Part shown: piece after piece, positions 1 to 64,000 of the stretch
Numbering within the stretch: position 1 is the first letter of the stretch
Layout of the letters: every line of letters starts with the position of its first letter
Origin: Mitsuaria sp. GD03876
Lineage (GTDB): Bacteria; Pseudomonadota; Gammaproteobacteria; Burkholderiales; Burkholderiaceae_C
Length of the DNA: 64,000 bases
Reading direction: 5' to 3'
Assembly (NCBI RefSeq): GCF_029840635.1
Contig: NZ_JAOCCU010000012.1
Coordinates: 62,001 to 126,000, forward strand
Notes under the pieces: generated by a model
The model's database searches: none
Seen by the model: only the letters and a program-made list of their open reading frames with translations
What the model was told of the DNA's origin: nothing
Made by a program: the position numbers and the translations under genes

Positions 1-2
1 TG

Positions 3-83
3 CCGGCGGCGGCGCTGGCGCTGCTGTTCGAGGGCGCCTTCGGCGCGATGGGCTGGGCGCTCGCGCGAAGCCGCGGCGGTTAG
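3..83 (+). CDS. C-terminal end of an unidentified protein (partial)
   Basis: An open frame entering from the left edge runs 26 codons to a TAG. The visible residues are Ala/Leu/Gly-rich (AALALLFEGAFGAMGWALAR) with a basic end, which fits the last segment of a membrane protein. The next gene, on the opposite strand, ends 24 bases further on, so the two are convergent. Too little is present to name a family, and it could be a chance open frame. Confidence 0.3.
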   Translation, partial: PAAALALLFEGAFGAMGWALARSRGG

Positions 84-107
84 CACGCGGCGGCTAGAAC
101 GCAGCGG

Positions 108-1223
108 CTAGGAGGCGGCGGAAAACTCGCGATCGAGGTCCGCGTAGCAGCGTTGCTGCGCGGCGGACCAGTCGCCCAGTTGGGCCGGCTGCAACCCGGG
201 CTGCATCAGCTGGCGCAGCGCGACCGACTGGGCCAGCCACACCAGTTGCGCCAGCACCGCCGATTCCGCGCCACGGCCGGGCCGGGGCGCGAGCGCCTCC
301 GCCACCTTCGGCGGGAAGCCCCAGTGCTCGACGATCTGCGCGGACCAGGCGGCGGTCAGCGGCCGCAGCTGGCGATGCAGTCCCTCGCGGTCCAACGGCG
401 GCACCGACGGCGCGGACATCCCGTCCAGCGCGCGCAGCAGCGCCATCAAGCCCAACTGCGAGCTCAAGCCCGCCAGGTAGGCGGCGAACTCGTCGTCGCC
501 GGCGTTGGCCAGGCGAAGCGTCGCGAAGGCGGTGCGCTCGCTGAGGTCCCACAGCAGCGTGCCGGCGCGCGCGGCGTGACGGCCCTGGCCCTGATGGAAG
601 ATCGGCCGCAGCGCGATGCTCATCACCAACTGGTTCAGGCCCTGCTGGCCGAGCACCATGACGGCGCCGGACAGGTCGGTGATCTCACGTTCGGTCCGAT
701 AGCGCGGCGAGTTGGCCAGGCGCATCAGCTCGCCCACCAGGCTCGGGTCACGCGACAGCAGCTGCACCAGCTCCGAGCCCGACACGTCCTCGCGACGCAC
801 CAGGCGCATCAACTGCGGCAGCACCGCGGGCAGGCGCGGCAGCAGGTCGGCCCACTGCGAGCCCTTCTGCGCCTGCAGGCGCTGCATCAGGGCCTGCTCG
901 CCGGACGACGGCGGCACGTCCTTCAGGCGCGACAGGGCGAGCAGCCGGGTGCTGAACTGGAGCCACTCGGGCGAGGCCTCGAGCGTGGGGGAGACGAACT
1001 CACCGCCGGTGTAGACGGCGGTCTGCGTCGACCCCATGCCGGGGCCGCGCGAGTGGGCGGAGCCTGGCGGCTGGGAGGGCAGTGCCGGCACCGGCGGGCG
1101 GGATGAGGGCGATGTCGCGCCCGATGGCGGCTTGGACGGCGCCGCCATGCCCGAGGCTCCGCCGGTCGACTTCGCGTCGGCGGACCCGGTGAGCAGTTTG
1201 CGGAGGGATGACAGCAGCGCCAT
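108..1223 (-). CDS. HDOD-domain signalling protein
   Basis: Predicted cytoplasmic protein of 371 residues. The first ~80 residues are Pro/Ser/Gly-rich and probably disordered. Residues ~125-330 match the HDOD domain, with the pattern LP.LP.VLPQLMRLV followed by LVQLLSRDPSLVGELMRLANSPRY and the following helices. HDOD domains are HD-related helical folds without a catalytic metal site; they occur in regulators of chemotaxis, motility and stress. No receiver, EAL or GGDEF partner domain is attached. Family is fairly secure, but the partner and pathway are unknown. The 217 bases upstream (1224-1440) contain only a C/G-rich hairpin near 1289-1301 and no convincing promoter. Confidence 0.75.
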   Translation of the reverse strand: MALLSSLRKLLTGSADAKSTGGASGMAAPSKPPSGATSPSSRPPVPALPSQPPGSAHSRGPGMGSTQTAVYTGGEFVSPTLEASPEWLQFSTRLLALSRLKDVPPSSGEQALMQRLQAQKGSQWADLLPRLPAVLPQLMRLVRREDVSGSELVQLLSRDPSLVGELMRLANSPRYRTEREITDLSGAVMVLGQQGLNQLVMSIALRPIFHQGQGRHAARAGTLLWDLSERTAFATLRLANAGDDEFAAYLAGLSSQLGLMALLRALDGMSAPSVPPLDREGLHRQLRPLTAAWSAQIVEHWGFPPKVAEALAPRPGRGAESAVLAQLVWLAQSVALRQLMQPGLQPAQLGDWSAAQQRCYADLDREFSAAS

Positions 1224-1440
1224 GGTCGGGAGGGTCGGCGGATTATGGTGGTCCGGTCCGGCGCTGGTGTTTCGGTGGCGTCACTACCCTCCCCCCGATT
1301 CGGGGTGGGAAAGCTACGGCCGGTGAGACGCCGTCCAGCCTTTCACGCCATGGCGAAGCGAAGTTGTGGGGAGCTTGTCGAATTCAGTGCCGCTCGTCCG
1401 TCGTGGTGATGTGTCCTACCCACCACCGATGGAGATTGCG

Positions 1441-1914
1441 ATGACTGCTTCCGTTCCTGCCGTGCCGGCCGCCAATGGCGCGACGCCGTACCTGACGATC
1501 CGCGGCGCTGCTGCCGCGATCGAGTTCTACCAACGGGTTTTCGATGCCAGGGTCGAGCTTCGTCTGGATGCCCCGGATGGGGTGATGCATGCCGAGCTGG
1601 TCGTTGGCGGTGCCAAGTTCATGTTGACCGAGGAGCGCGCGAGCTGTGGCGCCCTGAGCCCGCTGAGCCTGAATGGCTCGGCGGTCTGCGTCGTGGTTTA
1701 CGTGCCCGATGTCGATGCCACCGTGAAGGCGGCGGAGGGTGCGGGTGCCAAGGTCGAGATGCCGGTGGCCGACCAGTTCTGGGGCGACCGCATGGGTCAG
1801 ATCGTCGATCCGTACGGTCACAAGTGGATGGTTGCCACCCACAAGGAGGATGTTTCCGAAGCGCAGCTCAAGGAGCGCCTGGCAAGGATGTTCGCCGAAG
1901 GCCAACCCCACTGA
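1441..1914 (+). CDS. VOC-superfamily (glyoxalase/PhnB-like) protein
   Basis: A 157-residue protein of the vicinal-oxygen-chelate fold. It shows PYLTIRGAAAAIEFYQRVFDA at the first beta-alpha-beta unit, then HAELVVGG..FMLTEE, and a second module ending FWGDRMGQIVDPYGHKWMVATH. That last stretch is typical of PhnB/YdcJ-like VOC members. The start at 1441 is chosen because GGAG lies about 7 bases upstream; an in-frame ATG at 1429 and one at 1366 lack such a site. The C-terminal tail (SEAQLKERLARMF) is common in this subgroup. Substrate cannot be deduced; relatives include bleomycin-resistance-like and epimerase-like proteins. Confidence 0.8.
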   Translation: MTASVPAVPAANGATPYLTIRGAAAAIEFYQRVFDARVELRLDAPDGVMHAELVVGGAKFMLTEERASCGALSPLSLNGSAVCVVVYVPDVDATVKAAEGAGAKVEMPVADQFWGDRMGQIVDPYGHKWMVATHKEDVSEAQLKERLARMFAEGQPH

Positions 1915-1943
1915 GCACCGAGCGCGCTTTCCAGAGCGTCTCG

Positions 1944-2049
1944 GATCACGACGACCGGGTCCCCTTTTCGGAAGTCAAGGAAGGAATTCGGCTGCCAATA
2001 GGCAGCCGAAGGGGGGACATGGAGAAAAGGGGACCCGGTCGGAGTGATC
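1944..2049. repeat. Nested palindromic intergenic element (REP/MITE-like)
   Basis: A 26-base outer arm (1944-1969) is repeated inverted at 2024-2049 with only a 3-base internal mismatch block. The inner 17 bases, GACCGGGTCCCCTTTTC, match perfectly. Inside sits a second perfect hairpin, 1987-1996 with 2001-2010, around a 4-base loop. The element fills the gap between the VOC gene and livF and has no coding capacity. The GGGGACCCGG-type arms resemble termini mobilised by REP-associated tyrosine transposases; that link is an inference. Confidence 0.7.
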
Positions 2050-2053
2050 GTGC

Positions 2054-2785
2054 TCAGTGTTCCTTGCGTGAGGCCCCGAGGTAGGTCTCGATGACACGCG
2101 GGTCCTTGGCCAGATCGGCCGCCTTCCCTTCGAGCGCGATTTCCCCGGTCTCCAGCACGTACCCATAGTCGGCGACCTCCAGCGCAGCGCGGGCGTTCTG
2201 CTCGATCAGCAGGATCGAGACGCCCGCCTCGCGCAGCTGGGCGACGATGCGGAACACCTCCTTGACGATGAGCGGCGCCAAGCCGAGGCTGGGCTCGTCG
2301 AGCATCAGCAGCTTGGGCCGCGCCATCAACGCGCGGCCGACCGCGAGCATCTGGCGCTCCCCGCCGGACAGTGTGCCGGCGAGTTGCGCACGGCGTTCCT
2401 TCAACCGCGGGAACAGCGCATAGACGCGCTCCAGCTCATCCCGCCAGCCCTTCACCCCCAACCGCATCGGCCGGAACCCGCCGAGCACCAGGTTGTCCTC
2501 CACCGACATCGTGGTGAACAGCTCGCGTTTCTCGGGCACCAGGGCGAGGCCCTTCATCACGCGTTCCTCGAGGCCGAGGCCGTTGACGTCCTCGCCGTCG
2601 AAGAGCACCTGCCCGCGCGCCGGCAGCACGCCCATCAGCGCGTTGAGCGTGGTGCTCTTGCCCGCGCCGTTGGGCCCGATCACCGTCACCACCTCGCCTT
2701 CGCGCAGCCGCAGGTCCAGGCCCGTGAGCACCTCGGCGCGGCCGTAGCCGGCATGCAATCCGCTGACCTTCAACAGCTCGCTCAT
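2054..2785 (-). CDS. livF: Branched-chain amino-acid ABC transporter ATP-binding protein LivF
   Basis: ATPase subunit of a HAAT-family (LivFGHM) importer, 243 residues, acting on the cytoplasmic face of the inner membrane. Walker A GPNGAGKST is at residues ~37-45, the signature LSGGERQ at ~139-145, and Walker B LLMLDEP at ~159-165, followed by the LivF-typical SLGLAPLIV. The start lies one base after the livMG stop, so the genes are translationally linked. The substrate could be a branched-chain amino acid, urea or another amide, because the binding protein is not encoded here. Confidence 0.93.
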   Translation of the reverse strand: MSELLKVSGLHAGYGRAEVLTGLDLRLREGEVVTVIGPNGAGKSTTLNALMGVLPARGQVLFDGEDVNGLGLEERVMKGLALVPEKRELFTTMSVEDNLVLGGFRPMRLGVKGWRDELERVYALFPRLKERRAQLAGTLSGGERQMLAVGRALMARPKLLMLDEPSLGLAPLIVKEVFRIVAQLREAGVSILLIEQNARAALEVADYGYVLETGEIALEGKAADLAKDPRVIETYLGASRKEH

Positions 2786-2786
2786 G

Positions 2787-4637
2787 TCAGTGTTCCGTTC
2801 CCAGGTAGGCCGCGCGCACCTCGGGGCTGGCCTGCACTTCGGCCGGCGTGCCCTCGATCAGCTTGGTCCCGAATTCCATCACCACGATGCGGTCGGTCAG
2901 TCCCATCACGAAGTCCATGTCGTGCTCGACCAGCAGGATGCTCATGCCCTCGGCGCGCAGCTGGCGCAGCACGGCTGCCAGCGCCTGCTTTTCCTTGTGG
3001 CGCAGGCCGGCGGCGGGCTCGTCGAGCAGCAGCAGCGACGGGTCGCTGCACAGCGCGCGGGCGATCTCCATCAGCCGTTGCGGCCCGAGCGCCAGGTTGC
3101 CGGCGAGTTCGTGCAGGTGGTCTTGCATGCCGATGCGGCGCAGCTGCGATTCGGCCTCGGCGAACAGGCGTTGCTCCTCGGCGCGGTCCATCCGCAGCAT
3201 CGCCCGCGCGGTGCCGCTGCGCGAGCGCAGGTAGCCGCCGAGCGCGACGTTCTCCAGCACCGTCATGTCCGGGATCATCTTGACGTGCTGGAAGGTGCGC
3301 GACAGCCCCAGCCGCGCGATCCGCCGCGACGGCAGCCCGGTGATCGGCTCGCCGGCGAAGCGCAGTTCACCGGAGGTCGCGGGCAGCACGCCGGAGACCA
3401 GGTTGAAGGTGGTCGACTTGCCGGCGCCGTTGGGACCGATCAGGCCCATGATCTCGCCGGCGCGCAGCTCGAAGCTGACGTCGTTCACCGCGACCAGGCC
3501 GCCGAACTGCTTGCGCAGCTTCTCGACCTTCAGCAGCACCGATCCCGCGGCCGGCTTCGGGCGCGCGGCCAGCGGCGCGGCGCCGTCCCAGTCCCGCGCG
3601 CGCGGCCGGGCCGGCCACCAGCGCGACAGCGCCGCCTGCAGCGTCGGCCACAGGCCCTTGGGCGCGTACTTCAGCATCAGCACCAGCACGACGCCGAGCA
3701 CGATGATCTCGAAGTTGCCGTTGCTGCCGAGCAGCCGCGGCAGCAGCTCCTTGAGCTGGTCCTCGATGATCTTGAACACGCCCGCGCCGACGAAGGCGCC
3801 CCACACGCTGGACACGCCGCCGACGACGGCCATGAACAGGTACTCGATGCCCATCTTCAGGCCGAAGGGGCTTGGGTTCACCGTGCGCTGCACGTGGGCG
3901 AAGAGCCAGCCCGAGATCGCCGCCAGCAGCGCCGCGATCAGGAAGACGATGACCTTGTAGCGGAAGGTCGAGACGCCCATCGATTCGGCCATCACCGTCG
4001 CGCCGCCGAGCGCGCGGATCGCGCGGCCGGGGCGCGAATCCAGCAGGTTGCGCACGGCGATCGCGCCGAGGATCGCGAACAGCCAGATCAGGTAGTAGAT
4101 CGCGCGGCCGTCGGCCAGGCTCATGCCGAACAGCTCGATCGCCGGCACGCCGAGCAGGCCGTCGTACTTGCCCAGCGACTCCATGTTGGCGATCGTGAAG
4201 TTCAGGCTGAGCGCCCAGGCGATCGTCGCCAGCGGCAGGTAATGGCCCGACATCCGCAGCGTGATCAGCGCCAGCACCAGCGCGATGGCCAGCGTGATCG
4301 CCAGGCCCGCGGCCAGCCCGATCCACGGCGACAGCCCGTAGCGCGCGCTCAGCAGCGCGGTCGTGTACGCGCCCACGCCGACGAAGGCGGCCTGGCCGAA
4401 GGAGGTCAGCCCGCCGACGCCGGTCAGCAGCACCAGCCCGAGCGCGACCAGCGCGAACATGCCGATGTAGTTCAGCTGGGTGATCCAGAACTCGGGCACC
4501 GGCAGCAGCGGCAGCACCGCGATCGCGGCGAGCAGGATCGCCGGCACGATGCGGCGCGACCAGGGGCTCGCCGAAGGTGCCGCGGGCACGGAGGAGGACG
4601 GGGACGACGCGTTCACGGTGGCTCGTTCGGAGGTCAC
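2787..4637 (-). CDS. Fused LivM permease - LivG ATPase
   Basis: One polypeptide of ~616 residues combines two ABC subunits. The N-terminal ~330 residues are a LivM-type permease with multiple hydrophobic segments and the motif LTSFGQAAFVGVGAY. After a Pro/Arg-rich linker comes a LivG-type ATPase with GPNGAGKST about 400 residues in, Q-loop LSRTFQHVKM, Walker B LLLLDEP and the H-loop ILLVEHDMDF. The signature is LALGPQR rather than the usual LSYGQQR. A GTG at 4637 is preferred because AGGAG lies 7 bases upstream and the livH stop falls just before it; an ATG at 4652 gives five more residues but has no ribosome site. Such fusions occur in Burkholderiales. Confidence 0.9.
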   Translation of the reverse strand: MTSERATVNASSPSSSVPAAPSASPWSRRIVPAILLAAIAVLPLLPVPEFWITQLNYIGMFALVALGLVLLTGVGGLTSFGQAAFVGVGAYTTALLSARYGLSPWIGLAAGLAITLAIALVLALITLRMSGHYLPLATIAWALSLNFTIANMESLGKYDGLLGVPAIELFGMSLADGRAIYYLIWLFAILGAIAVRNLLDSRPGRAIRALGGATVMAESMGVSTFRYKVIVFLIAALLAAISGWLFAHVQRTVNPSPFGLKMGIEYLFMAVVGGVSSVWGAFVGAGVFKIIEDQLKELLPRLLGSNGNFEIIVLGVVLVLMLKYAPKGLWPTLQAALSRWWPARPRARDWDGAAPLAARPKPAAGSVLLKVEKLRKQFGGLVAVNDVSFELRAGEIMGLIGPNGAGKSTTFNLVSGVLPATSGELRFAGEPITGLPSRRIARLGLSRTFQHVKMIPDMTVLENVALGGYLRSRSGTARAMLRMDRAEEQRLFAEAESQLRRIGMQDHLHELAGNLALGPQRLMEIARALCSDPSLLLLDEPAAGLRHKEKQALAAVLRQLRAEGMSILLVEHDMDFVMGLTDRIVVMEFGTKLIEGTPAEVQASPEVRAAYLGTEH

Positions 4638-4638
4638 G

Positions 4639-5673
4639 TCAATGCTCCTCATGGTGCGGATCGCGCCAGCTGCGCCACAACAGCACCGGCAGGATGGAGG
4701 TGAAGACGATGACCTCCTTGAAGGCGCTGGCCCAGAAGGAGCTGAACGATTCGATCAGGCCGACCAGCAGCGCGCCCAGCGCCGCGCCGGGGTAGCTCGA
4801 GAGTCCGGCGAAGACCGCGGCGACGAAGCCCTTGAGGCCGATCAGGAAGCCGCTGTCGTAGAAGATCGTCGTGGTCGGGCTGATCAGGATGCCGGACAGC
4901 GCGCCGATGAAGGCCGCCAGCGTGAACGACAGCCGGCCCGCCGAGGTGCTGGAGATGCCCATCAGCCGCGCGCCGAGCCGGTTCACCGCGGTCGCGCGCA
5001 GCGCCTTGCCATAGAGGCTTTTCTCGAAGAACAGCCAGAGCCCCAGGATCAGCGCGGCCGAGGCCATCACGATGATCAGCGTCTGGCCGGAGAACATCAG
5101 CGGTCCGGCCGTGTAGCTCGCGTCCCAGAAGCTCGGATTGCGCGAGCCCTCGGCGCCGAAGAACACCAGGCCGAGCCCGGTCAGCGCGAAGTGCACGCCG
5201 ACCGACACGATCAGCAGCACCAGCACCGAGGCGTCGGCCAGCGACTGGTAGGCCAGGCGGTACAACAGCCCACCCATCGGGGTGACCACCGCCAGCGTGA
5301 GCAGCGCCTGCGCCACCAGTGGCAGCTTCATCGGCGCCAGCCACATCGCGCACAGCCCGATCGCGACGCCGGGCAGCGCGCGGAGCGCGATCGGCGCCAG
5401 TTCGGCGCCCAGGCGGCCGGCACGCGCGGCGGCGACCAGGTCCAGCACCGCGGCCAGCAGCGCCATCGCGATCAGGAAGTGGACCGTCAGCGGCGTATGG
5501 CCGAGCTGCAATCCCGCCAGCGTCAGCGCGCCGAAAGCGACGAACTCCCCCTGAGGGATGAAGATCACGCGGGTGACCGCGAACACCAGGACCAGGGCCA
5601 GCGCCAACAGCGCATAGATCGCGCCATTGGTGACCCCGTCCAGCACCAGGATGCTTGCAATCGCCCCGTCCAC
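4639..5673 (-). CDS. livH: Branched-chain amino-acid ABC transporter permease LivH
   Basis: Inner-membrane permease of 344 residues, the first gene of the livH-livMG-livF run. It begins [20 protein letters not shown], a characteristic LivH start, and later carries the EAA-like region [26 protein letters not shown]. It is somewhat longer than the ~300 residues usual for LivH, owing to an extra hydrophobic segment around residues 75-125. The start is a GTG at 5673 preceded by AGGAGACAAG. No livK-type binding protein lies upstream or downstream; the next genes are unrelated. Confidence 0.92.
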
Positions 5674-5862
5674 CTTGTCTCCTGTCGTGGTGCCGGGCGG
5701 AAGCCGTTGACCTCGCGCCGCCGATGCATGCCGGCGGCGTCGCGGCCGCTCCGAAGGCCTTCGCCCGGGGGTTGGTCGTCATGCGACGTTCGGCGACGAC
5801 TCTAGCGGCAAGCCTTCCGGCCTCCGTCAGTGGATGCCGCATTGACTTTTCGCAAAACATTA

Positions 5863-5876
5863 ACCGACCGGTCGGT
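5863..5876. promoter_or_regulatory. Perfect 14-bp palindrome upstream of livH (TetR-type operator candidate)
   Basis: ACCGACCGGTCGGT reads identically on both strands, 190 bases upstream of the livH GTG and 84 bases downstream of the GAF gene end. Palindromes of this composition are typical TetR-family operators. A weak leftward promoter (TCAACT, 17 bases, TAATGT) straddles it. No TetR gene is present in the window, so the regulator is unknown. Confidence 0.45.
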
Positions 5877-5959
5877 CGAAGTTGAGGCTGAAAGCTGCGC
5901 GGGATGGGGCGTGCCGGGTCGGGCGACCGGCGCGGCTCAGGCGGCGTGGCGCCTGGTCG

Positions 5960-6517
5960 TCAGACGGCTTCGAGCTCGTGCCGCAGCGCGTGCAGGTGCA
6001 GGCAGGCCTTGGCGGTGGCGCGACGCAGGTCGAGTTCCTCGCGCTTGGTCCAGACCCGGGCCTCGTCGCGCTGTCCCAGCGCGATCACGCCGACGGTCCG
6101 GCCGTTGATCTGGCCGCTGACGTCCAGCATCGCGCGCCAGGTCGGCGGCGGCTGCAGGGCGCTCAGGCGGGGATCGGTGTGGGCGTCGTCGCAGGCGAAC
6201 ACGCCGCCGGTCAGCAGCGCGCCGAAGTAGCCCGCGTAGGCCCGCTGTTCGCAGACAGGACGTTGCCCGCTGGGGCCGTCGACCGCGTGCGCGCCGAGGC
6301 AGCGCAGGCGGTACTCGCCGGGTTCGCCGTCCAGCAGCCACAGGCTCGCGTGCGAGCTGCGGAAGTAGTCGCACAGCGCCTCGCTGACGGCGATCGCGTA
6401 GCGCTCGGCCAGTTCGCCCACGGTCTCCAGGCCGCTGTCACGGCTCTCGGTGGCCGGCCATTCCATGTCCTGGCTGGCCGCTCTCATGGCGGCAAACAGC
6501 CCTTCGATCTTGTCCAT
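5960..6517 (-). CDS. Stand-alone GAF-domain protein
   Basis: A 185-residue protein that is essentially one GAF sensor domain: a YAIAVSEALCDYFRSSHASLWLLDGE segment, a middle strand set containing RLRCLGAH, and the terminal DVSGQINGRTVGVIALGQRD..RVWTKREELDLRRATA, typical of phytochrome/NifA-like GAF modules. No output domain is attached, so it may act by protein interaction. The ATG at 6517 has GGGAG upstream (spacing ~11); an ATG at 6547 and a GTG at 6556 are possible longer starts without ribosome sites. Ligand unknown. Confidence 0.7.
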   Translation of the reverse strand: MDKIEGLFAAMRAASQDMEWPATESRDSGLETVGELAERYAIAVSEALCDYFRSSHASLWLLDGEPGEYRLRCLGAHAVDGPSGQRPVCEQRAYAGYFGALLTGGVFACDDAHTDPRLSALQPPPTWRAMLDVSGQINGRTVGVIALGQRDEARVWTKREELDLRRATAKACLHLHALRHELEAV

Positions 6518-6579
6518 CGACGCGCTCGCTCCCTGTGTCCTTGTCATTGACGCCACGGTGAAACGGCGCGGCGCGCATT

Positions 6580-6596
6580 CTAGGTGTTTTCCCTAG
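6580..6596. repeat. CTAG-rich inverted repeat upstream of the GAF gene
   Basis: CTAGG and CCTAG face each other across 7 bases (CTAGGTGTTTTCCCTAG), and a further CCTAG lies at 6603-6607. CTAG is generally scarce in proteobacterial DNA, so three in 28 bases is unusual. It sits 63 bases upstream of the preferred GAF start and could be a regulator-binding site. Confidence 0.35.
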
Positions 6597-6814
6597 ACGA
6601 TGCCTAGCCACCCAGGGGCTGTGTTACATGCCCGCCAGCGAGACAAATGTCCGTTGCCGCCGATTCGGGCGACCTTCGCGCGAGGTCATTAGCGATGCCC
6701 CGGTACGGGGACGGTCCGGCTTATAGGAAAATACGGGTTTCGCCGTCTGCCCCTGGGGGGAACTTGGGGCATCCGGCGCCGCATTTCATACTCTTATTCA
6801 GGATCAGGATCAGC

Positions 6815-7054
6815 GTGGCCAAGGAAACGACCAAGACGACCATCGAAGCCGATGGTTTGCGCTATCGCTCTAAAGCTCCCGGTTCGCCGTTCGCGGCGAC
6901 CTCTTCGTTCGGCGCGGCGACCATGTCGTGCTTCCTATGCGGCAAGCATCGCCCGCGCGCGCTGCTGAAGTCCCGCAAGCTGCTGGGCAAGTCCCAGCCA
7001 GTCTGCGCGCCGTCCTGCAAGGAACTGGAAGAGCAGCTGGCGACGAAGAAGTAA
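6815..7054 (+). CDS. Small four-cysteine (zinc-ribbon-like) protein, copy 1
   Basis: A 79-residue basic protein of unknown function. Cys39, Cys42, Cys64 and Cys68 have the spacing C-X2-C-X21-C-X3-C, with CFLCGKHRPR and VCAPSC around them, which suggests one structural zinc. The start is a GTG at 6815 with AGGATCAGGA upstream. A possible promoter, TTGGGG then 17 bases then CATACT, spans 6764-6792. A paralogue with the same DGLRY.SK..GSPF lead-in and the same cysteine spacing lies at 7893-8096 on the other side of tdk. Nucleic-acid binding is a guess. Confidence 0.7.
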   Translation: MAKETTKTTIEADGLRYRSKAPGSPFAATSSFGAATMSCFLCGKHRPRALLKSRKLLGKSQPVCAPSCKELEEQLATKK

Positions 7055-7065
7055 GTCCCGGCTCA

Positions 7066-7117
7066 CGCGGCGTCCGCGTCCGGCCAAGGCCGGCAACGGA
7101 CGCCGCGGTCTCTTTTT
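7066..7117 (+). terminator. Rho-independent terminator after small protein copy 1
   Basis: Perfect arms GCGGCGTCCG (7067-7076) and CGGACGCCGC (7097-7106), with a GC-rich inner stem, are followed by TCTTTTT at 7111-7117. It follows the stop at 7054 by 13 bases and separates this gene from the convergent tdk. Confidence 0.8.
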
Positions 7118-7130
7118 CAGGTCGTCCGCG

Positions 7131-7691
7131 TCAGGACGCCCTGAAACAGCGTCCGCAGACCGCGCGGTAACGGGAGTTGCCGCCGATCTCCACCTGCGCG
7201 CCCTCGGTCAGCTTGCGGCCCGAGGCGTCCACGCGCATGTTCATCGTCGCCTTGCGGCCGCAGTCGCAGATGGTCTTCATCTCGTCCATCTCGTCGGCCA
7301 GCGCCAGCAGCGCCGCCGAACCGGTGAACAGTTCGCCGAGGAAATCGGTCCGCAGCCCGTAGCAGATCACCGGCACGTGGCGCATGTGCGCGATCTCGTG
7401 CAGCGACCAGACCTGGTCCTTGGAGAGGAACTGCGCCTCGTCGACCAGGATGCAGGCGATCGCCGGCGACTGCGTGATCAGCGCGCGGAAGTCCGTCTGG
7501 GCGTTGAACACCTCCGCCACCCGCTGCGGGCCCAGCCGCGAGGTGATGAAGCCCTTCCCGTAGCGGTCGTCGACGCCGGCGGTGAACAGGCGCACCGCAT
7601 GGCCGCGCTCCTCGTAGTTGTGCGCCACCTGCAGCAGGGCGGTCGACTTGCCGGCATTCATCGCGGCGTAGCGGAAAAACAGTTTGGCCAT
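7131..7691 (-). CDS. tdk: Thymidine kinase (type II)
   Basis: Cytosolic salvage enzyme that phosphorylates thymidine with ATP to dTMP; 186 residues. Walker A AAMNAGKST is at residues 9-17. The Walker B / catalytic-base segment is ILVDEAQFL with Glu85. The lasso and zinc-binding region is CDCGRKA.....CGRCF near the C-terminus, and YRAVC completes the Cys4 set. This is the bacterial TK1-like family, not the herpes/mitochondrial type. The gene stands alone, convergent with small-protein copy 1 and divergent from copy 2. Confidence 0.95.
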   Translation of the reverse strand: MAKLFFRYAAMNAGKSTALLQVAHNYEERGHAVRLFTAGVDDRYGKGFITSRLGPQRVAEVFNAQTDFRALITQSPAIACILVDEAQFLSKDQVWSLHEIAHMRHVPVICYGLRTDFLGELFTGSAALLALADEMDEMKTICDCGRKATMNMRVDASGRKLTEGAQVEIGGNSRYRAVCGRCFRAS

Positions 7692-7892
7692 GGTCCTCGG
7701 GCGCCCGGGCCGCCGGGCAAGCGGGCGATTGTCGATGCAAAAGCCGCCGTTCGTCGGACGGTGCTTTCACCCCCGGGCAAGCGATGTAGCGCGCCGTCAC
7801 ACGCCCTACCTAATATGGATCGCGAGGGAATCGATGTGCCGCCGGGACACGACCCCGCCGGCGCGAACAAGAGCGCCAAGCAAAGCGAGACC

Positions 7893-8096
7893 ATGAGCAA
7901 AGACACCTGCACCGCCGTTCGGGAAGACGGCCTGCGCTACGCCTCCAAGCTGGGGGGGTCGCCGTTCCAGGGTAGCGGCCAGACCCGTTCCTGCTTCAAG
8001 TGCGGGCGGCACCGTCCTCCGAGCAGCTTGCAGTCCAAACGCATCCTGGGCCGGACCGAACTGGTCTGCAAGCCCGCCTGCGAACCCAAGACCTGA
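7893..8096 (+). CDS. Small four-cysteine (zinc-ribbon-like) protein, copy 2
   Basis: A 67-residue paralogue of the protein at 6815-7054. It shares DGLRY.SK..GSPF, CF.CG.HRP, L.S...LG and VC.P.C. Cys34, Cys37, Cys59 and Cys63 keep exactly the C-X2-C-X21-C-X3-C spacing. The region between the lead-in and the first cysteine pair is shorter than in copy 1. ATG 7893 is used because homology with copy 1 begins there; an upstream in-frame ATG at 7815 would add a non-conserved segment. Function unknown; probably a cytosolic zinc-binding protein. Confidence 0.65.
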   Translation: MSKDTCTAVREDGLRYASKLGGSPFQGSGQTRSCFKCGRHRPPSSLQSKRILGRTELVCKPACEPKT

Positions 8097-8156
8097 TTCC
8101 CCCTCCCCGGCGGGCCCCCTCAGGCAGGACGGGCGCCCGCCGTCGATCGGCGCGAA

Positions 8157-8186
8157 TTGCCACGCCCGCGCGGCTATGGGCACAAT
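8157..8186 (+). promoter_or_regulatory. Sigma-70-like promoter for proQ
   Basis: TTGCCA (8157-8162) and CACAAT (8181-8186) are separated by 18 bases and lie 41 bases upstream of the proQ start. Each hexamer is close to consensus (5 of 6 and 4 of 6). Confidence 0.55.
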
Positions 8187-8226
8187 CCCCCTTTTTCCCG
8201 AAGGCCGGCCCCGCGCCGCTTGATGC

Positions 8227-9057
8227 ATGTCCTCCAGCACCCCGCCGCAAGGCGAAGTGACCTCCCCCGAGTCCCCCGATCCGAAGGCCCCCGCCGCTGA
8301 CACGACGCTGTCGGCCGCGACGCCCGACGTGGCCGCGCCCGAGACCGCCGCGCCCCAGGAGGCGCCGGACACCGCCGCCGCACCGGCTGGCGCCGAGGCC
8401 AAGGCCGAAGGCCGGGTCGACGTCCAGGCCGTCGCCGCGAAGCTGAAGGAGCTCTTCCCCGCGCTGTTCGCCGGCGGCGCCAAGCCGCTGAAGCTGCGCG
8501 TCCAGTCCGACATCCAGCAGCGCGCGCCGGGCCAGTTCACCAAGGCGCAGCTGTCGGCCTTCCTGCGCCGCTACACCGGCGGCACCGGCTACCTGATCGC
8601 GCTGACCCGGGCCAAGACGCGTTTCGACCTCGATGGCCAGCCGGCCGGAGAGCTCAGCGACGAGCATCGCAACGCCGCCCAGGAAGAGCTGACCCGCCGC
8701 CGCGGCATCACCGAGGCGCGCCGTGCCGAGGAAGACCGCGGCCGCCATGAACGCGCGCAACTGCTGCGCGACTTCTCGCGCACCACGCTGACGCCGGCCA
8801 ACTTCTGCGCGCTCAAGGGCATGACGCAGGAACAGCTGGATGCCCAGCTGAAGCTGGCCCGCGAGGAAGAAGCCCAGCAGCCGCCGCGCCCCGAGCGCAA
8901 CGATCGCCCGCCCCGTGGCGGCGATCATCGTCGCGGCGGTCCGCGTGGCGAGGGTGGCCCCGGCCAGGGCCCGCGCGGCGATCGCGGCGACCGCCCCAGA
9001 CGCGACGGCCAGGGCCGTCCGAACGACGGCCGCAAGCCGCAGCGCCCGGCGCGCTGA
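8227..9057 (+). CDS. proQ: ProQ/FinO-family RNA chaperone
   Basis: RNA-binding protein of 276 residues expected to stabilise small RNAs and mRNA 3' ends. The FinO/ProQ core occupies about residues 66-145: VAAKLKELFPALF.....KPLKLRVQSDI, then FTKAQLSAFLRRYTGGTGYLIAL and R.DLDG..AGEL. The order is unlike E. coli ProQ. An acidic, Ala/Pro-rich N-terminal tail of ~60 residues precedes the core, and residues ~217-276 form an Arg/Gly/Pro-rich RGG-like tail. The symbol follows the family; a FinO-like name would serve equally. Its own promoter is visible upstream. Confidence 0.85.
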   Translation: MSSSTPPQGEVTSPESPDPKAPAADTTLSAATPDVAAPETAAPQEAPDTAAAPAGAEAKAEGRVDVQAVAAKLKELFPALFAGGAKPLKLRVQSDIQQRAPGQFTKAQLSAFLRRYTGGTGYLIALTRAKTRFDLDGQPAGELSDEHRNAAQEELTRRRGITEARRAEEDRGRHERAQLLRDFSRTTLTPANFCALKGMTQEQLDAQLKLAREEEAQQPPRPERNDRPPRGGDHRRGGPRGEGGPGQGPRGDRGDRPRRDGQGRPNDGRKPQRPAR

Positions 9058-9081
9058 CGGCCTCCTGACCCGCTCCCGCCG

Positions 9082-9729
9082 ATGGCGGCCTCCTCGGGTG
9101 ATCCGGGCGGCCGTCCGATCGGCCGGCGCCCCCTTTGCGAAGGCTGTCGCCGGCCGCTCGCCGGCTGCTGGTGCGCCTGCGTCCGACCGGTCGAGAACCG
9201 GTCGGCGCTGTTGATCCTCCAGGATCCGCAGGAGGCCGGGCAGGCCAAGGGCACCGCCGCGCTGCTGGCGCGCTGCCTGGCCCGCGTGAGCCTGCGGGTC
9301 GGCGAACGCTTCGACCCGCCCACCTCCACCGCCAACCTCGTCCTGCTCTATCCGGAAACGCCTGGGGACGCGACCCTGGCCGCGCCGGGCGCGCTGGACG
9401 TCGCGACCCGAAACGACGGCGAACCGCTCACGCTGGTCGTGCTCGACGGCACCTGGCGACGCAGCCGACGGCTGCTCCATCTCAACCCCTGGCTGCTGAC
9501 GCTGCCCCGCTTGTCGCTCGAGACGCCCCCGCCTTCGCGCTACGCGATCCGCCGCGCGCAGGGGCCGGCGCAACGCAGCACGCTCGAGGCCTGCGCGCTC
9601 GCGCTGGCCACGCTCGATGGCGATCCGGCGCGCTACCAGCCCCTGTGGCGGGCGATGGACGATTTCGTCGCCCTGCAGCAGCGCCTGGCTGACGCCCCTC
9701 CCCCGCGCGATGGAGGCGGTGCGCGGTAA
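9082..9729 (+). CDS. DTW-domain tRNA-uridine aminocarboxypropyltransferase
   Basis: A 215-residue protein of the DTW family (TapT/TuaA), which transfers the 3-amino-3-carboxypropyl group of SAM to uridine, making acp3U in tRNA (position 47 in E. coli). Four cysteines at 19, 22, 29 and 31 (CEGCRRPLAGCWC) form the zinc knuckle. The family motif appears as VVLDGTWRRSRRL, and the conserved RAQGPAQRSTLEA segment follows. The proQ stop is 24 bases upstream and selD begins 11 bases downstream, so the three genes may be cotranscribed. Which tRNA position is modified here is not known. Confidence 0.85.
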   Translation: MAASSGDPGGRPIGRRPLCEGCRRPLAGCWCACVRPVENRSALLILQDPQEAGQAKGTAALLARCLARVSLRVGERFDPPTSTANLVLLYPETPGDATLAAPGALDVATRNDGEPLTLVVLDGTWRRSRRLLHLNPWLLTLPRLSLETPPPSRYAIRRAQGPAQRSTLEACALALATLDGDPARYQPLWRAMDDFVALQQRLADAPPPRDGGGAR

Positions 9730-9740
9730 GCTGCGCCGCC

Positions 9741-10814
9741 ATGAACGCCACCACCTCCTCTTCCCCCACCGCTGAACCGCGTCTGACCTCGCTGTCGCAT
9801 GGCGGTGGCTGTGGCTGCAAGATCGCCCCCGGCGTGCTGTCCGAGATCCTCAAGGGCACGAGCGCGCTGCCGGTGCCGCCGGAGTTGCTGGTGGGCATCG
9901 AGACCGCGGACGACGCCGCCGTCTATCGCCTCAACGACGAGCAGGCGCTGATCGCCACGACCGACTTCTTCATGCCGATCGTCGACGACCCGCACGATTT
10001 CGGGCGCATCGCCGCGACCAACGCGATCAGCGACGTGTACGCGATGGGCGGCACGCCGATCCTGGCGCTCGCGCTGGTCGGCATGCCGATCGGGGTGCTG
10101 AGCACCGCGACGATCGGCCGCATCCTGGAAGGCGGCGCCTCGGTCTGCCGCGAGGCCGGCATTCCCATCGCCGGCGGCCACACGATCGACTCCGTCGAGC
10201 CGATCTACGGGCTGGTCGCGCTCGGCCTGGTCCACCCGTCGCGCGTGAAGCGCAACGCGGACGCACGGGCCGGCGACGTGTTGGTGCTGGGCAAGGCGCT
10301 CGGCGTCGGCGTGATGTCGGCGGCGCTGAAGAAGGGGCGGCTGGACGATGCGTCGTATGCGCGCATGCTGGCTACGACGACGAAGCTGAACACGCCGGGG
10401 CCCGCGCTCGCGGCGCTCGACGGCGTGCATGCGCTGACCGACGTGACGGGGTTCGGGCTCGCGGGGCACGCGCTGGAGATCGCGCGGGGCTCCGGATGCT
10501 CGGTGGAGATCGATTGGGGGTCGGTGCCTCTGCTCGACGGCGTTCGCGCGCTGGCGGCGGAGGGCTGCGTGACCGGCGCCTCCGGCCGCAACTGGGCGGC
10601 GTACGGCGCGGAGGTGGCGCTCGGCAGCGGTCTGCCGGCCGACACGCAAGCGCTGCTCAGCGATCCACAGACCAGCGGCGGGTTGCTCGTGTCGTGCGCG
10701 CCGGAAGCCGTCGACCAGGTGCTTGGGGTGTTCGCGCAGCATGGCTTCGGCGCCGCGGGGGTCGTGGGCCGTGTCGTCGCTGGCGGCGAGGGTCCGAAAC
10801 TGCGCGTCGATTGA
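9741..10814 (+). CDS. selD: Selenide, water dikinase (selenophosphate synthetase)
   Basis: Makes selenophosphate from selenide and ATP for selenouridine and/or selenocysteine synthesis; 357 residues. The glycine-rich N-terminus HGGGCGCKIAP carries Cys24 and Lys27, equivalent to E. coli Cys17 and Lys20. The AIR-synthetase-type ATP domain follows, with TTDFFMPIVDDP, GRIAATNAISDVYAMGG and TDVTGFGLAGHALE. No selA, selB, selU or selenocysteine tRNA is in the window, so its end product here is undetermined. This is a Cys, not Sec, form of the enzyme. Confidence 0.95.
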   Translation: MNATTSSSPTAEPRLTSLSHGGGCGCKIAPGVLSEILKGTSALPVPPELLVGIETADDAAVYRLNDEQALIATTDFFMPIVDDPHDFGRIAATNAISDVYAMGGTPILALALVGMPIGVLSTATIGRILEGGASVCREAGIPIAGGHTIDSVEPIYGLVALGLVHPSRVKRNADARAGDVLVLGKALGVGVMSAALKKGRLDDASYARMLATTTKLNTPGPALAALDGVHALTDVTGFGLAGHALEIARGSGCSVEIDWGSVPLLDGVRALAAEGCVTGASGRNWAAYGAEVALGSGLPADTQALLSDPQTSGGLLVSCAPEAVDQVLGVFAQHGFGAAGVVGRVVAGGEGPKLRVD

Positions 10815-10894
10815 ACCGGGGCCGAGCGGCCGGCAGGCGCGGCGCCCACACGGCGGCGCCGCGACCTGGTAGGCCAGCCTGCCAACGCGCGTCG

Positions 10895-10927
10895 GAAAAA
10901 ACAAAGGGCCCTCGCGTGAGGGCCCTT
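10895..10927 (-). terminator. Terminator of the tRNA-fMet pair (probably also limits selD)
   Basis: Perfect 10-bp stem AAGGGCCCTC (10904-10913) and GAGGGCCCTT (10918-10927) with a GCGT loop. On the minus strand it is followed by TTGTTTTTT, eight bases after the tRNA 3' end. Read rightward after selD it has only a weak T tract. Confidence 0.85.
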
Positions 10928-10934
10928 GTTCGAT

Positions 10935-11011
<77 letters not shown>

Positions 11012-11134
11012 GCTGTGGTGTGTGGCGACCGATTCGAGGTCGGTCCGCCGATGTTGCCGATTCGATCGCACGTGGCCGAAGCGCATCGTGTCGATCTCAT
11101 CAGCCGCGCCGTCCTGGGACGACGCTCGATGTTC

Positions 11135-11211
<77 letters not shown>

Positions 11212-11224
11212 ATCGAAGAAAGAG

Positions 11225-11254
11225 AGTGTAGCACGGAATGGACGGTCGTCTCAA
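11225..11254 (-). promoter_or_regulatory. Promoter of the initiator tRNA pair
   Basis: On the minus strand TTGAGA and TACACT are separated by 18 bases. The -10 element ends 13 bases before the first base of the mature tRNA. Confidence 0.65.
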
Positions 11255-11279
11255 CTTTCGACGACAGTCCTCGCAAGAT

Positions 11280-13175
11280 TCAGAGGCCCGCCGCCTGCAG
11301 CGATTGCAGGAAGCGGTCGGCGTCCTGGAAACCGATCACGCGCACGCCGACCAGTTCCTCGCCCTTGGGATCGAAGAAGATCGTTCCCGGCGGCCCGAAC
11401 AGCTTGAAGCGCTTGAGCAGCTCGCGATCCTCGGCATTGTTGGCGGTGACGTCGGCCTTCAGCAGCACGGCGCCGGCCAGCTTGGCCTGCACCCGCGCGT
11501 CGGTCAGCGTGAAACGCTCCATCTCCTTGCAGGAGACGCACCAGTCGGCATAGAAGTCCAGCATCACCGGCTTGCCGGCGGTGCGCAGCGCCTCGTCGAG
11601 TTCGGCGACGCTCGAGACCTTGCGGAAGCTGACACCGGACGACTCCGCCACCACGGCGGACGCGCCCGGCTTGCCGGCGCCGATCACGCCGGCCAGCGGC
11701 TTGAGCGTGTCGGTCCCGCCGGCGGCGACGCCGACGAACTGCGCCACGCCGAACACCATCGCGGCCATCGCCACGCTCTTGCTCAGCCAGACGCGCGGGG
11801 TGTTGATCTCGGTGCGCTGGAACAGGCCCAGCAGCGCCGCCAGCGCGATCAGCAGGCCGCCCCACAGCAGCTGCGCCGCGACCGGCGGCAGCACCGGCTG
11901 GACGATCCACAGCGCGACCGACAGCAGCAGCAGGCCGAAGAAGTACTTCACCGTCTCCATCCACGGACCGGCGCGCGGCAACAGCGTGCCAGCGGACAGG
12001 CCCAGCAGCAGCAGCGGCACGCTCATGCCCCAGGCGAGCGCGAACAGCGCCAGGCCACCGATCGCGACGTTGCCGGTCTGGCTGATGTACAGCAGCGCGC
12101 CGGCCAGCGGCGCGGCGACGCAGGGGCTGACGATCAGCGCGGACAGCCCGCCCATCAGGAAGACGCTCACGAACTTGCCGGCGGGCAGGCGCTGCGTGGC
12201 GTCGGACACGCCACCGGTGAAGCGGCTGGGGAGCTGGATCTCGTAGACGCCGAACATCGACAGCGAGAAGCCGACCAGCATCAACGCGAACAGCGCCAGG
12301 ACCCAGGGCTTTTGCAGGTAGGCCGCCAGCCCGCCGCCGGCGAGCCCGGCGGCGACGCCAAGCGCCGTGTACAGCAGCGCCATGCCCAGCGAGTAGCTGA
12401 AGGCGAGGAAGAAGCCGCGCGCCCGCGACGGCGCCTGCCCCTGGCCGACGATGATCGACGAGAGGATCGGCAGCATCGGCAGCACGCAGGGGGTCAGCGA
12501 CAGCAGCACGCCCGCGGCGAAGAACGCGCCGATGACCAGCCACAGCCGACCGGAGGCAAGCACCTCGTCGAGCGGCGAGCCGGTGGCGCCCTTCGCGCCG
12601 GTGGCCGCGCCGTCCGCGGCCTTCGCCGGCGACGCGTCGGCCGCCGTCGAAGCCACGGCGTTCGAGACGCCGAAGCCGCTCAGCGCCTCGGGCGCCGCGC
12701 CGATCTGGATGGCGCCGTCGCCGCCGAAGCCCTTCAGGCCGAGCGTCAACTGGCTCTTCATCGGCGGATAACACAGCCCCTTGTCCGCGCAGCCCTGGCC
12801 GGTCAGCACCAGCTTGAGCGGCGCCGCCTCGAGCGCCGCCACCGGGACCTTGATGCTCAGGCGCTCGCGGTAGGTCTCGACCTCCTTCTGGAAGGTCTCG
12901 TCGAACTTGCGCTTGGGCGCGGGCCAGGCGATCTCGCCCAGCGTCGCGCCGGCGGGTTCCAGCTTGAACTGGTCCCGGTACATGTAATACCCGGGCGCGA
13001 TCGTGAAGTTCAGCTGGAACTCGCGATCGCCGGTCAGTTGCACGTCGACCTTGAAGGCCTGTTCGGGTTCGAGGAAGTCGTCGGCACGGGCCGGGGCGCC
13101 CAGCAGGGCGCTCACCAGCGCCACCAGCAGCGCCAGCGCGGGCAGCAGACGTCGCATCAAGGCAGGAAGGGTCAT
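11280..13175 (-). CDS. dsbD: Thiol:disulfide interchange protein DsbD
   Basis: Inner-membrane protein of 631 residues that passes electrons from cytoplasmic thioredoxin to periplasmic thiol pathways. A signal peptide (LLPALALLVALVSALLGAPARA) precedes the DsbD-alpha domain, whose redox pair is in GQGCADKGLCYPPM. Eight predicted membrane segments follow, with SLTPCVLPMLPIL and IVSPCVAAPLAG holding the intramembrane cysteines. The C-terminal thioredoxin-like domain carries WCVSC (Cys546, Cys549). All three cysteine pairs are present. It lies downstream of the alpha operon on the same strand, but a terminator intervenes. Confidence 0.95.
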   Translation of the reverse strand: MTLPALMRRLLPALALLVALVSALLGAPARADDFLEPEQAFKVDVQLTGDREFQLNFTIAPGYYMYRDQFKLEPAGATLGEIAWPAPKRKFDETFQKEVETYRERLSIKVPVAALEAAPLKLVLTGQGCADKGLCYPPMKSQLTLGLKGFGGDGAIQIGAAPEALSGFGVSNAVASTAADASPAKAADGAATGAKGATGSPLDEVLASGRLWLVIGAFFAAGVLLSLTPCVLPMLPILSSIIVGQGQAPSRARGFFLAFSYSLGMALLYTALGVAAGLAGGGLAAYLQKPWVLALFALMLVGFSLSMFGVYEIQLPSRFTGGVSDATQRLPAGKFVSVFLMGGLSALIVSPCVAAPLAGALLYISQTGNVAIGGLALFALAWGMSVPLLLLGLSAGTLLPRAGPWMETVKYFFGLLLLSVALWIVQPVLPPVAAQLLWGGLLIALAALLGLFQRTEINTPRVWLSKSVAMAAMVFGVAQFVGVAAGGTDTLKPLAGVIGAGKPGASAVVAESSGVSFRKVSSVAELDEALRTAGKPVMLDFYADWCVSCKEMERFTLTDARVQAKLAGAVLLKADVTANNAEDRELLKRFKLFGPPGTIFFDPKGEELVGVRVIGFQDADRFLQSLQAAGL

Positions 13176-13311
13176 GAACGCGGGACGCGCGGGCTCGTGG
13201 CCCAGGTCGTCGTCAAGGTCGGAAAGGCGCGAAGCTTAGCGCCAAGCGCGCGGCATGACATTCGACAGGCGGCATGTCCGGCCCCGCGTGCGCGTATCGC
13301 GGACACAAAAG

Positions 13312-13339
13312 AAAAAAGGCCAGCATTGCTGCTGGCCTT
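13312..13339 (-). terminator. Terminator of the rpsD-rpoA-rplQ segment
   Basis: Perfect 10-bp stem AAGGCCAGCA/TGCTGGCCTT (13316-13325 and 13330-13339). On the minus strand it is followed by TTTTTTCTTTTG, 24 bases after the rplQ stop. Confidence 0.9.
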
Positions 13340-13363
13340 CATGCGCGGAACGCGAGTCGCCGA

Positions 13364-13747
13364 TTACTCGGCGTCGCCTTCGGCCGCTTCCGGACGATCG
13401 ACCAGCTCGACGTACGCCATCGGGGCGTTGTCGCCGACGCGGAAGCCCATCTTCAGGATGCGGGTGTAGCCGCCCGGACGGGTGGCGAAACGGGGGCCCA
13501 ACTCGTTGAACAGCTTGACGACGATGTCGCGGTCACGCAGGCGGTTGAACGCCAGGCGACGGTTCGCGACGGTCGGCTCCTTGGCCAGGGTGATCAGCGG
13601 CTCGACGATGCGACGCAGTTCCTTCGCCTTGGGCAGCGTGGTCTTGATCGCTTCGTGTTGCAGCAGCGAGACCGCCATGTTGCGGAACATCGCGGCGCGG
13701 TGTTCGCTGGTGCGGTTCAGTTTGCGGAGGCCGTTACGGTGGCGCAT
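13364..13747 (-). CDS. rplQ: 50S ribosomal protein L17
   Basis: 127 residues, beginning [24 protein letters not shown], the L17 signature, and ending with an acidic tail. L17 lies at the nascent-chain exit tunnel of the 50S subunit. It is the last gene of the alpha segment, 91 bases after rpoA, and is followed by a strong terminator. Length and sequence are normal. Confidence 0.97.
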
Positions 13748-13838
13748 GGTGCTTTCCTTCCTTCAGTTATTGCCGGCAGCCGGATCAGGTACTGCCGGGG
13801 GCACCGGACGGGCCGAATGACCCGTCCATTTCAAAAAA

Positions 13839-14831
13839 TCAACGCTTGTCGAGACCTTGGGGCGGCCAGTTCTCGAGACGCGAGCCCAGGGTCAGGCCGC
13901 GCGAGGCGAGCACTTCCTTGATCTCGTTGAGCGACTTGCGACCCAGGTTCGGGGTCTTCAGCAGCTCGGTCTCGGTACGCTGGATCAGGTCACCGATGTA
14001 ATAGATGTTCTCGGCCTTCAGGCAGTTGGCCGAACGCACGGTCAGCTCGAGCTCGTCGACCGGACGCAGCAGGATCGGGTCGAAGCTGCTGGAACGGGCC
14101 GCCGGCGCCTGATCGAACACGTCGACCAGATCGGTGCCTTGCAGCTGCGCGAACACAGCCATCTGTTCCACCAGGATCTTGGCCGAGGCACGGATCGCTT
14201 CCTCCGGGCTGATCGCGCCGTTGGTCTCGATCTCCATGACCAGCTTGTCCAGGTCGGTACGCTGCTCGACGCGGGCGTTCTCGACGGCGTAGCTGACGCG
14301 CTTGACCGGGCTGAACGAGGCGTCCAGCACGATGCGGCCGATGGCCTTGGTCGGCTCGTCGCCGTAGCGGCGCATGTTGCCGGGGACGTAGCCGCGGCCC
14401 TTCTCGACCTTGATCTGCATGTCCAGCTTGCCGCCTTGCGACAGGTGGGCGATGACGTGATCGGGGTTGATGATCTCGACGTCGTGCGGGGTCTGGATGT
14501 CGGCGGCGGTGACCGGGCCTTCGCCTTCCTTGCGCAGGACCAGCGTGACCTCTTCACGGTTGTGCAGGCGGAACACCACGCCCTTGAGGTTCAGCATGAT
14601 GTGAACCACGTCTTCCTGCACGCCGTCGATGGCGGAGTACTCGTGCAGCACGCCCGCGATCGTCACTTCGGTCGGCGCATAACCCACCATCGAGGACAGC
14701 AGCACACGACGCAGGGCATTGCCCAGGGTGTGGCCATAGCCGCGTTCGAACGGCTCCAGGATCACCTTGGCGCGATGACCGCCCAGGGGCTCCACAGTGA
14801 TGGATTTGGGTTTGAGCAGATTCGTTTGCAT
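13839..14831 (-). CDS. rpoA: RNA polymerase alpha subunit
   Basis: 330 residues. The N-terminal domain dimerises and nucleates polymerase assembly ([24 protein letters not shown]). A linker follows, and the C-terminal domain binds UP elements and activators ([56 protein letters not shown]). It lies between rpsD and rplQ, as in other proteobacteria. The 142-base gap to rpsD (14832-14973) shows no obvious terminator. Confidence 0.98.
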
Positions 14832-14973
14832 GAGGTCTTTCTTTCAATACCCTCGGTTCGTTACACCGATAAGGCTGAGGGACCAGCCCGGCGCACCCCA
14901 GTACAGCTGGCGACACCCGGACGAGGAAATGCCGAGACGGCCCGAATGGGGCCGCTCGGCAGGCACGAAAGAA

Positions 14974-15597
14974 TTAACGCGAGTACAACTCAACGATCAG
15001 CGATTCGTTGATCTCGGCGCCGAACTCGTCGCGATCCGGCGTCTTCTTGAAGATGCCTTCCAGCTTGGTCGCGTCGACGGCCACCCAGGCCGGCAGACCG
15101 ATCGACTCGGCCAGCTTCAGGCTGTCGATGATGCGCAGCTGCTTCTTGGCCTTTTCACGGACGGCGACCACGTCACCGGCCTTCACCAGGTAGGACGCGA
15201 TGTTCACGACCTGGCCGTTCACCGTGATGCTCTTGTGCGAGACCAGCTGGCGGGCTTCCGCGCGGGTCGAGCCGAAGCCCATGCGATAGACGACGTTGTC
15301 CAGGCGCGATTCCAGCAGGACCAGCAGGTTCACGCCGGTCGAGCCCTTGCGGCGCTCGGCTTCGGCGAAATAGCGGCGGAACTGGCGCTCCAGCACGCCG
15401 TACATGCGCTTGACCTTCTGCTTCTCGCGCAGCTGCAGACCGAAGTCGGAGGTGCGCTGGCCCGAAGTGCGGCCGTGCTGGCCAGGCTTGGTGTCGAACT
15501 TCGCCTTGTCGCTGATGGCGCGGCGGGCGCTCTTCAGGAACAGGTCGGTGCCTTCACGGCGGGAAAGTTTGGCCTTCGGGCCGAGGTAACGTGCCAC
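14974..15597 (-). CDS. rpsD: 30S ribosomal protein S4
   Basis: 207 residues. It binds 16S rRNA early in assembly and in many bacteria represses its own operon. The N-terminal segment [21 protein letters not shown] and the S4 RNA-binding domain ([33 protein letters not shown]) are intact. It is the cysteine-free form without the N-terminal zinc knuckle. Unusually it is set apart from rpsK by 259 bases holding a promoter and a 10-bp hairpin, so S4 output may be controlled separately here. Confidence 0.98.
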
Positions 15598-15766
15598 TTT
15601 GCGTGTCCTTCATCAATCTGACGCGCGCACCGAGACATTCCGTGCATCGCGCGAGTCCGGCCAGTGTTTTTGTAGGCTCGGACGGTGGGCTTCAAGAAGT
15701 CAGCGACTTCGACGAGGCCGGCGTTGCCACCGGCTTCCGCCGAGACGACCTTTCGGTCCGCCTCAG

Positions 15767-15801
15767 CAAAACGGCCGGCTGGCACTGACGCGCCAGCCGG
15801 C
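15767..15801 (-). terminator. Hairpin with short T tract in the rpsD leader (terminator or attenuator)
   Basis: Perfect 10-bp stem GCCGGCTGGC/GCCAGCCGGC (15774-15783 and 15792-15801) with an 8-base loop, followed on the minus strand by CGTTTTGC. It lies downstream of the promoter at 15822-15851 and 177 bases before rpsD. It can terminate rpsK read-through and could also attenuate the new transcript. Confidence 0.6.
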
Positions 15802-15821
15802 TGGATCTGAACGAATCGGAG

Positions 15822-15851
15822 ATTATCGCACTACGCGATCGCTCAGCGCAA
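15822..15851 (-). promoter_or_regulatory. Promoter for the rpsD-rpoA-rplQ segment
   Basis: On the minus strand TTGCGC and GATAAT are separated by 18 bases, starting 6 bases after the rpsK stop codon. It would give a ~220-base untranslated leader before rpsD. Confidence 0.6.
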
Positions 15852-15856
15852 ACCGC

Positions 15857-16261
15857 TTAGATGCGGCGGCGCTTCTGCGGACGGCAGCCGTTGTGCGGCA
15901 CCGGCGTCACGTCGGAGATCGAGTTGATGCGGATGCCGAGCGCAGCCAGGGCGCGCACCGACGATTCGCGACCCGGGCCGGGGCCCTTGATCTTGACGTC
16001 CAGGTTCTTGATGCCTTGTTCTTGAGCAGCACGGCCGGCCACTTCGGCAGCCACCTGGGCCGCGAAGGGGGTCGACTTGCGCGAGCCCTTGAAGCCCTGG
16101 CCGCCCGAGGAGGCCCAGGACAGCGCACCACCCTGGCGATCGGTGATCGTGATGATGGTGTTGTTGAACGAAGCGTGAACGTGGGCGATACCGTCGGCAA
16201 CGTTCTTCCGAACCTTCTTGCGAACGCGCTGGGCAGCCGAGTTATTGGGTGCTTTTGCCAT
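15857..16261 (-). CDS. rpsK: 30S ribosomal protein S11
   Basis: 134 residues. S11 sits on the 30S platform near the mRNA exit. The family core is present: [50 protein letters not shown], and the end [42 protein letters not shown]. It follows rpsM by 26 bases and is the last gene before a promoter and hairpin that isolate rpsD. Confidence 0.98.
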
Positions 16262-16287
16262 GGTTAGCTTTCTTCAGATGCCGCGGA

Positions 16288-16653
16288 TTACTTCTTGCCA
16301 GTCGCCGCCGACTTGCGCGGACCCTTGCGGGTACGGGCGTTCGTGCGGGTACGCTGGCCGCGCACCGGCAGGCCACGACGATGGCGGAAGCCACGATAGC
16401 AACCCAGGTCCATCAGACGCTTGATGTTGATGGACATCTCGCGACGCAGGTCGCCTTCGATGGTCAGGCGGCCGACTTCCTCACGGATCTTTTCCAGATC
16501 GGAGTCGTTCAGGTCCTTGACCTTCTTGTCCAGCGGAATGCCGCAGCTGTTGCAGATCTTCTGCGCGGTCGTACGGCCAATGCCGTAGATCGAGGTCAGA
16601 CCGATCTCGGTGTGCTTGTGCGGCGGAATGTTGATACCAGCAATACGTGCCAT
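16288..16653 (-). CDS. rpsM: 30S ribosomal protein S13
   Basis: 121 residues. S13 lies in the 30S head, contacts the P-site tRNA through its basic tail, and bridges to 50S L5. Visible features are [29 protein letters not shown], the helix-two-turn-helix, and the tail [22 protein letters not shown]. It is 36 bases downstream of rpmJ and is normal in length. Confidence 0.98.
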
Positions 16654-16689
16654 GTGCGTCCTCTAATTCGCTTGCAGTCGTGAGGCCAA

Positions 16690-16803
16690 TCAGCCCTGGC
16701 GCTGCTTGTGGCGGGGATCGGTACAGATCACACGCACCACGCCATTACGGCGGATGATCTTGCAATTGCGGCACATCTTCTTGACGGATGCCGAAACTTT
16801 CAT
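16690..16803 (-). CDS. rpmJ: 50S ribosomal protein L36 (zinc form)
   Basis: A 37-residue protein read directly from the minus strand. It begins [15 protein letters not shown] and ends [12 protein letters not shown] before a TGA. Cys11, Cys14, Cys27 and His32 make the zinc ribbon, so this is the C+ paralogue. It lies between infA and rpsM, the standard position. Confidence 0.95.
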
Positions 16804-16865
16804 GGTCTGCTCCTTGACCTACTCTGTTCGCTCAATCAGCGTTGATCCGGGGGTTGCTAAGAAGC

Positions 16866-17084
16866 TCACTTCGCCCGGAACACGATGCGAGCACGACTCA
16901 AATCGTACGGTGTCAATTCGACGGTCACTTTGTCGCCCGGAAGGATGCGGATGTAGTGCATCCGCATCTTCCCGGAAATGTGACCGAGAACGACATGACC
17001 GTTCTCCAGCTTGACTCGGAAGGTTGCGTTGGGGAGGTTCTCAAGAATCTCACCCTGCATTTGAATGACGTCGTCTTTCGCCAT
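16866..17084 (-). CDS. infA: Translation initiation factor IF-1
   Basis: 72 residues forming one S1/OB domain: [22 protein letters not shown], then [39 protein letters not shown]-1 occupies the ribosomal A site during initiation. Its position between secY and rpmJ is usual for betaproteobacteria. The sequence differs slightly from the E. coli consensus (MQGEI rather than MEGTV), and some betaproteobacteria carry a second infA elsewhere. Confidence 0.97.
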
Positions 17085-17135
17085 ACCTTCGGGTTGTGCT
17101 GAATTGGGTCCGAATATTCTCTTCAGCCTGACGCT

Positions 17136-18446
17136 TCAGTTGGCCTTGAAACTAGCCTTCTTCAGCAGGGACTCGTACTGCTGGCTCATCACATAGGACT
17201 GGACCTGAGCCCAGAAGTCCATGGTGACGACCACGATGATCAGCAGCGACGTGCCACCGAAATAGAACGGGACGTTGTACTTCAACGTCAGGAACTCAGG
17301 CAGCAGGCACACGCCGGTGATGTACACCGCACCTGCCAGCGTCAGCCGAGACAGGATCTTGTCGATGTGCCGGGCCGTCTGGTCGCCAGGACGAATCCCG
17401 GGGATGAACGCTCCGCTCTTCTTCAGGTTGTCTGCGGTCTCACGGCTGTTGAACACCAGCGCCGTGTAGAAGAAGCAGAAGAACACGATCGCAGCCGAAT
17501 ACAGCAGCACATAGATCGGTTGTCCCGGACGCAACGCGTCGGCGATGTCCTTCAACCAGCGCATGCTGTCGCCAGTCGCAAACCAGCTCACCAGCGTGGT
17601 GGGCAGCAGGATGATCGACGACGCGAAGATCGGCGGAATCACACCCGACATGTTCAGCTTCAGCGGCAGATGCGAGCTCTGGCCACCGTAGACCTTGTTC
17701 CCGACCTGGCGCTTGGCGTAGTTCACCAGGATCTTGCGCTGGCCGCGTTCAACGAACACCACCAGGTAAGTCACGGCGATCACGATCGCGATCACGACCA
17801 GGCAGGAGATCACGCTCATCGCGCCGGTACGAACCAGCTCGAGCAGACCGCCGATGGCGCCCGGCAGACCCGCGGCGATACCGCCGAAGATCAGGATCGA
17901 GATGCCGTTGCCCAGACCGCGCTCGGTGATCTGCTCACCCAGCCACATCAGGAACATCGTGCCAGCCACCAGGCTGGTCACCGCGGTGATGCGGAAACCG
18001 AAACCGGGGCTCAGCACCAGACCGGGCGAGCTCTCCAGCGCGAAAGCAATGCTCAAGCTCTGGAAGATCGCCAGGCCCAAGGTGCCATAGCGCGTGTACT
18101 GCGTGATCTTGCGACGGCCGGCCTCGCCTTCCTTCTTCAGCGCTTCCAGGCTCGGCACCACGTACGTCATGAGCTGCATGACGATCGAGGCCGAGATGTA
18201 GGGCATGATGCCCAGCGCGAAGACGGTGAAGCGCGACAGCGCACCGCCCGAGAACATGTTGAACAGGCTCAGGATCCCGCCCTGCTGGCCCTTGAACAGC
18301 TGCTGAAGCTGCGCCGGATCGATACCGGGCACGGGGATATGCGCCCCGATGCGGTACACGACCAGCGCGAGGACCAGGAACATCAGCCGGCGACGCAGGT
18401 CGCCGAACTTGCCGCTCTTGGCCAACTGGGATGCGTTGCTTGCCAC
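17136..18446 (-). CDS. secY: Preprotein translocase subunit SecY
   Basis: 436 residues with ten predicted membrane segments. It forms the protein-conducting channel with SecE and SecG in the inner membrane. The plug and first segment region ([18 protein letters not shown]), [13 protein letters not shown], and the ribosome/SecA-binding loop with [15 protein letters not shown] are all present. It lies directly after rplO (26 bases), as in the spc operon. Length is normal. Confidence 0.98.
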
Positions 18447-18472
18447 TGCTGCCTAGTCCTGTGCTTGGCTGA

Positions 18473-18904
18473 TTAAGCGACGGAGCCGCCGGCGGCTTCG
18501 ATCGCCGCCTTCGCGCCGGCCGTCACGCCCAGACCCTTGACGCTCACCTTGCGGGTGATCTCGCCGGACTTGATGACCTTGACGGACTTCGCCAGCTCCG
18601 ACACCAGGCCCACGGCCTTCAGCGTCAGCAGGTCGATTTCCTCGCCGGTCAGCTGGTTCAGCTCCGACAGCGTCACTTCCGCGTTGAACGGACGAGCCAG
18701 CGACTTGAAGCCGCGCTTGGGCAGGCGACGCTGCAGCGGCATCTGGCCGCCTTCGAAGCCGACCTTGTGGAAGCCACCGGCACGCGACTTCTGACCCTTG
18801 TGGCCACGGCCAGCGGTCTTGCCCAGACCAGAACCGATGCCACGGCCCACGCGACGCTTGGCGTGCTTGGCACCAGCGGCGGGCTTGATGGTATTGAGTT
18901 GCAT
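18473..18904 (-). CDS. rplO: 50S ribosomal protein L15
   Basis: 143 residues. The N-terminal basic glycine-rich arm ([28 protein letters not shown]), which threads into 23S rRNA, is followed by [17 protein letters not shown] and the globular domain ending [18 protein letters not shown]. It lies between rpmD and secY. Length and sequence are normal. Confidence 0.98.
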
Positions 18905-18929
18905 CTTGTGTTCCTCGTTGGTGCCGTGC

Positions 18930-19112
18930 TTAGAGCACCTGCACCAGGTAGGCGATCTTGTTGATCATGCCGCGCACCGCGGGCGTGTCTTCCAGCGTCT
19001 TCGTGCTGTTGAGCTTGCGAAGACCCAGGCCGACCACCGTCGCGCGATGATCCGCACGGCAGCCGATCGGGCTGCGGACCAGCTTGACCGTGAGCATTTT
19101 CTTGTCAGACAT
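18930..19112 (-). CDS. rpmD: 50S ribosomal protein L30
   Basis: 60 residues: [30 protein letters not shown], then [18 protein letters not shown], the usual L30 pattern. The start at 19112 (ATG, encoding MSDKKM) is chosen for family length and the GGAGATCGAG ribosome site just upstream. It lies 16 bases after rpsE. Confidence 0.97.
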
Positions 19113-19128
19113 CTCGATCTCCTGGCGA

Positions 19129-19647
19129 TCAGTTGAAGATTTCTTCAACCGACTTGCCGCGCTTGGCCGCCACTTCGGCGGGCGTGGAGCAGCGCTTGAG
19201 CGCGTCCAGCGTGGCACGGACCATGTTGTAGGGGTTGGTCGAACCGTGGCTCTTGGTCACGATGTCGGTCACGCCCATCACTTCGAAGACAGCGCGCATC
19301 GGGCCGCCGGCGATGACGCCGGTACCGGCCGGAGCCGGAGCCATGATCACGTGCGCCGCGCCGTGCTCACCCACCACGTTGTGCTGGATGGTGCCATTGC
19401 GCAGGGCGACCTTGATCATGTTGCGGCGGGCCGATTCCATCGCCTTTTGCACGGCGACGGGCACTTCCTTGGCCTTGCCCTTGCCCATGCCGATGCGGCC
19501 ATCGCCGTCACCGACCACGGTCAGCGCAGCGAAGGACAGCGTGCGGCCGCCCTTCACAACCTTCGTGACGCGGTTGACCGCGATCATCTTTTCCTTCAGG
19601 CCGTCGTCGTTGCCTTCGGTCTGAGCGCGGGGTTGAAACTTTGCCAT
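19129..19647 (-). CDS. rpsE: 30S ribosomal protein S5
   Basis: 172 residues with the S5 double-stranded-RNA-binding domain ([47 protein letters not shown]) and the C-terminal GAGVIAGGP-like region, here [20 protein letters not shown]5 contributes to decoding accuracy and the mRNA entry tunnel. It lies between rplR (18 bases) and rpmD. Confidence 0.98.
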
Positions 19648-19665
19648 TTCCTAATCCTTTGAGCG

Positions 19666-20025
19666 TCAGAACTGCAGGCCGGCTTCGCGAGCGGCTTCAG
19701 CCAGGGCCTTGACACGGCCGTGGTAAGCGAAGCCCGAACGGTCGAAAGCCACCTTCTCGACGCCAGCGGCCTTCGCCTTCTCGGCGATGCGCTTGCCGAT
19801 CAGGGTCGCGGCGGCGACGTTGCCACCCTTGCCCGACAGCTGCGTGCGCACTTCCTTCTCGGCGGTCGAAGCCGAGGCCAGCACGCGCTGGCCGTCTTCG
19901 GAAATGACCGAGGCGTAGATGTGCAAGTTCGAGCGGAAGACCGTCAGACGGGCCACGCGCTGGAGAGCGATGCGGGCACGCGTTTGGCGCGAACGACGCA
20001 GGCGTTGTTCCTTCTTGTTCAGCAT
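19666..20025 (-). CDS. rplR: 50S ribosomal protein L18
   Basis: 119 residues. L18 binds 5S rRNA with L5. It starts with a basic arm ([16 protein letters not shown]) followed by [19 protein letters not shown] and ends with [28 protein letters not shown], the L18 C-terminal signature. It lies 11 bases after rplF. Confidence 0.98.
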
Positions 20026-20036
20026 GGCGCGGCTCC

Positions 20037-20570
20037 TTACTTCTTCTTGGTCTCTTTGAGGGAGACCTTCTCGTCGGCGTAACGGATGCCCTTGCCCTTG
20101 TAGGGCTCCGGCGGACGGATCGCGCGCACTTCAGCGGCGATCTGACCGACGACCTGGCGATCCGCACCCTTGATCAGGATTTCGGTCTGGGTCGGGCACT
20201 CGACCTTGATACCAGCCGGCATGTCCTTGACGACCGGATGCGAGAAACCGATCTGCAGGTTCAGCTTCTGGCCTTGGGCCTGGGCACGGAAGCCCACGCC
20301 GACCAGGTTCAGCTTCTTCTCGAAGCCCTTGCTGACGCCGTTGACCATGTTGTTCAGCAGCGCGCGCATCGTGCCGCTCATCGCATCGGCATCGGCCGAT
20401 TCGTTGGTCGGGACGAAGGTCAGCTTGCCGCCTTCCGATTTGACCGTCACCAGCGGGTTCACGGCCACGAACAGGGAGCCCTGGGCACCCTTCACGCTGA
20501 TCTTGTCAGCGGCGATCGCCACGTCCACGCCTTGCGGGACGACGACCGGCATTTTTCCAACGCGGGACAT
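20037..20570 (-). CDS. rplF: 50S ribosomal protein L6
   Basis: 177 residues starting [16 protein letters not shown]. The duplicated L6 fold ends in the signature [17 protein letters not shown]6 lies near the sarcin-ricin loop and the factor-binding site. The start at 20570 is supported by the ribosome site AGGAGAG and by family length; an in-frame ATG 54 bases upstream lies in the rpsH end. The gene follows rpsH by 19 bases. Confidence 0.98.
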
Positions 20571-20589
20571 TGTCTGTCTCTCCTTGCGC

Positions 20590-20985
20590 TTAGGCGACGT
20601 AGCAAAGCACTTCGCCGCCGACACCGGCTTGACGCGCCTTGCGGTCCGTCATCACGCCCTTGGGGGTCGTGACAATCGCCACGCCCAGGCCATTCATGAC
20701 CTGGGGAATGTCGTGGCGGCCCTTGTAGATGCGCAGGCCGGGACGGCTCACGCGCTCGATGCGCTCGATCACCGGACGACCGGCGTAGTACTTCAGCGCA
20801 ATTTCGAGCTCCGGGCGGGCGGCATCGCCACGCACCGCGAAGTCGTCGATATAGCCTTCATCCTTCAGGACCTTGGCGATCGCGACCTTCAGCTTCGACG
20901 AAGGCATCACGACGCTGGCCTTCTCAACGCTCTGGGCGTTGCGAATGCGGGTCAGCATATCGGCGATAGGATCACTCATGCTCAT
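20590..20985 (-). CDS. rpsH: 30S ribosomal protein S8
   Basis: 131 residues: [14 protein letters not shown] at the N-terminus and the C-terminal signature [34 protein letters not shown]8 is a primary 16S-binding protein and, in E. coli, the translational repressor of the spc operon. It lies between rpsN and rplF. Confidence 0.98.
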
Positions 20986-21008
20986 ACGAAATCTCCTAAA
21001 CCTGCCGA

Positions 21009-21314
21009 TTACCAGCTGGCCTTGACGACACCGGGGATGTCGCCCTTGAAGGCCAGCTCACGAATCTTGTTACGAGCCAGGCCGAACTTGCGGAACGTGC
21101 CACGGGGGCGGCCGGTCAGCTCGCAGCGGTTGCGCTGGCGGGTCGGGTTGGCGTTCCGGGGCAGCTTCTGCAGCTCCAGGCGGGCCAGATAGCGCTCTTC
21201 GTCCGACTTCTTGCTGTCGTCGATGATGGCCTTCAGTTCCGCGTACTTCTTGGCGTACTTGGCGACCAGTTGGGCGCGCTTCAGCTCACGTTGCTTGATC
21301 GAGAGTTTTGCCAC
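21009..21314 (-). CDS. rpsN: 30S ribosomal protein S14 (zinc-free form)
   Basis: 101 residues. The long C-minus type lacks the CxxC zinc knuckle and ends [42 protein letters not shown]14 belongs to the 30S head. It lies between rplE (8 bases) and rpsH. Confidence 0.98.
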
Positions 21315-21322
21315 GGGTCACC

Positions 21323-21862
21323 TCAGTTCTTGAACGGGAACTTGAACGCAGCCAGCAGAGCCTTGGCTTCGTCGTCCGTCTTGGCCGTCGTCGTGATGCT
21401 GATGTTCAGACCACGCAGAGCATCCACCTTGTCGTACTCGATTTCGGGGAAGATGATCTGTTCCTTGACGCCGATGTTGTAGTTGCCGCGACCGTCGAAC
21501 GAACGACCGGAGATACCGCGGAAGTCGCGCACGCGCGGCAGGGCCACGGTGACGAAGCGGTCCAGGAATTCGTACATCGTGGCGCCACGCAGGGTCACCA
21601 TGCAGCCGATGGGCACGCCGTCACGGATCTTGAAGCCGGCGATCGCCTTCTTCGACTTCGTGACCACGGGCTTCTGGCCGGCGATCTTGGTCAGGTCGCC
21701 CACGGCGTGGTCCATGACCTTCTTGTCGGCGACCGCCTCGCTCACGCCCATGTTCAGCGTGATCTTGGTGATGCGCGGCACTTCCATCACGGACTTGTAG
21801 CCGAACTTCTCGGTCAGACCGGGGACGACCTTCTCGCGATAGAACTCTTGCAAACGAGCCAT
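21323..21862 (-). CDS. rplE: 50S ribosomal protein L5
   Basis: 179 residues: [16 protein letters not shown], then [32 protein letters not shown] and the end [28 protein letters not shown]5 anchors 5S rRNA and contacts the P-site tRNA. It begins 10 bases after rplX. Confidence 0.98.
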
Positions 21863-21872
21863 GTCTTACCCC

Positions 21873-22190
21873 TTAGGCCTTGATCTCTTCGCCGGTCGAC
21901 TTGAACACGCGCACCCGCTTGCCGTCGCCGCCGAGCTTGATGCCCACGCGATCGGCCCTGCCGGAAGCGGCGTTGAAGATCGCCACGTTGGATTGATGGA
22001 TGGGCATGGACTTGTCGACGATGCCGCCAGTCGTGCCCTTCAGCGGGTTCGGCTTGACGTGCTTCTTGACGACGTTGATGCCCTCGATCACCACGTGATC
22101 GGCGTCAACGCGCAGCGTCACGGTGCCGCGCTTACCCTTGTCGCGGCCGGTCAGAACGATGACCTCGTCGCCTTTGCGAATCTTGTTCAT
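21873..22190 (-). CDS. rplX: 50S ribosomal protein L24
   Basis: 105 residues with the KOW motif at the start ([21 protein letters not shown]) and the usual [11 protein letters not shown] segment. L24 initiates 50S assembly. It lies between rplN (25 bases) and rplE. Confidence 0.98.
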
Positions 22191-22215
22191 GGCAATACCT
22201 TTGTCTGAGCGGGGC

Positions 22216-22584
22216 TTAGAGCACCTCAGGCGCCAGCGACACGATCTTCATGAAGCGCTCGGTACGCAGTTCACGCGTGACCGGGCCGAAGATGCGGGTG
22301 CCGATGGGCTCCAGCTTGGCGTTCAGCAGCACGGCGGCATTGCCGTCGAACTTGACCAGGGAGCCGTCTTGGCGGCGCACACCCTTGGCAGTGCGCACGA
22401 CCACCGCGTTGTAGACCTCGCCTTTTTTGACGCGGCCGCGCGGAGCAGCTTCCTTGATGCTGACCTTGATGATGTCGCCAATATGGGCATAACGACGCTT
22501 GGAACCACCAAGCACCTTGATGCACATGACGGACTTGGCGCCAGTGTTGTCCGCGACGTCGAGTCGCGATTGCATTTGGATCAT
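22216..22584 (-). CDS. rplN: 50S ribosomal protein L14
   Basis: 122 residues beginning [33 protein letters not shown], the L14 signature, and ending [13 protein letters not shown]14 forms an intersubunit bridge. The start at 22584 is chosen by family length; an upstream in-frame ATG at 22665 would add 27 unrelated residues. The gene opens a separate transcription segment: a strong promoter lies at 22796-22825, giving a leader of about 200 bases. In most bacteria rplN directly follows rpsQ, but here a peroxiredoxin gene lies between them. Confidence 0.98.
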
Positions 22585-22795
22585 GTCTGTCCCCAACTTT
22601 TCCCGCTCAGGCAACTGCGACCATCGCAGCCATCCAGAGCGGTCAGTCTTGGGCCCGTAAGCCAATCACCTGTCACCTTGCGGCGACCCGCGTCTGGCCT
22701 TCATGGGCAAGAAACCGAGAACCGAGGGCGGTCGTCCCGTGCGCTGGTCACGAAACCCCGTCGAGCGACGGAACCACCTTTCGGCGAAGCTGCGG

Positions 22796-22825
22796 ATTAT
22801 GCGCGATGCACAATCCGCCTGTCAA
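22796..22825 (-). promoter_or_regulatory. Strong promoter for the rplN-secY-rpsK segment
   Basis: On the minus strand TTGACA (perfect) and CATAAT (5 of 6) are separated by 18 bases. The -35 lies 16 bases past the peroxiredoxin stop codon. This is the best sigma-70 match seen in the ribosomal region. Confidence 0.8.
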
Positions 22826-22841
22826 CTGGTGATGCTTGAGT

Positions 22842-23351
22842 TCAGAGGGCTTGCGCCTGCTCGAGCATCGTGCCGGCGTCGCTGACCTCGAACTTGCCAG
22901 GCGCTTCGATGTTGAGGCTCTTCACCACGCCATCCTTCACCAGCATCGAGTAGCGCTGCGAGCGCAGGCCCATCCCGCGCGCGACGAGGTCGAGCGTCAG
23001 TCCGGTCGCCTGCGTGAACGCGGCGCTGCCGTCGGCCATCATGCGCACCTTGCCGGCGGTCTTCTGGTCACGGCCCCAGGCGCCCATGACGAAGGCGTCG
23101 TTGACCGACACGCACCAGACCTCGTCGACGCCGGCGGCCTTGAGCGCGTCCGCGTTCGCGACATAGCCCGGCACATGCTGCGCCGAGCACGTCGGCGTGA
23201 AGGCACCCGGCAGCGCGAAGATCGCCACGGTCTTGCCCGCGGTCAGCTTCTCGATGTCGAAGGTGTTCGGACCGAGCGAACAGCCCTCGCCTTCCACTTC
23301 GATGAATTCCTGCAGATTGCCGGCCGGCAGACGGTCGCCCACTTTCAGCAT
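22842..23351 (-). CDS. Peroxiredoxin, Prx5/AhpE-like (glutaredoxin- or GSH-dependent type)
   Basis: 169-residue thiol peroxidase that reduces H2O2 and organic hydroperoxides. It starts MLKVGDRLP and contains the catalytic loop LPGAFTPTCSAQHVPGY, where the Cys of PTCS is the peroxidatic residue and a conserved Arg lies at GLRSQRYSML. VNDAFVMGAWG is typical of the Prx5 subfamily. The ATG at 23351 has AGGAGCACGTC before it. The gene is inserted in the ribosomal cluster between rpsQ and rplN, with a terminator upstream and a promoter for the next segment right downstream. No clear promoter of its own was found. Confidence 0.92.
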   Translation of the reverse strand: MLKVGDRLPAGNLQEFIEVEGEGCSLGPNTFDIEKLTAGKTVAIFALPGAFTPTCSAQHVPGYVANADALKAAGVDEVWCVSVNDAFVMGAWGRDQKTAGKVRMMADGSAAFTQATGLTLDLVARGMGLRSQRYSMLVKDGVVKSLNIEAPGKFEVSDAGTMLEQAQAL

Positions 23352-23403
23352 GACGTGCTCCTGGTTCCTGTTGTCGATGGAATGAAGCGGCAGAGTGTGC
23401 CGC

Positions 23404-23453
23404 GAAAAATGAAGAATGGCTGGGCACCGGGAATACCGGCGCTCCAGCCATTC
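23404..23453 (-). terminator. Terminator of the rplC-rpsQ segment
   Basis: Perfect 10-bp arms GAATGGCTGG (23414-23423) and CCAGCCATTC (23444-23453). On the minus strand they are followed by TTCATTTTTCG. A second hairpin (8-bp stem, 23485-23505) without a T tract lies between it and the rpsQ stop. Confidence 0.7.
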
Positions 23454-23511
23454 AATGCATGACGCGGCGTGCCGCCCCATGCGTGCGCCGCCATTCGGGC
23501 GGCGCCGGCGA

Positions 23512-23781
23512 TCAGACCAGCTGAGCCTTCTCGACCAGGCGGGTCACGACCCAGCTCTTGGTCTTGGACAGCGGACGGCCTTCGGCGATCTCGACGATGT
23601 CGCCCATCTTGTACTCGCCCTTTTCGTCATGGGCGTGGTACTTGCGGGAACGGGCCACGATCTTGCCGTACAGCTCGTGCTTGGCACGACGCTCGACCAG
23701 CACGGTGACGGTCTTGGCGCGCTTGTCGCTGACGACGCGACCGACCAGGGTGCGGGTGTTCTTCTCTTGAGCTTGCGTCAT
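23512..23781 (-). CDS. rpsQ: 30S ribosomal protein S17
   Basis: 89 residues: [44 protein letters not shown], then [28 protein letters not shown]17 binds the 16S 5' domain. It overlaps rpmC by 4 bases (ATGA) and is the last gene of the rplC segment. Confidence 0.98.
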
Positions 23782-23975
23782 TTCGCGGCTCCCTTCTTCT
23801 CGGCCAGGATGGTCTTGGCGCGGGCGATGTCACGACGCGTATTGCCCAGCACCGAAGTGTTGGTCAGTTGTTGCGTCGCCTTTTGCATGCGCAGACCAAA
23901 GTGGGCCTTCAGCAGATCGGTGACTTCCTTCTTCAGGGCAGCCACGTCTTTCGCGCGCAGTTCAGATGCTTTCAT
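23778..23975 (-). CDS. rpmC: 50S ribosomal protein L29
   Basis: 65-residue two-helix protein: [20 protein letters not shown], then [36 protein letters not shown]29 lies at the tunnel exit and helps dock SRP and trigger factor. It follows rplP by 14 bases and overlaps rpsQ. Confidence 0.98.
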
Positions 23976-23989
23976 GGGGTGTTCTCCAA

Positions 23990-24406
23990 TCAGGCGCCGA
24001 GCTGGCGGGTCACGAAGGTGCAGCGCAGGGGCAGCTTGGCAGCGGCCAGCGTGAACGCCTCGCGCGCCAGAGCCTCAGGCACGCCGTTGACCTCGTAGAG
24101 CACCTTGCCGGGCTGGATCTCAGCCACGTAGTACTCCGGGTTGCCCTTGCCGTTGCCCATACGGACTTCGGCGGGCTTTTGCGAGATCGGCTTGTCCGGG
24201 AAGATGCGGATGAAGATCCGGCCACCGCGCTTGATGTGACGCGAGATGGCGCGGCGAGCCGCTTCGATTTGGCGAGCCGTGATACGGCCGCGCTCGGTGG
24301 CCTTCAGGCCGAAGTCACCGAAAGCGACAGTCGCGCCGCGGGTCGCAACACCAGTGTTGCGGCCCTTTTGCTCCTTGCGATATTTGCGACGAGCGGGTTG
24401 CAGCAT
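23990..24406 (-). CDS. rplP: 50S ribosomal protein L16
   Basis: 138 residues: [28 protein letters not shown], then [56 protein letters not shown]16 contributes to the A site and the peptidyl-transferase region. It lies 12 bases after rpsC. Confidence 0.98.
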
Positions 24407-24418
24407 GTTGAGTTCTCC

Positions 24419-25228
24419 TTACGCCTGGCCGCCGTCAGCGGCGGGCTTGCGCACCACACGCTTCGCAGCAGGCTTGTCGCCGCCTTCGGCAGGCTTGTCG
24501 CCACGACCGCGGCCACCCGGCGCGCCCGGACGGGCATTGCGACGGGGACGACGATCATCTTCGGCACCCGGGGGGGTGTTGATCACGGGGGCCTCGCCAT
24601 TGGCCAGGCGGTCGCCGCGGTACACCCACACCTTGACGCCGATCACGCCGTAGGTGGTCTTGGCTTCGGAGAAGCCGTAATCGATGTCGGCCTTCAGGGT
24701 GTGCAGGGGCACACGACCTTCGCGATACCACTCGGTACGAGCGATTTCGATGCCGTTCAGACGGCCGGCGGACATGATCTTGATGCCCTGGGCGCCCAGG
24801 CGCATCGCGTTCTGCATCGCGCGCTTCATCGCGCGGCGGAACATGATGCGCTTCTCGAGCTGCTGGGTGATCGAGTCGGCGATCAGCTGGGCATCGATTT
24901 CGGGCTTGCGCACTTCTTCGATGTTGACCGCGACGGGCACGCCCAGACGCTTGGCCAGCTCGGCCTTCAGGTTCTCGATGTCCTCGCCCTTCTTGCCGAT
25001 CACCACGCCCGGACGGGCCGAGAAGATCGTGATGCGAGCGTTCTTGGCAGGACGCTCGATCAGGATGCGCGAAACGGCGGCGTTCTTCAGCTTGGCCTTC
25101 AGGAAGTCGCGCACTTGCAGATCTTCGGCCAGCATGCTGGCGAAGTTCTGGTTGTTCGCGTACCAGCGCGACGCCCAGTTACGGGTGACGGGCAGGCGGA
25201 AGCCAGTCGGATGAATTTTCTGTCCCAT
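24419..25228 (-). CDS. rpsC: 30S ribosomal protein S3
   Basis: 269 residues, about 35 longer than E. coli S3. The KH domain ([22 protein letters not shown]) and the C-terminal S3 domain ([44 protein letters not shown]) are intact. Residues ~222-269 form a basic Pro/Gly/Ala tail ([20 protein letters not shown]), as in many Burkholderiales. S3 forms the mRNA entry helicase with S4 and S5. Confidence 0.98.
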
Positions 25229-25243
25229 AGTCTTCCTTCAGGC

Positions 25244-25573
25244 TCAGTTGCCGACGGTCACGTAGATATGGCAGGTCGGCTTGCTGATGCGGTTGCCGCG
25301 GCCCTTGGCGCGCGCGGAGAACCGCTTCAGCGTGGTGCCCTGCTCCACGTAGATCGAAGTGACCTTCAGCTCGTCAATGTCGGCACCGTCGTTGTGCTCG
25401 GCATTGGCGATGGCCGATTCCAGCGCCTTCTTGATGATCAGCGCGGCCTTCTTCTGGGTGAACTCGAGGATGTTCAGCGCTTGATCCACCTTCTTGCCGC
25501 GGATCAGGTCCGCCACGAGGCGGCCCTTATCAAACGACAGGCGGACGCCACGAACGATTGCTTTGGTTTCCAT
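25244..25573 (-). CDS. rplV: 50S ribosomal protein L22
   Basis: 109 residues starting [36 protein letters not shown] and ending [22 protein letters not shown]22 lines the exit tunnel with its beta-hairpin. The ATG at 25573 is preferred because AAGGA stands 8 bases upstream; an ATG at 25582 (adding Met-Thr-Thr) lies directly against the rpsS end and has no spaced ribosome site. Confidence 0.97.
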
Positions 25574-25584
25574 CGTCGTCATCC

Positions 25585-25863
25585 TTACTTCTTGCCGGCC
25601 TTCTTGTCGGCCGGGTGGCCCTTGAAGGTGCGGGTCAGAGCGAATTCACCCAGCTTGTGGCCAACCATCTGGTCAGACACATAGACCGGCACGTGCTGCT
25701 TGCCGTTGTGCACGGCGATCGTCAGACCGATGAACTCGGGCAGGATCGTCGAGCGGCGCGACCAGGTCTTGATGGGCTTCTTGTCCTTGATGGCAACGGC
25801 CTTGTCGACCTTGGCCATCAGGTGGTGATCCACGAAGGGACCCTTCTTGAGGGAACGAGCCAT
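25585..25863 (-). CDS. rpsS: 30S ribosomal protein S19
   Basis: 92 residues: [21 protein letters not shown], then [48 protein letters not shown]19 pairs with S13 in the 30S head. It lies between rplB (13 bases) and rplV. Confidence 0.98.
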
Positions 25864-25876
25864 GTTGGTCTACCCC

Positions 25877-26701
25877 TTACTTCTTGCGACGCGAGACGAT
25901 GAAGGTCTGCGTGCGCTTGTTGTTGCGAGTGCGGTAGCCCTTCGTCAGGGTGTTCCACGGCGACACAGGGGCCTGACCTTCACCCGTACGACCCTCACCA
26001 CCACCGTGCGGGTGGTCGACCGGGTTCATGGCGGTACCACGCACGGTCGGGCGGATGCCCTTCCAGCGGATGGCGCCGGCCTTGCCGTACTGGCGCAGGC
26101 TGTGCTCTTCGTTGCTCACTTCGCCGATCGTCGCGCGGCAGTCGATGTGCACGCGGCGGACTTCGCCGGAGCGCAGACGGATCTGGGCGTACGAGCCATC
26201 ACGCGCCATCAGCACCACGGAGGTACCGGCGGAACGGGCGATCTGGGCACCCTTGCTCGGCAACAGTTCCACGCAGTGGATCGTCGAACCCACGGGGATG
26301 TTGCGGATGGGCAGCGTGTTGCCGACCTTGATCGGGGCTTCCGCGCCGCTCAGGATCGTGGAACCGACGTCCAGGTTGCGCGGCGCGATGATGTAGCGAC
26401 GCTCGCCATCGGCGTAGCACACCAGGGCGATGTGGGCCGTGCGGTTCGGGTCGTACTCGATGCGCTCGACCTTCGCCGGGATGCCGTCCTTGTTGCGACG
26501 GAAGTCCACCACGCGGTAGTGGTGCTTGTGACCACCGCCCTTGTGGCGCATCGTGATGTGACCGTTGTTGTTACGGCCAGCGTTCTGCTTCTGGGGCTCG
26601 AGCAGCGAAGCTTCGGGAGCGCCCTTGTGCAGGTGCTTGTGCACCACCTTCACCACGCCACGACGGCCAGGCGAAGTCGGCTTGACTTTAACGACGGCCA
26701 T
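25877..26701 (-). CDS. rplB: 50S ribosomal protein L2
   Basis: 274 residues. L2 is needed for subunit association and peptidyl transfer. The C-terminal segment [17 protein letters not shown], which contains the conserved histidine of the peptidyl-transferase region, is intact. It shares one base with the upstream rplW (TAATG arrangement). Confidence 0.98.
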
Positions 26702-27015
26702 TACGCAGCCTCCCCGGAGAAGTTGAGCTCCTGGCCAGCCTTCAGCGACACGTACGCCTTCTTGACGTGGTCGCGACGGCCAACACGGCCACCGAAGCGC
26801 TTGGTCTTGCCCTTGACGTTGACGATGTTCACCGCCTCGACCTCAACCTTGAACATTTGTTCAACGGCAGCCTTGACTTCCGGCTTGGTCGCGTCGCGCA
26901 GGACCTTGAACAGGACTTGGTTGTGCTTTTCGCCAGCCATCGTGGCCTTCTCGGACACGATCGGAGCGAGCAGCACCTTGGCCAGACGGCCTTCAGCAAA
27001 CTTGGGCGCGCTCAT
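26701..27015 (-). CDS. rplW: 50S ribosomal protein L23
   Basis: 104 residues: [64 protein letters not shown]23 is the main docking site for SRP and trigger factor at the tunnel exit. Start overlaps the rplD stop by 4 bases. Confidence 0.98.
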
Positions 27016-27632
27016 GCCAGCATCTCCTTCAGTTGCTCGATCGCCGCCTTCGTCACCAGGACCTTCTTGTAGAAGACCAGCGACAGCGGATCGACGTAGC
27101 GCGGCTCGACGACCAGCACGTTGGCCAGGTTGCGCGAGGCCAGCAGCAGGTTGTCGTCGACCTGGTCGGAGATCACCATGACGTGATCCAGACCCATGGC
27201 CTTGAGCTTGGCGGCGAGCAGCTTGGTCTTCGGGGCTTCGATCGCGATCGAATCCACGACGGCCAGGCGGCCTTCACGGGCCAGCTGCGACAGGATCGCG
27301 GCCATGCCGGCGCGGTACATCTTCTTGTTCAGCTTGTGCGAGAAGTTCTCGTCAGGCTTGTTCGGGAAGATGCGACCGCCCCCGCGCCACAGCGGCGACG
27401 AGGTCATACCAGCACGGGCGTTGCCGGTGCCCTTCTGACGGAACGGCTTCTTCGTCGAGTGACGAACTTCGGCGCGGGTCAGCTGAGCGCGGGTGCCTTG
27501 GCGGGCGTTGGCCTGGTAGGCCACGACGACCTGGTGCACCAGGGCTTCGTTGTAATCGCGAGCGAAAAGGGTATCCGGGGCGTCGACCTTCGACGTCGCC
27601 TGACCCTGCTCATTCAGGAGCTCGAGTTGCAT
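27012..27632 (-). CDS. rplD: 50S ribosomal protein L4
   Basis: 206 residues. The extended loop RSGSKPWRQKGTGRAR-type region appears as [20 protein letters not shown] followed by [13 protein letters not shown]4 lines the exit tunnel and in E. coli represses the S10 operon by transcription attenuation. Its target leader in this genome would have to be upstream of rplC or rpsJ, which are separated by a terminator here. Start overlaps the rplC stop by one base. Confidence 0.98.
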
Positions 27633-28303
27633 CAGTTGGCTCCCTTCTTGGCCTTGACCTTGACGGCCGGATGGATCACGACGAATCCTTCCTTCGCGCC
27701 AGGAACGGCACCACGGACCAGCACCAGCTGGCGGGCTTCGTCGATGCGGACGACATCCAGGTTCTGGACGGTCACGGTGACGTCGCCGAGGTGGCCCGAC
27801 ATTTTCTTGCCCGGGAACACGCGGCCCGGATCCTGCGCCATCGAGATGGAGCCAGGAACGTTGTGCGAGCGGCTGTTACCGTGCGAAGCGCGCTGCGAAC
27901 CGAAGTTGTGGCGCTTGATGGTGCCTGCGAAGCCCTTACCGATCGAGGTGCCCTGCACGTCGACCAGTTGGCCGGCGGCGAACAGCGTCACGGGGACTTG
28001 GGCGCCAGCCTTGTACTCGGCGGCGACCGCGGCATCCACGCGGAATTCCTTGATGATTTCACCGGCTTCGACGCCAGCCTTCGCGAGGTGACCCGCTTCC
28101 GGCTTGGTGACACGGGACGCCTTGCGCGTGCCGTAGGTCACCTGGATGGCGCTGTAGCCGTCGGACTCTTCGGTCTTGATCTGGGTCACGCGGTTGTTGG
28201 ACACGTCCAGCACGGTCACGGGGACGGTATCGCCGTCGACCGTGAACACACGCATCATGCCAACCTTGCGGCCCAGCAATCCGAGACGATTGCTAAGACT
28301 CAT
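27632..28303 (-). CDS. rplC: 50S ribosomal protein L3
   Basis: 223 residues beginning [20 protein letters not shown] and containing the glutamine-methylation-type region [47 protein letters not shown]. The ATG at 28303 has AGGAGAAAACC upstream. It is the first gene of its own segment, with a 195-base leader and a promoter at 28498-28527. L3 starts 50S assembly. Slightly longer than the E. coli protein at the C-terminus (GAN end). Confidence 0.98.
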
Positions 28304-28497
28304 GGTTTTCTCCTGACCCCGAACGCGCCGACGGAGACACCACCGCGCGCCTGAAGTCATTTCACACACCCGACATCGATTGGCCGGGCCGACAAGAGCA
28401 CCGCGTGCTTGAGAGGACAGGAGTAAAGGCCCCAACCCCTCCGCTCGCGCGATGCAACGAAACCGCACCAGGGAGTCCCGGCGCGGAAAAGCTGGCG

Positions 28498-28527
28498 AGT
28501 ATAGCGCCAACCCTGATAAGGCCGCAA
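28498..28527 (-). promoter_or_regulatory. Promoter for the rplC-rpsQ segment
   Basis: On the minus strand TTGCGG and TATACT are separated by 18 bases, 55 bases after the rpsJ terminator. The -10 is a good match; the -35 is weak, and a GC-rich discriminator follows. Confidence 0.6.
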
Positions 28528-28582
28528 GCGGCGCGATGCCGCCCGCCCACGTGAGCCGGGGCTCGCCGGGCATTCGGCAATG

Positions 28583-28608
28583 AAAAAGGCGACCCGAAGG
28601 TCGCCTTT
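28583..28608 (-). terminator. Terminator after rpsJ
   Basis: Perfect 10-bp stem AAAGGCGACC/GGTCGCCTTT (28585-28594 and 28599-28608) with a stable TTCG tetraloop on the minus strand. It is followed by TTCATT, with the stem itself ending in a TTTTT run. It ends 37 bases after the rpsJ stop. Confidence 0.85.
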
Positions 28609-28645
28609 CAGGCAGCGGCCGGAAAACTCCGGCGCCACAGCCGCA

Positions 28646-28960
28646 TCACTGCAGCTTGATCTCGACGTCCACGCCGGCCGGCAGGTCCAGCTTCATCAGC
28701 GCGTCGACCGTCTTGTCGGTCGGATCGACGATGTCCATCAGACGCTGGTGAGTGCGGATTTCAAACTGGTCGCGCGAGGTCTTGTTGACGTGCGGCGAAC
28801 GCAGGATGTCGAAACGTTCCTTGCGGGTCGGCAGGGGCACGGGGCCCTTGACGATCGCGCCGGTGCGCTTGGCGGTGTCCACGATCTCGAGGGCCGATTG
28901 GTCGATCAGCTTGTAATCGAAGGCCTTCAGCCGGATGCGGATCTTTTGCTTGGTAGACAT
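28646..28960 (-). CDS. rpsJ: 30S ribosomal protein S10 / NusE
   Basis: 104 residues: [30 protein letters not shown], then [40 protein letters not shown]10 is a 30S head protein and, as NusE, a transcription antitermination factor that binds NusB and NusG. Here it is the last gene of the str segment, cut from rplC by a terminator. Confidence 0.98.
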
Positions 28961-29095
28961 GACTTTTCCTTCAAAGAGCGACGCAATGTTTCAGGCATTG
29001 CGGAGGCAGCGATGGCGCCGCCGAGTCTCGAGCGCGTCGCCCCGCCGGAGCGAGACGACGCCTTCAGCGATACCCGACGGGTACCAGCAGAAGAT

Positions 29096-30286
<1,191 letters not shown>

Positions 30287-30403
30287 TTCAATTCTCCAAA
30301 AAGAGCATCTGTCCGGTCTGTTGGTTTAGCGTTTCCGCAGCATCCTGATTCCCCGGCGACCGGCAACCGGGAGGAAAGGCTGCGAAGACGATTCGATGAT
30401 CGA

Positions 30404-30438
30404 AAACGAAACGAGCCGGCACTCGGAAGCGCCGGCTC
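30404..30438 (-). terminator. Hairpin between fusA and tuf (weak terminator or processing site)
   Basis: 8-bp perfect stem GAGCCGGC/GCCGGCTC (30413-30420 and 30431-30438), 10-base loop, followed on the minus strand by GTTTCGTTTTCG. It begins 6 bases after the fusA stop. The tail is broken by G and C, so partial termination is more likely than complete. Confidence 0.45.
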
Positions 30439-30444
30439 AGTGCA

Positions 30445-32547
<2,103 letters not shown>

Positions 32548-32616
32548 GGTGTCACTCCAAATGCATGGAGCCGCCATCGGGTCAGTAATAACCCGAGGCG
32601 GCCAGAGAGGTCTTGA

Positions 32617-33087
32617 TTAGAAGCGGAAGTGCGAGAACGCCTTGTTGGCGTCTGCCATGCGGTGGACTTCGTCGCGCTTCTTCATCGCGCCACCACGGCC
32701 TTCCGAGGCCTCCAGCAGTTCGTTGGCCAGACGTTGGGCCATCGACTTCTCACCGCGCTTGCGCGCGGATTCCTTCAGCCAGCGCATGGCGAGGGCCAGA
32801 CGGCGGACGGGGCGAACTTCCACGGGAACTTGGTAGTTCGCACCGCCAACGCGACGGGACTTCACTTCGACCATGGGCTTCACGTTGTTGATCGCGATCA
32901 TGAAGATCTCGAGCGGATCCTTGCCGGACTTCTGCTCGACTTGCTCCAGGGCGCCGTAAATGATGCGCTCTGCAACGGCCTTCTTGCCCGATTCCATGAT
33001 GACGTTCATGAACTTGGACAGATCAACGCTACCGAACTTCGGGTCCGGCAGGATCTCGCGCTTGGGTACTTCGCGACGACGTGGCAT
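32617..33087 (-). CDS. rpsG: 30S ribosomal protein S7
   Basis: 156 residues: [19 protein letters not shown], then [35 protein letters not shown] and [39 protein letters not shown]7 nucleates the 30S head and in E. coli represses its own and fusA translation. It lies 153 bases from rpsL with a hairpin in between. Confidence 0.98.
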
Positions 33088-33200
33088 GGGATTCTTCCTT
33101 CAATGCTTCAGTTGGTCAGGGCTCTCGCCCCGCCGCGGATCTCCACCGACATCTGGGGGATCCACTTACTCGGTTGTCGGTGCACACGCACCTGAACCGC

Positions 33201-33225
33201 AAAAATTCAGTGACCGCTCGGTCAC
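33201..33225 (-). other. Hairpin with T5 tract in the rpsL-rpsG spacer
   Basis: Arms GTGACCG (33210-33216) and CGGTCAC (33219-33225) around two bases, followed on the minus strand by TGAATTTTTGC. It starts 15 bases after the rpsL stop. It could be a partial terminator or a processing site; in E. coli this spacer holds the S7 repressor site. Confidence 0.45.
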
Positions 33226-33240
33226 CAAGACCTGGCTTGA

Positions 33241-33618
33241 TTAAGCCTTCTTCGGGCGCTTCGCGCCGTACTTGGAACGCGACTGCTTGCGATCCTTGAC
33301 GCCCTGCAGGTCCAGCGAACCGCGCACGATGTGGTAACGCACACCCGGCAAGTCCTTGACCCGGCCGCCGCGGACCAGCACGACGCTGTGTTCCTGCAGG
33401 TTGTGGCCTTCACCGCCGATGTACGAGATGACCTCGAAACCGTTGGTCAGGCGCACCTTGGCGACCTTACGAAGCGCCGAGTTCGGCTTCTTCGGGGTGG
33501 TGGTGTACACGCGGGTGCAGACGCCACGACGTTGCGGGCACGACTGCATGGCCGGCGACTTGGATTTCGTCACCTCGGTCTCACGACCGTGGCGAACGAG
33601 CTGATTGATGGTTGGCAT
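33241..33618 (-). CDS. rpsL: 30S ribosomal protein S12
   Basis: 125 residues beginning [13 protein letters not shown]12 lies in the decoding centre. [13 protein letters not shown] and [12 protein letters not shown] carry the lysines whose replacement gives streptomycin resistance elsewhere; both are wild type here. The start at 33618 is set by homology. It is the first gene of the str segment, with a promoter at 33802-33831 and a ~175-base leader. Confidence 0.98.
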
Positions 33619-33801
33619 AAGTAACTTGTTCCCGTTTGAAGTCACAACCCCAGCCGGCCTTGGCCTCGCGGAACCGCGTGAGATCGAGGCGTTCCACAAG
33701 CGACAAAAGCGCAGCGCCTTGCGGCACCACGCTCGAATCAACCCCGCGACCGGTTCGAAACCTGGCCTCGGGACGCATCAAGACATGCTGGAGAGCCGGC
33801 G

Positions 33802-33831
33802 ATTGTAGGCGAGTTCGATGAAATCGCACAA
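33802..33831 (-). promoter_or_regulatory. Promoter of the rpsL-rpsG-fusA-tuf-rpsJ segment
   Basis: On the minus strand TTGTGC and TACAAT are separated by 18 bases. The -35 lies only 7 bases from the start codon of the divergent PIN gene, so the two genes share this short control region. Confidence 0.55.
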
Positions 33832-33837
33832 GGCGCT

Positions 33838-34353
33838 ATGCTGCCGGACCCTATGCAAGACGCTGATTCCCCCGCCCCTGCGCAGCTTTCCGACAACGCC
33901 GGACCGCCGACGCCGATCGTGATCCTGGACACGCAGGTCGTGATGGACTGGCTGGTGTTCGACGAGCAAAGCCTTCGGCCACTCATCGCCGCCGTTGAGA
34001 GCCGGCACTTACTTTGGACCGCGACCGACGCGATGAAGGCGGAGCTGCTCCATGTCATCGGACGGGGCGTGGCGGCCAGCTATCGACCGGACGTGGCGCG
34101 CGTGCACGCCGCCTTCGAGCGGCACTGCCGCTTCGTCGCCGAACCGGTCCTCGGCATCGCCCGGCCGCGCTGCAGCGACCCGGACGACCAGAAATTCATC
34201 GATCTGGGCCTCTCGCTGGCCGCGGCGCAGCCGACCTGGCTGATCTCGCGCGACCGCGCCGTGCTCAAGGTGGCCAAGCGCGCCGCCAAGCTCGGCTTGC
34301 CGATCCTGTCGCCGACCGCCTGGCTGAAGCTGAACGCGCCGCCAGCCGCCTGA
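33838..34353 (+). CDS. PIN-domain putative ribonuclease (toxin-like)
   Basis: 171-residue protein with a PIN nuclease fold. Candidate metal-binding acids are Asp31 in IVILDTQVVMDWLVF, Glu69 in MKAELLHVI, Asp117 in DPDDQKFIDLG and Asp139 in LISRDRAVLK. It belongs with the COG1569-like putative toxin PIN proteins. No antitoxin-sized partner gene is adjacent on this strand. The start at 33838 has AAGG 5 bases upstream; ATG 33853 lacks one. The gene faces away from rpsL and towards rpoC, inside the otherwise conserved rpoC-rpsL junction. Substrate unknown. Confidence 0.75.
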   Translation: MLPDPMQDADSPAPAQLSDNAGPPTPIVILDTQVVMDWLVFDEQSLRPLIAAVESRHLLWTATDAMKAELLHVIGRGVAASYRPDVARVHAAFERHCRFVAEPVLGIARPRCSDPDDQKFIDLGLSLAAAQPTWLISRDRAVLKVAKRAAKLGLPILSPTAWLKLNAPPAA

Positions 34354-34364
34354 TTCCACGAGCA

Positions 34365-34405
34365 CAAAGAAAAAGGCTGCCGCCCTGGTCGGGTCGGCAG
34401 CCTTT
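34365..34405. terminator. Bidirectional terminator between the PIN gene and rpoC
   Basis: Perfect 11-bp arms AAAGGCTGCCG (34372-34382) and CGGCAGCCTTT (34395-34405). On the minus strand it is followed by TTTTCTTTGTG, a strong rpoC terminator 38 bases after the rpoC stop. In the plus direction it follows the PIN stop with a short T tract. Confidence 0.88.
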
Positions 34406-34442
34406 CGGACGAGCCCCGAAGGGCTCGGCGTGGCGCTGAGGC

Positions 34443-38666
<4,224 letters not shown>

Positions 38667-38684
38667 ACGATTCTCCTGTTCCCT

Positions 38685-42806
<4,122 letters not shown>

Positions 42807-43186
42807 AAAGACTCCGTGTCGAGCGCGCCCCTGGCCGTGAGGCGCGCTGCGTCGGCGACTGGCTGTTCGGGCGTTGCACCCGAAGCTTGGTGGTTGGCCA
42901 CTACCAACCGCTGGCGGACAACCCCGGGGCACCGGACGTCATCGAGGGCGTTGCACCCCACGCATGACGCACGGTTGGACCGCGGTCCGACCAAACCGTT
43001 CTCTGCAGTCGGATCAGAGAACACTCGAAAGAACCGTGCATGATACAGCACGATGCTTTCGATTGCTCTTTGTCAACCGAAACCATCCCAGGGCATACCC
43101 TGAAACGAGGAAAGGGGAGGCCCTGTCGGACCACCCCTCTCGCGGTGCGGGAGCAGATGAACGAGTCATCCGATCCCAACAAGGTC
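42807..43186 (-). other. Long rplL-rpoB intergenic region
   Basis: 380 bases without a gene. Just after rplL an imperfect hairpin (43114-43137, GGGG..CCCC ends) is followed on the minus strand by TTTCCTCGTTT and looks like the partial attenuator known at this junction in E. coli. A perfect TTGACA (43071-43076, minus strand) and a TATCAT (43040-43045) lie 25 bases apart, too far for one standard promoter, though each could be part of an rpoB promoter. The remainder is a GC-rich leader of ~230 bases. Confidence 0.5.
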
Positions 43187-43567
43187 TTACTTGAGTTCGA
43201 CCTTGGCGCCGGCTTCTTCCAGCTTCTTCTTGGCGGCTTCGGCGTCGGCCTTGGCGATGCCTTCCTTGACGGGCTTCGGAGCGCCGTCGACCAGGTCCTT
43301 GGCTTCCTTCAGGCCCAGGCCGGTGATTTCGCGAACGGCCTTGATGACCGAGACCTTGTTGGCGCCGGCGTCCGTCAGGACGACGTTGAACTCGGTCTTC
43401 TCTTCGGCGGCGGCAGCGCCACCGGCGGCGGCGCCACCAGCGGCCGGAGCGGCCATCGAAGCGGCGGACACGCCGAACTTCTCTTCAATCGCCTTGACCA
43501 GGTCGTTCAGTTCCAGAACGGTCATGCTGTCCAGGGCAGCCAGGAAAGCGTCTTTGTCGAATGCCAT
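43187..43567 (-). CDS. rplL: 50S ribosomal protein L7/L12
   Basis: 126 residues. The N-terminal dimerisation helices ([33 protein letters not shown]) are followed by an Ala/Gly hinge and a C-terminal factor-binding domain ending [13 protein letters not shown]. It forms the stalk with L10 and recruits translational GTPases. It lies 46 bases after rplJ. Confidence 0.98.
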
Positions 43568-43613
43568 GATGGGTTCCTAAATACAGATAAGTTGTGCAGT
43601 GATGCGTCGTCGA

Positions 43614-44138
43614 TCAGGCCGCGGCAGGAGCTTCGGCCGCGGCTTCGGCGCCGCCGCCCTTCTGCTGAGCCAGGGCAGCCAGCACGGCCGCGGTGCGTTG
43701 CACCGGCGACTTGAGCAGGCCGGCGATCTGCGACAGCAGGACTTCCTTGGTCGGGACAGCCGCCAGCGCCTTCACGCCGTTGACGTCCAGAGCCTTGCCG
43801 CCGTAGGCACCACCCTTGATGACGAGCTTGTCGTTGGTCTTGGCAAAGTCAGCGATGACTTTGGCAGCCGCGACAGCGTCTTCCGAAAAGCCGTAGATCA
43901 GCGGGCCGACCATGGCGTCCGTTGCAGCCTCGAACGAGGTGCCGGCGACGGCGCGACGGGCCAGGGTGTTCTTCAGCACGTGAAGGTACACACCCTTGGA
44001 CCGCGCTTCGACGCGCAGCTTGTTCAGGGCTTCAACGGTGAGGCCACGGTACTCAGCCAGCGCCAGCGTCTGGGACTTGGCGGCTTGCGCTGCCACGTCG
44101 GACACGACGGCTGCTTTCTCGTTGCGATTGAGACTCAA
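43614..44138 (-). CDS. rplJ: 50S ribosomal protein L10
   Basis: 174 residues: [42 protein letters not shown] at the N-terminus, and a C-terminal helix that binds L12 dimers. L10-L12 binds the rplJ leader in E. coli to repress translation. Here a 289-base leader separates it from rplA. Confidence 0.98.
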
Positions 44139-44427
44139 GGTCTACTCCTCACATTTCGCCCTCGACGCGATGGCGGACCATCGCCTCTCGGGCACCGGAA
44201 TCAGCGACCTTCTGTCAGGAACCCTCGTGGATGACCACGAATCGAATCCTTTCAGCGGGACCGCCATCTGCGCTGGCCGATGGCCGGAGCCATCGATTAA
44301 GCGAGCCGCCCAGTACATGCGGAGACTCTCGCCAGCGGTCTTGGATGACCTGGCCGGATTGCTCCGGCCAGCCCACCAATTCATCGGCATCGCGCCAGAC
44401 TCGCGCGACACCTCGATTGAATGCGCC
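44139..44427 (-). other. rplA-rplJ intergenic region, candidate L10 leader
   Basis: 289 bases without a gene, ending in the ribosome site GTGAGGAG 8 bases before the rplJ ATG. Its position matches the L10(L12)4-binding leader of other proteobacteria. Several local inverted repeats are visible (for example GGCCGG/CCGGCC near 44354-44375), but the kink-turn target cannot be confirmed by eye. Confidence 0.45.
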
Positions 44428-45135
44428 TTAGGCGGCTGCCGCGGCGTTGATCGTCGCGACGTCCACGCGGGCACCGATGCCCATCGTCGACGACACGGCG
44501 ACCTTGCGCAGGTAGATGCCCTTGCTCGAGGCCGGCTTGGCCTTGTTCAGGGCTTCGACCAGCGCGCGCAGGTTGCCTTCCAGCTTGTCGGTGTCGAACG
44601 AGCGACGGCCGATCGTGCCGTGGATGATGCCGGCCTTGTCGACGCGGAACTGGACCTGGCCAGCCTTGGCGTTCTTGACGGCGGTGGCGACGTCCGGGGT
44701 CACGGTGCCGACCTTCGGGTTCGGCATCAGGCCGCGCGGGCCCAGGATCTGACCCAGGGTACCGACGATACGCATCGTGTCCGGCGAGGCGATCACGACG
44801 TCGAAGGGCATGTCGCCCGCCTTGACGCGCTCGGCCAGGTCTTCCATGCCGACGACGTCGGCGCCGGCGGCCTTGGCTTCCTCAGCCTTGGCGCCTTGGG
44901 CGAACACGGCGACGCGCTTGGTCTTGCCGATGCCGTTGGGCATCACGACGGCGCCACGGACCACCTGGTCCGACTTCTTGGCGTCGACGCCCAGCTGGAT
45001 CGACACGTCAATGGCTTCATCGAACTTGGCGGTGGCGCATTCCTTGACCAGGTTGATCGCGTCGGACAACGCGTACAGCTTGGTCGTTTCCACCTTGCCC
45101 TGCAGGGCTTGTTGACGCTTGGTCAGCTTGGCCAT
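44428..45135 (-). CDS. rplA: 50S ribosomal protein L1
   Basis: 235 residues starting [16 protein letters not shown]. The L1 signature region [21 protein letters not shown] and the segment [33 protein letters not shown] are present. L1 moves with E-site tRNA and in E. coli represses rplKA translation. The start lies one base after the rplK stop. Confidence 0.98.
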
Positions 45136-45136
45136 G

Positions 45137-45568
45137 TCAGACACCTTCCACGATGATGCCCATCGAACGGGCGGAGCCGGCGATGGTACGGACTGCGGCA
45201 TCCATGTCGGCGGCCGTCAGGTCCTTCTGCTTGGTCTTGGCGATCTCTTCCAGCTGGGCGCGGGTCAGCTTGCCGACCTTGTCCAGATGGGGGCGCTGCG
45301 AGCCCTTCTCGATCTTGGCAGCCTTCTTCAGCAGCACGGTCGCCGGGGGCGACTTGATGATGAAGGTGAAGCTCTTGTCCGCGAAGGCGGTGATCACGAC
45401 GGGCAGCTTGAGGCCCGGCTCATAGCTCTGCGTCTGGGCGTTGAACGCCTTGCAGAATTCCATGATGTTCAGACCACGCTGACCCAGCGCGGGACCGACC
45501 GGAGGCGACGGGTTCGCCTTGCCAGCCGGGATTTGCAGCTTGATGTAGCCGACAATCTTCTTGGCCAT
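45137..45568 (-). CDS. rplK: 50S ribosomal protein L11
   Basis: 143 residues: [46 protein letters not shown] and a C-terminal rRNA-binding domain. L11 belongs to the GTPase centre and is needed for RelA activation. Start at 45568 follows AGGAG. It lies 163 bases after nusG; that spacer holds only GC-rich hairpins. Confidence 0.98.
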
Positions 45569-45731
45569 GATTTCTCCTGATGGCGCCGCGGCGGCCACGC
45601 CGCTTCGCCTGAGTGCTAACGCAAGGGGCTGGTCAGAGACTTACCCTTGCTCCTCTTGTCCGCCTCTCGTTGCGGACTGGTCACGGAAGGTTGCGCCGGC
45701 TGTCGCCGTCGAGCACCTTCGGGCTCTTGGA

Positions 45732-46316
45732 TCAGACCTTCTCGACCTGGGCGAAGTCCAGCTCGACGGGCGTCGCGCGACCGAAGATCGTGACCGAGAC
45801 GCGCAGCTTCGACTTGTCGTAGTTGACTTCCTCGATGCTGCCGTTGAAGTCGGTGAACGGGCCTTCCTTGACGCGGACGATCTCGCCGACGATCCATTCG
45901 ACCTTCGGCTTGGGCTTGTCGACGCCCTCTTGCATCTGGTTGACGATCTTCATGACCTCGGCTTCCGAGATCGGCGCCGGGCGGTTCTTCGCGCCACCGA
46001 CGAAACCGGTGACCTTCGACGTGTGCTTGACCAGGTGCCAGCTGTCGTCGTCCATCACCATCTCGACCAGCACGTAGCCGGGGAAGAAGCGACGCTCGGT
46101 GACGGCCTTCTTGCCGTTCTTCAGCTCGACCACTTCCTCGGTCGGCACCAGGATGCGGCCGAACTTGTCCTGCATGCCGGCGCGATCGATGCGCTCGCGC
46201 AGGTTGCGCTCGACCGCCTTTTCCATGCCGGAATAGGCGTGCACGACATACCAGCGCTTGGCCGGGCCCGCGGGGGCTGTCGACTCGGTGGCAACGACGT
46301 TTTGATCTTCGCTCAT
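45732..46316 (-). CDS. nusG: Transcription termination/antitermination factor NusG
   Basis: 194 residues. The NGN domain ([24 protein letters not shown], then [31 protein letters not shown]) binds RNA polymerase, and the KOW domain ([22 protein letters not shown]) contacts Rho or S10. It follows secE by 22 bases. The N-terminal ~15 residues before KRWYVV are an extension relative to E. coli. Confidence 0.98.
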
Positions 46317-46338
46317 CTCGGTCCCTATCCGTTGCCGC

Positions 46339-46722
46339 TCAGCGCTTCCAACCCAGCACCAGGTCGTACAGCACCCACTCCAGCGTCTTGTCGGTGAGCC
46401 ACAGGAACAGCGCCATCACCACGACGAACGCGAACACGTACAGCGTCATCTGGCCGGCTTCCTTGCGGGTCGGCCAGACCACCTTGCCCACTTCCTTCAT
46501 CGAATCCTGACCGTAGGCGATCAGCGACTTGCCGGATTCCGACGTGAAGAACGCGGCGACCGCGGCGACCAGCAAAGCGATCAGCGCGCCCCACTGGACC
46601 CACGGACCTTGCTTGCTCAGCGCGTAGAACGCCACGATGGCCGCGACCAGCAGCAGCACGGCGCCGGCCAGCTTGACCTTGTCGGCGCCCGTGGTCACGG
46701 TTTCGACTTGAGGATTGGACAT
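46339..46722 (-). CDS. secE: Preprotein translocase subunit SecE
   Basis: 127 residues with three predicted membrane segments ([36 protein letters not shown] and [16 protein letters not shown]) and the conserved amphipathic motif [17 protein letters not shown]. This three-span form matches E. coli. The start at 46722 (MSNPQVE) is preceded by a ribosome site; a longer frame extends into the tRNA-Trp spacer and is rejected. Confidence 0.96.
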
Positions 46723-46872
46723 TGAACTCACTTCCGTGCCGGGGCTCACCACCCCGGCATTTGTTCGCCTGAAAACACTTCTGGCGAACCCACCAGCAGC
46801 AAAGCCCGCCGAGATGACTCCCGCGGGCTTGCCTTGACCACCAGGACCAACGTTCGCGCTATCGCTGATCGT

Positions 46873-46948
46873 TGGCAGGGGCAGAGGGTCTCGAACCCCC
46901 AACCTTCGGTTTTGGAGACCGACGCTCTGCCAATTGAGCTATGCCCCT
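46873..46948 (-). tRNA. tRNA-Trp (CCA)
   Basis: 76-base minus-strand cloverleaf with encoded CCA, acceptor AGGGGCA/TGCCCCT and discriminator G. Its anticodon loop CTCCAAA gives CCA. It lies between tuf and secE, as in other proteobacteria. Confidence 0.97.
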
Positions 46949-46965
46949 GTGGCCTTTGACTTGAA

Positions 46966-48156
<1,191 letters not shown>

Positions 48157-48198
48157 CTTGCGCTCCTGGCGATCAGAAGAAACGGGATAGGAATTTGG

Positions 48199-48273
<75 letters not shown>

Positions 48274-48346
48274 ATCGACACAGGATTGACGACCTTATCA
48301 GCAATCCTGTGTCGAGCTCTCGACACGACAACCTTCAGCTTTCCTT

Positions 48347-48420
48347 TGGAGCGGGAAACGGGAATCGAACCCGTGTCATTAGCTTGGAAGGCTAAGGTTC
48401 TACCATTGAACTACTCCCGC
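48347..48420 (-). tRNA. tRNA-Gly (UCC)
   Basis: 74-base minus-strand tRNA with encoded CCA, acceptor GCGGGAG/TTCCCGC with one wobble pair, and discriminator T. The anticodon loop CTTCCAA gives UCC. Second tRNA of the tufB cluster. Confidence 0.96.
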
Positions 48421-48503
48421 CCGGGAGCTTGCCAATTCCAGCTGCCTGAACCGCGAAGCGGGTGTCGATCACCCGCTTCGTTGCTCGTGCATCTGTTTCG
48501 CCT

Positions 48504-48589
48504 TGGTGGAGGAGGCTGGATTCGAACCAGCGTACGCGTTAGCGGGCAGATTTACAGTCTGCTGCCTTTAACCACTCGGCCACCCCTCC
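48504..48589 (-). tRNA. tRNA-Tyr (GUA)
   Basis: 86-base minus-strand tRNA with the long variable arm of class II. The acceptor is GGAGGGG paired with the C-rich 3' side, discriminator A, with encoded CCA. The anticodon loop contains GTA. First gene of the tRNA-tuf-secE-rpoBC run, 14 bases from the -10 element. Confidence 0.97.
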
Positions 48590-48603
48590 GAGGCGAGCCC
48601 ACG

Positions 48604-48631
48604 ACTATAGCAGCGTTCTTATTTGGCGCAA
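48604..48631 (-). promoter_or_regulatory. Promoter of the tRNA-Tyr/Gly/Thr-tuf operon
   Basis: On the minus strand TTGCGC and TATAGT are separated by 16 bases (TTTGCG with 17 is an alternative). A GC-rich discriminator (CGTGGGCTCG) follows the -10, as expected for stringently controlled stable-RNA promoters. Confidence 0.75.
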
Positions 48632-48800
48632 ACACTTTTTGCTCCAGGAACCGGGGGCGTGCGATTGGCGCTCCATTGCACTCCCCTCACTGGAATACCT
48701 GACTCGCCCCGCGAGCACGGACCCGACCCCACCCACCCCGCTTCGCCCCTCGCTGTGTGCCCCAGCGCACGTTCCGGCACGCCGGCACGCGGACCACTCG

Positions 48801-48819
48801 TAATACCAATTTGCGACCA
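48801..48819 (-). promoter_or_regulatory. GlcNAc-locus operator motif, distal site at the TonB receptor
   Basis: On the minus strand TGGTCGCAAATTGGTATTA. It matches the 19-bp motif found at the nag operon promoter (TGGT at positions 1-4, TGG at 12-14, TTA at 17-19). It lies 138 bases upstream of the second site and overlaps the palindrome at 48815-48826. Confidence 0.6.
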
Positions 48820-48938
48820 AGTGGTCTCATCCGCACGGGGGCCGGATGCCGGAAGACACGCCAGGGCCGGATCGCCCAGACACCGCTGTCCATGCGGGTC
48901 GCGGCGATGCCACAGCAGGGAAAACACGCCCCTTGAAC

Positions 48939-48957
48939 TGGTAGCAAAGTGGCGTTA
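48939..48957 (+). promoter_or_regulatory. GlcNAc-locus operator motif, proximal site at the TonB receptor
   Basis: TGGTAGCAAAGTGGCGTTA ends 8 bases before the receptor -10 and so covers the place where a -35 box would be. The -35 itself is poor, so the bound protein could either block or help polymerase. Confidence 0.6.
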
Positions 48958-48965
48958 CCGACCGT

Positions 48966-48971
48966 TATAGT
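48966..48971 (+). promoter_or_regulatory. -10 element of the TonB receptor promoter
   Basis: TATAGT, 136 bases upstream of the receptor ATG. No good -35 stands 16-18 bases upstream; the operator-like site lies there instead. Confidence 0.5.
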
Positions 48972-49106
48972 GGCATGGCATTGGTTGCATTGAGGTGTAT
49001 TCGGGGGCGCCAGCTGCATGCCACTCAGCCGTTGGGGTGTCGTGATTTCGGGTGCCAAGTCTTCATCACGGCCACAACTCCCTGGCCACTCGAGGAGCAG
49101 TTCATC

Positions 49107-51746
49107 ATGAAGGTCAACAAGACCCCCATCGCGGCGGCGGTGACGCTGACGCTGTTGAGCGCGGCGTTCGCCGTGCAGGCCCAAGAACAAAAGAAGGATG
49201 ACGGCACCAAGCTGGAACAGGTGGTCGTCACCGGCATCCGCGCGTCGCTGGAGTCGGCGGCCAACATCAAGAAGAACGCCAGCGCCGTCGTCGACGCGGT
49301 GACCGCCGAGGACGTGGGCAAGCTGCCCGACGCCGACGTCGGCCAGGCCCTGGGCCGCATCCCCGGCATCTCGGTGGGCCGAGCCTTCGGCCAAGGCGCC
49401 TCGGTGTCGATCCGCGGCACCGACCCGCAGATGACCTACACCACGCTGAACGGCCAGACCGTCGCGTCCACCGGCTGGTATGACCAGATGGACATCGACC
49501 GCTCGTTCAACTACTCGCTGCTGCCTTCCGAAATGATCGGCGGCATGGAGGTCTACAAGTCCTCTCAGGCGAACCTGACCGAAGGCGGCATCGGCGGCAC
49601 GGTGATCGTCAAGACCCGCAAGCCCCTGGACCTGAAGGCCAACACGGTCTTCGGCAGCGTGCGGTACGGCAACGGCACCATCAGCGACGCGGAGAAGGAA
49701 GCCTCCGGCCTGTACAGCTGGCGCAACGAGGGCCGCACCCTGGGCGTGCTGGTCGCCGCCGGCCTGTCCAAGGGCGACTACATCCGCCGCGGCGTCGAGG
49801 CCGACAGCCGCTGGAACAGCGACGTCGCCCCCACCGCCTTCGTGCAGGAGCGCAAGCGCACCTCGTTCAACGTCGCCCTGCAGGCGCGTCCGGTCGAGGG
49901 CTTTGAGGTCGGCCTGAACCTGCTGAAGCTGAAGCTGGATGCCGACAGCTCCAACTCCAGCGACTACCTGATGCATGACGCGAATTGCGACAAGCGCAAT
50001 CCGGATGTCAAGTCGGACTTCAACCCGACCGGCATGTGCCTGCACAGCACGACCACGGCCGCCAACCCGCTGCCGCACAAGTTCTTCCAGGTCTGGGCGC
50101 GCGGCGCCAGCATGGACTCGGAAAGCGCCGTCGCCGACGCCCACTACACCCTGGGCAACGCCAAGTTCGACCTCGTCCTGGGCACGACCAAGGCGGACGG
50201 CGGCACCTCGGCCACCACCAACTACCAGACCGCCGCGTTCGACGGCGCCGCCGGCCCCTTCACGCGGCCGAACTGGCAGGGCACGATCGACGCCTCCGGC
50301 AAGCAGATCCAGATCAATCCGAGCAACAACCAGTCCTGGGGCGTCGGCGCCCTGCCGGCGCAGATGTCGCCGGAAACCTGGGCCACCTCCGCCGGCCCCA
50401 ACAAGGACAAGGAGAAGTTCGGCCAGCTCGACGCCACCTTCGACCTGGACTGGGGCGTCATCAACGCCTTCAAGACCGGCGTGCGCTTCGCCGACCACAC
50501 CTTCGAGAAGCGCGCCTATCGCCCGATCTGGAACGCGACGATCACCCCGGTCGCCACCTCCGGCCTGTTCGACGGCTCGGTGAACGTCGGCGGCTGGACG
50601 GTCCCGCGCGCCAACATCGGCGCGATGCTGGCCAACACCAACCGGAACATCGCGGGCTGGGTCGAGGACCGCTCCGGCTATGGCGAGCTGAACGAGAAGA
50701 ACCGTTCGGTCTACGGCATGTTCGAGTTCGAGACCAAGGGCCTGCGCGGCAACTTCGGCGTGCGCTACGTCTCGACCAAGGCCACCAGCACCGGCTACAA
50801 GTTCGACGGCGTGACCCCGGCCGACCAGTACGCTGGTAACCAGAACTGGGCGAAGACCACCACGTCGACCAAGTCGACCTACAACGATGTGCTGCCGAGC
50901 ATCAACCTGGCCTTCGACCTGAAGAGCAACCTGATCCTGCGGGCCACCGCCTCGCAGGCCATCACGCGCCCGAACTTCGCCAACATGTTCGGCGTGACGG
51001 TGTCCGGCTACAACGACGACCGCGCCGGCAACGAGACCTGGACCATCGGCAACATCGGCCTCAAGCCGATGAAGTCGAGCCAGGCCGACATCGGCCTGGA
51101 GTACTACTACGGCCGCGGCAACATGATGTCGGCGACCTACTTCGTCAAGGACATCTCCAACTTCGTCGTCGCCAACGCCACGCCGAACCAGAAGGTCGGC
51201 CTGGTCGATCCCAAGACCGGCGTCGACAACTGGACGGTGCAGAGCTTCCAGAACGCCGGCGGCGGCAAGATCCGCGGGGTGGAACTGCAGGCCAACCACG
51301 CCTTCGGCAACGGCTTCGGCGCGCAGGGCAACTACACCTTCACCGAAGGCAATGCGCCGGCCAGCAGCTACCTGGACCAGCTGAGCCTGTTCACGCAGTC
51401 CTCCAAGCACAACGTGAACCTGGTCGGCTACTACGAGAACGAGCAGTACTACGCCCGCCTGGCCTACAACTGGCGTTCGAAGTACATGATCCGCGAAGGC
51501 GCGTTCTGGTACGGCAACCGCATGCACGATGCCTACGGCACGCTGGACGCCAGCGTGGGCTGGAACATCACCAAGAACCTGCGGCTGTCGTTCGAGGCGA
51601 TCAACCTGACCAAGGAAGACGACGTCCAGTACGGCGCCGCCGCGGCCTCCAACACCGCCATCAAGGATCCGCTGCGCGCCGGCTACCCGGCCTGGAGCTT
51701 CAAGGGCGAGACCACCTATAAGCTGGGCCTGAGCGCCAAGTTCTGA
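49107..51746 (+). CDS. TonB-dependent outer-membrane receptor (Xanthomonas/Caulobacter type), probably for GlcNAc oligosaccharides
   Basis: 879 residues. A signal peptide (MKVNKTPIAAAVTLTLLSAAFAVQA) is followed by the TonB box region LEQVVVTGIRASLESAANIKK, the plug domain (LPDADVGQALGRIPGISVGR, then GASVSIRGTDPQMTYTTLNGQ) and a 22-strand-type beta-barrel ending in an aromatic-terminated strand TTYKLGLSAKF. This is the TIGR01782-like family used for carbohydrate uptake. Start 49107 has GAGGAG upstream; the frame extends further but lacks a signal peptide. It converges on the nag operon, and shared operator motifs suggest joint control. Substrate (chito-oligomers) is inferred from context. Confidence 0.9.
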   Translation: MKVNKTPIAAAVTLTLLSAAFAVQAQEQKKDDGTKLEQVVVTGIRASLESAANIKKNASAVVDAVTAEDVGKLPDADVGQALGRIPGISVGRAFGQGASVSIRGTDPQMTYTTLNGQTVASTGWYDQMDIDRSFNYSLLPSEMIGGMEVYKSSQANLTEGGIGGTVIVKTRKPLDLKANTVFGSVRYGNGTISDAEKEASGLYSWRNEGRTLGVLVAAGLSKGDYIRRGVEADSRWNSDVAPTAFVQERKRTSFNVALQARPVEGFEVGLNLLKLKLDADSSNSSDYLMHDANCDKRNPDVKSDFNPTGMCLHSTTTAANPLPHKFFQVWARGASMDSESAVADAHYTLGNAKFDLVLGTTKADGGTSATTNYQTAAFDGAAGPFTRPNWQGTIDASGKQIQINPSNNQSWGVGALPAQMSPETWATSAGPNKDKEKFGQLDATFDLDWGVINAFKTGVRFADHTFEKRAYRPIWNATITPVATSGLFDGSVNVGGWTVPRANIGAMLANTNRNIAGWVEDRSGYGELNEKNRSVYGMFEFETKGLRGNFGVRYVSTKATSTGYKFDGVTPADQYAGNQNWAKTTTSTKSTYNDVLPSINLAFDLKSNLILRATASQAITRPNFANMFGVTVSGYNDDRAGNETWTIGNIGLKPMKSSQADIGLEYYYGRGNMMSATYFVKDISNFVVANATPNQKVGLVDPKTGVDNWTVQSFQNAGGGKIRGVELQANHAFGNGFGAQGNYTFTEGNAPASSYLDQLSLFTQSSKHNVNLVGYYENEQYYARLAYNWRSKYMIREGAFWYGNRMHDAYGTLDASVGWNITKNLRLSFEAINLTKEDDVQYGAAAASNTAIKDPLRAGYPAWSFKGETTYKLGLSAKF

Positions 51747-51768
51747 CCGACGCGGTTGCGTCACCTCG

Positions 51769-51796
51769 AAAGCCCGGCAGCCGCCGGGCTTTTTTC
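51769..51796 (+). terminator. Terminator of the TonB receptor gene
   Basis: Perfect 9-bp arms AAGCCCGGC (51770-51778) and GCCGGGCTT (51783-51791) followed by TTTTTC, 24 bases after the stop. The next 118 bases (51797-51914) hold GC-rich sequence with no recognisable element. Confidence 0.88.
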
Positions 51797-51914
51797 ATTG
51801 CGTCGCGTAGCGGCGTAGCGGCGCAGCGACGCCGCCGGGCAGCCAAGCGGCCAAGCAGTCGGGCAGCCCCGCGGACACCAGGCGCCTGGCCTGCCGGCCG
51901 GCGACGCTCGCGGG

Positions 51915-52625
51915 CTAGAAGTCGTAGAAGGTGGTGATGGTCAGCCGGCCCTGGCGCGGGTCGCTGCTGAGCCCCAGGGCGGGGTTCACGATGGCCGAAT
52001 GCAGCAGGCTGCCCCGGTAGGCCACCAGGCGGTTGAATCGCGCCGGCAGCATGCCCAGCAGCTCGAAGCAGTCGTCCGAGTCGCTGAAATAACGCGGCGG
52101 CGCCGGGCGGCGCTCCATCTCCGCATAGATCAGGTCACCGTAGCGCTCGCGCCGGTCGGCGGTGATCTGCTGCAGGCCGCTGGCCTTGTGGCGGTAGAAG
52201 GCGGTCCCGCCATGGCGCTCGTCGCAGAGGTAGAGCATCACGGCCATGAAGTGCGGCGTGCTGGCATCGAAATGCGGCACCCGCTGCAGGGGGCCCAGGT
52301 CCTCGGGTGCCACCGTCGTCACCGAGAAGGCGCACGGCGACTTGCGCAGCGGCAGTTCCTCGGGAACGCCGAAGTTCAGCCGGATCAGCGGGTCGAGCAG
52401 CGCCGTCAGGCTTTCGGAATAGGCCGCGGGCACCGGCGCTCGCAACCCGGGATAGCCCTTGCGCTCGTCGGCGCCCGGGCAGCGCTCGAAGCGGGCCTGG
52501 CAGGCGGCCTCGACCAGGGCCTGCGGATCCACGAGGAAATCGTCGATGACGACGACCGGGTGCTCGCCGACCCGCACCGAGCGGATGTCGGGCGGCATGC
52601 GAATGGCGAAGGGATCCGGGGTCAT
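51915..52625 (-). CDS. Putative 2OG-Fe(II) oxygenase, DUF6445-like
   Basis: 236 residues, last gene of the nag run. His118-x-Asp120 (VPHFDAS), distal His209 (SLLHSAIVNP) and Arg227 (GRLTITTFYDF) fit the HxD..H..R facial triad and 2-oxoglutarate-binding pattern. ERHGGTAFYRHKASG is typical of the DUF6445 group often placed beside sugar TonB receptors. No signal peptide is visible. The ATG at 52625 gives a sensible N-terminus but has only a weak ribosome site (CCGGTCC); longer frames upstream overlap nagX and are rejected. Substrate unknown; hydroxylation of a protein or sugar is possible. Confidence 0.6.
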   Translation of the reverse strand: MTPDPFAIRMPPDIRSVRVGEHPVVVIDDFLVDPQALVEAACQARFERCPGADERKGYPGLRAPVPAAYSESLTALLDPLIRLNFGVPEELPLRKSPCAFSVTTVAPEDLGPLQRVPHFDASTPHFMAVMLYLCDERHGGTAFYRHKASGLQQITADRRERYGDLIYAEMERRPAPPRYFSDSDDCFELLGMLPARFNRLVAYRGSLLHSAIVNPALGLSSDPRQGRLTITTFYDF

Positions 52626-52663
52626 GGACCGGTATTGTGCGGGCGCGGCCCGATCAGATCGGA

Positions 52664-53737
52664 TCAGATCTTCCAGTACCAGCGGCGCCGGTCGAGCTCG
52701 CGCACGATGAGCCACCACACGCCCACGAAGGCCACCGCGAACGCCAGGGACTGGCCCTCCGGGCCGACGATCGGCGCCAGCCAGCCGAAGCCCTGCGCGT
52801 AGAGCGGGCGCATCCAGCCGAAGCCCTCGAGGAACACGGTGCACATCCACGCGCCGGCATAGGCGGCGATCGCGTTGACGCCGAAGCTGCGGAACAGCGC
52901 CGGCGCGCCTTGCCGGTCGATCAGTGCATGCGCGCCCAGCAGGGCCAGCGCGGCCAGGCCGCCCGTCCACAGCACGAAGGACGGGGTCCACAGGTTCTTG
53001 TTGATCGGCATCAGGCCGATGGCGTCGAGCGCGAATCCCGCCGCCGCCGCCAGCAGCCCGATCACCGCCAGCGGCTTGAGCGCGCCGGCGCGCAGCGCCT
53101 CGCCGCAGCGCCAGCCGAACAGCGTCGTGGCCAGCGCGCCGAGCGTGGCGACGATGCCTTCGGGATCATGGCCGAGTCCCGTCGCCGGATCCCATTGATA
53201 GGCATGCGGACCAAGGATCCAGGCGTCGATGCGGCTGGCGATGTTGCCGGCCTTGTCCAGCGGGCCGCCCCACAGCAGCAGCGCGCCGTAGGCGAACAGC
53301 AGCACCGCGATCCAGGCCCGCTGCCCGGCGGCGCGCCACTGGATCGCGATCAGGCCGGTGAGGGCGAAACACAGCCCGATGCGCTGCAGCACGCCGGGGA
53401 TGCGCAGCGCCGGCTTGTCCATCAGCCACCAGGCCAGCGCGTGCAGCACCAGGCCGAGCGCCAGGATCCGCAGCCCACGCTTGACCACCGTGCCGCGCAA
53501 GGCGGCGCCGCCGCCAGCCTCGATCCGCGCGCCCATCGCCAGCGACAGCGACACGCCGACGATGAACAGGAAGAACGGGAACACCAGGTCGGTCGGCGTC
53601 CAGCCGTTCCACTCGGCATGCTCCAGCGGCGCGTAGACATGGCCCCAGTCGCCCGGGTTGTTGACCAGCAGCATCGCGGCCACGGCGAGACCGCGCAGCG
53701 CGTCGACGGACGCGATGCGTTTCGAGGAAGCGTTCAT
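52664..53737 (-). CDS. nagX: NagX-like membrane acyltransferase (heparan-alpha-glucosaminide N-acetyltransferase family)
   Basis: 357 residues with about ten predicted membrane segments. It starts SKRIASVDALRGLAVAAMLLVNNPGDW and has WTPTDLVFPFFLFIVGVSLSLAMG, the COG4299/DUF5009 hallmark shared with human HGSNAT, which acetylates terminal glucosamine across a membrane. In GlcNAc clusters of gammaproteobacteria this gene is called NagX and is thought to act on amino sugars in the periplasm. It lies 38 bases upstream of the oxygenase gene and follows the GH16-like gene after a 105-base spacer with repeats. Confidence 0.82.
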   Translation of the reverse strand: MNASSKRIASVDALRGLAVAAMLLVNNPGDWGHVYAPLEHAEWNGWTPTDLVFPFFLFIVGVSLSLAMGARIEAGGGAALRGTVVKRGLRILALGLVLHALAWWLMDKPALRIPGVLQRIGLCFALTGLIAIQWRAAGQRAWIAVLLFAYGALLLWGGPLDKAGNIASRIDAWILGPHAYQWDPATGLGHDPEGIVATLGALATTLFGWRCGEALRAGALKPLAVIGLLAAAAGFALDAIGLMPINKNLWTPSFVLWTGGLAALALLGAHALIDRQGAPALFRSFGVNAIAAYAGAWMCTVFLEGFGWMRPLYAQGFGWLAPIVGPEGQSLAFAVAFVGVWWLIVRELDRRRWYWKI

Positions 53738-53766
53738 CGGAATGAGGGCAGCTCGGTACTTCGAAG

Positions 53767-53793
53767 CCCCTCTCCCGCACTGCGGGAGAGGGG
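53767..53793. repeat. 13-bp perfect palindromic REP-type element inside the nag operon
   Basis: CCCCTCTCCCGCA (53767-53779) and its inverse TGCGGGAGAGGGG (53781-53793) around one base, followed by TTGGGGTGAGGG. This pattern recurs as an intergenic repeat in many proteobacteria. It sits between the GH16-like gene and nagX and may stabilise or process the mRNA. Confidence 0.7.
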
Positions 53794-53821
53794 TTGGGGT
53801 GAGGGTAAGGGCGCTCGCTCG

Positions 53822-53845
53822 GGCTCAGGCTCAGGCTCAGGCTCA
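53822..53845. repeat. GGCTCA hexanucleotide tandem repeat (4 copies)
   Basis: Four uninterrupted GGCTCA units; the last includes the TGA stop codon (minus strand) of the GH16-like gene. Each unit carries the same TGAGCC, so unit gain or loss would not alter the stop itself but would change the spacer to nagX. Confidence 0.75.
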
Positions 53846-54787
53846 GAAATCGCAGCGGCTCTCGAGCGCCGGCTGCGGGGCCGGCACCTGGTCCAGCCGC
53901 ATGACGCCGCCGGCGCGCCAGCGCGCCACCTGCGCCTCGACCTGCGCCGGGCTCAGCATCGTGTCCTTCGCGTGGAAGACCCAGTCGACGTCCTGCTCGT
54001 ACACGCGCGGGGCGCCGCCGGCCGCGCCCTGGGGCAGCGGACCGTCCGGCGAGAACCACAGGTTGAAGTTGATCGACATCGGCACCACCGGATAGTTCCG
54101 GCCGCCGTGCTCGTCGACCTTGCGGCCATCGATGAACCAATGCGTGCGGCCGTCGGCGACCTGCATCACCAGCGTGTGCCAGTCGCGGCCCCGCTCGCCC
54201 AGCGGGCCGAAGTCCTCGTGCTGCTGGTTGAAGGCCAGCCACGGCTCCAGCCGCACCGTCTGCCAGGTGATGCCGTAGATCCGCGTCTTGTCGCTGCCCC
54301 AGCCGCCGTTGGGCAGGTACTCCCAGTCCAGCTCGCTGAACTCGGGGTCGAAGTCGTGCTTCAGCGGGCTCACCGCGTAGAAGGTCTGGATCACCGGGTC
54401 GCCGTCGGCGCCGCTGACCGGCTGGTCGCTGAAACGCACCCGCGCGGCGTAGGTGCCGGCCAGGTATTTGCGCTGGTGGCACACCTGCACCTGCGTCGTG
54501 CCGGGACCGGTGCCGTCGGTCGCCGCGTGCAGGCGCAGCTTGCCGTCGACCAGGCTCAGGCCCTCGGGGGCCCAGCGCGCGCCGGCGATGCCGGGATGGC
54601 CCTTGGCGTCGCGGGCGGCCCAGCCTTGCTTGAAGAGCGCGGCGGTGTCGGGGTAGCTGAAGTCGTCGAAGAAGAACTGCGGCTCGGCGGCCTGGGCGCT
54701 CGCGACGGTCAGCAGCGCCGCGGTGGTTGCCCCCAACCACTGCCGCACCGCGGCGGTTTTGCTACCGAGGACTGCGGGGGCTTTCAT
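53843..54787 (-). CDS. Secreted GH16-like glycoside hydrolase
   Basis: 314 residues. A signal peptide (QWLGATTAALLTVASAQAA) points to the periplasm or outside. The concanavalin-like core carries the GH16 catalytic signature ExDxE as Glu152-Leu-Asp154-Trp-Glu156, in FSELDWEYLPNGGWG, with later IRGSITWQTVR-like and WHTLVMQVADGRTHWFIDGRKV strands. GH16 enzymes cut beta-1,3/1,4 glucans and galactans or transglycosylate chitin-glucan in fungi; a GH16 in a GlcNAc operon suggests an amino-sugar polymer as substrate. Its start overlaps the MFS gene stop by 4 bases (ATGA). A hexamer repeat covers its stop codon. Confidence 0.75.
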   Translation of the reverse strand: MKAPAVLGSKTAAVRQWLGATTAALLTVASAQAAEPQFFFDDFSYPDTAALFKQGWAARDAKGHPGIAGARWAPEGLSLVDGKLRLHAATDGTGPGTTQVQVCHQRKYLAGTYAARVRFSDQPVSGADGDPVIQTFYAVSPLKHDFDPEFSELDWEYLPNGGWGSDKTRIYGITWQTVRLEPWLAFNQQHEDFGPLGERGRDWHTLVMQVADGRTHWFIDGRKVDEHGGRNYPVVPMSINFNLWFSPDGPLPQGAAGGAPRVYEQDVDWVFHAKDTMLSPAQVEAQVARWRAGGVMRLDQVPAPQPALESRCDF

Positions 54788-56106
54788 GGCGTGCTTTCGG
54801 CGGGGGTGGCGACGGGCGTGTCGTCCGGCTTCGGGGCGCGTCCGGGCATGCGCACGAACAGCAGCAGGATCAGCGCGGGGGCGCCGCAGGCGATCGTCCA
54901 GAGGAAGAAGTGCTCGTAGCCCATCGCGAGCTGGATGTCGCCGCTGATCGTCTTGGAGAAGATGAACCCCAGCTGCATCACGCCGGAACCCAGCGCGTAA
55001 TGCGCCGTCTGGTACTTGCCCGGCGCCACCGCCTGCATGATGTACAGGATCATCCCGACGAAACCGAAACCGTAGCCCAGCATCTCCACCGCGACGGCGA
55101 AGCCCACATGCCACAGGTCCGCCGGCATCGTGACGGCCAGGTAATAGAAGGTCGCGTTCGGGACCGCCATCGCCACGATCAGGAACGGCATCGCGCGGCG
55201 CAGGCTCATCCAGCTCGTGAAGTAGCCGCCGACGATGCTGCCCACCAGGAACGCCGCCGTGCCCACCGTGCCGTAGATGCCGCCCACCTGCTCCGTGCTC
55301 AGGCCCAGGCCGCCCTTGTCGCGCGCCTCGATCAGGAACAACGGCCCGATCGTCTGCACCTGCCCCTCGGCGAAGCGGAACATCACGATGAACAGCACCA
55401 TCAGCCAGATGCCGGGCTTCTTCAGGAAGTCCGCGATGACCTCCTGCAGGGTGCGCCAGACACCGGCGGCGGTGAGGTCGCCATGGTCCGTGTTGAGCGT
55501 GCCCGGCAGCGCGTACGCGTTGTAGCTGGCCAGCACGAACAGCAGCACCGCCAGCAGCGCGAAGATCACCGACCACGCGTTCATGACGCCGATGCCGCGC
55601 TCCAGGTGACCGGCCAGCACCAGCAGCCCGCCCAGCGTCAGGAACTTGGACGCGTTGAAGAACGCGCCCTGCCAGCCGGCATAGGCCGCCTGCTGCTTGT
55701 CGTCCAGCGCGGCCATGTAGAGGCCGTCGCAGGCGATGTCGTGCGTGGCCGACGCATAGGCCAGCAGGAACAGCACCGCGATGCTGGCCGCGAACCACAT
55801 CGGCAGCTGCAGCGCCACCGCCATCAGCGCCAATCCCGCCGCGCCGGTGAACTGGCCCGCGACGACGATCAGCTTCTTGCTGCGCGCCAGTTCCAGGAAC
55901 GGGCTCCACAGCGGCTTGAACGCCCACGCCAGGCCGAGCAGGCCGGTCCAGCGCGCGATCTGGTCGTTGGCCACGCCCATGTTCTTGAACATCAGGCCGG
56001 CGATCAGCATGACGACGAAGAACTGCATGCCCTGCACGAAGTACAGGCTGGACACCCAGCGGATCGGCGATCTGGCGGGAGCGGAGGAAGTCTGCGGCTG
56101 GCTCAT
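54784..56106 (-). CDS. AmpG-like MFS sugar/muropeptide transporter
   Basis: 440 residues with twelve or more hydrophobic segments. It starts SPIRWVSSLYFVQGMQFFVVMLIAGLMFKNMG and has ATHDIACDGLYMAALDDKQQAAYAGWQG, a pattern shared with AmpG permeases that import anhydro-muropeptides. In this operon, directly upstream of the GH16-like gene and after the GH3 hexosaminidase, it most likely brings GlcNAc disaccharides or oligomers across the inner membrane. The start at 56106 (MSQPQTS) is preferred over a longer basic N-terminus. Confidence 0.82.
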   Translation of the reverse strand: MSQPQTSSAPARSPIRWVSSLYFVQGMQFFVVMLIAGLMFKNMGVANDQIARWTGLLGLAWAFKPLWSPFLELARSKKLIVVAGQFTGAAGLALMAVALQLPMWFAASIAVLFLLAYASATHDIACDGLYMAALDDKQQAAYAGWQGAFFNASKFLTLGGLLVLAGHLERGIGVMNAWSVIFALLAVLLFVLASYNAYALPGTLNTDHGDLTAAGVWRTLQEVIADFLKKPGIWLMVLFIVMFRFAEGQVQTIGPLFLIEARDKGGLGLSTEQVGGIYGTVGTAAFLVGSIVGGYFTSWMSLRRAMPFLIVAMAVPNATFYYLAVTMPADLWHVGFAVAVEMLGYGFGFVGMILYIMQAVAPGKYQTAHYALGSGVMQLGFIFSKTISGDIQLAMGYEHFFLWTIACGAPALILLLFVRMPGRAPKPDDTPVATPAESTP

Positions 56107-56161
56107 GTCGAGGCCCTCGAATCGTTGCGGCGCGGGTCGGCGCGAATGGCGCTCGGGCGCG

Positions 56162-57643
56162 TCAGCCCAGCGTGACCGGCGAGCGGCCGCCGGCATCGCC
56201 GCGGCCCTGCAGCCAGGCGCCCAGCGCGTCCAGCGCGCCGTCCGCGTAGCCCCAGCTGATCACCGTCGGCGCCGCGACGTCCAGCGCCTGGAACGGATTC
56301 CACAGCACCAGGTGCAGGTCCGGCCGCCACGCGCCGGCGTTGTCACCGTAGCGCGCGCGGTGCGTCGACGCGACCACGGTGAAGCGGCCGTCGGCCGGCA
56401 CCTGCGCCCAGTCCAGCGCCGCGATGTCGCCCAGCGAGACGAACTCGACGTCGCGGTAGCCCTCGAACAGCGCGCGCACCTGCGCGCCGGTCGGTCCGGC
56501 CTCGGACACGCCGTCGGTCGGCACCTCGTCCTGCACCAGCACGCGCAGCGGCCGGTCCAGCGCCGGCGGCGCCGCGCCGCGCAGCGCGCTCAGGCCGGCC
56601 GCCCAGGCGCGGCGCATCAGCGCGTCGTCAGCCTCGCGGCGCGCGCCCTGGTAGTCGTCGAAGCGCACCGGGAAGTCGCGCGCCAGCTTGTCCAGCCGGG
56701 CCTCGGCCTGGCGGCCGCGCTCGACGGTCAGGTTGCCGCGCGTGAGCGCGTCCTGCAGCGCGTGGATCGCCTGCGCCTGCTCGTCCAGCGAGCCTTGCGC
56801 CAGGATCATGTCGGCGCCGGCGTTGATCGCCAGCACCGCCGCCTTGGCGTAGCCGTAGCGCTCGGCGATCGCCTTCATCATCAGCGCGTCGGTGATGACG
56901 ACGCCGTCGTAGCCGTACTCGTCGCGCAGGATGCCGCCGAGGATCGTCCGGGACAGCGTCGCCGGATAGTCCGGATCGATCCTCGGGTACACGATGTGCG
57001 CCGTCATGATCGACGGCGCCACGTCGCGCAGCGCCTGGAAGGGCTTGAGCTCGAGCGCGTCGAGCTCGGCGCGCGACTTGTCCACGGTGGGCAGGTCCAG
57101 GTGGGAGTCGACATGCGTGTCGCCGTGCCCCGGGAAGTGCTTGATGCAGCAGGCCACGCCCGCGTCCATCGAGCCCTTCATCCACGCGCCGGCCAGGCGC
57201 GTGACGGTCTCGGCGGTCTCGCCGAAGCTGCGCTCGGCGATGACCGGGTTGGCGGCGTTGTTGTTGATGTCGGTGACCGGCGCGAAGTTCCAGTTGATGC
57301 CGATGCCGCGCAGCCCGCGCGCCACCGCGGCGCCGACCTGCTCGGCCAGCGCGGCGTCGCCGGCCGCGCCCAGCGCCATCGCCGACGGCGGCTGCGGCAG
57401 GAAGGTCGCCCGCACCACCGAGCCGCCTTCCTGGTCGAGCCCGATCAGCGCGTCCGGGCCCATCGCGTCGCGCAGGTCCTGCGTCAGGCGGCGGACCTCG
57501 GCCTCGGTGCCCAGGTTCTTGCGGAACAGGCAGACGGCGCGGATCTTGTTGTCGCGCAGGAAGGCCGCGGTCGCCGCGTCCAGGGTCTTGCCCTGGATGT
57601 CCACCATCACCAGCCGGCCCGGATGGAATGCTGTCTCGCTCAT
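56162..57643 (-). CDS. nagZ: Beta-N-acetylhexosaminidase, GH3 (NagZ-type)
   Basis: 493 residues, no signal peptide, so probably cytoplasmic. The NagZ-specific KHFPGHGDTHVDSH loop supplies the His/Asp catalytic pair and VVITDALMMKAI the Asp nucleophile; LIGLDQEGGSVVR opens the barrel. It would release GlcNAc from imported chitobiose or muropeptides. E. coli NagZ ends near residue 341; here about 150 further residues (from ~345) resemble the second alpha/beta domain of two-domain GH3 enzymes. The start at 57643 follows AGAAGAGAACGAC. The symbol denotes family, not a proven role in cell-wall recycling. Confidence 0.88.
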   Translation of the reverse strand: MSETAFHPGRLVMVDIQGKTLDAATAAFLRDNKIRAVCLFRKNLGTEAEVRRLTQDLRDAMGPDALIGLDQEGGSVVRATFLPQPPSAMALGAAGDAALAEQVGAAVARGLRGIGINWNFAPVTDINNNAANPVIAERSFGETAETVTRLAGAWMKGSMDAGVACCIKHFPGHGDTHVDSHLDLPTVDKSRAELDALELKPFQALRDVAPSIMTAHIVYPRIDPDYPATLSRTILGGILRDEYGYDGVVITDALMMKAIAERYGYAKAAVLAINAGADMILAQGSLDEQAQAIHALQDALTRGNLTVERGRQAEARLDKLARDFPVRFDDYQGARREADDALMRRAWAAGLSALRGAAPPALDRPLRVLVQDEVPTDGVSEAGPTGAQVRALFEGYRDVEFVSLGDIAALDWAQVPADGRFTVVASTHRARYGDNAGAWRPDLHLVLWNPFQALDVAAPTVISWGYADGALDALGAWLQGRGDAGGRSPVTLG

Positions 57644-57741
57644 GTCGTTCTCTTCTTGCCTGGCCCGCGGGGTCGGCGGCTGGGGGGTCTCGGAGGGAGC
57701 TCGCGCGGCGGCCGGCCCGACCGGCCCCGCGCGAGGCGGGA

Positions 57742-58752
57742 TCAATGCGTCTTGGTGACCTTGGCCAGGTGGCGCGGCTGGTCGGGGTTCAACCCGCGCG
57801 CCTGCGCCACCGCCTCGACCATCGGATAGAAGCTCTGCACGGCGGCGATCGGATCCAGGTCCTCGTTGCCGGTGCAGGTCAGCGGCAGTTCCGCGCCCGG
57901 CGTGCCTTCCGGCGCCGCCAGCAGCACGCGCGCGCCGCGGCCGCGCATTTCCTCGGCCAGCGCCAGCAGCCCGGCCTGGGCCGGACCGCGCGGCGCGAAC
58001 ACCAGCAGCGGGTAGCCCTCCTCCACCAGCGCCATCGGGCCGTGCTTGACCTCGGCGCCGGAGAAGGCCTCGGCCTGGATGCCGCAGGTCTCCTTGAACT
58101 TCAGCGCCGCTTCCAGCGCGATCGGCAGCGAGGTGCCACGACCGATGACGAACAGCTTGTCCACGTCCTTCAGCGCCTCGACGGCGGCGTCCCAACGCTG
58201 CTTCGCGGCCTGCTCCATCGCCTGGGGCAGGGTCTGCAGCGCGGCGGCGAGGTCCTCGTCGCCCTGCCAGGCGGCGACCACGCGCGCGCCGGCCACCAGC
58301 TGCGCGATGTAGCTCTTGGTCGCGGCCACGCTCTGCTCGACGCCCGCGTGCAGCGGGAAGACGTGCTCGGCGGCGGCGGCCAGCGGCGAGCCGTCGGCGT
58401 TGACGAAGGCCACCGTGCGCGCGCCGTTGGCGCGGAAGTACTGCGTCGGCGAGACCAGGTCCGGGCTCTGGCCCGACTGCGAGAACGCCAGCGAGACCAG
58501 GCCCTTGCTCTCGATCTTGCTCTGGTAGAGCGTGATCAGCGACATCGGCAGCGAGGTCACCAGCCGGCCCAGCCGCGCCATGACCAGGTAGGCCAGGTAG
58601 TTCGACGCGTGGTCCGAGCTGCCGCGCGCGATCGTCAGCAGCGCGCTGGGCGGCTGCTCGCGCAGCGCGTCGCCGAGCGCGGCGTACGCGCCCTGATCGG
58701 CGGCCAGCTGACGGGCCACCACCTGCGGCGCGCTCAGCGCCTCTTCAAGCAT
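57742..58752 (-). CDS. nagB-II: SIS-type glucosamine-6-phosphate deaminase (NagB-II)
   Basis: 336 residues with two SIS domains like the isomerase half of GlmS: ARGSSDHASNYLAYL, then FSQSGQSPDLVSPTQYFR and IGRGTSLPIALEAALKFKETCGIQAEAFSGAEVKHGPMALVEEG. There is no glutaminase domain, which fits the NagB-II enzyme described in Shewanella and others, converting GlcN-6-P to fructose-6-P and ammonia. It replaces classical NagB here. The ATG at 58752 overlaps the nagA stop by 8 bases. A 98-base spacer without a T tract separates it from nagZ. Confidence 0.9.
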   Translation of the reverse strand: MLEEALSAPQVVARQLAADQGAYAALGDALREQPPSALLTIARGSSDHASNYLAYLVMARLGRLVTSLPMSLITLYQSKIESKGLVSLAFSQSGQSPDLVSPTQYFRANGARTVAFVNADGSPLAAAAEHVFPLHAGVEQSVAATKSYIAQLVAGARVVAAWQGDEDLAAALQTLPQAMEQAAKQRWDAAVEALKDVDKLFVIGRGTSLPIALEAALKFKETCGIQAEAFSGAEVKHGPMALVEEGYPLLVFAPRGPAQAGLLALAEEMRGRGARVLLAAPEGTPGAELPLTCTGNEDLDPIAAVQSFYPMVEAVAQARGLNPDQPRHLAKVTKTH

Positions 58753-59881
58753 TCGCGAGGTCAATCGATTCCCCTTCCACGACCACGCGCTGCAACTGCA
58801 AGCCACGGTCTAGTACGACAAGATCCGCCCAGGCGCCCGGAGCCAGGCGGCCCCGGTCGTCCAGACCCAGGTAATCGGCCGCGTTCGTGGACACGCGCTT
58901 GGACGCGTCCTCGATCGACAGGCCCAGTTTCAGCACCAGGTTGCGCAGCGCCTGGTCCATCGTCAGCGTCGAGCCGGCCAACGTGCCGTCGGGCAGGCGC
59001 ACGCCGCCCAGGCACTTGGTGACGCGGTGGCGGCCCAGGCTGTATTCGCCGTCGGGCATGCCGGCCGCGGCCGTCGAATCGGTGACGCAGAACAGCTGCG
59101 GGATGCTGCGCAGCGCGACGCGGATCGCGCCGGGGTGCACGTGCAGCAGGTCCGGGATGATCTCGGCGTAGCGCGCGTGCGCCAGCGCGGCGCCGACCAT
59201 GCCGGGCTCGCGGTGGTGCAGGCCCGTCATCGCGTTGAACAGGTGGGTGAAGCCGCCGGCGCCGCGGCCCAGCGCGGCCACGCCGTCCTCGTAGGTGCCC
59301 AGCGTGTGGCCGATCTGGACCTGGAAGCCGGCCTGGCGCAGCCGCTCGACGAGGTCCAGGTTGCCCGGCAGTTCGGGCGCCAGCGTGATCAGCCGGATCG
59401 GCGCGATCGCGTCCAGCTCGCCGATCTCGGCGATCGACGCGGCCTTGGCGAAGTCCGGCTGCGCGCCGAGCTTGCCGGGATTGATGTAGGGGCCCTCGAG
59501 GTGCACGCCCAGCACGCGGGCGCCGCCGGCGGGACGCTCGGCGCAGGTCGGCGCGAGCGCGCGCATCGCCTGGCGGATCTCGTCCAGCGGCGCGGTCATC
59601 GTCGTGGCCAGCAGCGACGTGGTGCCGTGGCGCGCATGCAGCCGGGCCAGCTGCGCGGCGGCGTCGCCGCCTTCCATCGTGTCGTGGCCCGCGCCGCCGT
59701 GGACGTGGGTGTCGATGAAGCCGGGCAGGACCAGGGGCAGGTCCCGCTCGCCGTGCCGCGCCTCGTGCTCGGCCACGGCGGTCCCGTCGATGCCGACGAC
59801 GCGACCTGCTTGATGCTTCAGCACACCGCGGATGAACCCGCTGGGTGTCAGGATGAATCCGTCGATGTGCTGGGCCGTCAT
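58745..59881 (-). CDS. nagA: N-acetylglucosamine-6-phosphate deacetylase
   Basis: 378-residue amidohydrolase. Features are FIDTHVHGGAGHDTMEG (substrate/metal region), HLEGPYINPGKLGAQ with the metal-ligand Glu, GHTLGTYED, THLFNAMTGLHHREPG and TDSTAAAGMPDGEY with the catalytic Asp. It makes GlcN-6-P and acetate in the cytoplasm, feeding NagB-II. Its start overlaps the GntR gene stop by 4 bases and its end overlaps nagB-II by 8, so the three are tightly coupled. Confidence 0.95.
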   Translation of the reverse strand: MTAQHIDGFILTPSGFIRGVLKHQAGRVVGIDGTAVAEHEARHGERDLPLVLPGFIDTHVHGGAGHDTMEGGDAAAQLARLHARHGTTSLLATTMTAPLDEIRQAMRALAPTCAERPAGGARVLGVHLEGPYINPGKLGAQPDFAKAASIAEIGELDAIAPIRLITLAPELPGNLDLVERLRQAGFQVQIGHTLGTYEDGVAALGRGAGGFTHLFNAMTGLHHREPGMVGAALAHARYAEIIPDLLHVHPGAIRVALRSIPQLFCVTDSTAAAGMPDGEYSLGRHRVTKCLGGVRLPDGTLAGSTLTMDQALRNLVLKLGLSIEDASKRVSTNAADYLGLDDRGRLAPGAWADLVVLDRGLQLQRVVVEGESIDLANA

Positions 59882-60621
59882 CCGTCGCGCCTCATCTCCG
59901 CGACGAAGTCGTAGTAATCGCTGCGGCAGTAGGAATGGGTCAGCTCGACGGCTTGGCCCTGGTCCAGGTAACCCACCCGCGTGATGAACAGCACCGCCTG
60001 GCCCACCGGAACTTCCAGCAGACCGGCCAGCCGCGAATCCGCGTTGATGGCTCGAATGTGTTGCAACGCGCGCACCGGCGCGCCGCCGTGTCGGGCGAGG
60101 TGCTCGTAGAGCGAGGACTCGACCTTCTGCGGATCGGGCAGCACCGCCTCGGGCAGCACCGACAGCTCGTAGGCCATGACCACCGAGTCGGCCAGGCGCA
60201 GCCGCTCCAGGCGCGCGACGCGCTGCCCGGTCGTCAGGCCGAGCGAGAGCTGCTCGTCCGGCGCGGCCATGGCGAAGCCGCGGGTCAGCCAGCGGCTGCT
60301 GGGCTTGAAGCCGCGCTGGTGCAGTTCCTCGGAGAAGCTGGTCAGGCGCGACAGCGGCTGCTCGAGCTTCGGGGCGATGTAGTTGCCCGAGCCGCGCTTG
60401 CGCACGATCAGGCCTTGCTCGACGAGGCGGTCGATCGCCTTGCGGGCGGTGACGCGCGAGAGGTCCAGCGACTCGGAGAGCACGCGCTCGGACGGCAGGG
60501 CCTCGTCGGCCTGGTACTGGCCCTCGCGGATCGCTTGCGCCAGCTTGTGCGCGAGCTGCATGTACAGCGGCGAGGCGGCGGCGGAATCGGGCTTGAACTG
60601 GAAGGGCAGCTTGGTGCTCAT
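59878..60621 (-). CDS. GntR/HutC-family regulator of the GlcNAc locus
   Basis: 247 residues. The winged-helix DNA-binding domain occupies ~18-84 (SPLYMQLAHKLAQAIREGQY, PSERVLSESLDLSRVTARKAIDRLVEQGLIVRKRGSGNYI). The UTRA ligand domain covers ~95-240 (RLTSFSEELHQRGFKPSSRWL, ending ELTHSYCRSDYYDF). HutC-type relatives (DasR, NagR/YvoA, NagQ) sense GlcNAc-6-P or GlcN-6-P and control GlcNAc genes. It lies 16 bases after the kinase gene. The 19-bp motifs at 61586-61700 and 48801-48957 are its likely sites. Repressor action is inferred. Confidence 0.92.
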   Translation of the reverse strand: MSTKLPFQFKPDSAAASPLYMQLAHKLAQAIREGQYQADEALPSERVLSESLDLSRVTARKAIDRLVEQGLIVRKRGSGNYIAPKLEQPLSRLTSFSEELHQRGFKPSSRWLTRGFAMAAPDEQLSLGLTTGQRVARLERLRLADSVVMAYELSVLPEAVLPDPQKVESSLYEHLARHGGAPVRALQHIRAINADSRLAGLLEVPVGQAVLFITRVGYLDQGQAVELTHSYCRSDYYDFVAEMRRDG

Positions 60622-60637
60622 CGGGCTTCTCTGCGTC

Positions 60638-61582
60638 TCAACGTGTTTCGGAGAGAGCGCCGCGGACCAGCCGCAGCGCGCCGTCGGCCGAGTCGCCCTG
60701 GGGCGACACGCAACGGGCCCGAATGTTGCCTGAGAAAAGCGCGGCGAGCCGCTGCGCCACGCTGCCCGCCAGCGACAACGGCAGCTGCTGCGACGGGTCC
60801 AGCGCGAGCGCGAGTTGTTCCAGTTCCGCGACCGCCTGCGCGACCAGCGCGGCGGCGGCCGGATCCGCTTCCATGTGCTCGAACACCAGGGGCGCGAGCT
60901 GCGCGTAGGCATGCTGGCCGGCCTGGGCGACCCAGGCGTTGACGGCGTCGCGGTCCTGGTCGTGGGTGCAGCCGGCGGCGCCCCACACGGCCTGCGCCAG
61001 CGGACCCGCGGCGGCGCGGCCGTCCATGGCCTTCTGCGCGACGCGCATCGCCTGGATGCCGAGCCAGGCGCCGCTGCCCTCGTCGCCGCCGATCCAGCCC
61101 CAGCCGCTGACGCAGACCATCGCGCCGTCGGCGCGCAGCGCCTCGCCCACCGTGCCGGTGCCCGCGGCGATCACGCCGCCGGGCCGGCCCGCATGGGCGC
61201 CGATGACGGAGGTGGTGCCGTCGTTCACCAGTTCGATGTGGGCGTAGCCAGGCTGCTGCGCGATGAAGGCCTGCGCCTGCGCGGCCACGCCGGCGCCGGA
61301 CAGGCCCAGGCCGATCGCGGTCTCTGCCAGCGGCAGGCGTTCGATGCCGCCCTTCACCGCCGCTTCCTGGACCGCCATCTGGATGTGGCGCCAGGCCTGC
61401 GCGATGCCCTGTCCCAGCGCGGACGGGCCGGCCCATCCCTGGCCCAGCAGCCGTCCGTGGACGTCGCTGAGCCGGACCCGCGTGCCGGTGCCGCCACCAT
61501 CCACTCCCACCAGGAAGCGGACGGCCGCGAATTGCGGCGACACGGGCGCGGACCAGGCGTCCGCCAGGGAGTGACTCGTCAT
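60638..61582 (-). CDS. BadF/BadG-type amino-sugar kinase (GlcNAc or glucosamine kinase)
   Basis: 314 residues of the ASKHA fold. The phosphate-1 loop is FLVGVDGGGTGTRVRLSD, the adenosine region is VIAAGTGTVGEAL, and VSGWGWIGGDEGSGAWLGIQAM follows. The family includes human GlcNAc kinase and bacterial glucosamine kinases. In this operon it supplies GlcNAc-6-P for NagA after MFS-type uptake without phosphorylation. The ATG at 61582 lies only 3 bases from the operator-like site and has no ribosome site, so translation may be leaderless or start inside; a GTG near VSPQFAAVRFLVG is an option. Confidence 0.88.
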   Translation of the reverse strand: MTSHSLADAWSAPVSPQFAAVRFLVGVDGGGTGTRVRLSDVHGRLLGQGWAGPSALGQGIAQAWRHIQMAVQEAAVKGGIERLPLAETAIGLGLSGAGVAAQAQAFIAQQPGYAHIELVNDGTTSVIGAHAGRPGGVIAAGTGTVGEALRADGAMVCVSGWGWIGGDEGSGAWLGIQAMRVAQKAMDGRAAAGPLAQAVWGAAGCTHDQDRDAVNAWVAQAGQHAYAQLAPLVFEHMEADPAAAALVAQAVAELEQLALALDPSQQLPLSLAGSVAQRLAALFSGNIRARCVSPQGDSADGALRLVRGALSETR

Positions 61583-61585
61583 GAT

Positions 61586-61604
61586 TAATACCAGTTTAGT
61601 ACCA
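61586..61604 (-). promoter_or_regulatory. GlcNAc-locus operator motif B, adjacent to the kinase start
   Basis: On the minus strand TGGTACTAAACTGGTATTA: two TGGTA units exactly 11 bases apart, ending 3 bases before the ATG. TACTAA inside it, 15 bases after TTGACG (minus strand), may serve as the -10 of a short-leader promoter. Confidence 0.65.
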
Positions 61605-61623
61605 AAAAACGCGGAGCGTCAAT

Positions 61624-61642
61624 TGGTAGCGCACTGGACTTA
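61624..61642 (+). promoter_or_regulatory. GlcNAc-locus operator motif C
   Basis: TGGTAGCGCACTGGACTTA on the plus strand, facing motif B across 19 bases. It matches the shared pattern at TGGTA, TGG and TTA. Confidence 0.55.
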
Positions 61643-61681
61643 ACCCTGATGCGCGAGGCGCTCCGCGACGGGATCCCAGGT

Positions 61682-61700
61682 TATGACCACCGCCGTACCA
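61682..61700 (-). promoter_or_regulatory. GlcNAc-locus operator motif D
   Basis: On the minus strand TGGTACGGCGGTGGTCATA, 39 bases beyond motif C and 27 bases short of the ung stop. It is the weakest match (ATA instead of TTA) but keeps both TGG units 11 bases apart. Confidence 0.5.
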
Positions 61701-61727
61701 GTTATGGGTCGGCGGTGCGGCGTCGCG

Positions 61728-62429
61728 TCAGTCGAGCGACCAAGCGAGGTCGACGCCCTGCCCCTTCAGCCAGTCTCGCGCGGTCGAGAAGTGCCCGCAG
61801 CCGATGAAGGGCGCGGGCCCGCGCGTGGCGGACAGCGGCGACGGGTGGTTGGCCTGCAGCACGAGGTGGCCATGTCCGGCCGCCTCGATCAGCGGCGCCT
61901 TGGCCTGCGCGTGGGCGCCCCACAGCAGGTAGACCTTCGGCGACGGGTCCTTCGCGGTCGCCGCGATCAGCGCGTCGGTCAGCGATTCCCAGCCCTTCTT
62001 CGCGTGCGAGGCGGCGGCGCCGTCCTCGACCGTCAGGCTGGTGTTGAGCAGCAGCACGCCGCGCCGGGCCCACTCGCCGAGGTGGCCGGACATCGCCGGC
62101 TGCTGGCCGAGGTCGCGCTGCAGCTCCTTGAAGATGTTGCGCAGCGAGGGCGGCAGCTTCTCGCCGGCGGGCACCGAGAACGACAGCCCTTCCGCCTGCC
62201 CCGGCCCGTGGTACGGGTCCTGGCCGACGATGACCACCTTCACCTGCGTCAGCGGCGTGAGCCGCAACGCGCGCAGCGGATCGGGCGGATAGATCGTCGC
62301 GCCGGCGGCGAGGCGCTCCTTCAGCAGCGCCTCGATGCGCTGGCCGTCGGCGCTCGCGCGCCAGGTATCGATGAGGGGCTGCCAGCCGTCGCCGGCCTGC
62401 CAGTCCAGGGTCTTGAGCGTCGCGGTCAT
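61728..62429 (-). CDS. ung: Uracil-DNA glycosylase (family 1)
   Basis: 233 residues. The water-activating loop VIVGQDPYHGPGQAEGLSFSV has Asp71, and the leucine/His loop is LQANHPSPLSA. RGVLLLNTSLTVEDG and the Pro-rich loop PPSLRNIFKEL complete the UNG set. It excises uracil from DNA in the cytoplasm. ATG 62429 is used; a GTG two codons upstream (62435) is an alternative. It follows trpC by 16 bases and may be cotranscribed with trpDC. Confidence 0.96.
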   Translation of the reverse strand: MTATLKTLDWQAGDGWQPLIDTWRASADGQRIEALLKERLAAGATIYPPDPLRALRLTPLTQVKVVIVGQDPYHGPGQAEGLSFSVPAGEKLPPSLRNIFKELQRDLGQQPAMSGHLGEWARRGVLLLNTSLTVEDGAAASHAKKGWESLTDALIAATAKDPSPKVYLLWGAHAQAKAPLIEAAGHGHLVLQANHPSPLSATRGPAPFIGCGHFSTARDWLKGQGVDLAWSLD

Positions 62430-62445
62430 CGGCACGGGCGGACGA

Positions 62446-63237
62446 TCAGCGGAACAGCGTGGCCAGCGCCGCGCCCGGATCGGGCGCGCGCATGAAGGCC
62501 TCGCCGACGAGGAAGGCGTTCACCCACGCGTCGCGCATGCGGGCGACGTCGTCGGGGCCGAGGATGCCCGACTCGGTCACCAGCAGGCGGTCGGCGGGCA
62601 CGTGCTTGAGCAGGCCCAGCGTCGTGTCCAGCGTCACCTCGAAGGTCTTCAGGTTGCGGTTGTTGATGCCGACCATCGGCGTCCTGAGCCGCAGCGCGCG
62701 CTCGAGTTCCTCGCCGTCATGCACTTCGACCAGCACGTCCAGCCCCAGGCCCAGCGCGCAGTCCTCGAGTTCCGCCATCTGGCCGTCGTCCAGGCTCGCG
62801 GCGATCAGCAGGATGCAGTCGGCGCCCATCGCGCGCGCCTCGTAGACCTGGTACGGATCGACCATGAAGTCCTTGCGCAGCACCGGCAGCGCGCAGGCGG
62901 CGCGCGCCTGCTGCAGGAACTCGACCGAGCCCTGGAAGAACGGCGCGTCGGTCAGCACGCTCAGGCAGGCGGCGCCGTGTTGCTCGTAGCTGCGCGCGAT
63001 GTCGGCGGGACGGAAGTCCTCGCGCAGCACGCCCTTGCTCGGGCTGGCCTTCTTCACCTCGGCGATCACGCCGCTGCGGCCCTCGGCGATCTTGGCGCGC
63101 AGCGCCTTCACGAACCCGCGCGTCGGCTCGGCGCGCGATTCGGCCTCGGCGCGCAGCGCGGCCAGCGGCCGCCTGGCCTGCGCCGCGGCGACTTCCTCGC
63201 GCTTGACGGCGTTGATGCGATCCAGGATGTCGGACAT
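62446..63237 (-). CDS. trpC: Indole-3-glycerol-phosphate synthase
   Basis: 263-residue TIM barrel of tryptophan synthesis: [92 protein letters not shown] and [18 protein letters not shown]. Catalytic lysines and the Glu/Asn residues of the family are present. It is monofunctional, not fused to TrpF. It lies 78 bases after trpD. Confidence 0.97.
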
Positions 63238-63315
63238 ACAGCTCCTTCTTCGAACCCGGCAGCTCGCCGGGCGATGCCGCCGCGAGCCGCCGGGCGGCCC
63301 GCGCGGCGCGGTCGG

Positions 63316-64000
63316 TCAGGCCAGCGCGGCCGCCTGCCTTTGGGTCTCGGCGACGAACTGGTCGAGCTTGGCGCGCGCCGCGCCGGACTCGATCGCCACG
63401 CGCGCCTTGGCGACGCCGTCGGCGATCGACTCGACGACGTTGGCCGCGTACAGCGTCGCGCCGGCGTTCAGCAGCACGATGTCGCGCGCCGCGCCGGGCT
63501 CGTTGCCCAGCACGCCCAGCAGGATGCGGCGGCTCTCCTCCGGCCCGCTGACGCGCAGGTTGCGGCTCGCCACCATCGGCATGCCGAAGTCCTCGGGATG
63601 GATCTCGTACTCGCGGATCTCGCCGTTCTTCAGCTCGCCGACCAGCGTCGCCGCGCCCAGCGAGATCTCGTCCATGTTGTCCTTGCCGTAGACCACCACC
63701 GCGTGCTGCGCGCCCAGGCGCTGCATCACGCGGACCTGGATGCCGACGAGGTCCGGATGGAACACGCCCATCAGGATGTTGGGCGCGCCGGCCGGGTTGG
63801 TCAGCGGGCCCAGGATGTTGAAGATCGTGCGCACGCCCAGCTCCTTGCGGACGGGCGCGATGTTCTTCATCGCCGGATGGTGGTTGGGCGCGAACATGAA
63901 GCCGATGCCGGTCTGCTCGACGCAGGCCGCGACCGCCTGCGGCGGCAGCGACAGCGTCACGCCGAGCGCCTCCAGCACATCGGCGCTGCCGGTCTTGGAC
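63316..64000 (-). CDS. trpD: Anthranilate phosphoribosyltransferase (C-terminal part)
   Basis: About 228 C-terminal residues are visible; the 5' end lies beyond the window. The first residues read [14 protein letters not shown], which is the PRPP-binding segment of TrpD ([10 protein letters not shown]). [37 protein letters not shown] and [12 protein letters not shown] follow. It transfers phosphoribose to anthranilate, just before the TrpF and TrpC steps. Confidence 0.96.

Follow-up and report, generated by a model that had tools for sequence, protein, structure and literature searches.

Three 19-mers of the form TGGT-N7-TGG-N3-TA lie in the 145-base gap between ung and the N-acetylglucosamine (GlcNAc) kinase gene of this bacterium, which is of the Roseateles/Mitsuaria type and belongs to the betaproteobacteria. 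They raise the question of whether such repeats serve as operators of the amino-sugar operon and, if so, which protein reads them and how they are placed on its promoter. The window analyzed here is the whole 64-kb stretch of DNA, and the three copies claimed in an earlier note on it are indeed present, at 61586-61604 (minus strand), 61624-61642 (plus strand), and 61682-61700 (minus strand). Each consists of two TGG-headed units running in the same direction and 11 bp apart, the spacing that the note had given.

Site A (TGGTACTAAACTGGTATTA; 61586..61604, minus strand) reads TGGTACT-AAAC-TGGTATT, adjoins the ATG of the kinase gene, and is the predicted primary NagQ-type direct-repeat operator. 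Site C (TGGTAGCGCACTGGACTTA; 61624..61642, plus strand), the predicted mirrored secondary operator, abuts with its head the TTGAC of a putative −35 box, and site B (TGGTACGGCGGTGGTCATA; 61682..61700, minus strand) is a predicted weak distal operator whose distance varies in relatives. The earlier note had a copy abutting the kinase start, which exists and is our site A; the label B, which it used for that copy, is reserved here for the distal site. Scored against TGGTATT-N4-TGGTATT, site A has 13 of 14 letters and sites C and B 10 each. Elsewhere in the window, TGGT-N7-TGG-N3-TA is matched just twice, at 48801-48819 (minus strand) and 48939-48957 (plus strand), both times ahead of the gene for a TonB-dependent receptor; these two presumably complete the "five sites" of which the note spoke. 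Random 145-mers were drawn from the window composition, from the gap composition, and from a first-order Markov model of the gap, 100,000 each; one match occurred in 34, 77, and 79 of them, respectively, and two or more in none. This rarity overstates the surprise because the pattern was set after the sites had been seen, and related loci were therefore taken as the better test.

We consider it likely, with a probability of roughly 0.85, that the repeats are NagQ-type operators for the GntR/HutC-type repressor whose gene stands second in the operon, and that A and C together cover the promoter until an amino-sugar phosphate releases the protein. On the minus strand, ung is followed in order by nagK (60638..61582), encoding a GlcNAc kinase of the BadF/BadG ATPase family (NagK_SO3507, E 2.9e-40, below the equivalog cut-off); the regulator gene (59878..60621); nagA (58745..59881; TIGR00221, above cut-off); a nagB-II type glucosamine-6-phosphate deaminase gene with SIS domains (57742..58785; NagB_SO3506, E 3.1e-80, below the equivalog cut-off); a GH3 beta-N-acetylhexosaminidase gene (56234..57631; NF003740, above cut-off); and a gene for an AmpG-like MFS transporter (54784..56106; TIGR00901, below cut-off). 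NCBIfam cut-offs are thus reached by NagA and the hexosaminidase, and the kinase, deaminase, and transporter carry the names of best-matching models that stay below theirs. Farther along, also on the minus strand (52664..53737), is a gene for a NagX-like HGSNAT_cat/DUF5009 membrane protein.

The regulator, a probable NagQ, has a GntR domain (E 9.8e-17) and a UTRA domain (E 4.5e-35) in the domain search, as in the HutC subfamily, and none of the 25 NCBIfam models listed for it attains its cut-off. The protein resembles NagR/YvoA and DasR, both of which have solved structures, and its best named matches in a protein search come from Mitsuaria and Roseateles species. The earlier note placed its gene two genes downstream; it does lie downstream of the sites, but right behind the kinase gene, in second place in the operon.

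The dre operators of DasR and NagR (YvoA) are palindromes with TGGT-type half-sites. These regulators are HutC-type relatives acting in the same pathway, and the half-sites are of the same TGGT type as the units found here, but the present units repeat in one direction, 11 bp apart. A dre-type inverted TGGT/ACCA palindrome can accordingly be set aside as the form of the operator, the units within each site being direct repeats, and the claim that a direct-repeat form unlike the DasR/NagR palindrome occupies an amino-sugar promoter is borne out.

The same note called this operator new-looking, which does not hold because TGGTATT repeats are already in print for NagQ. In the available part of one account, "NagQ (direct repeats TGGTATT)" is given as an exception among HutC-type motifs, with Yang et al. 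2006 cited as its reference 30 (PMC4494728), and a second, in its accessible text, describes NagQ's motif as tandemly repeated and cites Yang et al. 2006 for the NagQ regulon (PMC5343134). As far as that text goes, NagQ is found in alpha- and betaproteobacteria and some gammaproteobacteria, its motif varies between some gammaproteobacterial groups, its reported targets include nagKAB and chitin genes, and in two Xanthomonas species the kinase is under NagR and not NagQ (PMC5343134). The present locus is like that regulon in its TGGTATT direct repeats, in the position of the regulator gene beside nagK, nagA, and nagB, and in having sites, as sequence matches, at chitin and uptake genes (GH18, tonB-exbBD, and receptor). 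It is unlike it in the number of sites, three, and in that two of these mirror each other across one promoter at a fixed spacing, a feature absent from the portions of the NagQ accounts available. The likeness was judged from motif, regulator domains, gene location, and further sites.

That the sites serve the operon's own GntR/HutC-type protein, as the earlier note supposed, is the likely reading of the sequence. A different GntR-family protein encoded in this genome might read them instead; a search with the query protein finds 10 matches there at E 0.001 or better, the query included. We regard this alternative as highly improbable, given that the GntR gene sits in the very operon it would control, that its product is 95-99% identical in the 15 other searched genomes of the genus, that the next best match in its own genome is 28% identical among the matches listed, and that the motif is the NagQ motif as published in the part of the source seen (PMC4494728).

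Conservation was scored in the best 80 of 185 named loci, of which 72 could be used (seven lacked a kinase match and one was too short). Between −400 and +60, the best site reached at least 12 of 14 in 70 of the 72 scored relatives, versus a best of mostly 8 or 9 in letter-shuffled regions (20 per locus, n=1440), where 12 was reached once. Since the 72 relatives are related to each other, these counts cannot be taken as independent. Site A hardly varies, scoring at least 12/14 in 67/72. Site C scores at least 10/14 in 52/72, lying 36 or 37 bp from A in 49 when offsets of 25 to 59 were allowed, and a same-strand upstream match corresponding to B scores at least 10/14 in 44/72, at varying distances. 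All three kinds of site are present at L047, whose protein is 91% identical. The three loci with proteins 57-62% identical (L048-L050) have best scores of 10 or 11 in their 3.7-kb loci, which is the level of the shuffled sequences, and their nag promoter may lie outside the stretch scanned. Four loci with proteins 34% identical or less (L051, L052, L056, and L057) show no site above 11/14 in the scanned loci. On these sequence comparisons, the set appears to be one of real, well-conserved NagQ-type operators.

The placement of A and C can be understood from the promoter they appear to flank. A simple promoter scan of the window finds a putative sigma-70 promoter of the nag operon, TTGACG-N18-TAAACT (61593..61622, minus strand), with its putative −10 box TAAACT (61598-61593) inside site A, between the two TGG units, and its TTGAC directly beside the head of site C. 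The distance from TTGAC to the hexamer is 18 bp in 35 and 17 bp in 33 of the 72 scored relatives, TTGAC being absent in the remaining 4; the hexamer of the 68 loci with TTGAC is TARAST in 66 and TACACT in 2. Its T, A, A, and T, equivalent to positions 1, 2, 4, and 6 of TATAAT, are invariant in the 52 distinct A sites scoring at least 11. The spacing of A and C is fixed at 36 or 37 bp because the two sites sit on both elements of one putative promoter with a spacer of 17 or 18 bp. The start codon of the kinase gene comes 10 bases past the putative −10 box (61582-61598), and in 45/72 scored relatives the hexamer is followed after 7 to 10 bases by the first in-frame start. This leaves little room for a ribosome-binding site, and the kinase mRNA may therefore be nearly leaderless.

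We lean, with some reserve, toward describing the nag promoter as a mirrored direct-repeat operator pair, with the −10 box inside A and C abutting the −35 box, the spacing shifting only with the promoter spacer. A HutC-type repressor would then occupy both promoter elements, oppositely oriented on the two; a third site would lie distally, and the kinase mRNA would be almost leaderless. A simpler arrangement, in which A is the sole working operator, C owes its conservation mainly to the adjoining −35 box, and B is a chance or relic match, would account for the modest scores of B and C here (just 10/14), for the lack of a fixed position for B, and for the 23/72 scored relatives in which C falls below 10/14, or reaches it at another spacing, with TTGAC mostly kept; it follows from this last count that C is not essential. 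Against it, the T, G, and G of the second unit are kept in 93, 83, and 93% of 30 distinct C copies scoring at least 10 at about this spacing, a figure that is partly circular in that the copies were chosen by score. Moreover, C reaches 12 or 13/14 in some relatives (e.g., L076 and L092), as does B (L080 and L092), and C at 36 or 37 bp coincides with a B of at least 10/14 in 33/72 scored relatives. On balance, an operator consisting of A alone seems unlikely to us.

The gap also contains an exact inverted repeat with 9-bp arms (61610-61618 / 61659-61667), after which the minus strand has six T; in this species the arrangement resembles a terminator of ung that overlaps with the nag promoter. 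If the gap housed a terminator or a tRNA-like RNA element, the TGGT motifs could be its by-products, and the arms and T run would be its trace. RNA of the window folds through these arms at −26.3 kcal/mol, a value not set against shuffles, and in two relatives, L073 and L075, stems with a different sequence fold at roughly this position. Both arms are exact, however, in just one of 14 aligned relatives (L064), in all 14 of which site A is kept, and we hold it very doubtful that an RNA element explains the motifs; a terminator could in any case coexist with operators. The letters of site C strike us as tRNA-Leu-like, a likeness seen by eye, and ARAGORN finds no tRNA there. The one Rfam match is at chance level and falls inside the kinase gene rather than in the gap.

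Returning to NagQ-type operators as the preferred reading, we examined the two further sites in the window, at the TonB-dependent receptor gene (49107..51746, plus strand; TIGR01782, TonB-Xanth-Caul type). Upstream of it are a NagQ-type site scoring 11/14 (TGGTCGCAAATTGGTATTA; 48801..48819, minus strand) and a second one scoring 10/14 (TGGTAGCAAAGTGGCGTTA; 48939..48957, plus strand). The receptor is present in 12 of 16 genomes of the genus, its own included, and both sites recur at like positions in all 12, the equivalents of the 48801 site scoring 11 or 12 and those of the 48939 site 10 of 14. Shuffled regions come close to these scores (up to 11, versus 10 to 12), which alone would not stand out, and in two genomes the distal copy no longer has the T at position 4 of TGGT. 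Near the receptor gene there is also a gene for a DUF6445 protein of unknown function (51915-52571), and beside the receptor gene those for tRNA-Trp, -Thr, -Gly, and -Tyr surround an elongation-factor-Tu-like gene (46873-48589), the latter named by eye from its translation.

The earlier note had proposed a scan of the whole genome. With TGGTNYTNNASTGGTATK as the pattern, the genome contains four matches at 0 or 1 mismatch and none to the reversed pattern, and these four best matches precede nagK, a tonB-exbBD cluster, and two GH18 chitinase genes. Across 16 genomes of the genus, 65 matches with at most one mismatch were found versus 7 for the reversed pattern, the nagK site making up 16 of the 65; of 28 loci taken from this genus-wide scan, 27 were scorable, with 3 inside genes. 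At up to two mismatches, the genome itself has 27 matches versus 14 reversed, 20 of them inside genes and 7 intergenic, as judged by a crude rule of GC by codon position (run on 26 of the 27, the nagK site being taken as intergenic from the window). The intergenic matches fall at six loci, namely nagK, tonB-exbBD, the two GH18 genes, a PIG-L deacetylase gene, and a site pair before a GH18/ChiC chitinase gene. An intergenic share of 7/27 is no higher than that of the reversed control (5/12 scorable, 14 in all), and the informative part is the identity of the following genes, which were annotated for matches to the forward pattern. Amino-sugar and chitin genes are among the best matches of the scan that the note had proposed, but looser scans sink to background, with 65 matches at three mismatches versus 63 in the control.

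The match at the tonB cluster (L003/L201; G000:C20:65860) has on one side a TonB-dependent receptor/2OG-Fe(II) oxygenase gene pair and on the other a tonB-like gene with exbB and two exbD genes behind it, and it recurs elsewhere in the genus. No Pfam family matches the tonB-like protein, which owes its name to its place and proline-rich sequence. The tonB site and that of the chitinase gene on contig C39 are roughly 390 to 550 bp from the start codons. A further site (L004; G000:C28:37371) lies about 80 bp upstream of the gene for the PIG-L family deacetylase, with two mismatches to TGGTNYTNNASTGGTATK and one in a separate pattern scan. This gene is a possible member of the regulon as judged from the match, and its product is not obviously part of the GlcNAc pathway. 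A sequence-only matrix (R1), built from 56 of 70 distinct site sequences and too weak for its 21 positions, gave two matches at E 10 or better in the genome, the nagK site (E 0.006) and a GH18 site on contig C13 (E 1.5).

In the mechanism we propose, repressor dimers would occupy A and C when amino sugar is absent, covering the −35 and −10 boxes and excluding RNA polymerase, and site B could aid repression through cooperativity or looping. GlcNAc-6-P or GlcN-6-P would release the repressor, switching on the kinase, regulator, deacetylase, deaminase, hexosaminidase, and transporter and, in parallel, the TonB-dependent receptor, the GH18 chitinases, and the TonB-ExbBD energizer. The weak scores of B and C and the loose scans at background call for caution here. 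The Escherichia coli regulator NanR offers a partial parallel. In the accessible part of its description, dimers of this GntR-family protein bind tandem GGTATA repeats near a promoter, N-acetylneuraminate weakens the binding, and three repeats take three dimers, with an N-terminal extension for cooperativity (PMC8012715). The resemblance is thus to a GntR-family protein acting cooperatively on tandem repeats near a promoter. NanR differs in its three repeats with three dimers, in its N-terminal extension, and in belonging with the FadR subfamily, where the part of PMC4494728 available places it.

Mostly, then, the locus appears from its sequence to be a well-preserved further example of a known chitin/GlcNAc switch. 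The single feature for which no earlier description was found is the mirrored, promoter-embedded pair: the available portions of PMC5343134, PMC4494728, PMC13055268, and PMC8012715 and the literature listings consulted hold no account of one, in searches that were not aimed at the mirrored pair alone. The sites turn a loose motif into a testable promoter map and provide a natural set for asking how a HutC-type dimer reads direct repeats, given its palindrome-using relatives NagR and DasR. The Roseateles/Mitsuaria group has chitin- and chitosan-degrading members, as species names likewise suggest, and a likely regulon joining amino-sugar and chitin genes is proposed for it here.
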